A stretch of DNA of 64,000 bases, taken from Sorghum bicolor (taxonomy: Eukaryota; Streptophyta; Magnoliopsida; Poales; Poaceae). Positions 1-64,000 of this stretch are shown one piece after another. The stretch is taken from the NCBI RefSeq assembly GCF_000003195.3, contig NC_012876.2, positions 58,708,407 through 58,772,406 of the forward strand. Reading direction: 5' to 3'. How positions within the stretch are numbered: the first letter of the stretch is position 1; each line of letters starts with the position of its first letter. The notes beneath the pieces were generated by a model. The model was not told the DNA's origin and did not search any database. It was given only the letters and a program-made list of their open reading frames with translations. The position numbers and the translations under genes were made by a program.

Positions 1-732
1 ATTAGAGTTTGGTGTTCTATTTTTAGAATGAATTAATTCAACTACTAAACTAATTATAGAAAATGTAGAATTACCATTTAAATCATAAAAAATATTCCAA
101 AGCTCTAAAAATCAAGTAAAATATGTTGAGCTTATTGAAGATTGTTGGGATATTGAAATGCAAAGATTAAGCTCAAGAAGGTTAAATTCTAGAAAAGTTA
201 TAAAATTTTCTAGGGCATCTCTTAGACATATTTTAAAACATTTTCACATGTAGACACCAAATGCAATCAATACGAATGCAAAATCCTATCAAACTAATTG
301 AAAAAGTTTGTAAAAACATTTTAATTTTGCAAACTAATGTATTTTCTCACTAACTAAAACTTGGACAAAGTTGTAGAAAAAAGTATGCATCATTTATTTT
401 ATTTAGTACAAACTATTCATATCCTAAAATAGTTTTTTTTGTGTGTGTTACATACTAGTCTTAATAGGAATCCCACCCTTTACCCAAATAAAAAACGAGA
501 ATCACAAACCACATCCTATACCAAAGAAAAACAGGAATCACACCCCCAAAATGCACTGAAGCTACACAAATTACAAAGAGTGAACCATTCAGGGTCATTA
601 TGATAAAACACTGAACCAATCCAAACCACACATTGGTGCTAACTCCCTCACACGGAGTTCAATGAAGGCGTTCTGATGCGCTAGAAAGTTAATGGCAATA
701 TATCCATGTCGGTTCTTGTTTTAACTCTAGAC
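1..732. other. AT-rich intergenic sequence
   Basis: No coding potential that I can support on either strand. The sequence is AT-rich, with short homopolymer runs and no recognisable transposon ends. Confidence 0.6.
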
Positions 733-1209
733 CATAGTTATTAGGACAAGACCAAAGATCGAACCAGCAGAGGCCTTGGTTCTTAGTTTGATTGGTTCAA
801 CTGTTTGAACGCCAGCTCAAAACAGTTCAAATAGGGTAATATATGCATCACAATGACAAAATTGTGTGTATCTCAGTGGTTTTAATTTGCTTGTTCCTCC
901 AACCATGAGGTTTGGGGTTCTAATGATATAATCCCCTCCACTACACTTATAGCACTCTTTTTTAATGTTTTCTCCTCCCTCCCACCCACCCAAGACCACG
1001 TGTTCCCTCTCTCTCAACCGCTTCTGGTGCTAAGTCCGGTTTCTCAAGCGGTTTGATTTCTGGTTTTTAGTGGTTTTCCCGGTTCCTAGTTGAAAACTGG
1101 TTTCCGGTTCGATTGCACAACCGATCTTTTAACTGAACCAGACTGGCGGAGGCTCCGGTTCTGATTTTTTTTTGTTGGAATGCCGGTCCATCCGGTCCTA
1201 ATAACTATG
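733..1209. mobile_element. MITE-like element with perfect 15-bp terminal inverted repeats
   Basis: The left end CATAGTTATTAGGAC (733-747) is the exact reverse complement of the right end at 1195-1209. The 477-bp interior has no supported coding frame but repeats the words ccggtt and ggttc. I could not fix a clear target-site duplication, so the superfamily is open. The small size, perfect inverted ends and lack of coding fit a non-autonomous DNA transposon. Confidence 0.6.
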
Positions 1210-1303
1210 CTACAGACTCGTTAAGAAACTTTCTGAGTAAACAATATATGCTATTTATCGTCCAATGTTAGAACCATCCTACGAGCACACTCAGGCCAAC
1301 GGA

Positions 1304-1590
1304 GGGTGTTTAGTTCCCCTACTATTCTAAAAAATTTTGGGTTTTGGTTTATCATTTTGTATAATAAAACTAAACATCATGTAATTTTTTTTAAAAAAGG
1401 TGGTTATTCTTTTTTTTAGATTTTGGCCTCAAGAGACAAAAAAAAACCAAAAGAGCCTTAAGAGGCCCTCATAAGGGCAATAAATTCTGCATTTTGAATG
1501 AAACTAAACATAACCTTAAAAATTTTGGTATTTTACATTTCATCATTCTAAAATAGTTGGCATTTTATATTTTTTTTAAACTAAACACCC
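1304..1590. mobile_element. Tourist-like MITE, 12-bp TIR
   Basis: GGGTGTTTAGTT at 1304-1315 is inverted exactly at 1579-1590. The interior is about 260 bp, AT-rich and non-coding. The GGGTGTTTAGTT type of end is common in grass Tourist (PIF/Harbinger-related) MITEs. No target-site duplication was resolved. Confidence 0.6.
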
Positions 1591-2145
1591 CGTATAGTAG
1601 TAGTGTTTGTTTCTCCCGATGACAGTAACTTTTGTCTTTACACTTTGGATCCATTCAAACCTGCATGCTTTGGTACCTTGATATGCAAACAGCGTTCCTT
1701 GCATATCACTCAAGAGGTTCTCCTCCCAACGGGGTATTATTATAAGCAAATGGTACGGCAGTTCTACGCAACGAACAGAAGCTATAAACTGGTGTATAAC
1801 TGTATAATTTCCCTATTATTATATATTATACTATAAGCATATGGTAATCAGGTGCGAAAATCTTCTGTACCACTTGAACTAAATGTTCGGAAGGCCTGAA
1901 CTGCAAATTGGTTAAGTGGTACTAACTCCAAACTAAATAAAAAGGATATAATTCTGGGCTACCTAATCAAACTATTTTAAGTTAAAAATTGATGTATGCA
2001 ATGATATTTAACCTTTTCACTTGGATTGAAGTTTTTGACTTGATGTGGGTACTCTAACAGTTTTGTAGCCTTAGTGGTAAGCGACCTATTCCTTGACAGT
2101 GAAGTGCCTATGATAAATTCATCAATTTCAAGAACTACAAACGCA

Positions 2146-2412
2146 AGAGCCCGCTCGACCAGTTGGTCCGACGTTGAGCCTTGCACCCTGTTGGTCACGG
2201 TTCAAATCCCCTCTGGGGCGAATTTGGTGGCCGGAGGTGGCATAGTTTATTTCCACATTGAAAAAAATCTCCTTGTCTGTTCCACGCCAAAGCACAGGTC
2301 TAAGGTCAACCCAGTCTCACGTCAGCTGCGGTTCTGTGTATGGGTTAAGGTCTTCTTCTTCTTAAGCACAATGCTTGGGGGCTGTCTCCCCCCGCCGGTT
2401 GAGTTTTTTTTT
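2146..2412 (+). mobile_element. tRNA-derived SINE with 17-bp target-site duplication
   Basis: A 267-bp body is flanked by a direct repeat at 2129-2145 and 2413-2429 (CAAGAACTACAAACGCA against ...ACTCA, one mismatch). Near its 5' end is a pol III A-box-like word (about 2154-2166, tcgaccagttgg), and at 2199-2209 a B-box GGTTCAAATCC. The spacing of about 45 nt fits an internal tRNA-type promoter. It ends in a T-run directly before the right duplication. These are the expected features of a retroposed plant SINE. It is not a functional tRNA gene, because no cloverleaf acceptor stem closes around the boxes. The family is not named. Confidence 0.8.
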
Positions 2413-2525
2413 CAAGAACTACAAACTCAATCTTTAAGAGGTACTCACATAAATAGAGTGATACATACATGTGTTGGATAAGTGTATTTGTATGAGTGTG
2501 TGCCTGTATGGCGATTCAAAAAAAA

Positions 2526-2526
<1 letters not shown>

Positions 2527-2577
<51 letters not shown>

Positions 2578-2738
2578 CACATGATTCTAATAATACTTAT
2601 TATAATATTGAAATAATTTTATATTAATTTAATTAAACTTTAAATCATTTTATTTATAACACATATATGTTGAAAAGACCGGCAATACCAATGAGACTCC
2701 TTTGGGAAAAAAAAATCTGTGAACAGTAAAGAGTGTGG

Positions 2739-2796
<58 letters not shown>

Positions 2797-2954
2797 GATT
2801 CTAATAATACTTATTATAATATTGAAATAATTTTATATTAATTTAATTAAACTTTAAATCATTTTATTTATAACACATATATGTTGAAAAGACCGGCAAT
2901 ACCAATGAGACTCCTTTGGGAAAAAAAAATCTGTGAACAGTAAAGAGTGTGGTT
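2527..2954. repeat. Perfect 214-bp tandem duplication including (TA)n microsatellites
   Basis: Two copies, about 2527-2740 and 2741-2954, each consist of a (TA)n tract followed by a unique segment. The unique segments 2580-2740 and 2794-2954 (161 bp) look identical base for base. Only the TA tract and a short TACATACA junction differ. This points to a very recent duplication, or to an assembly artefact seeded by the TA repeats. Confidence 0.85.
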
Positions 2955-4073
2955 TTCTCTCTCAACACTGTTATGTTGATTTTGGCCGTAGGGCGCTGCA
3001 AATTTGTGGTTTTGTCTACACAGGACACTGTGCTTACCACATGTTTTCTCCATGCACAGATTACAAGTCTTCTTTTTTTTTCCCAAATGAAGCGTCTTAA
3101 AACCAGAGCCGGCGGTTTTTATTTCTCCCTCCGAAGTTTGCAAAATGAAGGTCGGGGCGGGCATAATGGTCCTACAACCAAAATAGAATAAAACGGCACG
3201 TTTCATGCATAGGGCTAATTGTTAGCTAGTGAATTTTTAGTTCTAGTTTATCCAAATACATTGTGTACTATTTTTAAATCGAGCCGTTGTTAGCCAATTA
3301 GCTGGTTAATCCTGATCATTTAGGCTAATTTTTAAACCTGACTAAAAACTACCCTCTTAATGAAGTACGGGCAAGATGCATCATTCACGAAAAAAACTGA
3401 CTAAAAACTAATCCTAGCTGATCCATACCCAAAGCCACATTTGCTTGATCATTATATTTCTTCCTCTTATTTTTTTTGACAGGCAATGAATTCTGTAAAG
3501 CGTTTCTTCTATCCCACAAGAAACTTGTGCTATCAGTATGCTGCATACACGGACCAAGTTTGGGTCCCAACTCCCCTCTCCATTTGTTATTAGGGTATCG
3601 AATGTCTCGAATCACAGATCTCTAAACTTGACTTGACGAGCTTGCGTTGATCCGCCGGAGCTCCAAAACAAAATTTATCCTTACAATTTCTCAAAAAAAA
3701 AAAAAAAAACCTGAACACCCTGTCCTCCCTGCATCTGCGCAAGTTTCCACCTTGGCTCCGTGTCCAAAATTCACTTGTCTATGCTCGAGTAGTTTACGGC
3801 ATTGTCCGCCATTACTTCCTTATTACACCTTATCCGAGACATCTACATGTACTAGTACATTCCAATTCCAATCTTCCTGCAGTACAGAGCTTAGTTATTC
3901 GAGCAGGATTTCTTTAGCACACTCTGCAAAACCCTGTAGATGCTGAGTCTCTGATGCCATGCTTCACACTGCACCTAGCATAGTATACATGCATGGAATC
4001 ACCTTGCTCACAAGTCACACCTCCGCGAATCATGACTAGTTAGAGTGTGGCACTCGCTACTGCATGCTCCAAA
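2955..4073. other. Intergenic / upstream region of the first aspartic protease
   Basis: AT-rich, with no supported gene. The last few hundred bases must hold the promoter and 5' UTR of the protease starting at 4074, but I see no convincing TATA box. Parts of 3200-3420 resemble decayed MITE sequence (ctagctg / actaaaaact words). Confidence 0.45.
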
Positions 4074-5399
4074 ATGGCAAGCCTTGTGCTCTTGCTCATC
4101 TTACTCGTGCCTACCATATCGTTGCCAGTTGCTCGTTGCAATGACAACGTCGGATTCCAGCTGAAACTGACCCACGTCGACGCGGGCACGTCCTACACCA
4201 AGCCGCAGCTCCTCAGCCGCGCCATTGCGCGGAGCAAGGCCCGCGTGGCCGCGCTGCAGTCCGCCGCCGTGTCGCCGGCGCCCGTGGCGGACCCGATCAC
4301 GGCGGCGCGCGTCCTCGTGACGGCCAGCAGCGGCGAGTACCTGGTGGACCTGGCCATCGGCACGCCGCCGCTGTACTACACGGCCATCATGGACACCGGG
4401 AGCGACCTCATCTGGACGCAGTGCGCGCCCTGCCTGCTCTGCGCCGCCCAGCCCACGCCCTACTTCGACGTGAAGAGGTCCGCCACGTACCGCGCCCTCC
4501 CGTGCCGGTCGTCGCGGTGCGCCGCGCTCTCCAGCCCTTCCTGCTTCAAGAAGATGTGCGTGTACCAGTATTACTACGGCGACACCGCGTCCACCGCCGG
4601 CGTCCTCGCCAACGAGACGTTCACGTTCGGCGCGGCCAGCTCGACCAAGGTCAGGGCAGCGAACATCTCGTTCGGGTGTGGCAGTCTCAACGCCGGCGAA
4701 CTCGCCAACAGCTCCGGCATGGTCGGCTTCGGCCGTGGCCCGCTGTCGCTGGTGAGCCAGCTCGGGCCGTCCAGGTTCTCCTACTGCCTGACGTCGTACC
4801 TCTCGCCGACGCCGAGCAGGCTCTACTTCGGCGTGTTCGCGAACCTCAACAGCACCAACACCAGCTCCGGGTCGCCGGTGCAGTCCACGCCGTTCGTCAT
4901 CAACCCGGCGCTGCCCAACATGTACTTCCTGTCGGTCAAGGGCATCAGCCTGGGGACCAAGCGCCTGCCCATCGACCCACTGGTGTTCGCCATCAACGAC
5001 GACGGCACGGGCGGCGTCATCATCGACTCAGGCACGTCCATCACGTGGCTGCAGCAGGACGCCTACGAGGCCGTGCGGCGCGGGCTGGCGTCGACCATCC
5101 CGCTGCCGGCGATGAACGACACGGACATAGGCCTGGACACGTGTTTCCAGTGGCCGCCGCCGCCGAACGTGACCGTGACGGTGCCCGACTTCGTGTTCCA
5201 CTTCGACGGCGCCAACATGACGCTGCCGCCGGAGAACTACATGCTAATCGCGAGCACCACGGGGTACCTGTGCCTGGCGATGGCGCCGACCAGTGTCGGC
5301 ACCATCATCGGGAATTACCAGCAGCAGAACCTGCACCTGCTCTACGACATCGCCAATAGCTTCCTGTCGTTCGTTCCAGCTCCGTGCGACATTATATAG
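4074..5399 (+). CDS. Nepenthesin-like aspartic protease (A1 family, plant atypical type), gene 1
   Basis: Intronless 441-residue pepsin-like protease. The start is the ATG at 4074, followed by a hydrophobic signal peptide (about residues 1-21, rich in Leu/Val), then a basic propeptide of about 60 residues with the RAIARSKARVAAL pattern. The mature enzyme has catalytic motifs DTGSDLIWTQC (Asp107) and DSGTS (Asp318). Between them lies the nepenthesin-type cysteine-rich insert, which here keeps the CAPCLLC cysteines that genes 2 and 3 lack. Several N-x-S/T sites support secretion. The C-terminal half has GNYQQQN, typical of the family. It probably acts in the apoplast or vacuole on protein substrates, and some relatives act in defence or development. 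The upstream GTG at 4047 is in frame but is not a plausible plant start. An AATAAG at about 5431 may be the polyadenylation signal. Confidence 0.92.
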   Translation: MASLVLLLILLVPTISLPVARCNDNVGFQLKLTHVDAGTSYTKPQLLSRAIARSKARVAALQSAAVSPAPVADPITAARVLVTASSGEYLVDLAIGTPPLYYTAIMDTGSDLIWTQCAPCLLCAAQPTPYFDVKRSATYRALPCRSSRCAALSSPSCFKKMCVYQYYYGDTASTAGVLANETFTFGAASSTKVRAANISFGCGSLNAGELANSSGMVGFGRGPLSLVSQLGPSRFSYCLTSYLSPTPSRLYFGVFANLNSTNTSSGSPVQSTPFVINPALPNMYFLSVKGISLGTKRLPIDPLVFAINDDGTGGVIIDSGTSITWLQQDAYEAVRRGLASTIPLPAMNDTDIGLDTCFQWPPPPNVTVTVPDFVFHFDGANMTLPPENYMLIASTTGYLCLAMAPTSVGTIIGNYQQQNLHLLYDIANSFLSFVPAPCDII

Positions 5400-6159
5400 C
5401 TTTCCTTGTCAGGTCTTGCTTCTTTAGCCTTCAATAAGTTCGCTGCTAGTTTGTTGTTGTAGCTGCATTAGCTTCACACGTAGAGTAGCCATTGCAATGC
5501 ACTGAGATTGCAGTGTTATGTTATCCCCAATTCTGTAGCAGAACATTTAGTGTGCCACACGATAATCATCATGTTGGTAATAATCTCGATCTAGTAGTCA
5601 CATATTCTCTGCATCTATCCTTTTCTTTTTGAAAAAAATAATAATAATTGCAACTTCTTATAAGTTATAGCAACTTTTATAAGTTTTCATATTTTCACTA
5701 TCAAATTAAGTTATGCATTAACCGCTAAAAATGGCTTTTATAGATTCAAAACATTTTGTTTTGCCGAGGGGATATACAAAACCACAGAGGAAGGATGTTG
5801 GGGCACATATACCATGTGGTGAGGAGCTGGCTCTATAGCATCCGTTTTGTAAACGCCCTCGCCAATGAATAGAGAAAGAGCAAAGTTTTCACCTCGGGAG
5901 CTGATAGCGAGAGCTAGGCCATTCACATAGATCTATTTGTCCTTGTCCCACATGTGAGATGGCTCTTGCGTGCCAAAATCCAACCCCACCACCATATATG
6001 TCATTCAATTTTTCTTTGGCACACTTCCTTCCCCACATGCACCACAAATATTGAGCACGACGGTGCCGACAGAGCCCAACGGTGCCGACAGAGCCCAACG
6101 GTGCAGCACCAGCTAGGAAGAGCAAGGTTGCGGCTTCAGCTAGGGAGAGCCAAGGCATG
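5400..6159. other. Intergenic sequence between protease gene 1 and the hAT element
   Basis: Holds the 3' UTR of the protease (first 150-200 bases), then AT-rich sequence with no supported gene. Short tandem words (gtgccgacagagcccaacg twice, 6063-6100) lie just left of the hAT insertion. Confidence 0.5.
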
Positions 6160-6594
6160 GTGGCAATTAAGGATGAAACAAAAACGAAAATCCCCGACCG
6201 AATTGCTTCGTTTTCTATATTTTACCCGATCGTTTTCAGTTTTCTCGGAATAATTCGAATCCGGTACGAAATTCGAAAAATAATTCGAAAACGGAGCGGA
6301 ATTCGGAATGAGCTTATTTCGACCGATTTCTACATTTCTACATTCTATTCGAAATACTCCGTATTCAAAATTCGGTAGTATCCGAATTTAGCCCAATAAC
6401 CCCTAGTCCCACTCCAGACTTCTTTGTTTGCAGCTAAGGCCCAGCCCAATAACACAACCCTAACCTAACTCCCTCCACTCCCCACCCCAACCTCGCAGAC
6501 CGCACTCCCGCACCCGACCTGAGCCTGGCGGCGGCGCGGCGCCCCTGGCTGCTATCCCTTTCGTGTTTCGTGACTTCGTCCACCACGGTTCGCT

Positions 6595-6830
6595 TCCGCC
6601 GAGGAAGCCGCTGGAGCCTGAGGAAGCCTGCAACTCGCAAGAAGCGACCGGAGCCTGAGGAAGCCTGCAAGGCTGCAACTCGCAAGAAGCTGCAAGCCTG
6701 CAACTCGCAAGAAGCTGCAACTCGCCTAAAAGAAGCCTGCCGGTCTGCCGCCTGCCGGTCTTCGCGACTCGCAAGCGCTGCAGCCTGCCGGTCTGCTGCG
6801 GCGAGTGCCAGGAAGGAGACGGCCGCCGAG
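6595..6830 (+). repeat. Degenerate short direct repeats in the hAT leader
   Basis: Words such as gcctgcaactcgcaagaagc and gcctgccggtctgc recur, imperfectly, several times over about 235 bp inside the GC-rich 5' part of the hAT element. The tract gives long open frames on both strands, which I read as a composition effect. Confidence 0.6.
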
Positions 6831-7303
6831 GCCCTTGTACACGTCAGATCTCAGGTTCGTCATCACCCATTCACCCTACTGTCTTCTCTCCTGATTGTGT
6901 GGTCTGTGAATTTGGTCTCCTAATTAGTTCAGTGCGATTGGCTGTTGACCATTAAGCTGATGGAGTAGTGTCTAAAATGTGATTTTGACATGCCACTGCA
7001 ACCGTACCAATCCATTTCTGTAAAGTATTAACTAAAAAGCATCCTGTTAAGTTGGCCTAATCTGATGTTTCTTTCATGGCTAAAACTTGGCATCATGATC
7101 TGATTTTAATTTGAAGCACAGATTAGCAAGTTCAGTTGACATGCTATTGCAATTGCAACCAATCTACTGCTAACTGAATTCATTATGCTAAGTTTGTTTG
7201 ATCAGTTTTCTATACATGTTGTTTTCTCCTTTCGTATTCTATTGAATTTGTGCAGTATATGTCTTGCTGCACAATTGACAACAATATGCCCTTGGCATTG
7301 CAG

Positions 7304-10021
7304 ATGGCGCCCACTAGAGAGCGTGCTTCCGCTCCTGGAACGAAGGGCAAGGGGAGCAAGCCCAAGACGAAGAGCGTGCGTGACCTTCTGGAGCCGCCGC
7401 CCGTACCAGCATCGACAACAAAGCCGTCTCAAACAGCAGGTTCACCTTCCATTCTTCCTATGCTATTTGGGATCTTTTTGCTTGATTAAGGATATGCTTG
7501 ATTACTTGGCTATTTGAGAGTTTTTTCTGATTTAGCAATGTTTCACTTGGCTGTTGGTAGGATCAGAGAGTAGAAAGCCTTCATCTCAAAGTGTTGCATC
7601 CAGTGGAACTTGTGAAAGTCCAGCTACAGCAGCATCAGTGCTAGGATCAGTGGCAGCATCAGTGGCACCAACACCATCAGTTGATAGTGGTGCACCAGCA
7701 ACGATATCTCCACCTACTCAAGTACCAATTGTTGAAGAGGATGATGATCCAGATCAGGCTCGCCTTTCTGGCAAGAGGTTTAAGAAATGCACATCATGGG
7801 TCTGGCAATATTACACCAAGAAAAAAGAGTATGTAGAGGTGGAAGGAAACCTAGTTGAGGAGATGTGGGGGCATTGCAATTTTGCTAGGTGTGACCAGAA
7901 ATATAGAGCTGAGGGCAGCAATGGGACGACTTCATTCAAGCACCATTTGCTAACAAGACACAATATTGTGAAGGGACAACAACAGCTTAATGTTGGTAAG
8001 CACCCTGGTTCTGAAATTGCTCATGTTCAGCCTTACAAATATGACCAAGAAGCTAGCTTGAAGAAATTAAACTTGGCAATAACCATGCATGAATATCCCT
8101 TCAATATAGTTGAGCATGAGTATCTAGTTGATTTCATCAAATCTCTTCGTCCTAGTTTTCCAATAAAATCACGTGTCACTGTTAGGAAAGAAATAATGGG
8201 CACATATCTTGCTGAAAAGGAAACTTTGTATGCACACTTGAAAACTTTGAAGTGCCGCTTTAGTGCAACAATGGATATGTGGACCTCATGCCAGAACAAA
8301 GAATACATGTGTGTTACTATTCATTGGATAGATGATAATTGGCACATACAAAAAAGAATTATTGGTTTTTTCAATGTAAAAGGTAGGCATAGTGGTGCAA
8401 AGTTGTCTCAAACATTCACTGAAGTTATGGTTAAGTGGTACATTGAGAATAGACTGTTTGCTTTGACTTTGGATAATGCTAGTTCAAATGAAGTGGCTGT
8501 CAACGATATAATTTCAGATTTGAAGAACAATGGTAATGGTTCCCTAGTTTGTGATGGGATTTTTTTTCATGTTAGATGTGCCTGCCATATTCTGAATTTA
8601 GTTGCTAGAGATGGGTTGAAAGTCATTTCAGGAACACTCAACAAGATCAAATCACTTGTACTAGCTGTGAAAGGGTCTCCATTGCAGTGGGAAGAGCTTA
8701 TGAAGTGTGCCACTGAAGCTGGGTTGGATACAAAGAGGGGTATTCAAATGGATGTTTCAACAAGGTGGAACTCTACCTATCTAATGCTGCGAGATGCCTT
8801 GTACTACAAGGATGCATTTATTAGGCTGAAGTCTTCAAATCGCCGTAAGTATGACAAGTTTTCTCCATCTGGTGATGAATGGGACAATGCATTGACACTT
8901 TATGGTTGCTTGAAGAAATTTTATGATCTCACTGAAATTCTCTCTGGCACTTCATACCCTACTGCAAATTTGTTTTATAGAGGTTTCTGTGAGATAAAGG
9001 TCTTGCTTGATGAGTGGTGCTATGATGAAAATGTTACAACTAGAGAAATGGCAATTTCTATGAATGCAAAATTTGAGAAATATTGGGAGCAGTCAAACAT
9101 TGCACTAGCTGTAGCATATTTTCTTGACCCTAGGTATAAGAAAAGGGGCATTGAGTACTACATGAAGAAGTTCCATGGTGTCTATTATCAAGTTGAACTT
9201 GATGAGTTTATTAGTGTGGTAAAGAAATTATACAACTTTTATGCTACATCATCAAAGCAAACTAGTCAAGGGGCTGCACCTGCACCTAGATATAGTAACA
9301 TAGATGTACTAATGGGAAATGTAGACCATGGCTTAGAAGAATTCTTATATCAAGCAAGTGAACCTGGAATGGTTGAGGCAAATGAGTTGGACATGTATAT
9401 GGTAGAACCACTAGTGAAACTTTATGGTGAGTTTGACATTTTAGCATGGTGGAAAAACAAGAGAGAACAGTATCCTATTCTTTCACAAATTGTTCGGGAT
9501 GTAATGGCCATGCAAGTGTCAACAGTTGCATCCGAGTCTGCTTTTAGTGCTGCTGGCCGTGTTGTTGATCCCTATCGTAGTCGTCTTGATTCTGAGATGG
9601 TACAGGCTTTAATTTGAACAAAGGATTCGGTTGCTGCAGCAAGTAAAGGTGCTGATTCTACTTGTTATTTTTACTTAGATACTTGTAGTTGAGACTTGCA
9701 CTTGCAGCCAAATAATGCATTCAATTTTATCCTTATTTTTTCAGATTCTAAAAAGCTTGGATCAATTGTGAGTGATCTTGAGGTTGATGCTTTGACTAAT
9801 GTTGTGGCTAAGCTGAAAATTGAGGTATGTTTATTGACTGCTTTCTATGAAATATACTAGCTGCACGCTTCTTATGAAATGTACTAGCTGCTACATCTCA
9901 TTTAATTGACTTTGCATACCTGTAGGAAAATAACAAGGAGGGAGATAAGGACAATGAGGTGGACAATGAGGAAGCAAATGACATGGAAAGTGATCCCATG
10001 GATGATGCCGATGATCACTAG
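7304..10021 (+). pseudogene. hAT transposase, four exons, interrupted by an in-frame TGA at 9615-9617
   Basis: Predicted exons are 7304-7439, 7561-9642, 9745-9824 and 9926-10021. All junctions have GT/AG ends and keep frame, giving 797 codons. The ATG directly follows a cag acceptor-like site. A BED zinc finger is visible at about residues 120-180 (CNFARC then HHLLTRH). The RNase H-like core keeps MDMWTS, TLDNASSNE, CACHILNLVARDGL and STRWNSTYL, and the C-terminal hATC block has ASESAFSAAGRV. Family catalytic acids are therefore all present. Codon 731 is TGA, where relatives usually continue ...CTKDW. The frame resumes afterwards with an acidic tail ending ...DDADDH. The break removes the last 66 residues, but the core and most of hATC remain. 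The TTG at 7554 is not a start, because the exon 2 acceptor lies at 7560. Confidence 0.85.
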
Positions 10022-10415
10022 ATGTTCATGTCCTATGATCCTATGTTTATTAATTAACTGCTTATTCTAAACTTATATGAGCGTGTCGGCGACTATATGT
10101 TTCTGAACTGTTCTGATACTTAAGACCCTAGGCCATGCACTTGTTATTTGTTAACTATCATGTGATCATGCACTTCTTAGTTTGGTCATGCACATTTTTT
10201 AAGTTATGGACCGTGGGTCGGTATTTCGTATTGAATTTTCGTATGCCGACCGTGTTCGACATAATTTCGATCGAATTGGTTCGTTTTCGAAACACTGAAA
10301 GTTCGTTTTCGATTTCGTTTCCGGCTATATCGTTTCCGTTTTCGTGTTCGTATTCAAATATAAATGTAGAAAACAATAGAGGAGTTTTTCGACCGTTTTC
10401 ATCCTTAGTGGCGAT

Positions 10416-11320
10416 AACGGCTTGGCAACAACATACATCCCCCATTGGTCACAACAATGACGCGATAGTGGTGGTTTCCTCCAAGGCTAGATCTCGCATG
10501 GAGACATGAGACCAGATGGTTGCTATGGTGTGGTTGTGAATCAATAGAGCAGGGTGGTTCCACCAGCTGCAACTGTGTCCTTCCCAAGGTGTTAGCATGT
10601 GTTGTTCCCCTATACCCTCACCTGCATCCAGGACCGACGATAGTCATCCCCTTCCCCTATGCCTCTTCCTCAATAGATAGGGAACATGCAAGTACCCCAT
10701 CTTAGCTTACCTAAATCTAGATTGAGTTGGGATATGAATGGCCAAATTTATAAGCTCAGGCTCATAGTAGTAGTTCAACAAAGCTCATGACATGAGGCAA
10801 AGAGAATGCTCTAGTTTCTAGATGCGACAGAGAAGGGATCAGTGAATAATTTGCATGCGATGGCTAGAGTAGAGAGGGTGAAGTTTGCAAGTAATGCCAA
10901 GAGTAAAGAGGATAGAAGCTTCACAACTTCTAAAGGGATGTTAGTGTAATGTAGCATTTATACTATAGGGTACCTTGGTTTATGGCAATGCCCTATGGAT
11001 GTGCGGTAGCCAGCACATGGTGACAACCGTGTTAGCCTACCTATAGTCCACCACATTCAGGACACTTCCTAAACTATTGGGCTCTTTGTGGCTTAACCCA
11101 AAGATGCTTCTCATGCCTTTCTACTAAAGGTCAACTACGCAATACCTTGATCCTGGTTGTATCCTCTAAGTTCTATGCTAGTATTGGTCCTTAGTAGTAG
11201 ATAAGATCTTAAGAATCTTAGTACTCAGTCCTTGTCCTCCTAGATTTAATATGTTATCTTCTACCAGGTGCTCCTAATTGGTATGGCTGCTACGACCATA
11301 ACCAGTAAGTACAAGTATAC
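10416..11320. other. Intergenic sequence right of the hAT element
   Basis: No supported gene or transposon end. Short open frames here have no recognisable domain. Confidence 0.5.
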
Positions 11321-11323
11321 AAA

Positions 11324-11566
11324 GGCCTTGTTTAGTTCACCCTGAAAACCAAAAAGTTTTCAAGATTCTCCGTCACATCGAATCTTGTGGCACATGCATG
11401 AAACATTAAATATAGACGAAAACAAAAACTAATTACACAGTTTAGCTGTAAATCACGAGACGAATCTTTTGATCCTAGTTAGTCCATGATTGGATAATAT
11501 TTGTCACAAACAAACGAAAGTGCTACAGTACTGAAAACTTTTCACTTTTCGGAACTAAACAAGGCC
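11324..11566. mobile_element. MITE, GGCCTTGTTTAGTT family (copy 1)
   Basis: Ends GGCCTTGTTTAGTT and AACTAAACAAGGCC are inverted repeats, flanked by AAA on both sides (11321-11323, 11567-11569). The 243-bp interior shares the conserved block (cgaatcttgtggcacatgcatg, taaatatagac, aaaactaatta, cgagacgaatcttttga) with five further copies in this window. Non-coding. Confidence 0.85.
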
Positions 11567-11661
11567 AAAGCCTCTGATTGGCGATTCTAAAAAGTAGCAA
11601 CCAGAGAAGATGGTAGGCTAGACCCAATAAACTAAATCAGTATGTCTATTACGACCCCTAA

Positions 11662-11941
11662 GGCCATTCTCAATGGGAGTTTCAAGTGAGTTTCATTTGC
11701 ATTAAATAGGTTGCCACATAGGCTTTTTTGATGACATGGCAGTGTATTTAAGAAGAGAGAGAAGAAATGAGTTTCACTTGGCACGATTACCAACTCTCTA
11801 TGAGTCTTGGAATTAAATGCCTATGAAACTATGAAATGAAACTCTCCATTGAGAGTGGGTGTTTCATCCAAGTTTCATTTCATTTCACATGACATGGCAG
11901 TCTTGGAAACAACGCCATGAAACTCTCCACTGAGACTGGCC
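11662..11941. mobile_element. PIF/Harbinger-like MITE, GGCCAKTCTCAATG ends, TAA target duplication
   Basis: The left end ggccattctcaatggga and right end tccactgagactggcc form imperfect inverted repeats. TAA flanks both ends (11659-11661, 11942-11944), the classic 3-bp Tourist/PIF duplication. The interior is made of repeated gaaactc/gagtttca words. A shorter relative lies at 21934-22128. Confidence 0.75.
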
Positions 11942-12102
11942 TAATCAATATGCATGTTGCTGCACTTTTTAATTGATATGAGTGCTACGACCACTAATCA
12001 CTATGGATGGTGCAACCCCCAATTAATAACCCCTAATCACTATGGACGGTGTGACCCCAATTGGCATGCACGAATATACAAACCCATATTAGAGAATTGT
12101 AA

Positions 12103-12745
12103 GAGCATCTTCAACAAGCTACCTAAACAAACCCCCTATTCTTTATTTAAGTAGTGGAGCAAAAAACTACTGCCAATAGGCTAATTACTTGCCCCCAAGA
12201 TTTATTGGCTCCCTAAATCCTCCACTGCTACCTATTCCCACAATTCAAGTAGGGGCCTCTAGTTTTCCGTTATGTCAGATTCCTACCTAACACACCTAAT
12301 TTCGCGCCTCCACCCAATTGTTTGCACACTCGATTCCTCCTCACTAGATGCAACCTCGTCACTACCTGGTATTTCACCATGCCTGACACCACCTGCAAAC
12401 CCGATATCACCTCCTCCCCTCTTGGTTCGTACTCAGCCAATGCCTCTCTCACATTGTGCCTGGTCGTCAGCTGAATCGGCTATCCCTCGTCACATGTGCG
12501 GTGCACTCTGTTTCTAGGAGAAAAAGAAATTTGGAGAAAGAAAAAGGAAGAAGAGATTCCATGTGAGGAAGTAGAAGAGGGAGACAAAGTTTTGGAACGG
12601 TTTAAGTGATTTATAAATAGTTTGGGTTGGGGTGAAAAATGATAGGAGCCCTTTTTAGGTAATTCTACTAGAGATAACAATAGAAAGAAGGCTACCTAAA
12701 TAGGCAAGTAGGGTCCTACTTTTGGTACTACTACTAGAGATACTC
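12103..12745. mobile_element. PIF/Harbinger-like element, GAGCATCT ends, TAA target duplication
   Basis: Left GAGCATCTTCAA and right CTAGAGATACTC are imperfect inverted ends, flanked by TAA at 12100-12102 and 12746-12748. The 643-bp interior is non-coding, with ctacctaaa words repeated near both ends. Confidence 0.65.
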
Positions 12746-12748
12746 TAA

Positions 12749-13560
12749 AATGGAGCAACCTAAGTAGATGGTAGAGCAAACTCCATAACCCCAATTACAT
12801 TCCCTATTGACCCCTACCCTAAGCTATATATAGACCATGTCATAACTTATGGTATGATGACAACTTCTTGGAACATGTAACGAATTATGTGGATACTGTA
12901 GAATACATATAACAACATCCAGCAAAAATTGATTTTGTAGCAACTTACATATATTTTGTTGGAAGGTTTATTATGTATATGTTGCTATACACTTGATACA
13001 TAATATAGCTAGTACACTTTCTAGGAATTTTTAAACAAATTAATGATGCTAGCAAAAAGAAACACAGGTGTTCATCTTCTTTCCTTTCTCGAACGATATC
13101 TCTTTAGTTTGGCAGTTATCGTCTTGTGTGCACTAGTGATAACTTCCATATTAGGAGGTAGAGTCCTAAGTTTTTGTCAAGGGTTTTTCTATAGGACACA
13201 TTTTAAACCCTAGAAAGTGAAGGGAGTATTTTGAAATATATGGATCATAGGTCTTGTTTCATAGATTTTATTTATCGTAATGGACTTAGTATTGTAGGCA
13301 TAACTGAAAACATGTGCAATAGTTGTCATATTTTAAATAAGAGAAGTAAATTAGTGTTTTTTTGGTATATAAGATAACAAAAACTTTATGGGCTAAGTTC
13401 ACACATGTTTTTCCACATCAAACAGAAAATGACAAAGACATTAATAGCCGAATGGGCCACACCTAGACACCTATGCATCATGTTAGTCAGATAGCCCACC
13501 AACACGCTGATGGGCCAGAGGGCCGTGTCCTAGATTATGTATTTCTTTTAGGAAATAATT
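12749..13560. other. AT-rich intergenic sequence
   Basis: No supported gene, RNA or transposon terminus. Confidence 0.5.
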
Positions 13561-14478
13561 TACTTTTCCTCCCCCTAATTTTCACAATAGTTTGTTTTTT
13601 CTTTCCCAACTCTAAAATCGGGTAAACCACATCCCTCAAAGTGCATTTTACCTCCCTAGAACAGTTTTGAAGGCAGGTTTGCTACAGTGAATGGTGGTTT
13701 TGCTACCGTGATAGTTGTTTTGTCTTTTAATTTTTTTATTTATTTCGACTAAATATTTGAAAAATCATAGTAAATTACAGAAAAATAATAAATTATGGTA
13801 TGCTTTAGTACAAAGTTTTTGCTATGAAGGTTTTGTCTTTGTAATTTTTATTTATTTTGGCTAAATCTTTGACAAATCATAGTAAATTACAGAAAAACAA
13901 TAAAATGGAAAATCCTATTTTGTTAGACTCCAAATGAGCATATATACACAGTGAACATATAATATGATATGCTTTAGTACAAATTTTTTGTTGTAGCTTT
14001 AGATCTATGCTTTTCTGTAATTAATTGAAATATTTTAAAGTTGTACCTTCTATAATTATTTTTTTGACTAAAGCATATATATTATACATTCACTGTGTAT
14101 TTCTACTCATTTGGAGTCTAACAAAATTGGATTTTTTATTTTATAATTTTTCAGAAATTCAGCCAAATAAATAAAAAAGAAAAAGGCAAAACCTACATAG
14201 CAAACATTTTGTACTAAAGTATACCATATGAAATGTTGACCGTGTATATCTAGTCATGTTGAGTCCAATAAAATTTCATTTTTTTATTTTATGATTTTTT
14301 TATGATTTACTATGATTTTTTTTTTAAAATCAGCCACAATAATTATAAAAAGAAAAACATTGTCGCTGTAGCTCTACAGAGGTAAAATGCACGGTTTGAA
14401 AAGTTGAGGGAAGTAGTTTACATGTTTTGAAGTTGGGGGAGAAAAAGCGGATTTTATGAAAGTTGAGGGAGAAAAGTA
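13561..14478. mobile_element. Foldback-type element with long imperfect inverted arms
   Basis: The first 110 bases (tacttttcctcccc ... tgcattttacctccc) are recognisable in reverse complement at the far end (gaggtaaaatgcacgg ... gagaaaagta, about 14379-14478). Inside are further inverted and direct copies of tagtaaattacagaaaaa and gctttagtacaaa words (13770-13990, 14060-14300). Long inverted arms without coding fit a MULE-derived MITE or foldback element. No target duplication was resolved. Confidence 0.55.
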
Positions 14479-14668
14479 GACTTTTTTCTTTCTTTTAAGA
14501 TAGGAAGACTCTGAATCCATGGCGAGGACCATCATAGGCCTGTGGGATGGGCGGATAGCTAGGAGATAAATGGACTTTGTTGGCAAAACCCTAACTGTAA
14601 AAGAGCACAAACATTTCCTTAATTAGCATCGAAAGAAATAGGCCAAATGCTGCACAAGGGCAAATCGT

Positions 14669-14726
14669 CTTACGGCTCACACTTCCTCCTTGGCTCACCT
14701 TACGGCTCACTTCCTCCTTGGCTCAC
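14669..14726. repeat. Two-copy tandem repeat of 28-30 bp
   Basis: cttacggctcac(ac)ttcctccttggctcac occurs twice head to tail. The second copy lacks two bases. Confidence 0.85.
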
Positions 14727-15331
14727 CGTGAATTGAAGCGCTAACCAAACAACAAAATGCGATGACCGAAGCGAATGGCCATGTGGTCTAAATTGGTAGG
14801 GCGGTCTGGTGGAATCTTACCCACCACGGTTCAAACTCTGATGTCGTATAAAGCGGTGATGATGGATAGTATTTTTGATATCCGTAAAGGTTCAAAACCC
14901 TCTATCCATAGTCCCTGTCTAAATCCATATGAATACTCAAAATCAAATTTCTTATATCTAAATGGATAGAGAAAATAAGAGACAAAATACAGAATATGAG
15001 ATAAAATACAATATTACTGAATATTCGTTTATATCCAATCTAGTTTGGTCCCTATCTCTGGTGGCTATTTTGGCCTTGTGAGGAAAGGGAGGCCATATAT
15101 AGCTCTCTACCCATACCCAGCATGGTAGAATACGTTCTAGTTTGTCTAGGTTAAAGTTTCCTTGTGATGAAGTCGAGTCGGCGGTAATAACATCACAGTG
15201 AAATAATTCTTCTCAGGTATTTTCGGACTATTCCTTGATTTTCGGTAGGAGGAAAGAGGTGGTTTATCTTTTTCTCATTTTTTATTTTTTTATTTTGTTG
15301 GTGAAATAAAATGAGTTGATCTATCATTATC
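14727..15331. other. Intergenic sequence
   Basis: No supported gene. Low-complexity T-rich stretches. Confidence 0.5.
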
Positions 15332-15334
15332 TTA

Positions 15335-15621
15335 GAGCACCTTCAACAGCTTGGTTATTCTTGTTATGAAGGCTATTTTAGAACTTGTATAGTTGAAAAA
15401 TAGGTTTCAACAGATGTGCTATTTGGTTTTGTAAAATACAAAATTGGCTATCGCTTGATTTTTTGTGGCCATATATAGCCAATCATTGGCACTAGCTATC
15501 TGATTTTATAAGATAACAAAGCTATTTGGACCCCTTCTTTTTTTTAGAAATTATCTATTTTACAAAATAGCTAAACAATGGAATTTGGCTACTAATTTTA
15601 GTCAAGCTCTTGGAGCTGCTC
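15335..15621. mobile_element. PIF/Harbinger-like MITE, GAGCACCT ends, TTA target duplication
   Basis: Left GAGCACCTTCAACAGCT and right AGCTCTTGGAGCTGCTC are imperfect inverted repeats with TTA on both sides (15332-15334, 15622-15624). The 287-bp interior is non-coding. Confidence 0.75.
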
Positions 15622-15624
15622 TTA

Positions 15625-16246
15625 TTCCTCACAAATTAATACTAATTAGTATATGCATAATGAATAGGTTGATTCATCAGAATTTATAGGACGAACTCAT
15701 GATGCATCACCTTATAAAAAATGGAGGAGACTCTATATAAACTAATCACACCATTAATCTCCCACATCATGCGAAGGTTCGGAACTTGGTCAAGGGACGT
15801 TGGCGAGATGATGTTGTCTAAATTCTTCAGATCGATCACGTCGTCGTCTTTTTGTTGTCATGCTGTTAGTAGGTTTGTTTTTCTTCTTCCTAGTCGAGTC
15901 ATTAAAAGGTGTGTTGATGTTGCTTCAGGTCAAGGACCAGCTAGCACGCCTGATGCTGCACATAGCCTAGCATGTAGCAAGAACATCCAAAGACAGTGGA
16001 CCATCAGGACGACCACGTAGATTTATTGCTCGTTCTTCGCCTGAAAAGCTCACGAACCCCTATGGAAATGAAACATCAAGATAGGTATAACGAGAGAAAC
16101 ACCTAAAACACTAGTAAACCTCATCCAGAGATGTCTTGACTCTTGAATAATGGTGGTTGAAAGAGCTAAAGTTGGGATAAAGGAGCAGTAGGTTGGTCTT
16201 TTATCGATTATGTGTGGTTAACCGTAATTGATCTTTGATCCTCTCT
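15625..16246. other. Intergenic sequence, no supported gene
   Basis: A short open frame at 15721 follows a tatataaac word but has no recognisable domain. I do not call it a gene. Confidence 0.45.
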
Positions 16247-16486
16247 GGCCTTGTTTAGATCCAAAAACCTTTTGGATTTTGACATTGTAGCACTTTCGTT
16301 TTTATTTGAGAAACATTATCCAATCATGGAGCAACTAGGCTTAAAAGATTCGTCTCGTGATTTACAGATAAACTGTGTAATTAGTTATTTTTTTATCTAT
16401 ATTTAATGTTCCATGCATGCGCCGCAAGATTCGATGTGATGGGAAATCTTGTAAAGTTTTGGGTTTTTGGGTGTATCTAAACAAGG
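16247..16486. mobile_element. MITE, GGCCTTGTTTAG family (copy 2)
   Basis: Left ggccttgtttagatc and right gtatctaaacaagg, with the same internal blocks as copy 1. The right end lies 6 bases from the start of a solo LTR-like sequence. Confidence 0.75.
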
Positions 16487-16492
16487 CTAGAG

Positions 16493-18302
16493 TGAAGGAC
16501 CAGAAACGGCGACTAGAGGGGAGGGTGAATGGGGCCCTCAAATTTCTTTCAAAATTATTAGTACTTGGCTCACAAACAACCCAAAACAAACACTCACTAA
16601 GGACGTAAGATATGCGTGCTAACTCGTAGCAAGATACCACACGTGAAGTCTTAGGCACACCCAAAAGTACTCAAGCACTGATGGAAACAAACTCTCAAAG
16701 AACCAGATCGAAACGCACAAAACTGGAGGTGGTAGACTGTCACTACAGTACCAGACTGTCCGCTACAGTACCTCGGACTGTCCAGTGCAGTACTGCGCAG
16801 TGTGGTACAGTGTCGCGTACTGTCAGCTATAGTACTGTGCAGTGTGGTATAGTACCACGGACTGTCCGCAGTTCAAAAATTAGAAACCCAAACTTGCTGG
16901 ACCAGCTTTGAGTCTTGGTGAAAAAATGAATGGCGGACAGTTCGCAAATAATTTCCAGACTGTCCGCAGTTCAAACGCCCAGAAACACCCGAAACTACGC
17001 AGAACTGTCCCCAACACCTAAACTGTCCGCGAATCACAAATCAGCAAGAACAGAGAGCTCCGAAAATCACCTCCAACCAAAAATCCGACTATTGGGCTGT
17101 CAAATCAAAAACCAATTGCCACAAAATTTTAACGACATGGTCACAAGACAATAGGTGAGCTACTTCTAGGAGATCATCGTCCAATTTAAAGCCAATCAAT
17201 GAGAAATCAAAAGGGAAGGGACAAATTGGTTTCTTGAAACCTAGCCATGAAATCGACCCGATCTATGAGCTCATGAGGAATTAGTTGATTTTCTTCGATG
17301 GAAAGGTTCAACTCAAGTCATAGCTCAAGCCAACGCAAAAAAGAACGAATGAAATCAGTCTCCAAACAGTGAATCGAGGCTAGAACGAGAAGGGGGAAAA
17401 CAAGAACGTGAAGAACACGAACGCGATTCACAAAAGCATCTCACAAATCGAATCCCAGAGGACACGAGGAGGTTAAAACCTCCATTCTCGCAGCAAATCT
17501 CAGTACATACACAAATTCATGGATTTGTGGACCTCTCTCTCACATAGAAGACTAAGGAGATGGAGAAAACCTAGAAAGGATGACAGAAAATGAAAATGGA
17601 GGAGGTGAGGTGGGTTGGGGGCAGCCACCTCTTATTTATAAGCCTATTACACATTTTCCAAATGCCCCTAGATATTTTTGAGCGAACTAGCTAGTCACAG
17701 TGGCATTCTAGTCCAACTCGACATAACCTAGATCCGACAGCCACCGTGCCCTTCATGAGGTAGCTTAGCCTCGACGCTAACTCCTCGATGCCGCCACGTG
17801 TCGTCCGTTTCTTGGAATCTCCGCCCGGGTTTTGAGGCCCAAACCCGCGAAACCCGCCGCGAGTAGCGTACTCCATACGCTTCTCCACCACTCGACATGT
17901 CTCACCGCCGTCCTCGACCGGCCGGCCCGCCAAGTCCTCCTGAGCCTCGCTCGACTCGCACGTCCGTCATCTTGATTTGGTCAACACGATCACTCCCATG
18001 TACACTTGCACTTGTCGATGTCCTAGATATCAGTCACTGTGGCTGGTCACCCGGCCTCCTGGTCCGTCAGTCCTAGCCTCACGTCCGCCCTTCACTGCTC
18101 CAGGTCCATCGGCACGGCACGTCTCTACTTGACCTTCTCCTCACCGTCGACCACCACCTCTGAGCTCCACACCTGCACATCACAAGCCAAGAGACACGTC
18201 GCACGACCCAACTCACGCTAATAGTTAGTCACCAACTCAACCTAGGTCGTGGATTACGTTGACAATCACTCATCACAAATCAAACCACAAGGGCACATTT
18301 CA
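16493..18302 (-). mobile_element. Probable solo LTR, reverse orientation
   Basis: On the minus strand the sequence begins TGAAATGTGCCC (right edge, 18302) and ends ...GTCCTTCA (left edge, 16493). Next to the left edge is ctagaggggagggtgaat, the inverse of the attcaccc...ctctag block seen at the end of the solo LTR at 45159-47098. A minus-strand TATA-like word lies at about 17632-17642. The left part is rich in actgtccgc/gcggacagt words, like the ccgg palindromes of the other LTR. I found no matching 5-bp target duplication, so the edges or the solo state are uncertain. Confidence 0.55.
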
Positions 18303-18729
18303 ACCTTGTGTTCGTACAAAGACGGATGATCTTATCCTCATAAAAAACCTTCAAAGATGCAGCCTATAGATTGCTACAGGATTGGAGTTTGGATCAGATT
18401 TGAAAAGTTTTAGACTAAAGAGGTCAAATCGGTTGAGCCGGTTTTTATAGCATGTGGCACTAGGGCGAAGAAACAGACCTACGGCGACTTTCCCTTTTGC
18501 CAACCCATGAACCGTGCAGAAAACGGTCTGGGCATTTTCCATGGAGTTTGCAAACTTGGTCTAGATTTAATCAAATTTGATTATTTTTATTCTAATTACC
18601 TTCCAAGTCTAAATATAACCTCATCTGACCTTTCTTTGCTATCAACAATTAATGGATAATTTATAATCCTAAAACATTGAGTTTGTAGGGAATGAGGTTT
18701 GACAAACCAGCACCTCCTGGGGTAAAATT
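18303..18729. other. Intergenic sequence between the solo LTR and a LINE remnant
   Basis: No supported feature. Confidence 0.4.
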
Positions 18730-19218
18730 ATAGTTGCGTATTGTGCAATAACCCAGTTGAAGAATCAATCATTCACCTTTTGCTGGAGTGTCCCTTTGCA
18801 ACCCAATGCTGGAATTTGGTAAATATCCAGATTGATCAAGACATGAATCCTTTCTAGCTTCTCCACAGCTCTAGGGGGCAGCTAGCAGTCCATTTTTTCA
18901 TGGAAATCATCATATTGGTATCATGACAATTTGGAAATCAAAGAATGACTTCATCTTCAGGGGAGTTAATATAACCCCACACTACAGGCAGCAAATTTAA
19001 ACTTCAAAGAAGAATGGAGGCTCCTCCTGCTGAGGGCCAAGAAAAGCTACTCCCCCATTATTGATCAATGGTCCACAAACCTTGCTTAATTGGCCTTTGG
19101 GCAGTTGCCCTTTCTTCTCTTTTTTGTTTCCTAATTTTCCTCTGTCCCCCCCCCTTTTTAGTGTAAATCCTTTGTACTAAAACTTGTTTCGTAATAAATC
19201 AGATTTCATCAAAAAAAA
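18730..19218 (+). pseudogene. 5'-truncated, decayed LINE (non-LTR retrotransposon) 3' end
   Basis: Forward translation gives scattered pieces of the C-terminal zf-RVT region of plant LINEs, such as HLLLECPFATQCWNLV at about 18774-18822 and FFMEIIIL near 18894, broken by stops. It continues into a T-rich 3' UTR with tagtgtaaatcctttgtac and ends in a short A-run (19211-19218). Only the last 500 bp or so of an L1-type element remain. Confidence 0.75.
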
Positions 19219-19286
19219 GATCGGCGGTGTCCCATTGTGAGCTTTCAGACGTTCGTTGTAAGCGCAAGTCTACCATGGGTCCATGA

Positions 19287-19527
19287 GAGCAAGTATTATG
19301 GTAGGCTGTAAGCTAGCTAAATGCTGATGTGGAGGAGAGAAGGGAAGAGAGAGAGGAGAAGCAGGTTGTAAGCTTACAGCCAGCTTAGACACAAGAACCA
19401 AAAAACTTTGTGAGAGATAAGTGGGCCATGTATTAATAGTGAATAGCTAACTATTGTATGGGTGGGTTGAGAGAAGGCTGTAAGAAACCTTACAGTTAGC
19501 AAGTGGGCTGTATTATTAAACTTGCTC
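19287..19527. mobile_element. PIF/Harbinger-like MITE, GAGCAAGT ends, TGA target duplication
   Basis: GAGCAAGTATTAT and its partner ATTAAACTTGCTC are inverted ends, flanked by TGA on both sides (19284-19286, 19528-19530). The interior has the aggctgtaagc / gcttacagcc inverted words common to this grass MITE type. A relative lies at 36831-37095. Confidence 0.75.
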
Positions 19528-19797
19528 TGAGGGCGAACAACACTAATCCCTTGCTTGGCCATAGGAGTCTAGGACTAGCTAGTATACTTAGCTAGTGTGC
19601 CAAGATGCTGCTACGACCGGCTGCATTGTGCGGCTCTTCAGCCACCACTAATACAAAGCAGTACGTCGCTTTCCACGGCGAAAGCCGATCGAAAGGCACA
19701 CCGTGCACCTACACTCAATGCAACGAATCGACAAAAATTTTTTTGCACCATCATGTTCATGCCAAGACGATGCCGACGACCCAACCACCGTGAGAAT

Positions 19798-19804
19798 TAT
19801 ATAA
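19798..19804 (+). promoter_or_regulatory. Candidate TATA box of protease gene 2
   Basis: TATATAA lies 78 bases before the ATG at 19882. Transcription would start about 30 bases downstream, leaving a 5' UTR of roughly 50 bases. Confidence 0.5.
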
Positions 19805-19881
19805 CCCCTCACTAAACCCAAAAGCTAAACCACTTACTCAAGTGCATATGCCCTGCGCCCGTCCTAGCTAGTTTCCAAGGC

Positions 19882-21231
19882 ATGGCGCTGCATATCGTCC
19901 TCCCCGTTCTGTGCCTCACCGTCGCCGTCGCCCACGGCTTATCGATTGACTTCCGAGCTGACCTTAACCACCCCTACGCTGGCCGCAGCTCGCTCTCTAC
20001 GGGCGACGTCATTATCCACGCCGCCCGCGCCAGCAAGGCCCGTGCGGCGCGGATCAATGCCAGGCTCGCACGCGTCCTCGGCAACCTCTCGGCAGCCGAC
20101 GTGCCCGTCGCCCCGCTCAGCGACCAGGGCCACTCGCTGACCGTCGGCATCGGCACGCCGCCGCAGCCGCGCACTCTCATCGTCGACACCGGCAGCGACC
20201 TCATCTGGACGCAGTGCAGCATGCTGTCCCGCCGCACGCGCACGGCGGCGTCGGCGAGCCGGCAGCGCGAGCCGCTCTACGAGCCCCGCAGGTCCTCCTC
20301 CTTCGCCTACCTCCCCTGCAGCGACAGGCTGTGCCAGGAAGGCCAGTTCAGCTACAAGAACTGCGCCAGGAACAACAGGTGCATGTACGACGAGCTCTAC
20401 GGCAGCGCCGAGGCCGGCGGCGTCCTCGCGTCCGAGACCTTCACCTTCGGCGTGAACGCCAAGGTCTCCCTCCCGCTCGGCTTCGGCTGCGGCGCGCTCT
20501 CAGCGGGGGACCTCGTCGGCGCCTCCGGCCTCATGGGCCTGAGTCCGGGGATCATGTCCCTCGTTTCGCAGCTGTCGGTGCCAAGGTTCTCCTACTGCCT
20601 CACTCCTTTCGCCGAGCGCAAGACCAGCCCGCTGCTGTTCGGTGCCATGGCGGACCTGCGCAGGTACAGGACGACGGGGACGGTCCAGACCACCTCCATA
20701 TTGAGGAACCCGGCAATGGAGACGGCCTACTACTACGTGCCACTGGTGGGGCTGTCGCTTGGGACGAAGCGGCTGGACGTGCCGGCGACCAGCCTCGGGA
20801 TGATAAAGCCGGACGGCAGCGGCGGCACGATCGTCGACTCCGGCAGCACGATGTCGTACCTCGAGGAGACGGCGTTCAGAGCCGTGAAGAAGGCGGTGGT
20901 GGAGGCAGTGAGGCTCCCGGTGGCGAACGGGACCGATGAGGACTATGATGACTATGAGCTGTGCTTCGCGTTGCCGACCGGCGTGGCGATGGAGGCGGTG
21001 AAGACGCCGCCGCTCGTGCTGCACTTCGACGGCGGCGCAGCGATGACGCTGCCGCGGGATAACTACTTCCAGGAGCCGAGAGCCGGGTTGATGTGCCTGG
21101 CTGTGGGCACGTCGCCGGATGGCTTCGGCGTGTCCATCATCGGCAACGTCCAGCAGCAGAACATGCACGTGCTGTTTGATGTGCGCAACCAGAAGTTCTC
21201 CTTCGCGCCAACAAAATGTGACGACATCTGA
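19882..21231 (+). CDS. Nepenthesin-like aspartic protease, gene 2
   Basis: Intronless 449-residue pepsin-like protease. The ATG at 19882 opens a signal peptide (about residues 1-19, LPVLCLTVAVAHG). A short propeptide follows, with DFRADLNHPYAGRSSLS and the basic RASKARAARINARLARV stretch. Catalytic motifs are DTGSDLIWTQC (Asp102) and DSGSTMSYL (Asp319), and the IIGNVQQQN block is near the C-terminus. The cysteine-rich insert is altered: after WTQC the APCxxC pair seen in gene 1 is replaced by a basic linker (SRRTRTAA), so two cysteines of the usual set are missing. It is closely similar to gene 3, 2.4 kb downstream on the same strand, so the two look like a tandem duplication. Probably secreted; its substrate cannot be read from sequence. 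Confidence 0.92.
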   Translation: MALHIVLPVLCLTVAVAHGLSIDFRADLNHPYAGRSSLSTGDVIIHAARASKARAARINARLARVLGNLSAADVPVAPLSDQGHSLTVGIGTPPQPRTLIVDTGSDLIWTQCSMLSRRTRTAASASRQREPLYEPRRSSSFAYLPCSDRLCQEGQFSYKNCARNNRCMYDELYGSAEAGGVLASETFTFGVNAKVSLPLGFGCGALSAGDLVGASGLMGLSPGIMSLVSQLSVPRFSYCLTPFAERKTSPLLFGAMADLRRYRTTGTVQTTSILRNPAMETAYYYVPLVGLSLGTKRLDVPATSLGMIKPDGSGGTIVDSGSTMSYLEETAFRAVKKAVVEAVRLPVANGTDEDYDDYELCFALPTGVAMEAVKTPPLVLHFDGGAAMTLPRDNYFQEPRAGLMCLAVGTSPDGFGVSIIGNVQQQNMHVLFDVRNQKFSFAPTKCDDI

Positions 21232-21933
21232 GCCATGCAAATGCAAGTGCAAGTGCAGTTGCAGCATGTTTAGCCATCTAATAATTCCTTTTCAAATCCT
21301 GAGTGGAGGAAAAAATGTGCAACAATCATTTTTTTTCAAAGTACAAATAGGTGTTTCGTGGCATCACAAAAAAGATAATGTATTAATAGATGGTTCCCGT
21401 GCGCCTTACACTTTCGTGGCATCTAAAATGTAGAAGAAATTTGTATAGTAGCACAAAAGAAATGATAACGTCCGCCAAGAGAAAAAGTGAACAAATGAAA
21501 GCTAAGAGAATATAGATACATACTTTTATATAAAATGTGCTTATAATATATTGTTACTTAGTAGCAGGCACCAAGCATCTTCTGAAGGGCTACCTAAACA
21601 GGCCACCGCGAGTCATATTTCGGTGGTGGAGCCAAAAAAACAAAAAAAACCTCCAGCAACCAACCTGCTTGTTTGGTTTGAGATATCACTCCATTCTAGA
21701 TGAGATGATGCATCATTCTTTAAATTTGGTAGAGTGACTCCATTTATTATACCAGTATTAATTATCAATTTGTGAGAAATGAGGTGACAATAGACTATTT
21801 TTTTGTGACAGAGATGTGATAATAGACTAACTCACTCCTCAAACCAAACACCGTATCGGCTACTCAAAAGTAAAGGCCCCGAATCCCTCTTACTACCTTC
21901 TCCCATAGGTCAAGTAGGGGGCAACTCCACTAA
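21232..21933. other. Intergenic sequence downstream of protease gene 2
   Basis: Contains the 3' UTR. From about 21565 there is sequence resembling the GAGCATCT/ctacctaaa MITE at 12103 (aagcatcttctgaagggctacctaaacagg), but no clean ends. Confidence 0.4.
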
Positions 21934-22128
21934 GGCCAGTCTCAATGCAATTTCATCAGAGTTTCATGGGCACTAGATATGTTAATGTGGCACCGTACTA
22001 ATGAAATGAGAGATGATGAAAGTTTTATGGGAGCAGAGAAAGTTTCATCCCTATGAAACTCTTCTACACTGTTTCCAAAATAAGATGTGTTGAAAATTGA
22101 GACATTAAACTTCTTATTGAGTCTGGCC
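21934..22128. mobile_element. MITE related to the 11662-11941 element
   Basis: Left ggccagtctcaatg and right attgagtctggcc are inverted. The left flank is TAA (21931-21933) but the right flank is AAA, so the duplication is imperfect. The interior repeats agtttcat/gaaactc words. Confidence 0.65.
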
Positions 22129-22253
22129 AAATTTGGTCGTAGCAATGCTCGCCATTTCAGCCCCTCCTTCCTAGCCACTTAGTGCCACTGTCACACACTT
22201 TGTTTGTGATTTAGCCATCTCCTCACTAACACCCACACCCCCTCCCTCCTCTC

Positions 22254-22273
22254 CTCTCTCTCTCTCTCTCTCT
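22254..22273. repeat. (CT)n microsatellite
   Basis: About ten uninterrupted CT units in a pyrimidine-rich tract. Confidence 0.85.
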
Positions 22274-22869
22274 GTGGTAGGCCCCCTCCTCACTGGCCGG
22301 CCCAAGCAATATATTGAATCGATTTTTAGAATGACATATAATATATATGAAATTGATTTTATAATTTCATAATATGAAAAAAAATCTAGTTTTTCCTTTG
22401 CGGATGATGATGTTGAAAATGCCATTGAACTAGACCTGAGCATTCTTCGTCTGCCTAGCCCGCAACAATTAGTGGATAGGGTCTATATAGTGAGTTGCAA
22501 GCCCAAAATAAACTTCTCTACCTGAGCTCGACCTCGACCTGATTTATTTAGTTGAATTATTTTCATACTAAAAACAGTGAGTAGCTCGCTATGTAACTCC
22601 CTAGTGTTAAGCAAGTGCATTTCATATGCATCTTATGCTCATAAGAATCCCTCACTCTTATTTGTGCATTTCATGATGTTTTGATCAAAGTGCCCACATG
22701 AAGTGATATTGATGAAGTTTTCACAAGTTTTGTCCATAAATTAGCAATCAAACTGATTAATGGTTTTGACCCTGGTTCATGCTCAATCTGATAACTTGGC
22801 AAAGCAGTTTTTGGAGATCATTATCCCCGAAGCCTTTGATCAATTCACTAATGCACCAATAAAAAATTG
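22274..22869. other. AT-rich intergenic sequence
   Basis: No supported feature. Confidence 0.45.
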
Positions 22870-22871
22870 TA

Positions 22872-23126
22872 CTCCTTCCGTCCACGAAAAAATCAATTCC
22901 TAGAATATATGCCAGTCAAACTTTTTAAAATTTTACTAACTTTATAAAAAAAGAAAAAAACATCTATGACAAAAATATGCATCATATGAAAATATATTTT
23001 ATGATGAATCTAATGATACTAATTTGATATCATAAATCTTAGTATTTTTTCTAGAAATTTGATCAAAGTTTAAAAAGTTTGACTTAGGATAACTCTAGAA
23101 ATTGATTCTTTCGTGGACGAAGGGAG
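22872..23126. mobile_element. Stowaway-like MITE with TA target duplication
   Basis: CTCCTTCCGTCCACGAAA at the left and TTTCGTGGACGAAGGGAG at the right are near-perfect inverted repeats, flanked by TA on both sides (22870-22871, 23127-23128). CTCCCTCCGTCC ends with TA duplications identify the Tc1/mariner-derived Stowaway group. 255 bp, non-coding. It lies about 340 bases upstream of the promoter of protease gene 3. Confidence 0.88.
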
Positions 23127-23468
23127 TAGATCAAACCTCTATCTTAGTTTTGATGGATTTGCATTTGTTTTCAGAATGTTGATCATCATCTTTGCAAATA
23201 CAGGTAAATATTTTATTATTTTTGGATTAAGTTGTGCCTAAATTTGTCTAAATATCTAACAATATGCAGCTACACAAGCCCCCGGCCGGTTTGCTAATAT
23301 GATGCATATAGAACACTGCAGTGGTGACCACGGCAGGTCATTTCAGTCTCTGCTGGTTATCCACTAACAAACCAACACTGACACTAATGGAGTAGGGTTG
23401 ATGGCCTAGTGAAGTAGTAGCACATCTATAAAGTAAAGCAATATGTGAGGCTTCAGCACCAGCGACGC

Positions 23469-23476
23469 CTATAAAA
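23469..23476 (+). promoter_or_regulatory. Candidate TATA box of protease gene 3
   Basis: CTATAAAA overlaps an upstream in-frame ATG at 23476. A TATA box would place the transcript start about 30 bases downstream, so that ATG would not be in the mRNA. A second TATATA word at about 23548 is an alternative. Confidence 0.5.
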
Positions 23477-23598
23477 TGCCACGCACTCCACCACTACGAG
23501 CACCACTCAAGCGGTCAAGCCAACACAATGCTTTTGTGCGCACAGGCATATATAGAAGCACAGCAATCCACACGATTTACAACTATATAATCCAAGAC

Positions 23599-24936
23599 AT
23601 GGCGCCGTCGTCTACTTTCATCTTGCTCCTCGCAACCTTCCTGGTCTCTTTGGCGGCTCCATCGGATGCCTCCACATTTGATCTCCGCGCCAAGCTCAAC
23701 CATCCCTACGCTGGCAGCTTGCTCTCGAACCACGACATGCTCCGTGACGCCGCCAGGGCGAGCAAGGCCCGGCGTGCGTGGAACGCGGCGAGTAGGGTGG
23801 CTAGAGCGAGCAACTACGGCACCATTGTGCCGATGCCGATCAGGCCGTTCGGCAGGTTGCACCATACACTGACCGTCAGCATCGGCACTCCACCACAGCC
23901 ACGCACACTCATCCTCGACACAGGCAGCGACCTCATCTGGACACAGTGCAAGCTCTTCGATACTAGACAACACCGCGAAAAACCTCTCTATGACCCTGCC
24001 AAGTCCTCCTCCTTTGCCGCCGCCCCTTGCGACGGCAGGCTGTGTGAGACGGGCAGCTTCAACACCAAGAACTGCTCGAGAAACAAGTGCATCTACACCT
24101 ACAACTACGGCAGCGCCACGACCAAAGGCGAGCTGGCGTCCGAGACCTTCACCTTCGGCGAGCACCGCAGGGTCTCGGTCTCCCTCGACTTCGGGTGCGG
24201 AAAGCTCACCTCCGGTAGCCTCCCCGGAGCCTCCGGCATCCTAGGGATCAGCCCGGACAGGTTGTCTTTGGTCTCGCAGCTGCAGATACCGAGGTTCTCC
24301 TACTGCCTCACTCCTTTCCTCGATCGCAATACGACTAGCCATATTTTCTTCGGGGCAATGGCCGACCTGTCCAAGTACAGGACCACAGGGCCAATCCAGA
24401 CGACCTCACTTGTGACCAACCCAGATGGCAGCAACTACTACTACTACGTGCCCTTGATCGGCATCTCTGTTGGGACGAAGAGGCTCAACGTGCCCGTGTC
24501 GAGCTTCGCCATTGGACGCGATGGCAGTGGTGGCACCTTCGTCGATTCAGGAGACACGACAGGCATGCTCCCGTCAGTGGTGATGGAGGCCCTTAAGGAG
24601 GCTATGGTGGAGGCCGTGAAGCTACCGGTTGTGAACGCCACGGACCATGGCTACGAGTACGAGCTTTGCTTCCAGCTGCCGAGGAACGGCGGCGGAGCTG
24701 TGGAGACGGCGGTGCAAGTGCCGCCGCTGGTGTACCACTTCGACGGTGGTGCCGCGATGTTGCTTCGGCGAGACAGCTACATGGTCGAGGTGAGTGCAGG
24801 AAGAATGTGCCTAGTGATCAGCTCGGGTGCCCGAGGGGCTATCATCGGCAACTATCAGCAACAGAATATGCACGTGCTCTTCGACGTGGAGAACCACGAG
24901 TTCTCCTTCGCGCCCACACAGTGCAATCAGATTTGA
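23599..24936 (+). CDS. Nepenthesin-like aspartic protease, gene 3, with altered second active-site motif
   Basis: Intronless 445-residue paralogue of gene 2. I chose the ATG at 23599 because it opens a clean signal peptide (about residues 1-25, FILLLATFLVSLAAPSDA). The in-frame ATG at 23476 would add 41 residues without signal character and overlaps a TATA box. Propeptide DLRAKLNHPYAGSLLS and the basic RASKARRAWNAASRV stretch match gene 2. The first catalytic motif DTGSDLIWTQC (Asp107) is intact. The second reads VDSGDTTGML (Asp316): the residue after Gly is Asp, where the family normally has Ser or Thr. Like gene 2 it lacks the APCxxC cysteine pair. The IIGNYQQQN block is present. It is either an active enzyme with changed properties or a weakened paralogue; the frame is fully open. 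Confidence 0.9.
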   Translation: MAPSSTFILLLATFLVSLAAPSDASTFDLRAKLNHPYAGSLLSNHDMLRDAARASKARRAWNAASRVARASNYGTIVPMPIRPFGRLHHTLTVSIGTPPQPRTLILDTGSDLIWTQCKLFDTRQHREKPLYDPAKSSSFAAAPCDGRLCETGSFNTKNCSRNKCIYTYNYGSATTKGELASETFTFGEHRRVSVSLDFGCGKLTSGSLPGASGILGISPDRLSLVSQLQIPRFSYCLTPFLDRNTTSHIFFGAMADLSKYRTTGPIQTTSLVTNPDGSNYYYYVPLIGISVGTKRLNVPVSSFAIGRDGSGGTFVDSGDTTGMLPSVVMEALKEAMVEAVKLPVVNATDHGYEYELCFQLPRNGGGAVETAVQVPPLVYHFDGGAAMLLRRDSYMVEVSAGRMCLVISSGARGAIIGNYQQQNMHVLFDVENHEFSFAPTQCNQI

Positions 24937-26774
24937 GGTGTGAAATGAGCCTCCACTTTGGAGTGGAGTAGCCGCCTAGTGCAGAAGTAATGATAGTTTC
25001 CAAGGAAATTGTCCATCATGCTTTAATTTCCTACTAGTGGATGCTGTCAGAATAATAAGTGGCATCTTTTGCAAATCACGTAAGTATATACTTGTCAGCT
25101 TTCAACTTTAGTGATGCAAGTGATCAAGAAACTATCAGATTATTATTTATTAAACGACAATGTTTTCTGAAAAAAATATTAAATTTTCAAAAGCATTACA
25201 TCGAATTTATACAAATTCTTGAAAATAATACTTACGATATCTGCCTTGAAAGAAACACAAGCCCCTTCAAGCGGAAGCTGTCAGTCCCTTTCTACATGGA
25301 GCAAAGCTTCTGTTGATGCTGACATTTAGGCTTTTACTGATGTTGATGCTGATACTGATTTGTTGTGAGAGAAAAATATTGTCTAGAACTGAAAAGTAGT
25401 GTTGATTAATTCAAACGAACTGCAAATATGCAACCATTTATTACTAAATGTAATAGGTTTTTTTAGTCAAGCAGTTGTGCATTGGTACATGGAGCAAAAA
25501 GAGCATTATCTCTCTCTTTTCGAACAATGACTAGTAGGGCTTCTTATAATAACCTCTGGTTGTACTCTCTTTTCTTAATATTTTTTAATTTAGTAGAGGC
25601 AGCCCTTCATATTCCATAAAAAATAAGAGACATATAGCCACCAAAAGAAAAAACCACATACACTTTACTGACTAACAATTCGAAAACTAAAATATGTCAT
25701 GTATCTAAAAAAATAAGATAACATTTTCCACCTGTGCCAAGTATGTGAAGGCCTGAAGCCATAGAAACCAAATCATATATATCCAACTTTTGAAGAATAG
25801 CCCAAATTATGAGCTTGTCAATAACCAAGAAGTTAACCTACAAAGAATAAAATTATTTCTCTCGTGCACTTGCTATCATATGAGGAGCGCATAAAGAAGT
25901 GCTCAAAATTTCTTATATGCATGTGTCTGTGACTTTAGGTCGCTTTTATCTTCATATGAGCACAAGTACAAATAGCTTCAAGCCATTTAGGGTGATTTGG
26001 CATGTGAGCACAATGGTACAAATAGTTTCAAGCCATTTAGAGTGGTTTGTTTGGTGGGATGGGCCAGAATGGGATGGAGCGGCTCCGTCTTAAGTGTTGT
26101 TTTGGTTGAGGAGCTGGAGCCTGGAGGGATGGAATGACTTCTAAACAATAATATTCCTTTAAATTCTAGGATGAGCTTGCTCTAAAAAATATCAACAAAA
26201 CGCACTTAGCACTCACGTTATCTTCCTCTGTGTGTGCTGCCTAAGCGAGCGAGGGCTAGGACTAGTAGCCGCGAATGGCTGGGCGTAGGCAGCGGCGACA
26301 GTGGAGCAAGCCGAGGTCCACGACGGCGGTGCAGGCTAGGGGTGCAGGGGTATGCCGGGGGCACGAGGAGGACTATGGCCGACAACATGGATGCGTCAAG
26401 GTCAACGGCTGACGGCTCTAGGAGAAGAACGAAGAGAGAAAAGAGAAGAAGTTATGTTTCTATGACAGGTAGACCCCATAGTTTTTTTGAAAAAATTGGA
26501 GGGGTTTTTAAACCCCTGCAGTAAATTATTTATTGAAAAGGATAAAAAATAAGAACCAGTTCAGGTACAAAAACAACAGAGATAAAAAAAAGAGAGAAAA
26601 ACGGTAGACCCCATAGTTGATAGGGTTAACGGATCTGTTACCTTATTCATCTCATCCCTCCAACAAAGCACTAAAAAAACATAACAGCAACATCCTTCCA
26701 ACCAAACACTAGAATAACCATTCTATCCCTAAAATAGGAATGGAACAGTTCCATTCTACCTCAGCTCTTCAACC
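24937..26774. other. Intergenic sequence downstream of the protease pair
   Basis: No supported gene. From about 26030 to 26715, gtttggtgggatggg and ccttccaaccaaacac hint at the inverted ends of an old Tourist-like element. Inside it, 26479-26600 resembles the reversed 3' end of a LINE (gttttttt then gaggggtttttaaacccctgcag). Confidence 0.4.
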
Positions 26775-27020
26775 GGGCCTTGTTTAGTTTCTAAAAAAAA
26801 TTACAAATTTTTTTCAAATTTTCCGTTGCATCGAATCTTTAGACGTATGTATGGAGTATTAAATATAGACAAAAATAAAAACTAATTGCACAGTTTGGTC
26901 GGAATTGACGAGACGAATCTTTTGAGACTAGTTAGTCCATGATTAGACAATATTTGTCAAATATAAACGAAAATGCTACAGTGTCGATTTCCCAAATTTT
27001 GTTGGAACTAAACAAGGCCC
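26775..27020. mobile_element. MITE, GGGCCTTGTTTAGTT family (copy 3)
   Basis: Perfect inverted ends GGGCCTTGTTTAGTT and AACTAAACAAGGCCC, 246 bp, with the same internal blocks as copy 1. No clear target duplication. Confidence 0.82.
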
Positions 27021-27077
27021 AAATGCACCCTTAGAGCTTATTTGGTATGGCTCTCGAAAGGACTCCGCTCTGAACTA

Positions 27078-27269
27078 GGCCTTGTTTAGTCACATCGAAT
27101 CTTGCGGCACATACATAGAGCATTAAATATATATATGAAAACAAAAACTAATTGTACAGTTTACCTGTAAATTGTGAGACGAATCTTTTAAGTCTATTTA
27201 CTCCATAATTAGACAATATTTGTCAAATAAAAATAAAAGTGCTACAATTTTTTTAGAACTAAACAAGGC
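27078..27269. mobile_element. MITE, GGCCTTGTTTAG family (copy 4, internally deleted)
   Basis: Ends ggccttgtttagt and actaaacaaggc, with CTA on both sides (27075-27077, 27270-27272). About 50 bp next to the left end is missing compared with copies 1-3. Its right end abuts the LINE remnant. Confidence 0.78.
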
Positions 27270-27273
27270 CTAA

Positions 27274-28567
27274 GTGATATTGAACATCACTGTCAAAAAT
27301 GGCTTCACCGAAGGAGAACTTGGGGAGCTAGAGGCACTTTTGCAAAACAAAAGGCCAAAAGCTGCTTGGACTATGGTTTGTAAGTCAAAGAAAGAAGGTG
27401 GATTGGGGGTGCTGGACCTTAAAACACAAAATGAAGCCTTGCTTCTCAAACACTTGATGAAATTTTTCAATAGAGAAGATATACCATGGGTCGCTCTTGT
27501 CTGGGAAAGCTACTATGAGGCTGGAAGTTTACCATCTTCGTCATCTAAGAAAGGCTCATTTTGGTGGAGGGACATTCTGAAATTAACAGACAAATTCAAG
27601 GGTTTGGCTGCGGTTAATATTAATAATGCAAGATCTTGCTATCTTTGGACAGACTTATGGAACAGCAAAGTTCCAATGCAGGCATATCTAGAGCTTTTCT
27701 CTTTTGTCAAATCAAGTTCAACAATACTAGCTGAGGCAATTTCAAGGGAAAACATTCTGGATTTCTTTAACCTGCCACTGTCACAGCAGGCTTTTCTCCA
27801 ACTAAATCAGCTGCAACAGGATTTCCATCAGTTGGCTCTAAACGAACAATCTGATTCCTGGACTTGTATTTGGAATTCTGGAAAGTTTTCAGTGGCAAGA
27901 GCATACAAACAATTAAGTGGTCATAGGACAATTCACAAAAGCTTCAAATGGGTTTGGAACAGTTCATGTCAAAATAAACACAAAGTTTTTGCCTGGCTGT
28001 TTCTTAAGGACAGATTAAGCACCAGAGAGCTCTTAAAGAGGAAAAATATGGAACTGCAAGATTACAGTTGTGTACTCTGTAGTTCCTTGACTGAGGAATC
28101 TCTACTTCATTTAATGGTTCAATGCCCCTTTGCCTCAACCTGCTGGAATTAGATTGGTTTGCAAGTTTCTGACCAGCAAGACCTATTTCAGAATCTGGAG
28201 AGTTTCAGAAGACAGCTGCAAGTTCCCTTCTACATGGAAATCATTATACTCATGTGTTGGGCCATCTGGCATGTAAGGAATGGCCTCATCTTCAATAACA
28301 GATTGCCTACGATCAATGAAGCCAAAAGACTCTTCAAGTCTGAAATGGTGCTACTTTTGGTGCGTGCAAGAAGAAGTTACTTTCCCTGGATTGAATTATG
28401 GATAAACAATCTAGTGTAATTTTCTTAGTTTGGTTGATTTTCTTCATTTATTTTTTTGTTTCCTGATTTGTCTCCCCCCTCCCCTCCTCTTAGCTCTGTA
28501 AAAACGCTTCTTTTTTTGTCTTTTTAATTCACCAGTAGAGGTGCGCCCCTCCTGTTCATTCAAAAAA
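27274..28567 (+). pseudogene. 5'-truncated LINE: C-terminal ORF2 region with zf-RVT domain, one in-frame stop
   Basis: A long open stretch 27274-28152 encodes the C-terminal part of a plant L1-type ORF2. Visible motifs are KKEGGLGVLDL, then FKWVWNSSCQNKHKVFAWLFLKDRLSTRELLKRK, and the zf-RVT pattern CVLCSSLTEESLLHLMVQCPFASTCW. A TAG at 28150-28152 breaks it, and the same frame continues 28153-28419 (FYMEIIILMCWAIWHVRNGLIF). A T-rich 3' UTR follows, ending in an A-run at about 28560-28567. The 5' part with endonuclease and reverse transcriptase is absent: the element starts right beside MITE copy 4. It appears to be a fairly young dead copy. Confidence 0.85.
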
Positions 28568-28936
28568 AAGGAGAAACCAAATTGTGGCTTCTTACGGATT
28601 CGCCTGAGATGTTGTATCCCTCCTCTGCGTGCTCCTTGCTCGGCTACGAGGCGACGGCGGCGCGGTGCTTCACCATCAGAGCAAGGCATGCGAACGGCAG
28701 CGCAAGCACCTGTGCTATGCGGGTGACTGGCGTCGTGGGCAGGCGTGCGGCAGCGTAGGAGAAGGCAAGCGCGGCGCAGGCGAGGGCGATGGCGAGCTGC
28801 GCCATGTGCAAGCAGAGGAGCGGTGGCGTGAGGTGTTCTTGGAAGGGAGTAGAGGGAGGGTGTCAGGCCATATGGGCCTTGGGTTCTTGGCCCAAAATGG
28901 TGTCTGGTTTAGCCTTATTTTTATCTTAAAGAATAA
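28568..28936. other. GC-rich sequence between the LINE and a Helitron-like end
   Basis: No supported gene. The segment gtgaggtgttcttggaagg...gggagtagagggagggtgtcagg (28827-28866) has a close counterpart at 33414-33460. Confidence 0.4.
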
Positions 28937-28966
28937 CTAGGTAGCATGCCCGTGCGTTGCTACGGG
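28937..28966 (-). mobile_element. Helitron-like 3' terminus (reverse orientation)
   Basis: Read on the minus strand, a hairpin CCCGT...ACGGG (28949-28966) stands about 8 bases before a terminal CTAG (28937-28940), followed by T. A GC hairpin just before CTRR with an A/T insertion point is the Helitron 3' signature. The matching 5' TC end, which should lie to the right, was not found, so the extent is unknown. The next 4 kb could be its cargo. Confidence 0.45.
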
Positions 28967-29239
28967 ATAGCTAATATTTTATATTAAAAGCACATAGATC
29001 ACATGATAAGATAACAATACTGTAAAAATTAAATACCAACATTAAAATAACATTTAATTCAAAAAATAAAGTTCATGAAATTAACACAATAGCGGAAAAT
29101 AACATTTAACAGCTCGAATAAATATCTTGTTCACCTGAAAAAAATTGAAGTGAGATGCTACCAATTCACAGTGTATCCAAGGTGTTGTAGCAAAATTTCA
29201 ACAATTCTAAAAGTTCAAACCTGACGAAGAACTTCCAAA

Positions 29240-29444
29240 GCATTGCCTTGTGTAACATCACCTAGGATAGTACAACAAGACCAGGACCAGGAAATGGGTG
29301 CCACTTCAATAATGAATCTGGGACATTCAAAATACTCCCCAACTTCCACACCTACAGACATTAAAAAAATTACAAAAATAATAAAAATACTTCATCATAA
29401 CACACCTGATCATGCATTAAACTAAGAAAAATTATAAACTATAT
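29240..29444 (+). repeat. Direct repeat, left copy
   Basis: The segment gcattgccttgtgtaacat...cacctgatc...aaactaagaaaaatta recurs at 31759-31952 with substitutions and small gaps, 2.5 kb away in the same orientation. Confidence 0.75.
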
Positions 29445-31758
29445 GAAACAATAATCATTAATCTGTAGCTGTAGCACCCAACAAATTCAGATCTGGTAAG
29501 ATCATTGGCTTGTATTGCTTATTTTCATTAGTTAAAATATTGTAAAAAGGAAATGAAAGGAAATTGTCGGTTGGTTGGGAATGGCACAACCTTAGTGGCC
29601 TGCAGGCCTAAGTTTCTCTTCTTCTCCTCTCCTATCACTTGTTACATCAAGTAGGACTTCTTGCCAGTTGAATGGTATGTGATCTGACTCTTTGAGCATG
29701 ACCAAAATAATCATCGAACATTAGTTCTCGTGTGTAAACTATTTGACAGCAATGCAGTCGCCAGCACATATTGTCAACAAGCATTCTAAAAATACACATG
29801 GCTACAATTTGTATTGTTTGATTGCTTAAAATTTATTTATGCAAGACCACACTTTCAGTGGTATGGAAAGGTTTCACTATTGTCACTTTGTTAGGTTGAG
29901 TAAATCACCCTCTCTATCCCACAAACAAACATAAAGGTTAGAATGAACAGATTGAGCAGCGTGTGAATTTTACATGATCTCCAGGAATAGGAACATGACT
30001 TTGGTTTCTTTAGAAAGTAAATGAACCTGCATGAAGATCAAGATATGGGGAGCTTGATACGAGATGCATCGAGCCTGCTACTGCACAGCTCTCATCGATG
30101 CGTCAAGCCTGCTATTGTAGTTCAAGTCAACTTGGAATAGAGATCACCTGCAGGAATTTTAGCAAAGAGATCAAAGAAACAGACAAAGAAAAATAGAACA
30201 ATCTTTATATTTTTGAAAGGTTGATAATTTCAAGTGCTATCAATAGATTTTTTGAAACAGACACACATTAAAGCACACAGTCCAACTTGTAAGATTGATA
30301 TCTCAATTATAATAATTCCAATTCATTGCTTGTTTGTCATAAAATAATCTTAAATCAAATCTCATCTATCCATACCAGTTCTATAATGTTCTGGGCTCAT
30401 TTGAATATACCAAAATACACCCAGTCTGTGAGCATCGTAAGGCATCATACCAAAATACACCCAGAGGCCAGAGCAGGAAGCATTGCAAGGCATCATACCT
30501 TTGGATGGAATGCATTTTGGTATAGTAGAATTCTGGTCAACTTTCTTCTCTAGTGTTTTGAATAAAGCTTTGCATCTATTTCCCTGCCTCTGAAGCATTT
30601 GCATCACTTTTTTTCCAAAAAAAAGAAGAAAAAAACATCATAGGATGTCTAGATCCTCTGCCGATAGAATACATAATCCACTATACCCATGAATTATACC
30701 CATGGGTTTAAATTTGATATTTGGTGGATACTAAGGCAACATAACCTAGATAGCAGTGAAGCAGCAGGAAAATATGAGTCCCAAAGGTTTAAGTGTTGGG
30801 ACCACCGTTGCAAGATCCTACAGCGTGAACCACATGTTATGGTCAAAAATAGTAATCACTACAATGTTCAATTACCCTCATACACAAGCAAAAAGAAGAT
30901 CCCAAACTTATCTGTAACAGATCAAACACTTTGAAAGTTTTCATCCACACCCACAACTCAAATCTCATTCCACTAAATGCAATAATAAAAAGAACTTGTT
31001 TTTTACTTACCACGGGTGACACTTTGAAAATTTGATTTGTTATCAGGTAATGAAGCAACACCTGGTCAAATTCCTTCATTTGGAGTGCCCCAAATTCTGC
31101 AAACAAACAACTTTCATAGAACTATCTGAGTTATATCAATGCAACCAACTGTGTCAAATCCTCTAGGGAGTTTGTACTGTAAAGAGACCACACTGCCAAC
31201 TAAACAGTGGGCTTTGTGGAAAAGATTTAGTAGGCAAAATTTTGTTCACATCACACCATTAGTAATCTCATTATTACTTAGCGAAACCATCAAAGTTACT
31301 GAAAACTCTACTTCAGTAATCTCAGATAGGACCACTCATATCTGTGCAGCTAGTACACATCAGTCAGAGAATACGTGAAGTTTCAGGTTTAGTACAGGCA
31401 GGTTAAGTCCTCTAGCCTTTTTCCATCTACTTATTCTATCTGTAGTTTGTGTTCTCTTCCTAGAAAGTAAAAGTCAGAGAAAGAAATGCACCCTGGATGG
31501 GATTTTAGGGAGCAAATGGCAAGAAGATGTATGTGCTGAACTCCCCTAATACTGATCACATATTTGGTAAGGAAATATGTGCGGAATAGACTCCAGATGA
31601 ATGGCAAATCCATACCATGGAGTCCTTTGTCATAGAAGTTAACTGTAAACAAGATGTTCTACTTCTAACCACAGGGAGTCTAGGACATCAATCCACTATC
31701 TACTAATCAGTATAACCTCCAAAAGGTACATTTTAGGTTGCTACCATCCTAGAGTTCA

Positions 31759-31952
31759 GCATTGCCTTGTGTAACATGACTTAGCACACATACAACAAGA
31801 CCAGGAAATGGGTGTCACTTAAAAAATGAATCTAGGACATTCAAAATACTACCCAACTTCCGCACCTGCAGATATTAAAAAAAATTGTCATGGTTCCTTC
31901 CATCATAACACACCTGATCAATGTACTAAACTAAGAAAAATTACAAATTATA
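31759..31952 (+). repeat. Direct repeat, right copy
   Basis: Diverged second copy of 29240-29444. Shared words include caagaccagga, aaatgggtg, gaatct, gacattcaaaatact and ataacacacctgatca. Confidence 0.75.
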
Positions 31953-33300
31953 TTACACGAATTAATTTAAATTGGTACCTCATCTTTGAATAGGAGCTTG
32001 AGTGGTTCGATGAGTTTTAACTTCATACTTTTTGGAAGGCCACCAGTATTGTGATGGCTTTTGATGGTGTGGGAATTTGTCCTTCCACTCCCAGGAGGTG
32101 GGCATGATTCAATTACATCAGTGTACAATGACCTTTGAACTAAATGTTAAGGCCTTTTTCCTATCTTCTGTTCTAGCTTGTGAGCAAAGTCATCAAAGAC
32201 AACGATGGATTCCCTGCCAAGAATCTTTATTTTCTGCTCTGGGCCTTCGATATCAGCTCCTTTTTCTCTCGAACATGTTCCAAGCCTGAACAAACCTATT
32301 CCACAGAGCGTTCTCCCATTTTCTTTCATAGATTGGAAGCAACGCTGAATTATTGCACAAACTTTGTGACAAGAACAAAATAGATGAGACGTACAAATTT
32401 GAGAGCTTTGCCACAAGTCGCATCCAATCAGATTGAGACAGAAATAATTGAGGAGATTAGAAGAATTTGAGGGAAGAGGAATCAAGGCGGGTGAAGGTAG
32501 CTAGGAGCCCAGAAGGCAGAACTCACCTTGGCTGGAGCCTTCGTAGGTGCCGCAGTCTTGTCCTCCGCTATCGCTGCAACGGCGGCGTCCTTAAATCTCG
32601 CCAGTGATGTGTCCTCAGCAGGGGCGGCGAGATCCCCGCAATCACAGGCGGCGGCAGGTACCCTTCCACGACTTCCTTGGCTGCGACATACTCCTCCCCT
32701 ACGATCTCATCCTCTGTGCAAGTGGTGCCCTCGCAACCGGCGTCATCCATCGTGGTGCCTAGATCCGGAGGCCGCACCTCCCGCAACCGTTGTGGGCACG
32801 TCGCAGCCATCCAACCTCCAGCAGCACCGGCGTGCGTGAACAGTAGGTGTGTAGAGCCGGGTAGGGTGGGGTAGGGCGGGACGGAGCGGGGCATTGGCTC
32901 GGCGGGGGAGAGGCAGTGTGGCGACATGGATGGGCAGGACGGATGGCGGCGTGCGTGATGGAGCAGGAGGGCAGGTGCCCGTGATTGACGGGGTAGTATG
33001 GGGAGGGAGGGAGCGCGGATCGCAGGGAACGGACGGACCGACGGACGGACTCAGAATGTCGCAGCAAGAGGAGGTCTTACTTTTATTTTTTTAGTTGTAG
33101 AAGATTTAAATATGATTGACCTTGTTTTTCAGAAAAAAAAAAGATTGACTTTAATTATGACCAATATTATGACTACAACTAAAGCAAATAATAATAATAA
33201 ACGGGGGTGCAATGAACGTTCATCCGTTCTAGAAAAATAGAATAAGCGCTAAATATCATTTAGAGAAGCCACCACTAGTTATTTTGAAGGCGCCGGAGCC

Positions 33301-34860
33301 TTCTCAAATAGGCTGGCAGCGGCAAGCGTTGCACGGATGAGGGCGAGCGACGGCAACAGAGCCAGGTGCGAATTAAACACTGGCGGCGGCAACATGTGTG
33401 AGAGGAGAAGTGGTGGCATGCGATGTTCTCGGGAGGGAGTAGAGGGAGGGTGTCAGGGTTACAAACATTTGGCATCATTTATCCGTTCTTAAAAATAGAA
33501 TAAGTCCTTTTGCCACGTCGCCTTATTTAGAGAAGTCACTTTTAAAAAAGTGATAGAGCCAAAGTTGTTTTTAAAGGAAACAGAGCCCCGCTCGATAAGC
33601 TATTAATATTCCTATGGTGCATCATGGCATCTCAATCTTTTGTTAATCTAGTACCACCTAAAATATAGCAACCACTTTCGTCCAACAAAATTCATGCACA
33701 CATCTCCTAATCTTTCACAGAGTTGGATACGACAAGAAGGGACGGAGCTTAACGGGATGAGAGATGGCTCCTCCATATAGGTTTATCGACCCAAAAGACC
33801 GTGGTGGCCAACCTCCAATCACCACGTACTTCCTCCGTACTAGATATACTTGATGTCCTGGGCTCTTATTATGATTTTATAAAGAATGACGCTCTGACCT
33901 CTGAAGGGGGTCCGATGGACTAGAATGTCCTTGTGGTTCGGCCTTCCGCCTCGATCGACTGAAGTTGCATGCGCATCTCGGTCCCCGCCCCCAACTGCGC
34001 GCTTGGTGGCCTCGTTCCACGCCTGCATTCAATCGACGTTGTCGCATGCTTCGTATCCCGCATTCACTTTCCATGCAAAATCACGTCCAAGTAAAAAAAG
34101 GCGCAGGCCACGAGAATCCCCCCCCCCCCGCCGCCGCCGTCCTCGCCCACGAGCGCCTCGAAACCAGCTCCGATAACCAGTAGAGCAGACAATCTTTCAT
34201 GTCCAGGATATACCTGCGCCTCTATTTGATATGGGCAAAACCAAAAGATTATTCCCTAATTAATGACTCCTTGGTAAGCACAATCATATCCTAAACATCA
34301 TGTATTTCTAGTATGGAGGAGTATGCAGACTTGCGGAGACGTGTTTAGCAGACAAGGCTAGCTCCAGGCCAGCCCCCCAATTGTGTCGTGTTGTCGCTAC
34401 CGTGGCGGCCGACCCGTAGCTCCTGGCGGCCACGGTCAAGGTGATGATTGCCTCCTGGTGCCCCACAGCTCAGCTGACCAGCACCTCGTCAACCTCTACT
34501 CTAAGCTCGACCTCCCAATCGCCGCCACCGCAACGTTGGTTGCGGACCCCCCCCCCCTCTTGGTGTCCAACACGGCCTTCATCTCCGAGTCAACAAGAAT
34601 CCAACACAACAAGAACGCAAAGGACTATTTGACTATTGTTGCTTGCGGTCTTGCCGACTCAATACCCTTAGGATGTTGTTAAAATTAGAACATAATTGCT
34701 CTTATTAGTTCTAGCCATGCAGAAAATTAAATTTGTAATATTGATGTTCCCAACATCATGTTTGAAGATAGATTTCTTTTTTTAACATGTTCAGAATAGC
34801 ATTATCATGGTATTATTTATTCCGTACAACACACCCGCATTTATCTAGTCATTACTAGTT
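33301..34860. other. Unassigned intergenic sequence
   Basis: Two copies of a block (atccgttct...aaaatagaataag...ttagagaag) occur at about 33220-33298 and 33480-33560, in the same orientation. A C-run beside a CCG repeat is at 34120-34140. The segment 34383-34680 has a GC-rich open frame like an exon fragment but no domain I recognise. Confidence 0.35.
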
Positions 34861-36560
34861 TATTGCTTGGAGCTTGCACTACATCTATAATTGGCCAAAG
34901 TTGCCCGACCTGACACAACAAGGGCCCGAAAAAGGCACGACCCACTATAGATGGGTCGGGCATGACACGTTGGGCCACTAGGGCCATGCCAAATAGGACC
35001 ACATGCTTGGTCATTGTCCCAAGCATGACGCTGGGGATGATCCAAAATGCTCGGTACACCCAGCCCATAGCTCGGCAATCAGAGCAGAGACGGTGGGAAG
35101 GCAATGACCAATAGCGTGGAGGAGACGGATCATCGTTGTCGGAACAAGGACGAGAGGAAGCAATGGCTGCAGGGTAGAGGAGCTGTGGATGGGATCGGCA
35201 TCGTGCTTTGTGCTCGCTCAACACGAAATCGTCGATGGGAGGAGTCGCGTGCTCACGCCACGATCGACATGAAATTGTCGATCGGAGGAGGCGCAAATAG
35301 GATCGGTGGGATCACGCCTCACACGGATGAAAGGAGGCGACGCAAATGGAGGAGAGGGTATGGTTGAGTGAGTCAAAGGCAATGTTTAGGGTTGGGGTTC
35401 GATGTTGGGTTGCGTAGAGATATTGGCCTCCTATGTTGTTAGTGGGCCTAATACTAGGTCGATGCCACTTGGCGGGTCATGTCGTGCCACTCGCCGTGTC
35501 TAGGAAGTGGCTCAGCTCAAGATGGCAACGGGGAATTTCCCGTCGGGTTTTGCCTCCCCATCCCCGTCCTCGTAAAGGCTCGCGGGGAACGTTTTCTCCC
35601 CATCCCCATCCCTGAGCAGGGATTACATACCCAACGGGGATCCCGTCCCCTCTACAGGATTGAAGGACTTCTCTAATCAATAATCTAAAAGCATAAAAAT
35701 ATCAACAAAAAAATACATCTTGCAAGAGAACTAAGGACCACACAAGTTACGGATCACAACTCCTTTTACAGCCAAAAGAACAAAGTAGATCTCATGGATC
35801 AATAATGAGGATAACACCTAGATGTTGCTTGCAGATTGAATGTCGAGAGCAGAATCCTACAGATAAAGCACAGAGAGAGAGAGAGACAAGGATCTAGGAA
35901 GATCCACAGCAAGCCAGCAGGATGCCATCCTCCTAGTGTCAACAGCAAGCCAGCAGCCTGTCATCCTGCTCGCGTCAGCTTTGCTCTGCTAGAGGAGACG
36001 CGCAGCAGGGGATGGAGGAGCTCCTGTTGGCCTTGCTTTGCTTGACGAGGAAGGAGATGAGGGGAAGAGCTCGCGACTCGTGACGACGCCTGTGTGTTGC
36101 GGCTCCAGGAGAGAGTGAGCAAGTGGACAGGGTAGGATTTAGGGTTACTCGAGCCATATATACTTAGTTTGGCAGTGGGCTTTTGTGGGCTTCTAACAGG
36201 CCTTAAGGCCAGACGTATGCATAAAGGAAAACGGGTCGGGGATGCGGGGAACGGGGACGGGGGACGCACAGCCATCCCCGTACCCGCTTGACCCGACGGG
36301 GATCAGATTTCCCCCATTTTCTTCCTCGTGGGGGGCTAATTCTCCCCATCCCCGTCCCCTAATAGGGGAATTCCCCACGGGGAATCAGGGATCGGGTCCC
36401 TGTTGCCATCTTTAGGCTCAGCCATGGCCCTATGCGTCGGGTCAGGGTAGTTTGGGCTCGCTACTCACCAGGCCATGTCATGCTCGTGCCGAGCCAAAAT
36501 ACTGGGCCTTGGGCTGGGCCAATGGACTGCAGGCTGTATAGCCATCTCACCATATGTAAC
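34861..36560. repeat. Older repeat interrupted by a non-autonomous hAT element
   Basis: Sequence on both sides of the 35517-36414 insertion shares gcccgac, gggtcgggc, ggccatg and ggcccag-type words, partly in inverted order (34900-35000 against 36425-36530). This suggests one older element split by the insertion. Class unknown. Confidence 0.35.
35517..36414. mobile_element. Non-autonomous hAT element with perfect 8-bp duplication GGCTCAGC
   Basis: The left end TCAAGATGGCAACGGGGA and right end TCCCTGTTGCCATCTTTA are inverted repeats. GGCTCAGC flanks both sides exactly (35509-35516, 36415-36422). Both subterminal regions carry repeated cggggaa, tccccatccccgtc and ttccccg words, likely transposase-binding repeats. 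The 898-bp element has no transposase. The 8-bp duplication and T(A/C)AAGATGGCAAC ends assign it to hAT. Confidence 0.85.
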
Positions 36561-36830
36561 TGTAACTCTAGCAAAGCCACCGGCAACAACGTTCCTATGA
36601 TTTCCTTTATACAGTGTCGCTACTTGCAGGGGCTTGAGTATCAGCCACCACGGCACGTTACTCAATTGTCTACTCTTTTCATAGTGCTCGTGACTTGCGA
36701 CCGGGTAAAAGGAAAATAGAGCGCCATTTGTTGGCGAGGTGCTCTTGATATGTACAGAACCTCAGGTTCATAAACCAACGTCATTCGAGCCATGGGAGTG
36801 CGCAACACTTCACGGACGGCACATATGTAA

Positions 36831-37095
36831 GAGCAAGGTCAACAATAGAGCCAAGTATTTGGCTATAAGTTAAGTGATTAAAATTAAGTTATACAATAAG
36901 TTGTCTCATACTTGTCTCTAAAATATTTTCTCTTTCCTATTCCTTCTCACAACACTTGTTATTTGGATCCACTACTACGTATGCATCCGTGCTTAGCTTG
37001 ATGCTTATATTTAGAGCCAAGCTATCATCTCTCTCCTCTTTTCTCTTCTCCATATCAGTCTTAGTTTGACTATAAACTTATTATTGTACTTGCTC
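36831..37095. mobile_element. PIF/Harbinger-like MITE, GAGCAAG ends, TAA target duplication
   Basis: GAGCAAGGTCAACAATA and TTATTGTACTTGCTC are inverted ends with TAA on both sides (36828-36830, 37096-37098). Same family type as 19287-19527. Confidence 0.7.
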
Positions 37096-37098
37096 TAA

Positions 37099-37529
37099 GG
37101 GGGCATGCTCAAGTCTGCACTCTGCAGGCCATGAGACTGCAGATTTCAAGCTGCCGCTTGGTGTTTCAGCGTTGCAACATTTTCGGGTCGAGAGCTCATA
37201 TGTTCGATTTGCATGGTACACAGGTGCAGGTTCTGCTTGGATTTATCGCTTGTTACTGTGTAACCTTGGTAAAGCAAGGGTGTAGTGAAGCTGCTCGTTG
37301 GATTCCTTACTAGGATGTCTCGAGACCTGTGCGAGCAAAGACTTTCTTGCCAGCAAAAGAGAAGTGGCTCTCCTGGCCGGGCAAGGCTAGCGAGGTGAGA
37401 CAAGGCTGGAAAATGATTGGCCGGCATGATTGGCTCCCTCGTGATTTCAGCTCAGCGTAGTACACATGGCATTGGCACGGAACACAGAGCCAAGAAACTC
37501 ACCGCCGGCGACGACCAGCTAAACTAGCA
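37099..37529. other. Intergenic sequence, no supported feature
   Basis: Open frames on both strands have no recognisable domain. Confidence 0.4.
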
Positions 37530-37670
37530 TGAGTCTCGTGATTTACAGCTAAACTATGTAATTAGTTTTTGTTTTCGTTTATATTTAATATTTCACGCAT
37601 GTGCCACAAGATTTAATGTGACGGGGAATCTTGAAAATTTTTTGGTTTTCTGGGTGATCTAAACAAGGCC
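37530..37670. mobile_element. Truncated MITE, GGCCTTGTTTAG family (copy 5)
   Basis: Keeps the internal block from gagtctcgtgatttacag and the right end tgatctaaacaaggcc. The left third is missing. Confidence 0.75.
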
Positions 37671-38048
37671 TGCCTACCTGGCAATGGCAGGCCGTATATG
37701 CAGACAACATTAGTTCATCGTTCTTTGTACCTCGGCTACTTTTATCTGTAATCTGTCCCCAACGCTTGGACGGCAATGGTGATAGAGTCGCCTTCGTGTT
37801 ACAGGGCGTTGCCCAAACTCCGAATGAAGAGGACGTTGGTATTCCGTATTCAATGATTGTCCATATTGGGCAGTGTCGATAAAACGAGAGGTGCCAACAC
37901 TGCATGGTGCTTTATACCTGACTAATTTCTGACTTCCTCGGCACTCGGCAGACTCCAGATCCGAAACCCGCGCGCGTCTCGGGGAAGAACCATGTCTGAC
38001 CACCCAAATACCATTTGACGAGGCGGTGGTGGTACGCAGCTAGCGACA
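37671..38048. other. Upstream region of the p24 gene
   Basis: Presumed promoter and 5' UTR. No clear TATA box. Confidence 0.4.
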
Positions 38049-39237
38049 ATGGGGCAATGCCGGGCAGGCGCGGCGGTGGCAGCGGTAACGCTGTGGTGGC
38101 TTACCGGGTGCGCCGGGGCGGTGTGGCTGGAGCTGGCGACCACGGCGATCAAGTGCATCTCCGAGGACATCCAGTCCAACGTCGTCGTCATGGCCGACTA
38201 CTCCATCCTCTTCGAGGAGCACCCCATCCGCCCCAAGGTCTCCGCCAAGGTACACCCAAACGATGCGACATGGATTGGAAAAGATCACCGATGCCAATTC
38301 CAGCACGAATAGGATGCGTACCTGGTACCATCTCGCTTTGTTTGTCACAGCTCCTGTTTATTGGACTGAACAGACATCAAGAACAGATGGATTGACTATC
38401 ACTGGAGAGGAGAGGAGAAAAAAAAACGTAATGATGTGGTCGTCAGTCGTCACTGCAGTTTTTTTTTTTTCTGGATTGTTTTTGTTCCTGCAGGTGACAT
38501 CGCCTTTGGGAGACGTCCTGCATCACGCCGACAAGGTTAGCCATGGCCAGTTTGCCTTTACCACGGTGGAATCTGGCAGTTACCTTGCCTGCTTCTGGAC
38601 GGAGACTCTGGAGAAGGGAATGGTGGTGAACCTTAACCTTGATTGGAGAACGGGGATCGCAGCAAAGGACTGGGACTCCATTGCTAAGAAAGAGAAGCTT
38701 GATGTGAGCACCGTGCCCGCGATAACTTTTTTTTAAGCATAGCAATTCAGGCCCTGTTTGTTTCAGCCTGTGGAATGTGGATTGTGAAATGGACAAGCAT
38801 CTTAACAAATTAGCAGCCAGCTTGTTTGTTTCAGCTTGAGACAGTTTAGGCTAAAACAAACAGGGCCAGTCGCTTTCCCCACCAGCCAGAATTCCATATT
38901 CCTTGGTGATTCTTAGCCATCCACATTTTTTTTACAGGGTGTGGCACTAGAGCTTGTCAAGCTAGAAGTAGCTGCAAAAGCCATCCATGAAAACTTGCTC
39001 TACCTTAAATTAAAGTAAGTTAAATTTTGATGTTTTGATGTTTTTATACAACACCGATGACTGCTTAAATGACAAATTGGTTATGGTTGCAGAGAAGCAG
39101 ACTTGCGAGACCTGAGTGAGTGGACACAAGTGAAGATCACATGGCTGAGCGTTATATGCCTCGCTATCTGTATTGGAGTCTCCATTTTGCAATTGTGGCG
39201 TCTCAAACAGTTCTTCCGAAAGAATAAACTCATCTAG
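38049..39237 (+). CDS. p24-delta family transmembrane cargo receptor (emp24/gp25L/p24), four exons
   Basis: Predicted exons are 38049-38249, 38494-38703, 38938-39014 and 39093-39237. All have GT/AG junctions and consistent frame, giving 210 residues, the usual p24 length. Order: signal peptide (about residues 1-24), lumenal GOLD domain with the paired cysteines (IKCISEDI and YLACFW), a coiled-coil stem ([29 protein letters not shown]), one transmembrane helix (about 174-196) and a short cytosolic tail [11 protein letters not shown]. The tail has the FF motif for COPII/COPI coat binding and a K-x-K-x-x retrieval signal. p24 proteins cycle between ER and Golgi in COPI and COPII vesicles and help sort cargo, including GPI-anchored proteins. 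A small MITE sits in intron 2. The gene is convergent with the F-box gene, 780 bases apart. Confidence 0.93.
38750..38867. mobile_element. Small Tourist-like MITE in intron 2 of the p24 gene
   Basis: GGCCCTGTTTGTTT and AAACAAACAGGGCC are perfect 14-bp inverted ends, 118 bp in all. It leaves the splice sites at 38704 and 38937 untouched. Confidence 0.8.
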
Positions 39238-40017
39238 ATAATACTTCTACTGTATAGTCTGAGGAAACAAGTTACAAGTACAGGCTTGAGATGATCTGGG
39301 ATTTTTGTTAGTGTCTGAAGCAAGTTTTGGGATTACATTTCATAACATTTCTGGCCTAACGCTTTAGCTACTGCTTGTGGATTTTAGTAGAAGCAGATAA
39401 TGAGTTACATGCTCATTCATCCCACTGTTTGTGTGCAGCCCTTCTCCTTTGATAAGGACTGCTTTTCCTTTGATGTATATTGGAAACATGATCAACCACA
39501 TACTATCACAGAATAGACCATTTGAAGGCTCACTTCATTCAGAAGGAATATCAAAATGCAGATCAATAGGTTTGCTTGACTTGGTTTGTTCATCAGTTGT
39601 ACCACTGCTATGAATATCTAGAATCTTTCATTGATGTGATACATTATCATCGTGCAATTTCTGCTGGACGTTGTATGGATTTGTGGCAATGTCATTAAAT
39701 AACGATTCTGTCAATAAAGCAAACCAGACACTGAATAATGTGCAACCAAATGGCTACAATCAACAAAATATTTTCAAATCAAAACTAGATTGTACCAATT
39801 GGAAAAAAAATGTTTAGATCAAAGAACAGTAACAAAACAAGACTGCTTATTACATTCTGGAATCAAAGAACAGTGCAGTTAACAGGCACAAAAGTTGGTG
39901 AACAATAAAACAAACAATAAATTATTCAATTAAATTGTCCTGAGAAAACAAATTGGGTAAAAGCTGCCTTGGTTTAGTGCTAACTCACTTCAAGAATTGC
40001 AAAATGCAGCAACTCCT
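39238..40017. other. Convergent intergenic region
   Basis: Holds the 3' UTRs of the p24 gene (+) and the F-box gene (-). AT-rich, with no transposon ends seen. Confidence 0.5.
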
Positions 40018-41484
40018 CTACTCTATGCACACTCTCCCACTGTTCATGTATGTGAACTTGCAAATCTCCTCAAAGAAATCGTCAGCCGCATCATGGCAAT
40101 TCTTCATCTGTGAGATCCTAATGACCATCCTTCTTAACCTCACGCTGTACCTGACAATGGACTCGAGGGTGTTCAGCTTCTGCTCAGCATTCAGAGGTGA
40201 CCGCACGGTGACCAGGACATGCTCCAAGAAAGGTATCACGAACCTTGAATCCAACTGCATTGATAGAGCAGAGTTAGCTAGGCCATACACCAACCAGAAG
40301 TCCATATCCAGAAGTGAAACATTGCAAACATAAGCGGTAGCCAGTATGGCATGGCTTACCTTCTTCAGGCTGTTCTTCTGACACAGCGCCGCGAACATGG
40401 CGCCGTGGATCTCGAACTTGCGAAGCTTCGGGTGGTTGTTGAAGAATTCGACAAGGTCGATCTCCGGGAATGGCTGCAGCGTGTCATAATCGCCGCAGAA
40501 CTCAACCTTCATCACCAGGTGCTTCACCTCGCCAGCGCACTGCAGCACCGAGCTGATTGCGCCCCAGCTCCACTGGACGCCGCGCAGCGAGAGGTGGTCC
40601 AACTCCGGGAGCTTCCCCATCTCGACATGATACACAGTACCTAAAACACCCCAGTTTTGAATAGTAACCATCAGGCAATTTGAAACGGGACCAAATCTGT
40701 ATCGCAAGGGAACGCAAAGAGGCGTCCGGAGCGCACCAGTGTTCTTGGAGATTGTGAGATGTTTGAGACGGTGGCCGCCTTGCAGAGAGATTAAGCAGAA
40801 GCCCTGGATCTCTAGGAACTCGACGCGGGGCGCGGCGAACCGGAGAGAGCAGTTGCCAGAGCCGACGAAGTCGAGCCGGCACCGCTCGAGCAGGGGTAGC
40901 GAGACGACCGCCTCCCCAGCGCACTCGCACCCGAGCAGCGCGAGGTCGGTGAGGTTGGGGCAGGCGGCGACGGCGCCGTTGACCGCGGCGTCTTCCAGCA
41001 CGGCGCCGACGACCTCCAGCACGCGGAGCCGCTCCATGGGGCCCCACGCGGGGGCGCGCGTCATCGTGAGCCCCCACAGCCTGAGCTCCTCGAGGCCCGC
41101 GGCCACCCCGATGGAGTCGACGTGGCCCGACTTGTCAGCGGCGGCGGCGGCGGCGGAGTCCACCCGCAGCTCGAGCACGCGCAGCGTGGCGGCGCGCGCC
41201 GCGAGCCAGCGCGGGAGCAGCGACGCGGAGAAGGGGCAGTACACGACGAGCTCCTCGAGGCGCGCGGCGGCGTCGACCATCCGGCCGATGGCGTCGTCGG
41301 CCGCGGCCACCGCCGGCTCGCCGCTGCCGACGGCCTCGAAGGCGCCCCGCGGGAAGTAGAGCGACGGGAGGAAGGGCATGCAGTCGCGCCAGCAGCGGGC
41401 GACGGCGGTGCAGGAGGCCACGTCGCGGGCGTTGCTGAGCTGCGAGAGGATGTGCTGCACCACGCCTTCCGGGAGCGCGTCCAT
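40018..41484 (-). CDS. F-box protein with leucine-rich-repeat-like C-terminal region, three exons
   Basis: The frame is open for 488 codons, but splice-like sites define two short introns: 40641-40736 (96 nt) and 40255-40359 (105 nt). Exons are then 40737-41484, 40360-40640 and 40018-40254, giving 421 residues. Removing the introns joins HLTISKNTG to TVYHVEMGKLPELDHLSLRG and CQKNSLKK to LDSRFVIPFLEHV, which reads like the continuous conserved sequence of the plant F-box/RNI-like family of Arabidopsis At1g10780 type (from memory). The F-box is at about residues 2-45 (LPEGVVQHILSQLSNARDVASCTAVARCWRD). Irregular leucine-rich repeats follow. F-box proteins act as substrate adaptors of SCF ubiquitin ligases by binding SKP1; the target here is unknown. 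The 5' half is very GC-rich. Confidence 0.88.
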   Translation of the reverse strand: MDALPEGVVQHILSQLSNARDVASCTAVARCWRDCMPFLPSLYFPRGAFEAVGSGEPAVAAADDAIGRMVDAAARLEELVVYCPFSASLLPRWLAARAATLRVLELRVDSAAAAAADKSGHVDSIGVAAGLEELRLWGLTMTRAPAWGPMERLRVLEVVGAVLEDAAVNGAVAACPNLTDLALLGCECAGEAVVSLPLLERCRLDFVGSGNCSLRFAAPRVEFLEIQGFCLISLQGGHRLKHLTISKNTGALRTPLCVPLRYRFGPVSNCLMVTIQNWGVLGTVYHVEMGKLPELDHLSLRGVQWSWGAISSVLQCAGEVKHLVMKVEFCGDYDTLQPFPEIDLVEFFNNHPKLRKFEIHGAMFAALCQKNSLKKVSHAILATAYVCNVSLLDMDFWLVYGLANSALSMQLDSRFVIPFLEHVLVTVRSPLNAEQKLNTLESIVRYSVRLRRMVIRISQMKNCHDAADDFFEEICKFTYMNSGRVCIE

Positions 41485-42114
41485 GCCGCCGCCGTCGGGG
41501 GGGTTGTTGCCGGAGCGGCGAGAGTGGCGGCCACCCCGAGATGGAGATTGGGAGGAGGTTGGTGGTGTTGCGCGGATTGGATGGGGGAGGGAGCGTGCGC
41601 GATTCGTGTGAGGATGGAATGGAGGTGGGTGGGGTTCGAAATTTAAAAGGAGTGGGGGGAGCAGGAGGAGGAGCCGCTGGCCGCGCGGCGTGGGAGGATT
41701 TGGATTTTGAAATTGCGGCGACCGTTCCGAAGGGATTCCAAATTCGAAATCGAAACCTTGGGATGGTGGGACGTTTGGGGCTTGCTTTTTCGAGTTGGCG
41801 CCTGCCGCACTGCCGTTTGGCGGCGCGGGGTGGGGTGGGGTGGGGAGGGTCCGCGCGCGTGCGCGGCTGCCATTCGGATTTCGCCCGCCGAGCGCCGACT
41901 GGCGAGAGAGGCGGGAGCGCTAGCTTTTCCTGACATCCAGTGTTTTTATTCGTGGGCCGATAGTGACACATTCGGCACTACCTGTACGCCTGACTTGGGC
42001 TGGGCTGTGTCTATGCGGGCTTACTTATATATTTAATTTTATCAAGAAAAAATCATTCTCTTCCCCTCAAACAATAAAGAAAAATTCATTCTCTCTTTTA
42101 GTTGTCGTCGTAGT
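41485..42114. other. GC-rich promoter / CpG-rich region of the F-box gene
   Basis: The first 450 bases upstream of the F-box ATG are CpG-rich, continuing the island over exon 1, then composition drops sharply at about 41945. Long open frames on both strands follow from base composition. Confidence 0.55.
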
Positions 42115-42960
42115 CTAATTTTGTTATTTCATGAATGCCAAAACCAAATATCTTACACCTAAACTTTCAAAACCGTTTAAATTATCACCACACCTTAATT
42201 TAGAGTAGTTTCAGTTTTGTCTAGTTAAAAAATGTGTAAACACTTTATATAAGATTTTTAAACCATACAAAATGGCTTTAAGTATTTAAAGTTTCCCAAA
42301 ACAAATTAAGAGTTAGATTAGTATATGGAAAATTGAAATAAAATATTTAGAGCTCATGAAAACATCTTTAGCACCTTCAGACAAAAATTGGTTTTACTCT
42401 ACAAAAATAGAAAATAGCCATGAAGATCTAGAAAATTCTCATAACATTATAATTGATATAGACATATTTTAGAAACATTGTAGGTACAAATACGAGATGC
42501 AACTAGCAGGAATACAACATACATTGATGTTGAATGTATTCATGATATCATTCGTGCTGGTAGCATATTGATTTTTGTGAAAAGTTGTAAAAACACATTT
42601 ACATATCAATTAATATGATTGTAGATTTTCTATATTTTTTTTACATTTTTTACATTTTACTAGAGCTCAATATAGTTTTAAGTGTCTAGATTTATTTTTA
42701 TGAGCTCTCAATATTTTATTTAGATTTTTGCCTAATTTATCTCGATATTTTCTTTTAGAAATTCTAAGCGCTTAGAGACATTTTTACGTGATTTTAAAAC
42801 CTTGTCAAGTATTTACAAAAAAAAAACTTATACTAAAAAGGGCAAATCCACCTTCAAAAACACTTAAAGCCGGGGTAGAGAGGTAATTTGAATAGTTTAA
42901 AGTGTTCAGAGGGTATGATGTCTAGTTTTAAAGTCTAAAAAGGAAATCCTGACTACAGTG
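42115..42960. repeat. Possible degenerate element with long inverted arms
   Basis: The left arm (ctttcaaaaccgtttaaattatc, from about 42160) and the reversed right arm (aactattcaaattacc, 42880-42960) look related. Both resemble the arms of MULE-type MITEs. No clean ends or target duplication. Confidence 0.35.
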
Positions 42961-44314
42961 ATAGTTCAAGTTGGCAGAATAGACTTTTCACTTTAATCAA
43001 CTTTGACATTCATGGCTAGTTTTAATTTTATGCATATGCCCATAAATAATCCTACAAAAGATGCAAAGCTTATGGCACTCACAATAGTTTTGTTAGGTGA
43101 TGGAGGGTTTTATGCTTCACACATCTTTCTTAACGAAGATTGATTAGACCATAATTACTACATAGTGATAGCAACATGTCAATAATGAAACACTGAGCCA
43201 AGAATGGTGTACGACAAAGTGATTGCACTAATGTGGTACGACAAGCCAACTGGTAGGGATGATAGCTACCTCCTCCTGGTATAGGTCTCGGTGCCAAATT
43301 GCACCCACGAGGCTTGGTATTTTTAGTGTTTGAGACAAATATGAGCCAAGTGCTTACCGAGCTTGAATATAACTATCAACCTATGTAATCAGGCTTCCTA
43401 CCTTGTCTCCTAACATAGGTGTTAGAAGTTAGATTGGTTGATTTTGAAAACTTGTATAATTGGTTGCTAGCTATGTGTTAGAACTTAGAAGACACTAGAT
43501 GGTGGATATGAAAACAAGAAAATAGAGCTTGAGTAGTAGTATATAACACAACGTAGAGGGTTCTAGGCATCCGCATCATGGAGCTCTAAATACTTGTTCA
43601 TATCAATGATGATATTATTATTTACGCTATTTATAACACGACGTGGGTGCCTAGACCCTCTACGTGGGTGTAAAATTCCAGCGAGTATTTGGGGGGATAG
43701 TGTGGTAAAGTATGGTGTTATCGTGACCTTTTTTTTTTGCTCCACTCCCACATCGTCGACCCCTTGCCATTCACCCATTCGTGAATGAATGGGCGGTGTT
43801 GGAGCATGGACTAATGAGGTAGTGACCCAAAATATACAAACTCATATCCTGATTAGAGCACTAATAATCTCATTCTAATAACTAAAAAATGAATGGAAAT
43901 TTCCTCCACAAGCATGTCCATTCCTCCGGAGTCCAGACCCCCCGTTCACTCCATCGAGAACCAACTACGATTTGCAACTGCTACTCGTGCGTGGACAACG
44001 TGCAGCGCGCGCGGTTGCACAGTTGAGCCTACCTGTAGGTCCGACCCACACAAAAGTTGCTGAAACCCGCTGAAGCCGGTCACAAAGCCCATGAGTTGCA
44101 ACTGAAAAGAACGAACTGCCTACAAAGCAGAATCTCACTGCCGGAGATGATCGGCAGAGAGGAAGGAAGAGAGATGAAGATAATAAAGCGCATGGAGAAA
44201 AAGGGCCTCCCGGTATTTTTACAGCAGTAGCCAGTAGGCTGTAGGCTTACACCTACTACTAATGCAGCTAGGAGTAATGTTCTGTTGGCATCATCTTAGG
44301 CCCCGTTTGGTGTA
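42961..44314. other. Intergenic sequence
   Basis: No gene supported. Contains the inverted repeat at 43551-43665. Confidence 0.4.
43551..43665. repeat. Inverted repeat with an 18-bp stem
   Basis: acgtagagggttctaggca (43551-43569) pairs with tgcctagaccctctacgt (43648-43665) with one bulged base and a loop of about 78 nt. The arms are also preceded by ataacac on both sides in direct orientation. Confidence 0.7.
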
Positions 44315-45158
44315 CATAGGTGTGTTTGGTTTGTTGGTTCATTATAGCCTGGCCAGGAATCTTAGTCTGGCCACCACAAGCCTGTTTTCAGGGAGCCACT
44401 CAGGTTTGTTTGGTTGATTGCAGCTGCTAAACCTGGCTAGGATGAGCACGTGTTTGGTTCGTTGTGCAAAGGGTATAGAGTCACCTCTTCCTTCAATGGG
44501 TAAGTCTACCTCCTCTCAATCATTTCATCAAACACATGGACCTCGTTCATTTGCCATGGCTAACACCTGGAGCTCATCCGTCCGGTGGCACCTGTAGCAC
44601 ATCTGCCATGGCTATTTATAGGAGCTAGCCATGGCGGACTACGAAGGGAGCCACGAACCTATTGTTGGCCAAGCGAGGAGGGGCAGAGGGAGGAGGGGGC
44701 ATGGAGGACTGCGAAGGGAGCCAAAACCCTGCCATGGCCGACACCTGAATGCAGAGTCCAATGCCTCTCGGTTCAAAAAAATTTAGAACCACTTCAGCAA
44801 TAAGAAAGTCAAACAACCCCTACGAGTTTGTTCGCCAATTGAGACTCACAAACAACAACTATCCATTCTCTTCTTATAGCGTACATGGAAAGCAAGAACC
44901 AGCCGAACTAGAGGATGTCGAATTGGATGAAACTTTGGCACCTGTTGTGATGGTCGGGAGCGGGAATTCATTGGGGATGGCATCCCGTAGGTCAGGATGA
45001 GCAGGGAATCATCGAATTTATCCGCCTCTCCAAGCTCCCACCGACCGCCGCACGTCAACCTAGCGCAACGGACTGGAACCTCCGCGGCCACGACAAGGGC
45101 ACCCTCCAGGCTGCGCTATCCAGATCTTGACGAATGCGGTCACACCCGTGGTCGGGGA

Positions 45159-47098
45159 TGAAAGCCCTAGTTTGGTTTTGGATAATTGATGAAACCCTAG
45201 TACTAACCTCTATACTAAGTGTGTGTAGACTTAATGAGGTTGGTACATGTCAAGTGATGGAGCAAGTGATGATCATGGTGATGAAGGTGATGACCACAAG
45301 ATGATCAAGTGCTCAACCTTGAAAAGAAGAAAGAGAAAAACAAAACCCTATGGAGATCAAGGCAAAGGTATTGCTTAGGGTTTTGGTTTTGGTGATCAAG
45401 ACACCATAGAGGGTGTGATCACATTTAGGATAGATAGCCGTACTATAAAGAGGGGAATTCTTTGGCTAAGCGGTTATCAAGTGCCACTAGGTGTCTTTAT
45501 TCATGTGCATGCATTTAGAACCTAGTGAGCTAACTTAACTCCTTCGAAGAAAAAGATTGTGAAAATGCTAACACACGTGCACTTGTTTGTTTACACGTTG
45601 TGGTGTTGGCACACTTTGAGAAGGGAGTTGAAGTTTGAAGGGTAGAGAGAGGATGGGTTCCTCTCTCAAGCTCGGCGGGATTCGGCGCTTTTCGAGAAAA
45701 TGAAGTGCATATTTTCTATTGCGCCGGAGGGAAATTTGGAGAAGTCACGGGAGTGTTTCTCGCTGAGAAAACACTCACCGGACGCTGGCTTCTGGAGCAC
45801 CGGACGCTGCGTCTGAGCGTCCGGTGCAGACAGTGCCTGGCCCAGCTAGGGTAAGGCACCGGAACGATAGGCACCGGACGCTGGCTTGAGCGTCCGGTGG
45901 TGTGCGTCCGGTGTGCGGACGTTTTGCGACCCTCTCTGCGCATGGGTCCGGTGAGCACCGGACGCTAAGGGTGCGTCCGGTGGCTTGCGTCCGGTGACCC
46001 TGCGAGTTTGCGGAGCTCTCTGCGCATGAGTCCGGTGTGCACCGGACGCGTCCGGTGCCAACCTGTTCAGCGTCCGGTGCTCTGCAGGTTACCGTTAGAC
46101 TCTGACACGCGGCTGACGTTGGAGCACCGGACGCAGGTGTTGAGCGTCCGGTGCCCCTTTAAGAGCGTCCGGTGACCCCGTGTTTTGCCCAGTGAAAGAG
46201 CCAACGGCTCTATTTGCTTGAGGGGCTATAAATACGTGTTTGGCCGGCTTGGGGCTAATACTCTTGGCATTCTAACATACTAGACATCCTTGTGAGCCTA
46301 AGCAAACACTTCCCACTCATCTCCTTCATAGATTATACATCTTTGTGAGATTGGGAGTGATTCCAAGTGCATTTGCTTGAGTGATTGCATCTAGTGGCAC
46401 TTGGGGATCGATTGGCTGCGGTTTTCTTGTTACTCTTGGTGGTTGCCGCCACCTAGACGGCTTGCAGCAGCGGAGGTGCTTTGGCACGAGTTGGTGATTG
46501 TTTGTGGCCATCTCCCAGTGATTGTGAGGGGATTTGTACCTTCCCCGGTGGAGAGCCGAAAGGTAACTCTAGTGGATTGCTCGTGTCATTGAGTTACCTC
46601 ACTTGTGGGTAGGTTCTTGTGGTGTCCTAGTGAGGACGAGGTTCGTGCTACACCTCTTAGCCACCGAACCACCAAGTGTTGGTCGACACAACGGGGACGT
46701 AGCGTGCCGGCAAGCACGTGAACCTCGGGAGAAAAATTCGTGTCTCAATTGTGTTTGATTGGCATTCTCCCGGTGCTTGATTGTTTATATTGGTGATTGG
46801 TTCATCCCCTACTTGGTGGTATAATTATCTCATCCTCTCTTTTACTTCCCACAAACTAGAGTAGCTTTCTTGCTTGTGTAGAGACTTTAGGTAGCTCTCT
46901 AGTGTAAGTAGAGACATAGCTCTTGTGTGCCTAGTGATCATATCAACTAGAACTGTTGGATAGGTGGCTTGCAAAACCCCCTTTTAGAGCTAGAGCAAAA
47001 AGCTTCGCTGTGTTATTTACTAACCTCTTGCTCTAGTGATTTTGTAGAATTTTTAAATAGGCTATTCACCCCCCCTCTAGCCATATTAGGACCTTTCA
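45159..47098 (+). mobile_element. Solo LTR, 1,940 bp, with perfect 5-bp duplication GGGGA
   Basis: Begins TGAAAG and ends CTTTCA, which are inverted. GGGGA flanks both sides (45154-45158, 47099-47103). A TATA-like ctataaatacg lies at about 46226-46236, in the expected promoter position. There is no internal domain or second LTR, so the rest was probably removed by LTR-LTR recombination. An unusual palindrome-rich tract at 45775-46185 lies upstream of the TATA box. The superfamily cannot be read from an LTR alone. Confidence 0.88.
45775..46185. repeat. Cluster of CACCGGACG / CGTCCGGTG palindromic words in the solo LTR
   Basis: By eye I count about 6 CACCGGACG and 9 CGTCCGGTG plus a few one-base variants in roughly 410 bp. 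The two orientations alternate, so many neighbouring pairs can form hairpins. The cluster lies just upstream of the LTR TATA-like box. Confidence 0.85.
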
Positions 47099-47634
47099 GG
47101 GGACCTCATCCCGACGGGCGCGTCACCCTAGACGCAGGCACGTCCTTCGATTTCCACACCACCAAATCGAGCTCGTGAGCACGACAACAGCGACACACCA
47201 GCCACAGGACCCCCGCCCTGCCACCACGGGAGCTCGCCGTCGAAGTGGAGCTCGCCGGCGAAGGTAGAAAGCGGCCTTTCCCAATACTCGTCAGAGCATG
47301 GCCACCTCGCGAGCTCGCCATCGAGCGTCGTGGGATACTCCGCGTTGGTAGCCGGAGTACGCTGGCGTCATCGTCCTCCTCGGGTCGAGCCTCCATCGTC
47401 CGCTCCCACACCTCTGCATCGGTGACCGGGAGGTGACGCGACGGGAGCAAGGGCGCTGGCCAAGCCAGGCTCCACAAAAACGGATACCCACCTCGTTCTC
47501 CTAGAGCCAGGCTAGCACCTCCAAAATGGCTTAGCTGGACCTGGCTTCAGACTATTTACAGGCAACCAAACAACTGAAAGTTGGCTTCCTAGAGCCTGGT
47601 TAGGACTTAGCCACCCAACCAAACAGACCCATAG

Positions 47635-47858
47635 TTTTTTGAGTAAACTAGAGGGGCCGTGGCCCCTGCAAAAAATATTTTAAACTTGATGAAAAGAAAC
47701 CAAAGTAGTCAAAGGAGATACAAGTAGGGGAGAAGAAAAAGCGGAAATTAAGAGACAAAAACAGAAACAAAAAAAATCTAATGTAATGATCAATTACAAG
47801 CTTTGGATCTATTGAACAAAGGCTTCTGATAGGTTATCCTTCACCCTTAGGAACACTA
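47635..47858 (-). pseudogene. LINE remnant (minus strand), 3' part, split by nested insertions
   Basis: Minus-strand reading ends in an A-run (the T-run at 47635-47640) after a cagggg...ccccctc-type 3' UTR. Just before it are remains of the ORF2 C-terminus (VKDNLSEAFVQ). The upstream part of the same LINE lies beyond the nested MITE and Ty3 element at 62886-63080. Confidence 0.65.
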
Positions 47859-48082
47859 GCGCCTTGTTTAGATCCGAAAAATTTTCGGATTTTGACACTG
47901 TAACACTTTTGTTTTTATTTGACAAATATTGTCCAATCATGGAGTAACTAGGCTTAAAATATCCGTCTCGCGATTTACAGGCAAACTGTGTAATTAGTTT
48001 TTGTTTTCATCTATATTTAATGCTCGATGCATGTGCCGCAAAATTTGATGTGACATAAAATCTTGAAAAGTTTATAGTTTTT
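47859..48082. mobile_element. MITE, GCCTTGTTTAG family (copy 6), left part, split by the Ty3 element
   Basis: Starts gcgccttgtttagatccgaaaa after CTA (47856-47858) and runs through the family blocks to tttatagttttt. The remaining end, ttttggggtgaactaaacaaggc, is at 62862-62885, followed by CTA (62886-62888). The Ty3 element has inserted near its right end. Confidence 0.85.
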
Positions 48083-51000
48083 TGTAACACCTCCGTGTTA
48101 AGCCTGCATAATGCATATACTTAATTAACCTCAAACCTTCATTAAGCATGGCATAAGCATTATCAAGCATTAACCCTAAATGCATCATCTTTTTTGTGTG
48201 TTGCATTTTGTTTCAATTTAATTAATTGCTTGAGTATTGCTTTGTTAACTAATTGTCCTGCAAACAATTAATCAAGTTGGATCCATGTGCCTAGTCTTCA
48301 AATGAATTAACAAAGTTCTTTGCAAAAGATTTGAGGCATTTTGGAGCAAAAGAAATTACTTTGAAAATAAATTCCTTTTTGCCCTAGGTTCAAAATAAAT
48401 TTATAGTTCATAAATTATTTAGAATTTTGAGTTGAGACCTAAATGAAAGTTGCTCAGTTTAAAATTCTCTACAACTTTTATTTTGGGCACTTTTCATGAA
48501 AAAGCTTTTAAATTTGCCAAATGGTGGCATTTGAGTCAGATTCAAATTTTCAAAAAAAAAAGAGAAAACCAGCGCGAACCGGCAGGCCGGATTTGGCCCA
48601 CACCAGCCCACCGGCCCGCGCCCGCGTCCGCGTCCGCACCCGCGCGCCGCGCGCGTCGTGGCCGACCGGCCACAGGCTGGGAGCGCCACGCGCTCGCCGT
48701 CGCCTGGCTGCCGCGCCGCGTGGCCGGCGATGCCTGGCGAGCGGGCCCCGCCACGGCCGCCTACCCGAAATGGGTCGCGCCTCGTCCCATTTCGCTCGCG
48801 CATTCGCCCGGCCGCGCCTGCCCGCTCCCTCTCTCGCTCTCGCCGCGTCCGCAGCTGCAGCGCGCACGCTCGCCGCGACGCTCGCCGTCGCCGGCGTGCT
48901 CGGCCTCGCCCGCGCCCGCTCAAGTCTCGCCTGTGCGCGCTCGAGCTCCGCCACCACCCGCGCCACCCGTCCGTTCGTGTTTCCGCCGCTGCCATCGTCG
49001 GTGAGGAGGCCGATTCGGCCGTTTTCTTCCGCACCGCCGTGGGCGGGACTCCGCAAACTCGCGCCGCCGCGTCTCCGCCTCCCTGCTCCCTCCTTTTTCC
49101 TTCTTGCGCACGCACCAGGGCCGCTAGACCTCGAATCGAGGGTTCCCGCACTCAATCGTAGCAATGCGCGCGCGTCGGCCACCGCGCAGTGCTCGTCGGA
49201 GCTCTTCTCCGCCGCCGTGCTGCCATGCACGCGGCCGGGAACCTCCAGCGCCCTACGCGCACACCGAGCCGCAGGGTTAGGTCCGCCTCGCGCTCGCACA
49301 CGTGGTGCGCTCCTCGTCGGAGCCAACCGGCGCCGGAGACGGCCGCCGAGCCTCCGTGCCAACCGCCGGAGCGCCGGCCACCGCCTCGGCCTGGTCAGGG
49401 GAGAGGGCGAGGGTTTTGGGCCGAGAGGCTCAGCCTGGCCGCGGCAATGGCCTGCTGGGCCGGCCCATGCGCCAGGGTTTCGGCCCTTTTTTTTATTTGT
49501 TTTGCAGGAAATGTTTCAAATGAAATTGAATTTTTAGCAAGGGCAAATGAGATCCAAATTTGAAGAAATTTGTTTTGTTAGACTTCTACTGAGTAGATCT
49601 GTCTTTGAAAAATATGAGATGTATTTTTTGGTGAATATTTTATGTGGGGATCTATTTAATTGCTTAAATAGCTTAAATCTGAGAAAAAGCATAGTAAATA
49701 GGTTATTGCTCTGAAAAATGTGATTCTTGTTTTGCTAGACTCTATGTGTGGTGTAGTTGATGGAAAAATTAAATGGAATGCTGTTGCTGTGCAAAAATAT
49801 TGGAATATGATTTAATTCCATAATTGGGCTAATTCTTGCATGATTTTTAATAAATAAAGTATGTGGAATTATGCCTTGTTAATTTTTACTAACTTCTCTT
49901 GTGCTAAGTAGTGTTAGATAAAAATATGAAATCTGTTGTTTGACACTTTTCACTGTACAAAGTTATTAAATGTGCTTTTCTGACCAGTAGCTTCATCTTT
50001 TTGTGTAGGCTGCTGTACTTAGCAAAAAGTGGTGAAAAAAATTTATCATAACTCTGTTATAGCATAGAGTAGCTCCTGTAATTTTGTGGAATTTTCTGAG
50101 CTATCTAGACAGAGGTCACAGTTCAAGCCTGTTTATTCCCATGAAATGATAAGTAATAGGATTAAAACGATTTTATGGTTTCATAGCCATTCTTGTGCAT
50201 TTTCGATTATGTGATGCTTGCTGGTTCTTTGTTTTCGCATCCTAGCTGAAATGTGGTGTTGGTAATGAATAGTAGTTCCTTTCTCGTAATTTCGCATTGT
50301 GTGTGTGCGCCTAGCCACATCACTCTTCTTGGTGCACTTCTCTAAGTATTTAGAGAAGAAGTATGCACTTACTCCGTAAATGAGTTAGGTTGTTAGTAGA
50401 AAGGAGATATGCACCTACTCTGTCAAAGATTTATTACTCATCTTCATTCATGATCATCATACCTCGTGCATTCATGATACTTATGCACGTGCATCGCATC
50501 ATACAGGTTCGCAAGAGGACCTCCCGTATTCGGAGATAGAGGAGGACCCGCAGGACGAGCCCCAGCCGGAGGTCTTCCCAGAGGAAGGCCAAGAGGAGTT
50601 GCCGGAGTGCCCAGACCACCGCGCGTCTGACTTTGTGCAAGGCAAGCACCGGAGCATTTACTTACCTATGCTTTCTAACAGTCCAATTGTGCTTTATGAT
50701 TGTTGCATTAAGTATAGGAGTTGTGTGACACCGTTGCTGCATTATATCCTTGCTTTACCATTGATTATCCTACCTTGATATACCCTGCTAGTCTAGGTCG
50801 AGTTTATGCTTAGCCTGCTTAGACGGTAGAAGTCGGGTGATTTCCTGTCATCCGCGAGATAGGTGGTTACTCATGATTGATGGAAGAGCTTAGGTTGGAT
50901 ATCATCTAGTTAATGGCTATGGTGGATAAGTGGAGACTGGACGGAGTCTTGTGGGGTTGTTGGACCATAGTGATTCCGTCTGTGTCGATTAAGGACCGTA

Positions 51001-52130
51001 CCGTTGCTGTACCCCAAGTCATGTTGAACGCATGCCTTATGTTTAGCTGGCCGGATAAGTCGTTCCGACCGCGAAGCCCAACACTATCCGGGCCGGTTTC
51101 TCGATCCGTTCGCACCGTATTGGAGATGGATGGGGGACTACGGGGGCGCGAAGAGTAAGTCCGAGGCCAGCGTGGCTGGCTAAGGCAGTCGGGCGGTTCC
51201 CGGGTACGGTGGTTCTATGCGAGTCCGCGTGCTTGTCTTTCTGGATATGTGCCATGGTGACCTGTAGCTCACTTTAGCGGGTGAGCGTGGTTTGCATAAG
51301 GAATACCCCTGAGCTCAGTAGTAATCGATTCGAATCGCCATCGTTCCTGGACAGTGAACACTTGACTTGAGCTGCACCATCGTAGTAATGATTATGGAAT
51401 GTGATTAACGATGATGATGAGATAAGTTGATGAATATGATTATAATATTACTTGCTTGCTTAATCAGGAATTAATACTATAATGATGCATAGTACAGGTG
51501 CTCACCTAGCATAAATAGGAAGGAATAAGCGGAGTTATTAATTAAATATTGCTTTTGCTTTCCGCAAAGGCGTCGAGCCATCCCCCGATAAAGCCAGTCA
51601 TGCTCCTTGGAGTCTTTTCTTTTGAGTTAGTCGGGTAATTCTAGCTGAGTACCTTCTCGTACTCAGGGTATTTTTTCCCGCTTGTTGTTTGTGCAGACGG
51701 GCATACCTACCACGGGTACTGCGAGACCTGTCTTTTCCCAGTGGACTAGAAGACCTTGGGCAAGGTTAATCTTAGTACTCTTCCTCAACTGCTTTTGATG
51801 GATGGACTCTGGACTGGCACTGTATAAGTTTTAAAGGTGTGAGTTGGGTTGAGCTTTCAAAAATTATCTTGTTTTTTCCGCTATTTGGACTTGAGGAACT
51901 CGGTTTGTAATAACTTTATTTTCCGCACTCTGATGTTGTTGAACTATTTGTGAAATGTTGTAACATGCGAATGGTGACGCTAAACTTGTACGATCTTGGT
52001 TGATGATGATTGGTTTGAAATCCTTCGAGATTTCCGGACTACCGGGTTTATAACGGCTTAAGTGCGACAAACACTCGCTTAGCGAGTGGTGTTTCACTTA
52101 TGCTTTTATAAATTGGTCGGTTCTGTTACA
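48083..52130 (+). repeat. 5' LTR of the Ty3 element
   Basis: Begins TGTAACACC and ends TTCTGTTACA (TG...CA; TGTAACA/TGTTACA inverted). Composition is mosaic: an AT-rich start, a CpG-rich block of about 900 bp (48560-49480), an AT-rich middle, and a short GC-rich exon-like block at 50506-50650. Confidence 0.96.
50506..50778 (+). other. Acidic mini-frame inside the LTR, preceded by a splice-acceptor-like site
   Basis: After atacag an open frame of 90 codons starts without Met. The first 40 residues or so are very acidic and proline-rich (EDLPYSEIEEDPQDEPQPEV), then the composition turns hydrophobic. It is retained in the 3' LTR with one silent-looking change. It could be a leader exon of a spliced transcript, or chance. 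No known domain. Confidence 0.35.
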
Positions 52131-52132
52131 GC

Positions 52133-52144
52133 TGGCATCAGAGC
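52133..52144 (+). other. Primer-binding site, initiator tRNA-Met type
   Basis: TGGCATCAGAGC begins two bases after the 5' LTR and matches the usual plant PBS TGGTATCAGAGC except at one position. Confidence 0.85.
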
Positions 52145-52185
52145 AAGGTTTGGCGGTTACTGTTCACAAGTCTATTTTTTAAAAA

Positions 52186-52188
52186 AAT

Positions 52189-52222
<34 letters not shown>
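52186..52222. repeat. (TA)n microsatellite in the retrotransposon leader
   Basis: An interrupted (TA)n run just downstream of the primer-binding site. Confidence 0.85.
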
Positions 52223-52225
<3 letters not shown>

Positions 52226-52925
52226 TTACAAAATTAAGAGTGTGCCAGAGGTCATATCCTTTATGCCCAAATAAGGACTTTAGGTGGCTATTTGAGTACT
52301 GACATGGGGGTTTTTGCATCATATTTCTATTTCGTTGCTCATACGACATGCAATAGTATGGGTGCCATTCGCTTGAATGGTAATGTATGGTTCCATTTGC
52401 CTCTACGCTTCGGTAAGTGGGAGTTGTGAGAGCATGGTTGTCCAACCAGCAATCTAGGGGAGTGCTAGCATGATACCGGAAGTACTTGCATGTCAAAACC
52501 ATGTACTTACCAAGGTATTTAATTGTGGGTTGTGCCGTCTGTTGAGACGATGCCGTCATTGGACGAGGAGCGGGTAGATGTACTACATGTGCGTGTATTG
52601 GGGATGCACGTGCGTGTGAGTGCTTAATCCTTATTTTCTGCAATGCATTGTTCATACTGCTGGGATGGGCTGAAGTGGATTTTCTGCAGGTACATAACAG
52701 CGATTCGTGTAGAACGACTAGTTATACGCTATGAGAGAACGTTGTATGCCACTGTATACCCGCTAGAATTATTCTTGCTAAGTTTGTGAGGAAGTAAGAC
52801 GCGAGCATACATCATGTTTGTTCATTCCATGTCATTACATTTACCTTCCCTTATAAATTGATTCTTCTAGTAATTAAAATGGGGTTAAATTAATAACTTG
52901 ACTCATCCGGGATAATTTCTGACAG

Positions 52926-53975
52926 ATGGCCCGCACAAAGCAGACGGCTCGCAAGTCCACTGGGGGACGTGCGCCACGTGGACCGCTCGCACCTCGCACC
53001 ACGTTCCGGGAGGGGCACTTCTTGGAGGAGTTTGGGATGCCCACGCTCCTTTGGCGTGTGCTGGCCCATGTGGGGTATACAGAGGAGCAGCGACCTGTGT
53101 ACTCCTGGGTGACTGAGGAGCCGAGCGACAGAGACCGCTTGGTCGCTGTGGAGGTTACCGTCCCACCACTCCACGAGGACTCCGAGTGGGAGGGGTGGCG
53201 CATTCGTGCCTATGGAGTCACGCCAGGAGAGGGGGCTAGCAGGGTTGCCTTCTGTGTCCTACGCATCATCATGGAGCGTTTTCCACTGAGCCTGGCACAG
53301 GCTATGGCGGGAGTGTTTCCTCGAGGTGATCCTACTGACACCTTTTGGGAGCAGTCTCCCAACATGGCACGCTGGCCTGGAATTCATGAGATTGAAGACA
53401 GTGACAACGCAGCGATGAGTGCCATGTTTGCTATGATGCAGACCTTGGACGCTACCCAGTCTTGCATGAACAAAATCAATGGCTGGAACAAGACCTTGAT
53501 GGAGAGGCAAGAGAAGAAGAAGAAGAGGCACTCGGATCGTGTCAGAGATCTGAGGCTTCAGATAGACCTTATCACTGCCACCAGGGATGACGCTGAGGCC
53601 CGTGAGAGAGCTGCCAACAAGGAGATCGCTACCTTGCGTGCACGTGTGGCACGCTATGAGCAGTACGAGCGTAATGCCGACAGGATGATGGCCTAGTTGG
53701 TCGCTGAGAGGAATGAAGCCCGGAACGATGCTCACCAGCTGGGGCACTGGCTTTTTGACCGGGAGCAGTACATCACTCAGCTGCATGAGGACTACCACGT
53801 GCTGTACAACCAGCTACACCACGTTCCCGCACCTGGAGCTGCTGAGATGGAGCCTGGGGTTATTGACCCCGATGGAGGCGAGGAGGACGCTGACCTTCCA
53901 CCTGCACCTGCGCCTGCACCCGACGACGACGTGGTTCTTGCTGCCGAGTCCGACGTTGGTAGCGAGCACGAGTAG
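52926..53975 (+). pseudogene. Extra retrotransposon ORF with a histone H3 N-terminal tail mimic; one in-frame TAG
   Basis: The ATG at 52926 follows gacag, an acceptor-like site. The predicted product starts M-ARTKQTARKSTGG, identical to histone H3 residues 1-13 (R2, T3, K4, R8, K9, S10 included). Position 14 is Arg instead of Lys, residues 15-17 (APR) and 20-21 (LA) match again, and then similarity to H3 stops. There is no histone fold. Residues of about 30-150 form a compact Trp-rich region (WEGWRIRAYGVTP, VLRIIMERFPLSLAQAM) that I do not recognise. From about 190 a lysine-rich start leads into a charged heptad-like region (predicted coiled coil), and the last 40 residues are acidic and proline-rich, ending SDVGSEHE. 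TAG at 53694-53696 is codon 257. The frame continues for 92 more codons without other breaks. This is either a recent nonsense mutation, a readthrough site, or the true end of the protein. Confidence 0.75.
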
Positions 53976-54316
53976 GCTAGTAGTTCCCTAGCTAGTCACA
54001 GCGGCGCTTTTGTCTCTTTCGTTGTTGGCATGTAACCTTTATGAGTATGACTCCTATGTGTTGGATCGTCTTATGTTGTGGTGCTGCCTGAACGCCTCAA
54101 GTCCAGTGTGTGTATGCTGGCAATTTTGGATGATGTATGCCTCAGATGATGTCTTTTATTAAGTAATATAATTAGTGATGTTATGGATTGTGAAAATGAA
54201 TCTTTGTGCCTACGTATTGTTGAATGAATTCATTTTCTTCCAATAATGCACCGGCATGATTATTACATTCGCTTACAATGTTGTAACATCACCTAATGAT
54301 TACTTGATGCTGAAAT

Positions 54317-57300
54317 ATGCAGATGGTTGACACTCGCCGTACCGCTAGTGGCTCTCTAGTGGGAGATGGCTCCGGCCAGGGCAATGGAGGCAATGTAAAT
54401 GGTGGAAATGGTAATGGAGGCAATGGGGGTAATGGGGCCAACCCCGGGACCGAACCGCCACCTCCACCTCCCGACCCTTTGACAGCTGAGCAGCTTTTAC
54501 AGCAGTTCCTCGGCAGTCAGCGCAACATGGAGGCCACGTTGCGTGACATTGCAGCAAACACCCGTCACGGAGGCCACCGTGACCGCCCAGTGAACCAGTA
54601 CAGCACTTTCAAGGATTTTCTGGACACAGATCCGCCAAAGTTCCTGCAAGCTAAGGAACCGCTCGAGGCTCTCGAGTGGATCAATACCATGGAGGACAAG
54701 TTTCGCCTACTCCGCATGACTGAGTCGCTGAAGGTGGAGTATGGTGCCCATCAACTGCAGGGGCCGGCTGGAATTTGGTGGTCCCACCAACGCACCACTT
54801 TTCCGCCGGATACTCCTATCACCTGGGCGCAGTTCACCCAGATTTTCCGCAGCACCTATGTCCCACCAGGCCTGATGGCCATGAAAGTGTCTGAGTTCAT
54901 GAGGCTCACTCAAGGCAATAAAAGTATGAATGAATACCTGCAAGAGTTCAATAATCTGTCCCGTTATGCTCCATCACATGTGGACACTGAAGAGAAGAAA
55001 ATAGAAAGTTTCAAAAGAGGCCTTAATACGAAGATGGCTAAAACCATGGGTATCAGTTCGAGGACTACATTCAATGCGTTCATCAGCGACTGCTTGACTC
55101 AGGAGAATAATAACAATCTGCATGCTGCTTCCAAGAATCGCAAGAGAAGCTTCGAGGGAGGATATTCCCAGTTCCGACCTCCAATGCCTAACCGTCACCA
55201 GTATCGCCCTCCAGTTCAGAACCCAAGGTTCTGTGCACCTGCTCCCAAGAGGAATGCTCCGCCCCCTCCGAAGAATCAGAGGGGCTATCGCCCACCTGCA
55301 CCCCAGGCTCAAGCCAAGACTGGGGGTTCCACGGCAGTTTCTTCCACCGTGAGAGGCCCGTGCTTCAACTGCAACCAACCAGGTCACTTCGCCAAGTATT
55401 GCCCCTACCCGAAGAAGCAGACAACCTATCAAGCCCGTGCTCATCACACTTCTGTGAATGAGATTCCTGATGGCGAACCAGTCACTGCGGGTACGTTTCT
55501 TGTCAACCAACATCCTGCGGTTGTTTTATTTGATTCTGGATCATCGCATTCTTTTATGAGTCAAGCATATGCACGGTCACATGAGTTAAAACTTAAGCAA
55601 TTGGATTATGGGTACCACATCAGTTCTGCTGGTGCTGACGTTCTATCTAATCAAATGCTTGAGCATGCAACTTTTGAAATTGGAGATAAAGCATATAGAG
55701 TTAATTTGGTAGTGTTGCCTGGGTTGGCTATGGATGTGATCTTGGGAATGGATTGGATGAAGGATAAGCAAGTGGTGATTGATACTGGGAATAGGACCGT
55801 TACCCTCACGGATCCTCAGGGTAAGGACACTTTTCAAGTGGTATTACCTCGAGTTGCAGACATGACCAAGTTAACCTATGCTATTCGAGCTTCCTCGCTT
55901 GCCGAGATTCCAGTAGTCTGTGAATTCCCTGATGTTTTTCCTGAAGACTTGCCCGGGTTGCCTCCTAAAAGAGACATTGAATTTGCAATTGATCTAGTGC
56001 CTGGTACAGCTCCGATCTGCAAGAGACCGTATCGTATGCCTCCCAATGAGTTAGCAGAGTTGAAGAAACAGTTGTATGAGCTGAAGAAGCTGGGTTTCAT
56101 CAGGCCAAGTACTTCTGAATGGGGTTGTCCAGCTTTGTTTGTGAAAAAGAAGGATCAATCCTTGAGGCTATGTGTTGATTATCGGCCACTCAATGCTGTG
56201 ACAATTAAGAACAAGTATCCTCTGCCGAGAATTGATATTTTGTTTGATCAGTTGTCTAAAGCTAAAGTGTTTTCCAAGATTGACTTGAGATCAGGGTATC
56301 ACCAGATCAGGATTCGTCCCGAGGATATACATAAGACTGCTTTCGTTACAAGATATGGGTTGTACGAGTATCTTGTTATGTCTTTCGGCCTAACAAATGC
56401 TCCTGCATACTTTATGTATCTTATGAATTCAGTCTTTATGCCCGAATTGGATAAGTTTGTAATTGTATTCTTGGATGACATTCTGATCTACTCCGCAAAT
56501 GAAGAAGAGCACGCCCAGCATCTGCGGGTTGCACTTACTAGGCTAAGAGAGCATAAGTTATATGCCAAGTTCAGTAAATGTGAGTTTTGGTTAAAAGAAG
56601 TTGCCTTCCTTGGCCATATCATTTCTGAAAATGGCATATCAGTCAACCCATCGAAGGTACAAGAGGTCATGGATTGGCAACCGCCCACATCTGTGCATGA
56701 AGTTCGGAGTTTTCTTGGAATGGCAGGGTATTATCGCCGTTTCATTCCAGATTTCTCTAAGATCGCCAAACCTATGACAAGTCTTCTGCAGAAGGAACAT
56801 AAATTTGTCTGGACGGAAGAGTGCGAGGCAGCTTTCCGCACCCTGCGGGAGTTGCTAACCACTGCTCCTGTCTTGGCACAGCCTAATATCGAGAAGCCTT
56901 TTGATGTGTACTGCGATGCATCGAAGACCGGGTTGGGGTGCGTGCTGATGCAAGAAGGCCGAGTAATCGCTTATGCTTCCCGTCAGTTGAGAAAGCATGA
57001 AGTCAACTATCCTACGCACGATCTCGAACTAGCTGCAGTTGTGCATGCCTTGAAGATATGGAGGCACTATCTGTTGGGAAATGTATGCAATATCTACACA
57101 GATCACAAAAGTCTCAAATACATTTTTACCCAACCTGAGCTTAACATGAGACAAAGAAGATGGTTAGAGCTAATCAAGGACTATGACTTGACAGTGCACT
57201 ATCACCCTGGCAAGGCAAACGTAGTTGCGGATGCTTTGAGCCGCAAGTCACATCATCATGCTGTAAAGCCGATGGCTAGAGAGAGGTTCAATCTGATGCA

Positions 57301-58801
57301 TCCTGCAGTCCTGCATAATATCCAAGTTCGATGTTCTCTTGACCAACAGATCATTGAAAGCCAAAAGACTGATCCTGGCATATATCACCTCAAAGAAAGA
57401 ATGAAGGAGTCAATCCCGCATTTCAGAATCGATGACAGTGGTGTACTTTGGTTCGATACTCGTCTTGTCGTACCAAAGGACCGAGAACTCAAGAACAAGA
57501 TAATGGATGAGGCTCACCTTTCCAAGTTATCCATCCACCCTAGAAGCAACAAGATGTATCATGACCTAAGACCCCGATATTGGTGGACCAAGATGAAGAA
57601 AGAGATAGCAGCCTATGTGGCTCGATGCGATACTTGTTGTCGTGTCAAGGCCATCCACATGAAGCCGACACGTTTGTTAAAGCCGCTGCCAGTTCCTGCT
57701 TGGAAGTGGGACGACATAAGTATGGATTTCATCACGGGCCTGCCAACTACGCAAAAGGGGAATGACTCGATCTGGGTAGTCATTGATCGACTAACCAAGT
57801 CAGCTCACTTCTTACCTGTCCAAACGACCTACAGACCACCTCAATATGCTGACCTCTACCTTAAAGAGATTGTACGTTTACATGGGGTACCCAAGACCAT
57901 AGTGTCTGATAGAGGATCGCAGTTCACGGCTCACTTTTGGACCCGTTTACATGAAGGTATGGGTACTAAGTTGTTGCACAGCACCGCTTATCATCCTCAG
58001 ACTTCGGGTCAGACTGAAAGACTTAACCAAATTCTTGAAGATATGTTGAGAGCTTGTGTGCTATCTGCCAAGGGTTCGTGGGAATCTTGGCTACCGTTGG
58101 CTGAGTTTTCCTACAACAACAGCTATCAAGAGAGTATCAAGATGGCGCTGTTTGAAGCGTTATATGGCAGAAAGTGTAGAACTCCGTTGAACTGGGTAGA
58201 AGCGGGAGAGAGGAGATACTACGGTATTGACTTTGTTCCCGAAGCTGAAAAGAAGGTTCGAACCATCCAAGAGCACATGAAAGCTGCACAGTCCCGACAA
58301 AAGAGTTATGCTGATAACAGAAGGAGACCCTTGAAATTCGAAGTCGGTGACTACGTTTACCTCAAGGTGTCCCCGATAAAGGGTGCGCAAAGGTTTGGAG
58401 CCAAGAGGAAGCTTGCGCCAAGATATGTGGGTCCATACAGGATTCTTGAAAGAAAGGGTGAAGTTGCTTACAAGTTGCGATTGCCCGAGTCGATGAGTTC
58501 CATCTTTCCGATCTTTCACGTCTCTCAGCTGAAGAAGTGTCTGCGAGTACCCGAAGAAAGGGTCGATGAGCGAGATTTGAAGCTAGCAGCTGACCTGGCC
58601 TATAAAGAGGAGCCCGTAAGAATTGTGGATAACAAAGAAAGAATTACTCGGAATCGCACGGTGCGCACTTACAAGGTTGTGTGGAGCTACCATGATGATA
58701 GAGATGCATCATGGGAGACTGAGGATTACCTGAAAGAAGTTTATCCTGAGTTTCATAAAACCTGGTTAGTTAACCCAAATCTCGGGACGAGATTTTCTTA
58801 A
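54317..58801 (+). CDS. Gag-pol polyprotein of the Ty3 chromovirus, 1,494 codons, uninterrupted
   Basis: One open frame. The second Met at 54323 directly follows atgcag (acceptor-like) and may be the true start. Gag: Gly/Asn-rich N-terminus, retrotransposon gag domain at about residues 90-240, and zinc knuckle CX2CX4HX4C at 349-362. Protease DSGSS at 406. Reverse transcriptase includes [14 protein letters not shown] and FLDDILIYS (Asp720/721). RNase H has YCDAS (Asp867) and ends at [15 protein letters not shown]. Integrase has an HHCC finger (HLSKLSIHP...CDTC), then a DD35E triad at Asp1137, Asp1198 and Glu1234 with exact 60- and 35-residue spacing, and a GPYRIL-type C-terminal module. Residues of about 1432-1485 ([21 protein letters not shown]...[16 protein letters not shown]) form a chromodomain-like tail, which in chromoviruses steers integration to chromatin with modified H3. 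All visible catalytic residues are intact. Confidence 0.95.
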
Positions 58802-58812
58802 GGGGGTAGGAC
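58800..58812 (+). other. Polypurine tract
   Basis: aagggggtagga lies directly before the 3' LTR and overlaps the gag-pol stop codon. It primes plus-strand DNA synthesis in LTR elements. Confidence 0.8.
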
Positions 58813-61800
58813 TGTAACACCTCCGTGTTAAGCCTGCATAATGCATATACTTAATTAACCTCAAACCTTCATTAAGCATGGCATAAGCATTATCAAGCAT
58901 TAACCCTAAATGCATCATCTTTTTTGTGTGTTGCATTTTGTTTCAATTTAATTAATTGCTTGAGTATTGCTTTGTTAACTAATTGTCCTGCAAACAATTA
59001 ATCAAGTTGGATCCATGTGCCTAGTCTTCAAATGAATTAACAAAGTTCTTTGCAAAAGATTTGAGGCATTTTGGAGCAAAAGAAATTACTTTGAAAATAA
59101 ATTCCTTTTTGCCCTAGGTTCAAAATAAATTTATAGTTCATAAATTATTTAGAATTTTGAGTTGAGCCCTAAATGAAAGTTGCTCAGTTTAAAATTCTCT
59201 ACAACTTTTATTTTGGGCACTTTTCATGAAAAAGCTTTTAAATTTGCCAAATGGTGGCATTTGAGTCAGATTCAAATTTTCAAAAAAAAAAGAGAAAACC
59301 AGCGCGAACCGGCAGGCCGGATTTGGCCCACACCAGCCCACCGGCCCGCGCCCGCGTCCGCGTCCGCACCCGCGCGCCGCGCGCGTCGTGGCCGACCGGC
59401 CACAGGCTGGGAGCGCCACGCGCTCGCCGTCGCCTGGCCGCCGCGCCGCGTGGCCGGCGATGCCTGGCGAGCGGGCCCCGCCACGGCCGCCTACCCGAAA
59501 TGGGACGCGCCTCGTCCCATTTCGCTCGCGCATTCGCCCGGCCGCGCCTGCCCGCTCCCTCTCTCGCTCTCGCCGCGTCCGCAGCTGCAGCGCACACGCT
59601 CGCCGCGACGCTCGCCGTCGCCGGCGTGCTCGGCCTCGCCCGCGCCCGCTCAAGTCTCGCCTGTGCGCGCTCGAGCTCCGCCACCACCCGCGCCACCCGT
59701 CCGTTCGTGTTTCCGCCGCTGCCATCGTCGGTGAGGAGGCCGATTCGGCCGTTTTCTTCCGCACCACCGTGGGCGGGACTCCGCAAGCTCGCGCCGCCGC
59801 GTCTCCGCCTCCCTGCTCCCTCCTTTTCCCTTCTTGCGCACGCACCAGGGCCGCTAGACCTCGAATCGAGGGTTCCCGCACTCAATCGTAGCAATGCGCG
59901 CGCGTCGGCCACCGCGCAGTGCTCGTCAGAGCTCTTCTCCGCCGCCGTGCTGCCATGCACGCGGCCGGGAACCTCCAGCGCCCTACGCGCACACCGAGCC
60001 GCAGGGTTAGGTCCGCCTCGCGCTCGCACACGTGGTGCGCTCCTCGTCGGAGCCAACCGGCGCCGGAGACGGCCGCCGAGCCTCCGTGCCAACCGCCGGA
60101 GCGCCGGCCACCGCCTCGGCCTGGTCAGGGGAGAGGGCGAGGGTTTTGGGCCGAGAGGCTCAGCCTGGCCGCGGCAATGGCCTGCTGGGCCGGCCCATGC
60201 GCCAGGGTTTCGGCCCTTTTTTTTTATTTGTTTTGCAGGAAATGTTTCAAATGAAATTGAATTTTTAGCAAGGGCAAATGAGATCCAAATTTGAAGAAAT
60301 TTGTTTTGTTAGGCTTCTACTGAGTAGATCTGTCTTTGAAAAATATGAGATGTATTTTTTGGTGAATATTTTCTGTGGGGATCTATTTAATTGCTTAAAT
60401 AGCTTAAATCTGAGAAAAAGCATAGTAAATAGGTTATTGCTCTGAAAAATGTGATTCTTGTTTTGCTAGACTCTATGTGTGGTGTAGTTGCTGGAAAAAT
60501 TAAATGGAATGCTGTTGCTGTGCAAAAATATTGGAATATGATTTAATTCCATAATTGGGCTAATTCTTGCATGATTTTTAATAAATAAAGTATGTGGAAT
60601 TATGCCTTGTTAATTTTTACTAACTTCTCTTGTGCTAAGTAGTGTTAGATAAAAATATGAAATCTGTTTTTTGATACTTTTCACAGTACAAAGTTATTAA
60701 ATGTGCTTTTCTGACCAGTAGCTTCATCTTTTTGTGTAGGCTGCTGTACTTAGCAAAAAGTGGTGAAAAAAATTTATCATAACTCTGTTATAGCATAGAG
60801 TAGCTCCTGTAATTTTGTGGAATTTTCTGAGCTATCTAGACAGAGGTCACAGTTCAAGCCTGTTTATTCCCATGAAATGATAAGTAATAGGATTAAAACG
60901 ATTTTATGGTTTCATAGCCATTCTTGTGCATTTTCGATTATGTGATGCTTGCTGGTTCTTTGTTTTCGCATCCTAGCTGAAATGTGGTGTTGGTAATGAA
61001 TAGTAGTTCCTTTCTCGTAATTTCGCATTGTGTGTGTGCGCCTAGCCACATCACTCTTCTTGGTGCACTTCTCTAAGTATTTAGAGAAGAAGTATGCACT
61101 TACTCCGTAAATGAGTTAGGTTGTTAGTAGAAAGGAGATATGCACCTACTCTGTCAAAGATTTATTACTCATCTTCATTCATGATCATCATACCTCGTGC
61201 ATTCATGATACTTATGCACGTGCATCGCATCATACAGGTTCGCAAGAGGACCTCCCGTATTCGGAGATAGAGGAGGACCCGCAGGACGAGCCCCAGCCGG
61301 AGGTCTTCCCAGAGGAAGGCCAAGAGGAGTTGCCGGAGTGTCCAGACCACCGCGCGTCTGACTTTGTGCAAGGCAAGCACCGGAGCATTTACTTACCTAT
61401 GCTTTCTAACAGTCCAATTGTGCTTTATGATTGTTGCATTAAGTATAGGAGTTGTGTGACACCGTTGCTGCATTATATCCTTGCTTTACCATTGATTATC
61501 CTACCTTGATATACCCTGCTAGTCTAGGTCGAGTTTATGCTTAGCCTGCTTAGACGGTAGAAGTCGGGTGATTTCCTGTCATCCGCGAGATAGGTGGTTA
61601 CTCATGATTGATGGAAGAGCTTAGGTTGGATATCATCTAGTTAATGGCTATGGTGGATAAGTGGAGACTGGACGGAGTCTTGTGGGGTTGTTGGACCATA
61701 GTGATTCCGTCTGTGTCGATTAAGGACCGTACCGTTGCTGTACCCCAAGTCATGTTGAACGCATGCCTTATGTTTAGCTGGCCGGATAAGTCGTTCCGAC

Positions 61801-62861
61801 CGCGAAGCCCAACACTATCCGGGCCGGTTTCTCGATCCGTTCGCACCGTATTGGAGATGGATGGGGGACTACGGGGGCGCGAAGAGTAAGTCCGAGGCCA
61901 GCGTGGCTGGCTAAGGCAGTCGGGCGGTTCCCGGGTACGGTGGTTCTATGCGAGTCCGCGTGCTTGTCTTTCTGGATATGTGCCATGGTGACCTGTAGCT
62001 CACTTTAGCGGGTGAGCGTGGTTTGCATAAGGAATACCCCTGAGCTCAGTAGTAATCGATTCGAATCGCCATCGTTCCTGGACAGTGAACACTTGACTTG
62101 AGCTGCACCATCGTAGTAATGATTATGGAATGTGATTAACGATGATGATGAGATAAGTTGATGAATATGATTATAATATTACTTGCTTGCTTAATCAGGA
62201 ATTAATACTATAATGATGCATAGTACAGGTGCTCACCTAGCATAAATAGGAAGGAATAAGCGGAGTTATTAATTAAATATTACTTTTGCTTTCCGCAAAG
62301 GCGTCGAGCCATCCCCCGATAAAGCCAGTCATGCTCCTTGGAGTCTTTTCTTTTGAGTTAGTCGGGTAAGTCTAGCTGAGTACCTTCTCGTACTCAGGGT
62401 ATTTTTTCCCGCTTGTTGTTTGTGCAGACGGGCATACCTACCACGGGTACTGCGAGACCTGTCTTTTCCCAGTGGACTAGAAGACCTTGAGCAAGGTTAA
62501 TCTTAGTACTCTTCCTCAACTGCTTTTGATGGATGGACTCTGGACTGGCACTGTATAAGTTTTAAAGGTGTGAGTTGGGTTGAGCTTTCAAAAATTATCT
62601 TGTTTTTTCCGCTATTTGGACTTGAGGAACTCGGTTTGTAATAACTTTATTTTCCGCACTCTGATGTTGTTGAACTATTTGTGAAATGTTGTAACATGCG
62701 AATGGTGACGCTAAACTTGTACGATCTTGGTTGATGATGATTGGTTTGAAATCCTTCGAGATTTCCGGACTACCGGGTTTATAACGGCTTAAGTGCGACA
62801 AACACTCGCTTAGCGAGTGGTGTTTCACTTATGCTTTTATAAATTGGTCGGTTCTGTTACA
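58813..62861 (+). repeat. 3' LTR of the Ty3 element
   Basis: 4,049 bp; one base longer than the 5' LTR because of a T-run before atttgttttgcagg. About 19 substitutions from the 5' copy by eye. Confidence 0.96.
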
Positions 62862-62885
62862 TTTTTGGGGTGAACTAAACAAGGC
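62862..62885. mobile_element. MITE copy 6, right end (continues 47859-48082)
   Basis: After the TTTTT duplication the sequence resumes with ggggtgaactaaacaaggc, the right inverted end of the GGCCTTGTTTAG family, followed by CTA. Confidence 0.85.
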
Positions 62886-63080
62886 CTAAATTAATCTCTT
62901 GAAAAAGAATCGTCTGATTCTTGAATACCGATCTGGTTGTTCTTGAAAATGAGTTTGTTTCTTGCCCTCCTAACAGTCCAACACATAAGGATAACGACAA
63001 TCATGAAGAATTGACTGTTTATTTGGTCTTTGATGGCTAGGACGTTTTTAGAGGTTCATCCTGTCTGAATTTGGTTTACA
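62886..63080 (-). pseudogene. LINE remnant (minus strand), upstream part
   Basis: Minus-strand reading gives FFMIVVILMCWTVRRARNKLIFKNN, the same C-terminal ORF2 block as FYMEIIILMCWAIWHVRNGLIFNN in the LINE at 27274. It continues toward the MITE and on to the 3' end at 47635. The 5' limit is not clear. Confidence 0.75.
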
Positions 63081-64000
63081 TAGTTAAACTTTAACTTCCA
63101 TCACATTGAATATTCGGCCACATGTATAGAGTCCTAAATCTCTACTCCTAAAAAGAGTCGCCAGGACCCGTGTAGCGTACGATTTTTTTAGCGCTGACAT
63201 GTGGCCCCTCACGCTCCCCTCCCTCCCTGCCAAGGAACCCACCACCCACAGCTGCCGAATGCCCCCGACACTGCCGCTGGACGCCGGACATCGAGCCTCC
63301 GGAACCCTAGGTCCCGCTCTAGGGGTGGATGGCGAGGAGCGGCCGCATCCCGAAGTGAAGCACGAACCGGAGCAGGGAGGGTATACCGGCCGGCCGGCAC
63401 GCGGCGCCGTAGCTCCCCTGCTCGGTTTCTCCCCACGCGAAAGCACGGCGAGGCCACCGACAGATCGGCGCGCGGCGGCGTGGCTCCCTTGCTCCCCACG
63501 CGAAAGCGCGGTGAGCCCACCAACCCCCTCCACGTGGCCGCGCGGCGAGGTCACTAACCGGTCGGCAAGTGCTGCCTCTTCTTCTCCACTGAACGCGCTC
63601 CCCCGCCCACCGGATCCCAGCGCGGCGTCCAGTCCCTTGCAACAGCCGTCAATGCCTCGCCTTCTCGTGCTCACCTTCTCGTTTTTGCTGGTAAGGATCT
63701 CCAAAACGTTGCATGTTGTTGAGTTCCTTGTTCGACTTGGAGCTTATGCGGTTTCCAAATTCTTTGCCGGAGTAGGTGATCTGACCCATCGACTCCAGAT
63801 CGTTTATTTATTGTTGATCTATTTAATTCAGTATAGATTCTTGTGTTCCGAATATATGGATGTGCAGTCACAACTCAAAGTAAAATTTTGGCAATACAAT
63901 TGTACTTCCACTCATCTCATTATATCGACGAAAAATAACACTTGTAGACCTGTGCTAACACCCATATAAAAATCACACAAGCATTATCTGGAAATAAACA
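63081..64000. other. GC-rich unassigned region at the window edge
   Basis: 63190-63690 is GC-rich with open frames on both strands, and a donor-like ctg|gtaagg is at about 63690. It could be the first exon and promoter of a gene running off the right edge, but no protein domain is recognisable. 63700-64000 is AT-rich, like an intron. Confidence 0.35.

Follow-up and report, generated by a model that had tools for sequence, protein, structure and literature searches.

The extra open reading frame (ORF) located upstream of gag-pol (5′aORF, 52926-53696) in an element assigned by its sequence to the Tekay/Del-type chromoviruses of Sorghum bicolor starts with the N-terminal tail of histone H3. This tail is kept by purifying selection. 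The window refers to the whole stretch of DNA that was analysed (64,000 nucleotides). Papers are given by PMC number.

The ORF opens with MARTKQTARKSTGGRAPR; nucleotides 52926-53000 translate to MARTKQTARKSTGGRAPRGPLAPRT. Residues 2-14 are those of H3 1-13, H3 K14 is replaced by Arg, and H3 15-17 (APR) and 20-21 (LA) match again. A phmmer search of 177,635 distinct PDB sequences gave 132 matches at E <= 10 (top match: E 5.2e-5, 26 bits); the best 60 of the 132 are all histone H3 or H3-like chains and lie within query residues 1-28. No histone domain was found by a Pfam search of the ORF at E <= 1, and the predicted fold is dsRBD-like: the protein has the N-terminal tail of H3 and lacks the histone fold. 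The sequence-only reading, which had described a retrotransposon ORF with an H3-tail start and a non-histone remainder, is confirmed on these points by the translation, the phmmer and Pfam results and the LTR pair and gag-pol that surround the ORF. The 256-aa ORF is ended by a TAG (53694-53696), beyond which the reading frame stays open to 53975. A 349-aa frame is found in 3 of 4 sister copies (L002-L004, not L005); the TAG is premature and the window copy itself is truncated. The Pro at the place of H3 Q19 is private to the window copy, Gln being found there, as in H3, in the four sisters.

Features of the element are given in Table 1. The LTRs differ by 18 substitutions and 1 gap (K2P 0.0045), which corresponds to an age of about 0.17 My at a rate of 1.3e-8 per site per year. 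The aORF starts about 0.8 kb downstream of the end of the 4.05-kb 5′ LTR. The order of the gag-pol domains is that of Ty3/gypsy, with RT, RNase H and integrase (Pfam). A (K/R)X(L/T)RX(k/r) motif and a WE motif, compared with the Tekay chromodomain motifs (PMC3350952), are visible at the integrase end, where the Pfam Chromo match is sub-threshold. The LTR start shares 9 of 10 bases with the U3 att consensus of Del (TGTAACACCC-like; PMC4029996). The LTR start and the motifs seen at the integrase end fit Tekay/Del; the host element is classified, on sequence features, as a young Tekay/Del-type Ty3/gypsy chromovirus.

Table 1. Coordinates of the element and of its 5′aORF in the window
Feature	Position	Strand	Basis
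Target site duplication TTTTT, left	48078..48082	.	Exact edge uncertain (T run)
5′ LTR, start TGTAACACCT	48083..52130	+	Self-BLAST vs 58813-62861: 99.53% identical, 4049 columns
Primer binding site TGGCATCAGAGC, presumably of the initiator-Met-tRNA type	52133..52144	+	Sequence
Putative splice acceptor TTTCTGACAG, abuts aORF ATG	52916..52925	+	YAG before ATG in 50/50 distinct A/B loci
5′aORF, 256 aa, closed by in-frame TAG	52926..53696	+	Translation; sister-copy comparison
H3-like tail, residues 2-24	52929..52997	+	Translation, phmmer, codon comparisons, tail counts
dsRBD-like domain, residues 38-118, alpha-beta-beta-beta-alpha	53037..53279	+	AlphaFold2 prediction, structure comparison
Long helix, probable coiled coil, residues 161-255	53406..53690	+	Predicted model
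Open frame past TAG, acidic end as in intact relatives	53697..53975	+	Translation, relatives
gag-pol, 1494 aa, open	54317..58801	+	Pfam domains; CAG abuts second ATG (54323)
Weak chromodomain match, integrase end, residues 1433-1479	58613..58753	+	Pfam E 0.043, 14.2 bits, cut-off 25.1
Polypurine tract AAGGGGGTAGGAC	58800..58812	+	Sequence
3′ LTR	58813..62861	+	Self-BLAST vs 5′ LTR
Target site duplication TTTTT, right	62862..62866	.	Sequence

The sorghum genome (709,120,108 bases) was searched with the window ORF and 148 matches were scored of 2460 candidates. They fall into family A, with 5 matches (93-100% identity), and family B, with 143 (44-46%), whose tail reads MARTRLTARKSTGGRAPR. The copies fetched (5/5 of family A, 43/143 of family B) all carry the tail (48/48), on bodies that are 40% identical between the families. 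Among 5.8 billion proteins searched, 28 non-histone relatives were found at E <= 1. The N-terminus is present in 12 of them, and all 12 have the tail; the other 16 are without readable N-terminus (P0002, P0005-P0007, P0010, P0012-P0014, P0016-P0018, P0020, P0021, P0023, P0024, P0027), P0002, 99% identical to the window protein, being listed from an inner Met. In a more distant group (P0029, P0032, P0033; P0031 is cut), the tail precedes a body of about 31% identity. P0033 comes from the grass Aristida adscensionis; tail-bearing relatives are also found in metagenomes. Chance resemblance is rejected because the same N-terminus is found in all 48 copies of two families and in distant relatives. 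A search with residues 1-40 of P0029 revealed proteins made of tail, coil and acidic end with no visible middle domain (P0035, P0037-P0040, P0050, P0053). A 1345-aa fused frame at C7:41976198 was discarded, the fetched stretch containing Ns.

An identical 173-aa protein is found in a metagenome (P0026) and in the sorghum genome (L080:138-659); this relative of family B still has the tail and the acidic end, whereas its dsRBD-like domain and coil are mostly lost. Strongly acidic C-termini, which slightly resemble histone chaperone tails, are found in P0002, P0005, P0035, P0037, P0040 and family C (L065), even without the middle domain.

Family C is the sorghum form of the type with tail, coil and acidic end and no visible middle domain. 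It is abundant, accounting for most of the 150 matches scored among 2643 candidates in the genome search. Its tail is an altered one: its 12 loci all encode M[A/G]R[Q/W]KQT[P/S/L]RKRTGPKGVPRHQLAPR or a near form; one (L071) has a stop within the tail. Family D comprises 32 of the 34 genome matches of P0029 (E 4e-7 to 9e-4, 21-24% identity, tail not covered), the other 2 being tail-only matches of family B type. No tail-like motif was found in any frame of 12 family D loci (0/12); the ORF start (MAEGVWTSSYC or similar) is seen in 9 of them. Profile comparison relates family D to the P0029 group (96%, E 3e-9) and weakly to families A and B (38%, E 3e-4), and relates the P0029 group to families A and B with the tail included (99.4%). 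Pairwise RT identity to family A, among these four families of one genome, is 89% for B, 80% for C and 73% for D, and the integrase end of family D also resembles a Tekay chromodomain. Since tail-free D is homologous to the tail-bearing P0029 group, the sequences indicate a common 5′aORF with, in one of its branches, either a gain or a loss of the tail. The 5′aORF class can do without the tail. Homologues lacking the tail had been named beforehand as grounds against the mimicry proposal: they exist, which weakens the proposal and does not imply that the tail is neutral where it is present.

Between families A (L002) and B (L020), codons 2-24 show pS 0.595 and pN 0.156, versus pS 0.701 and pN 0.414 for the other 315 aligned codons. 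A pN as low as that of the tail was found in 0 of 292 segments of 23 codons; the count is 1/292 with L007 replacing L020 and 0/149 for L004-L062. Fisher tests on rounded nonsynonymous counts gave p 0.0007 and 0.0013. Synonymous change in the A-B tail is near-saturated and nonsynonymous changes are few: the tail is kept by purifying selection, as found by the selection check on tail codons that the sequence-only reading had proposed. Sequence identity to a histone tail under selection is one mark of a histone mimic. The tail differs by 5 synonymous and 0 nonsynonymous changes between L002 and L004, and by 7 and 0 between L002 and L005; the window copy differs from L002 by 1 nonsynonymous change, at H3 19. 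The pN/pS ratio is 0.26 for the tail, 0.59 for the rest of its own protein and 0.084 for RT (RT pN 0.061), so that constraint on the tail is below that on RT and above that on the rest of the protein. Among the 45 copies of family B, the tail variants counted are 7 nonsynonymous and 13 synonymous ones; their per-site ratio equals that of the dsRBD part, both being alike constrained with no excess in the tail. The C-terminal row of this count was dropped (220 'stop' variants, ascribed to misalignment of broken or N-holding copies), and the same copies may slightly inflate its other rows.

Among 26 distinct tails, T6 and K9 are found in 26, A1, T11 and G12 in 25, R2, T3 and R8 in 24, K4 in 22 (Arg in the other 4), A7 in 21, S10 in 20, Q5 in 19 and G13 in 18; exact H3 1-13 is found in 8. 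These rows are mutually related and 7 were found via the tail itself; the 16 relatives without readable N-terminus, P0031 and the non-plant or unplaced proteins from the tail search are omitted. In 19 GG-type tails, K9, T6, S10, A1 and T3 are invariant (19/19), and Lys is absent from position H3 14 (17 Arg, 1 Gln, 1 Trp). Arg at this position would keep the charge and could not be acetylated; its presence in the non-plant or unplaced proteins is not taken as support, the query having Arg there. In 7 GPKG-type tails, K9, R8, T6, T11 and G12 are kept in 7, A7 in 3 and S10 in 1. The tail comparison points to a constraint centred around K9 rather than K4. K4, put forward earlier as a key mimicked site, was rejected as the selected feature: Arg replaces it in 44 of 45 copies (43 fetched copies plus L061 and L062) of family B, to which most matches of the search with the window ORF belong. 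H3K9 enzymes read A7 and S10, and the earlier interpretation is also weakened by the GPKG subgroup, where these two residues are mostly changed. The GPKG tails and family D show that a faithful mimic is dispensable for such elements.

The N-termini of 11 host H3 genes were compared (L081-L089, L099, L101; perhaps not all those of the genome). When codons for H3 1-13 are compared with the first ten of these, the window tail shows 5-7 synonymous and 0-1 nonsynonymous differences; the numbers for family B (L020) are 4.5-8.5 and 2.5-3.5. Likeness to the H3 tail itself, as first read from the sequence, is upheld by the phmmer matches. Only 6 of 13 codons are identical to those of L101, and recent capture is rejected, codons differing from every host H3 N-terminus compared. 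As the differences from host H3 are almost only synonymous, an old capture kept by purifying selection is favoured. A GT follows H3 K23 in the host genes L089, L099 and L101, as at an exon end, and the H3 likeness of the element likewise stops in the K23 region (QLAPR for QLATK); the captured sequence was probably the first exon of an H3 gene with introns. Families A and B (L001, L004, L020, L062) and host L099 share an identical run of 17 bases around K9, GCTCGCAAGTCCACTGG, neighbouring synonymous sites being different; this run, noticed post hoc, may be a conserved nucleotide signal, chance or a trace of the donor.

A dsRBD fold (alpha-beta-beta-beta-alpha) was obtained in two predicted models and by structure comparison, the best matches of both models being the dsRBDs of DRB7.2 and DCL4. 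Sequence identity in the best ten rows of the comparison is 9-18%. Foldseek alone gives a weak result for the predicted domain (best E 0.027), the VIA-align lists being a second look at Foldseek's own matches, and no dsRBD match was found by a Pfam search of the ORF at E <= 1. The KKxAK lysines at helix 2 of dsRBDs contact dsRNA. By eye, this motif is absent from the window protein (GEGASRVAF), P0029 (AETITRAAH) and family D (ADTYQAVARK). For the body, the prediction is thus a fold similar to that of partner-binding dsRBDs (DRB7.2, DCL4), together with a coiled coil. The systems for comparison are dsRBDs that bind proteins (DRB7.2, DCL4 dsRBD2, TRBP, Loquacious, Staufen), from which the aORF domain differs by its low identity in those ten rows and its lack of a Pfam dsRBD match. 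A weak DRBM-like fold has already been reported for maize and sorghum 5′aORFs (PMC11728184).

The best explanation, held tentatively, is that the 5′aORF protein carries an old, selected H3 tail that engages writers or readers of K9 and a body that binds a partner, the whole acting as a local bait or adaptor. H3 itself starts with Met-Ala; Met removal would likewise leave the aORF protein with a free H3-like N-terminus. The tail would then engage, presumably in the nucleus, the writers or readers with which the host acts on H3 in the vicinity of K9. The body (dsRBD-like domain without the usual RNA-contacting lysines, long coiled coil, acidic end) would oligomerise and bind a partner, which may be a DRB- or DCL-like silencing factor. 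Its likeliest function would be to keep H3K9 writers or readers occupied at the RNA or particles of the element, a bait having to act locally because cellular H3 is abundant. The spread of the tail, its low pN, the synonymous differences from host H3, the invariance of T6 and K9 (26/26), the presence of the tail on proteins without the middle domain and the DRB7.2/DCL4 fold matches count for this explanation. Counted against it are the persistence of tail-free family D (0/12 loci), the GPKG tails, which keep K9 and mostly not A7 or S10, the constraint on the family B tail, which does not exceed that on the dsRBD part, the constraint below that on RT and the truncation of the window copy. A nuclear adaptor that engages H3K9 writers or readers is the likely role as read from sequence. 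The retention of the H3-like front end by selection suggests that histone mimicry is the way in which these grass elements cope with the silencing machinery of the cell.

H3 tails bind importins, and the tail could be kept as a basic, disordered signal for nuclear import or nucleic-acid contact in which H3 likeness no longer matters. This reading is rather unlikely. It fits the basic residues, which survive in all tail types, including the GPKG type with S10 changed to Lys or Arg, the replacement of K4 by Arg only (4/26) and the predicted nuclear location of Poaceae 5′aORFs (PMC11728184), but 24-26 of the 26 tails retain the non-basic T6, T11, G12, A1 and T3, beyond the need of a basic signal.

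A tail read by H3 readers, directly or after methylation, could instead act jointly with the integrase chromodomain in bringing the particle or pre-integration complex to heterochromatin. The same tail data fit this tether, and a second tether is conceivable, type II chromodomains being described without aromatic cage residues and with partners unknown (PMC6317226, PMC3350952); Del elements also accumulate around centromeres in sorghum and maize (PMC4029996). It is nevertheless judged unlikely: an integrase end of the chromodomain type is found in tail-free family D as well, and the sunflower Tekay group with a 5′aORF is the one without centromere bias, its aORF being without amino acid similarity to the Poaceae ones (PMC11728184). 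A further reading, unlikely to the same degree, is a two-handed anti-silencing protein encoded by a clade of grass LTR retrotransposons, whose H3 tail would occupy H3K9 methylation or reading at the element and whose dsRBD-like domain would dock to plant Dicer/DRB proteins; if true, one protein would hinder chromatin-based and RNA-based silencing at once.

It is improbable that the tail is a ligand within the particle, where the chromodomain or integrase of the element itself would bind it as a signal for assembly or maturation. Tail and chromodomain are indeed encoded by the same element, but the chromodomain lacks the aromatic cage positions (own reading; type II, PMC6317226, PMC3350952) and tail-free family D resembles the element in its integrase end. 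A neutral relic of a captured H3 gene, in line with the gene capture reported for sorghum LTR retrotransposons (PMC7264820), is already contradicted by extensive synonymous change with the protein kept, between families and versus host H3 genes, and by the 5:0 ratio of L002 and L004, and is scarcely credible.

The aORF shares its pre-gag position, clade, grass hosts and C-terminal coil with the Poaceae Tekay/Del 5′aORFs (maize Tekay, sorghum Sb7, rice Retrosat-2; PMC11728184). Steinbauerova et al. reportedly noted in 2011 (Genetica) that part of the extra ORFs of Poaceae chromoviruses resemble the histone H3 gene; H3 resemblance of such ORFs is not claimed as new, a partial similarity being reportedly already in print. 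Viral histone mimics such as the influenza NS1 tail and SARS-CoV-2 ORF8 have matches that are 4 residues long, internal or C-terminal. They are likewise short H3-like stretches in foreign proteins; unlike them, the aORF has the whole H3 N-terminus at its true N-terminus. The AlkB (m6A demethylase) ORF of orchid Ty3/gypsy elements is likewise a host-derived domain, an extra part of a plant element and linked to an epigenetic layer (PMC9289625, PMC12786077), but is an enzyme that acts on RNA, whereas the aORF tail is a likeness to a histone tail. The role of extra ORFs of plant LTR retrotransposons is presented as an open question (PMC7264820, PMC11728184). The word 'histone' does not occur in PMC11728184 or PMC7264820, and the passages used of PMC6317226, PMC3350952, PMC4029996, PMC9289625 and PMC12786077 do not describe aORFs with an H3 tail. 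Searches of the open-licence PMC literature, judged by titles and abstract beginnings, listed no paper on such a 5′aORF. As far as this search reaches, the constraint on the tail, its focus on K9, the tail on other bodies, the tail-free family D, the exon-1 reading and the acceptor-like starts are new.

A selectively kept, K9-centred H3 tail allows a concrete and cheap test, by synthetic peptides against H3 readers and writers. If such peptides bind, a retrotransposon would have a histone mimic directed against, or used for, the H3K9me2 heterochromatin by which it is controlled. The coexistence of tail-bearing and tail-free families in one genome constitutes a natural experiment.

The YAG directly before the aORF ATG in the 50 distinct A/B loci is CAG in 49 and TAG in 1. 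YAGG precedes this ATG in the 12 family C loci and CAG precedes it in the 9 family D loci with start seen. The gag ATG is also preceded by YAG in the window (54320-54322), L002, L004, L006, L007, L065, L067 and L069, and the probable gag ATG of family D (L063) by CAG. Alternative 3′ splice sites would put the aORF or the gag-pol ORF first on the mRNA. The occurrence of YAG before aORF and gag ATGs across four families suggests alternative splicing as an expression switch.

MARTKQTARKSTGGR also starts non-histone proteins outside grass elements, whose bodies then diverge (F-box, AAA-like, unknown). Some are fungal by name (P0036, P0045, P0054, P0061); further ones are P0041, P0044, P0048, P0049, P0051, P0052, P0055, P0056 and P0058-P0060. 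The pairing of an H3-tail start with a foreign body may be a recurrent theme in eukaryotes.
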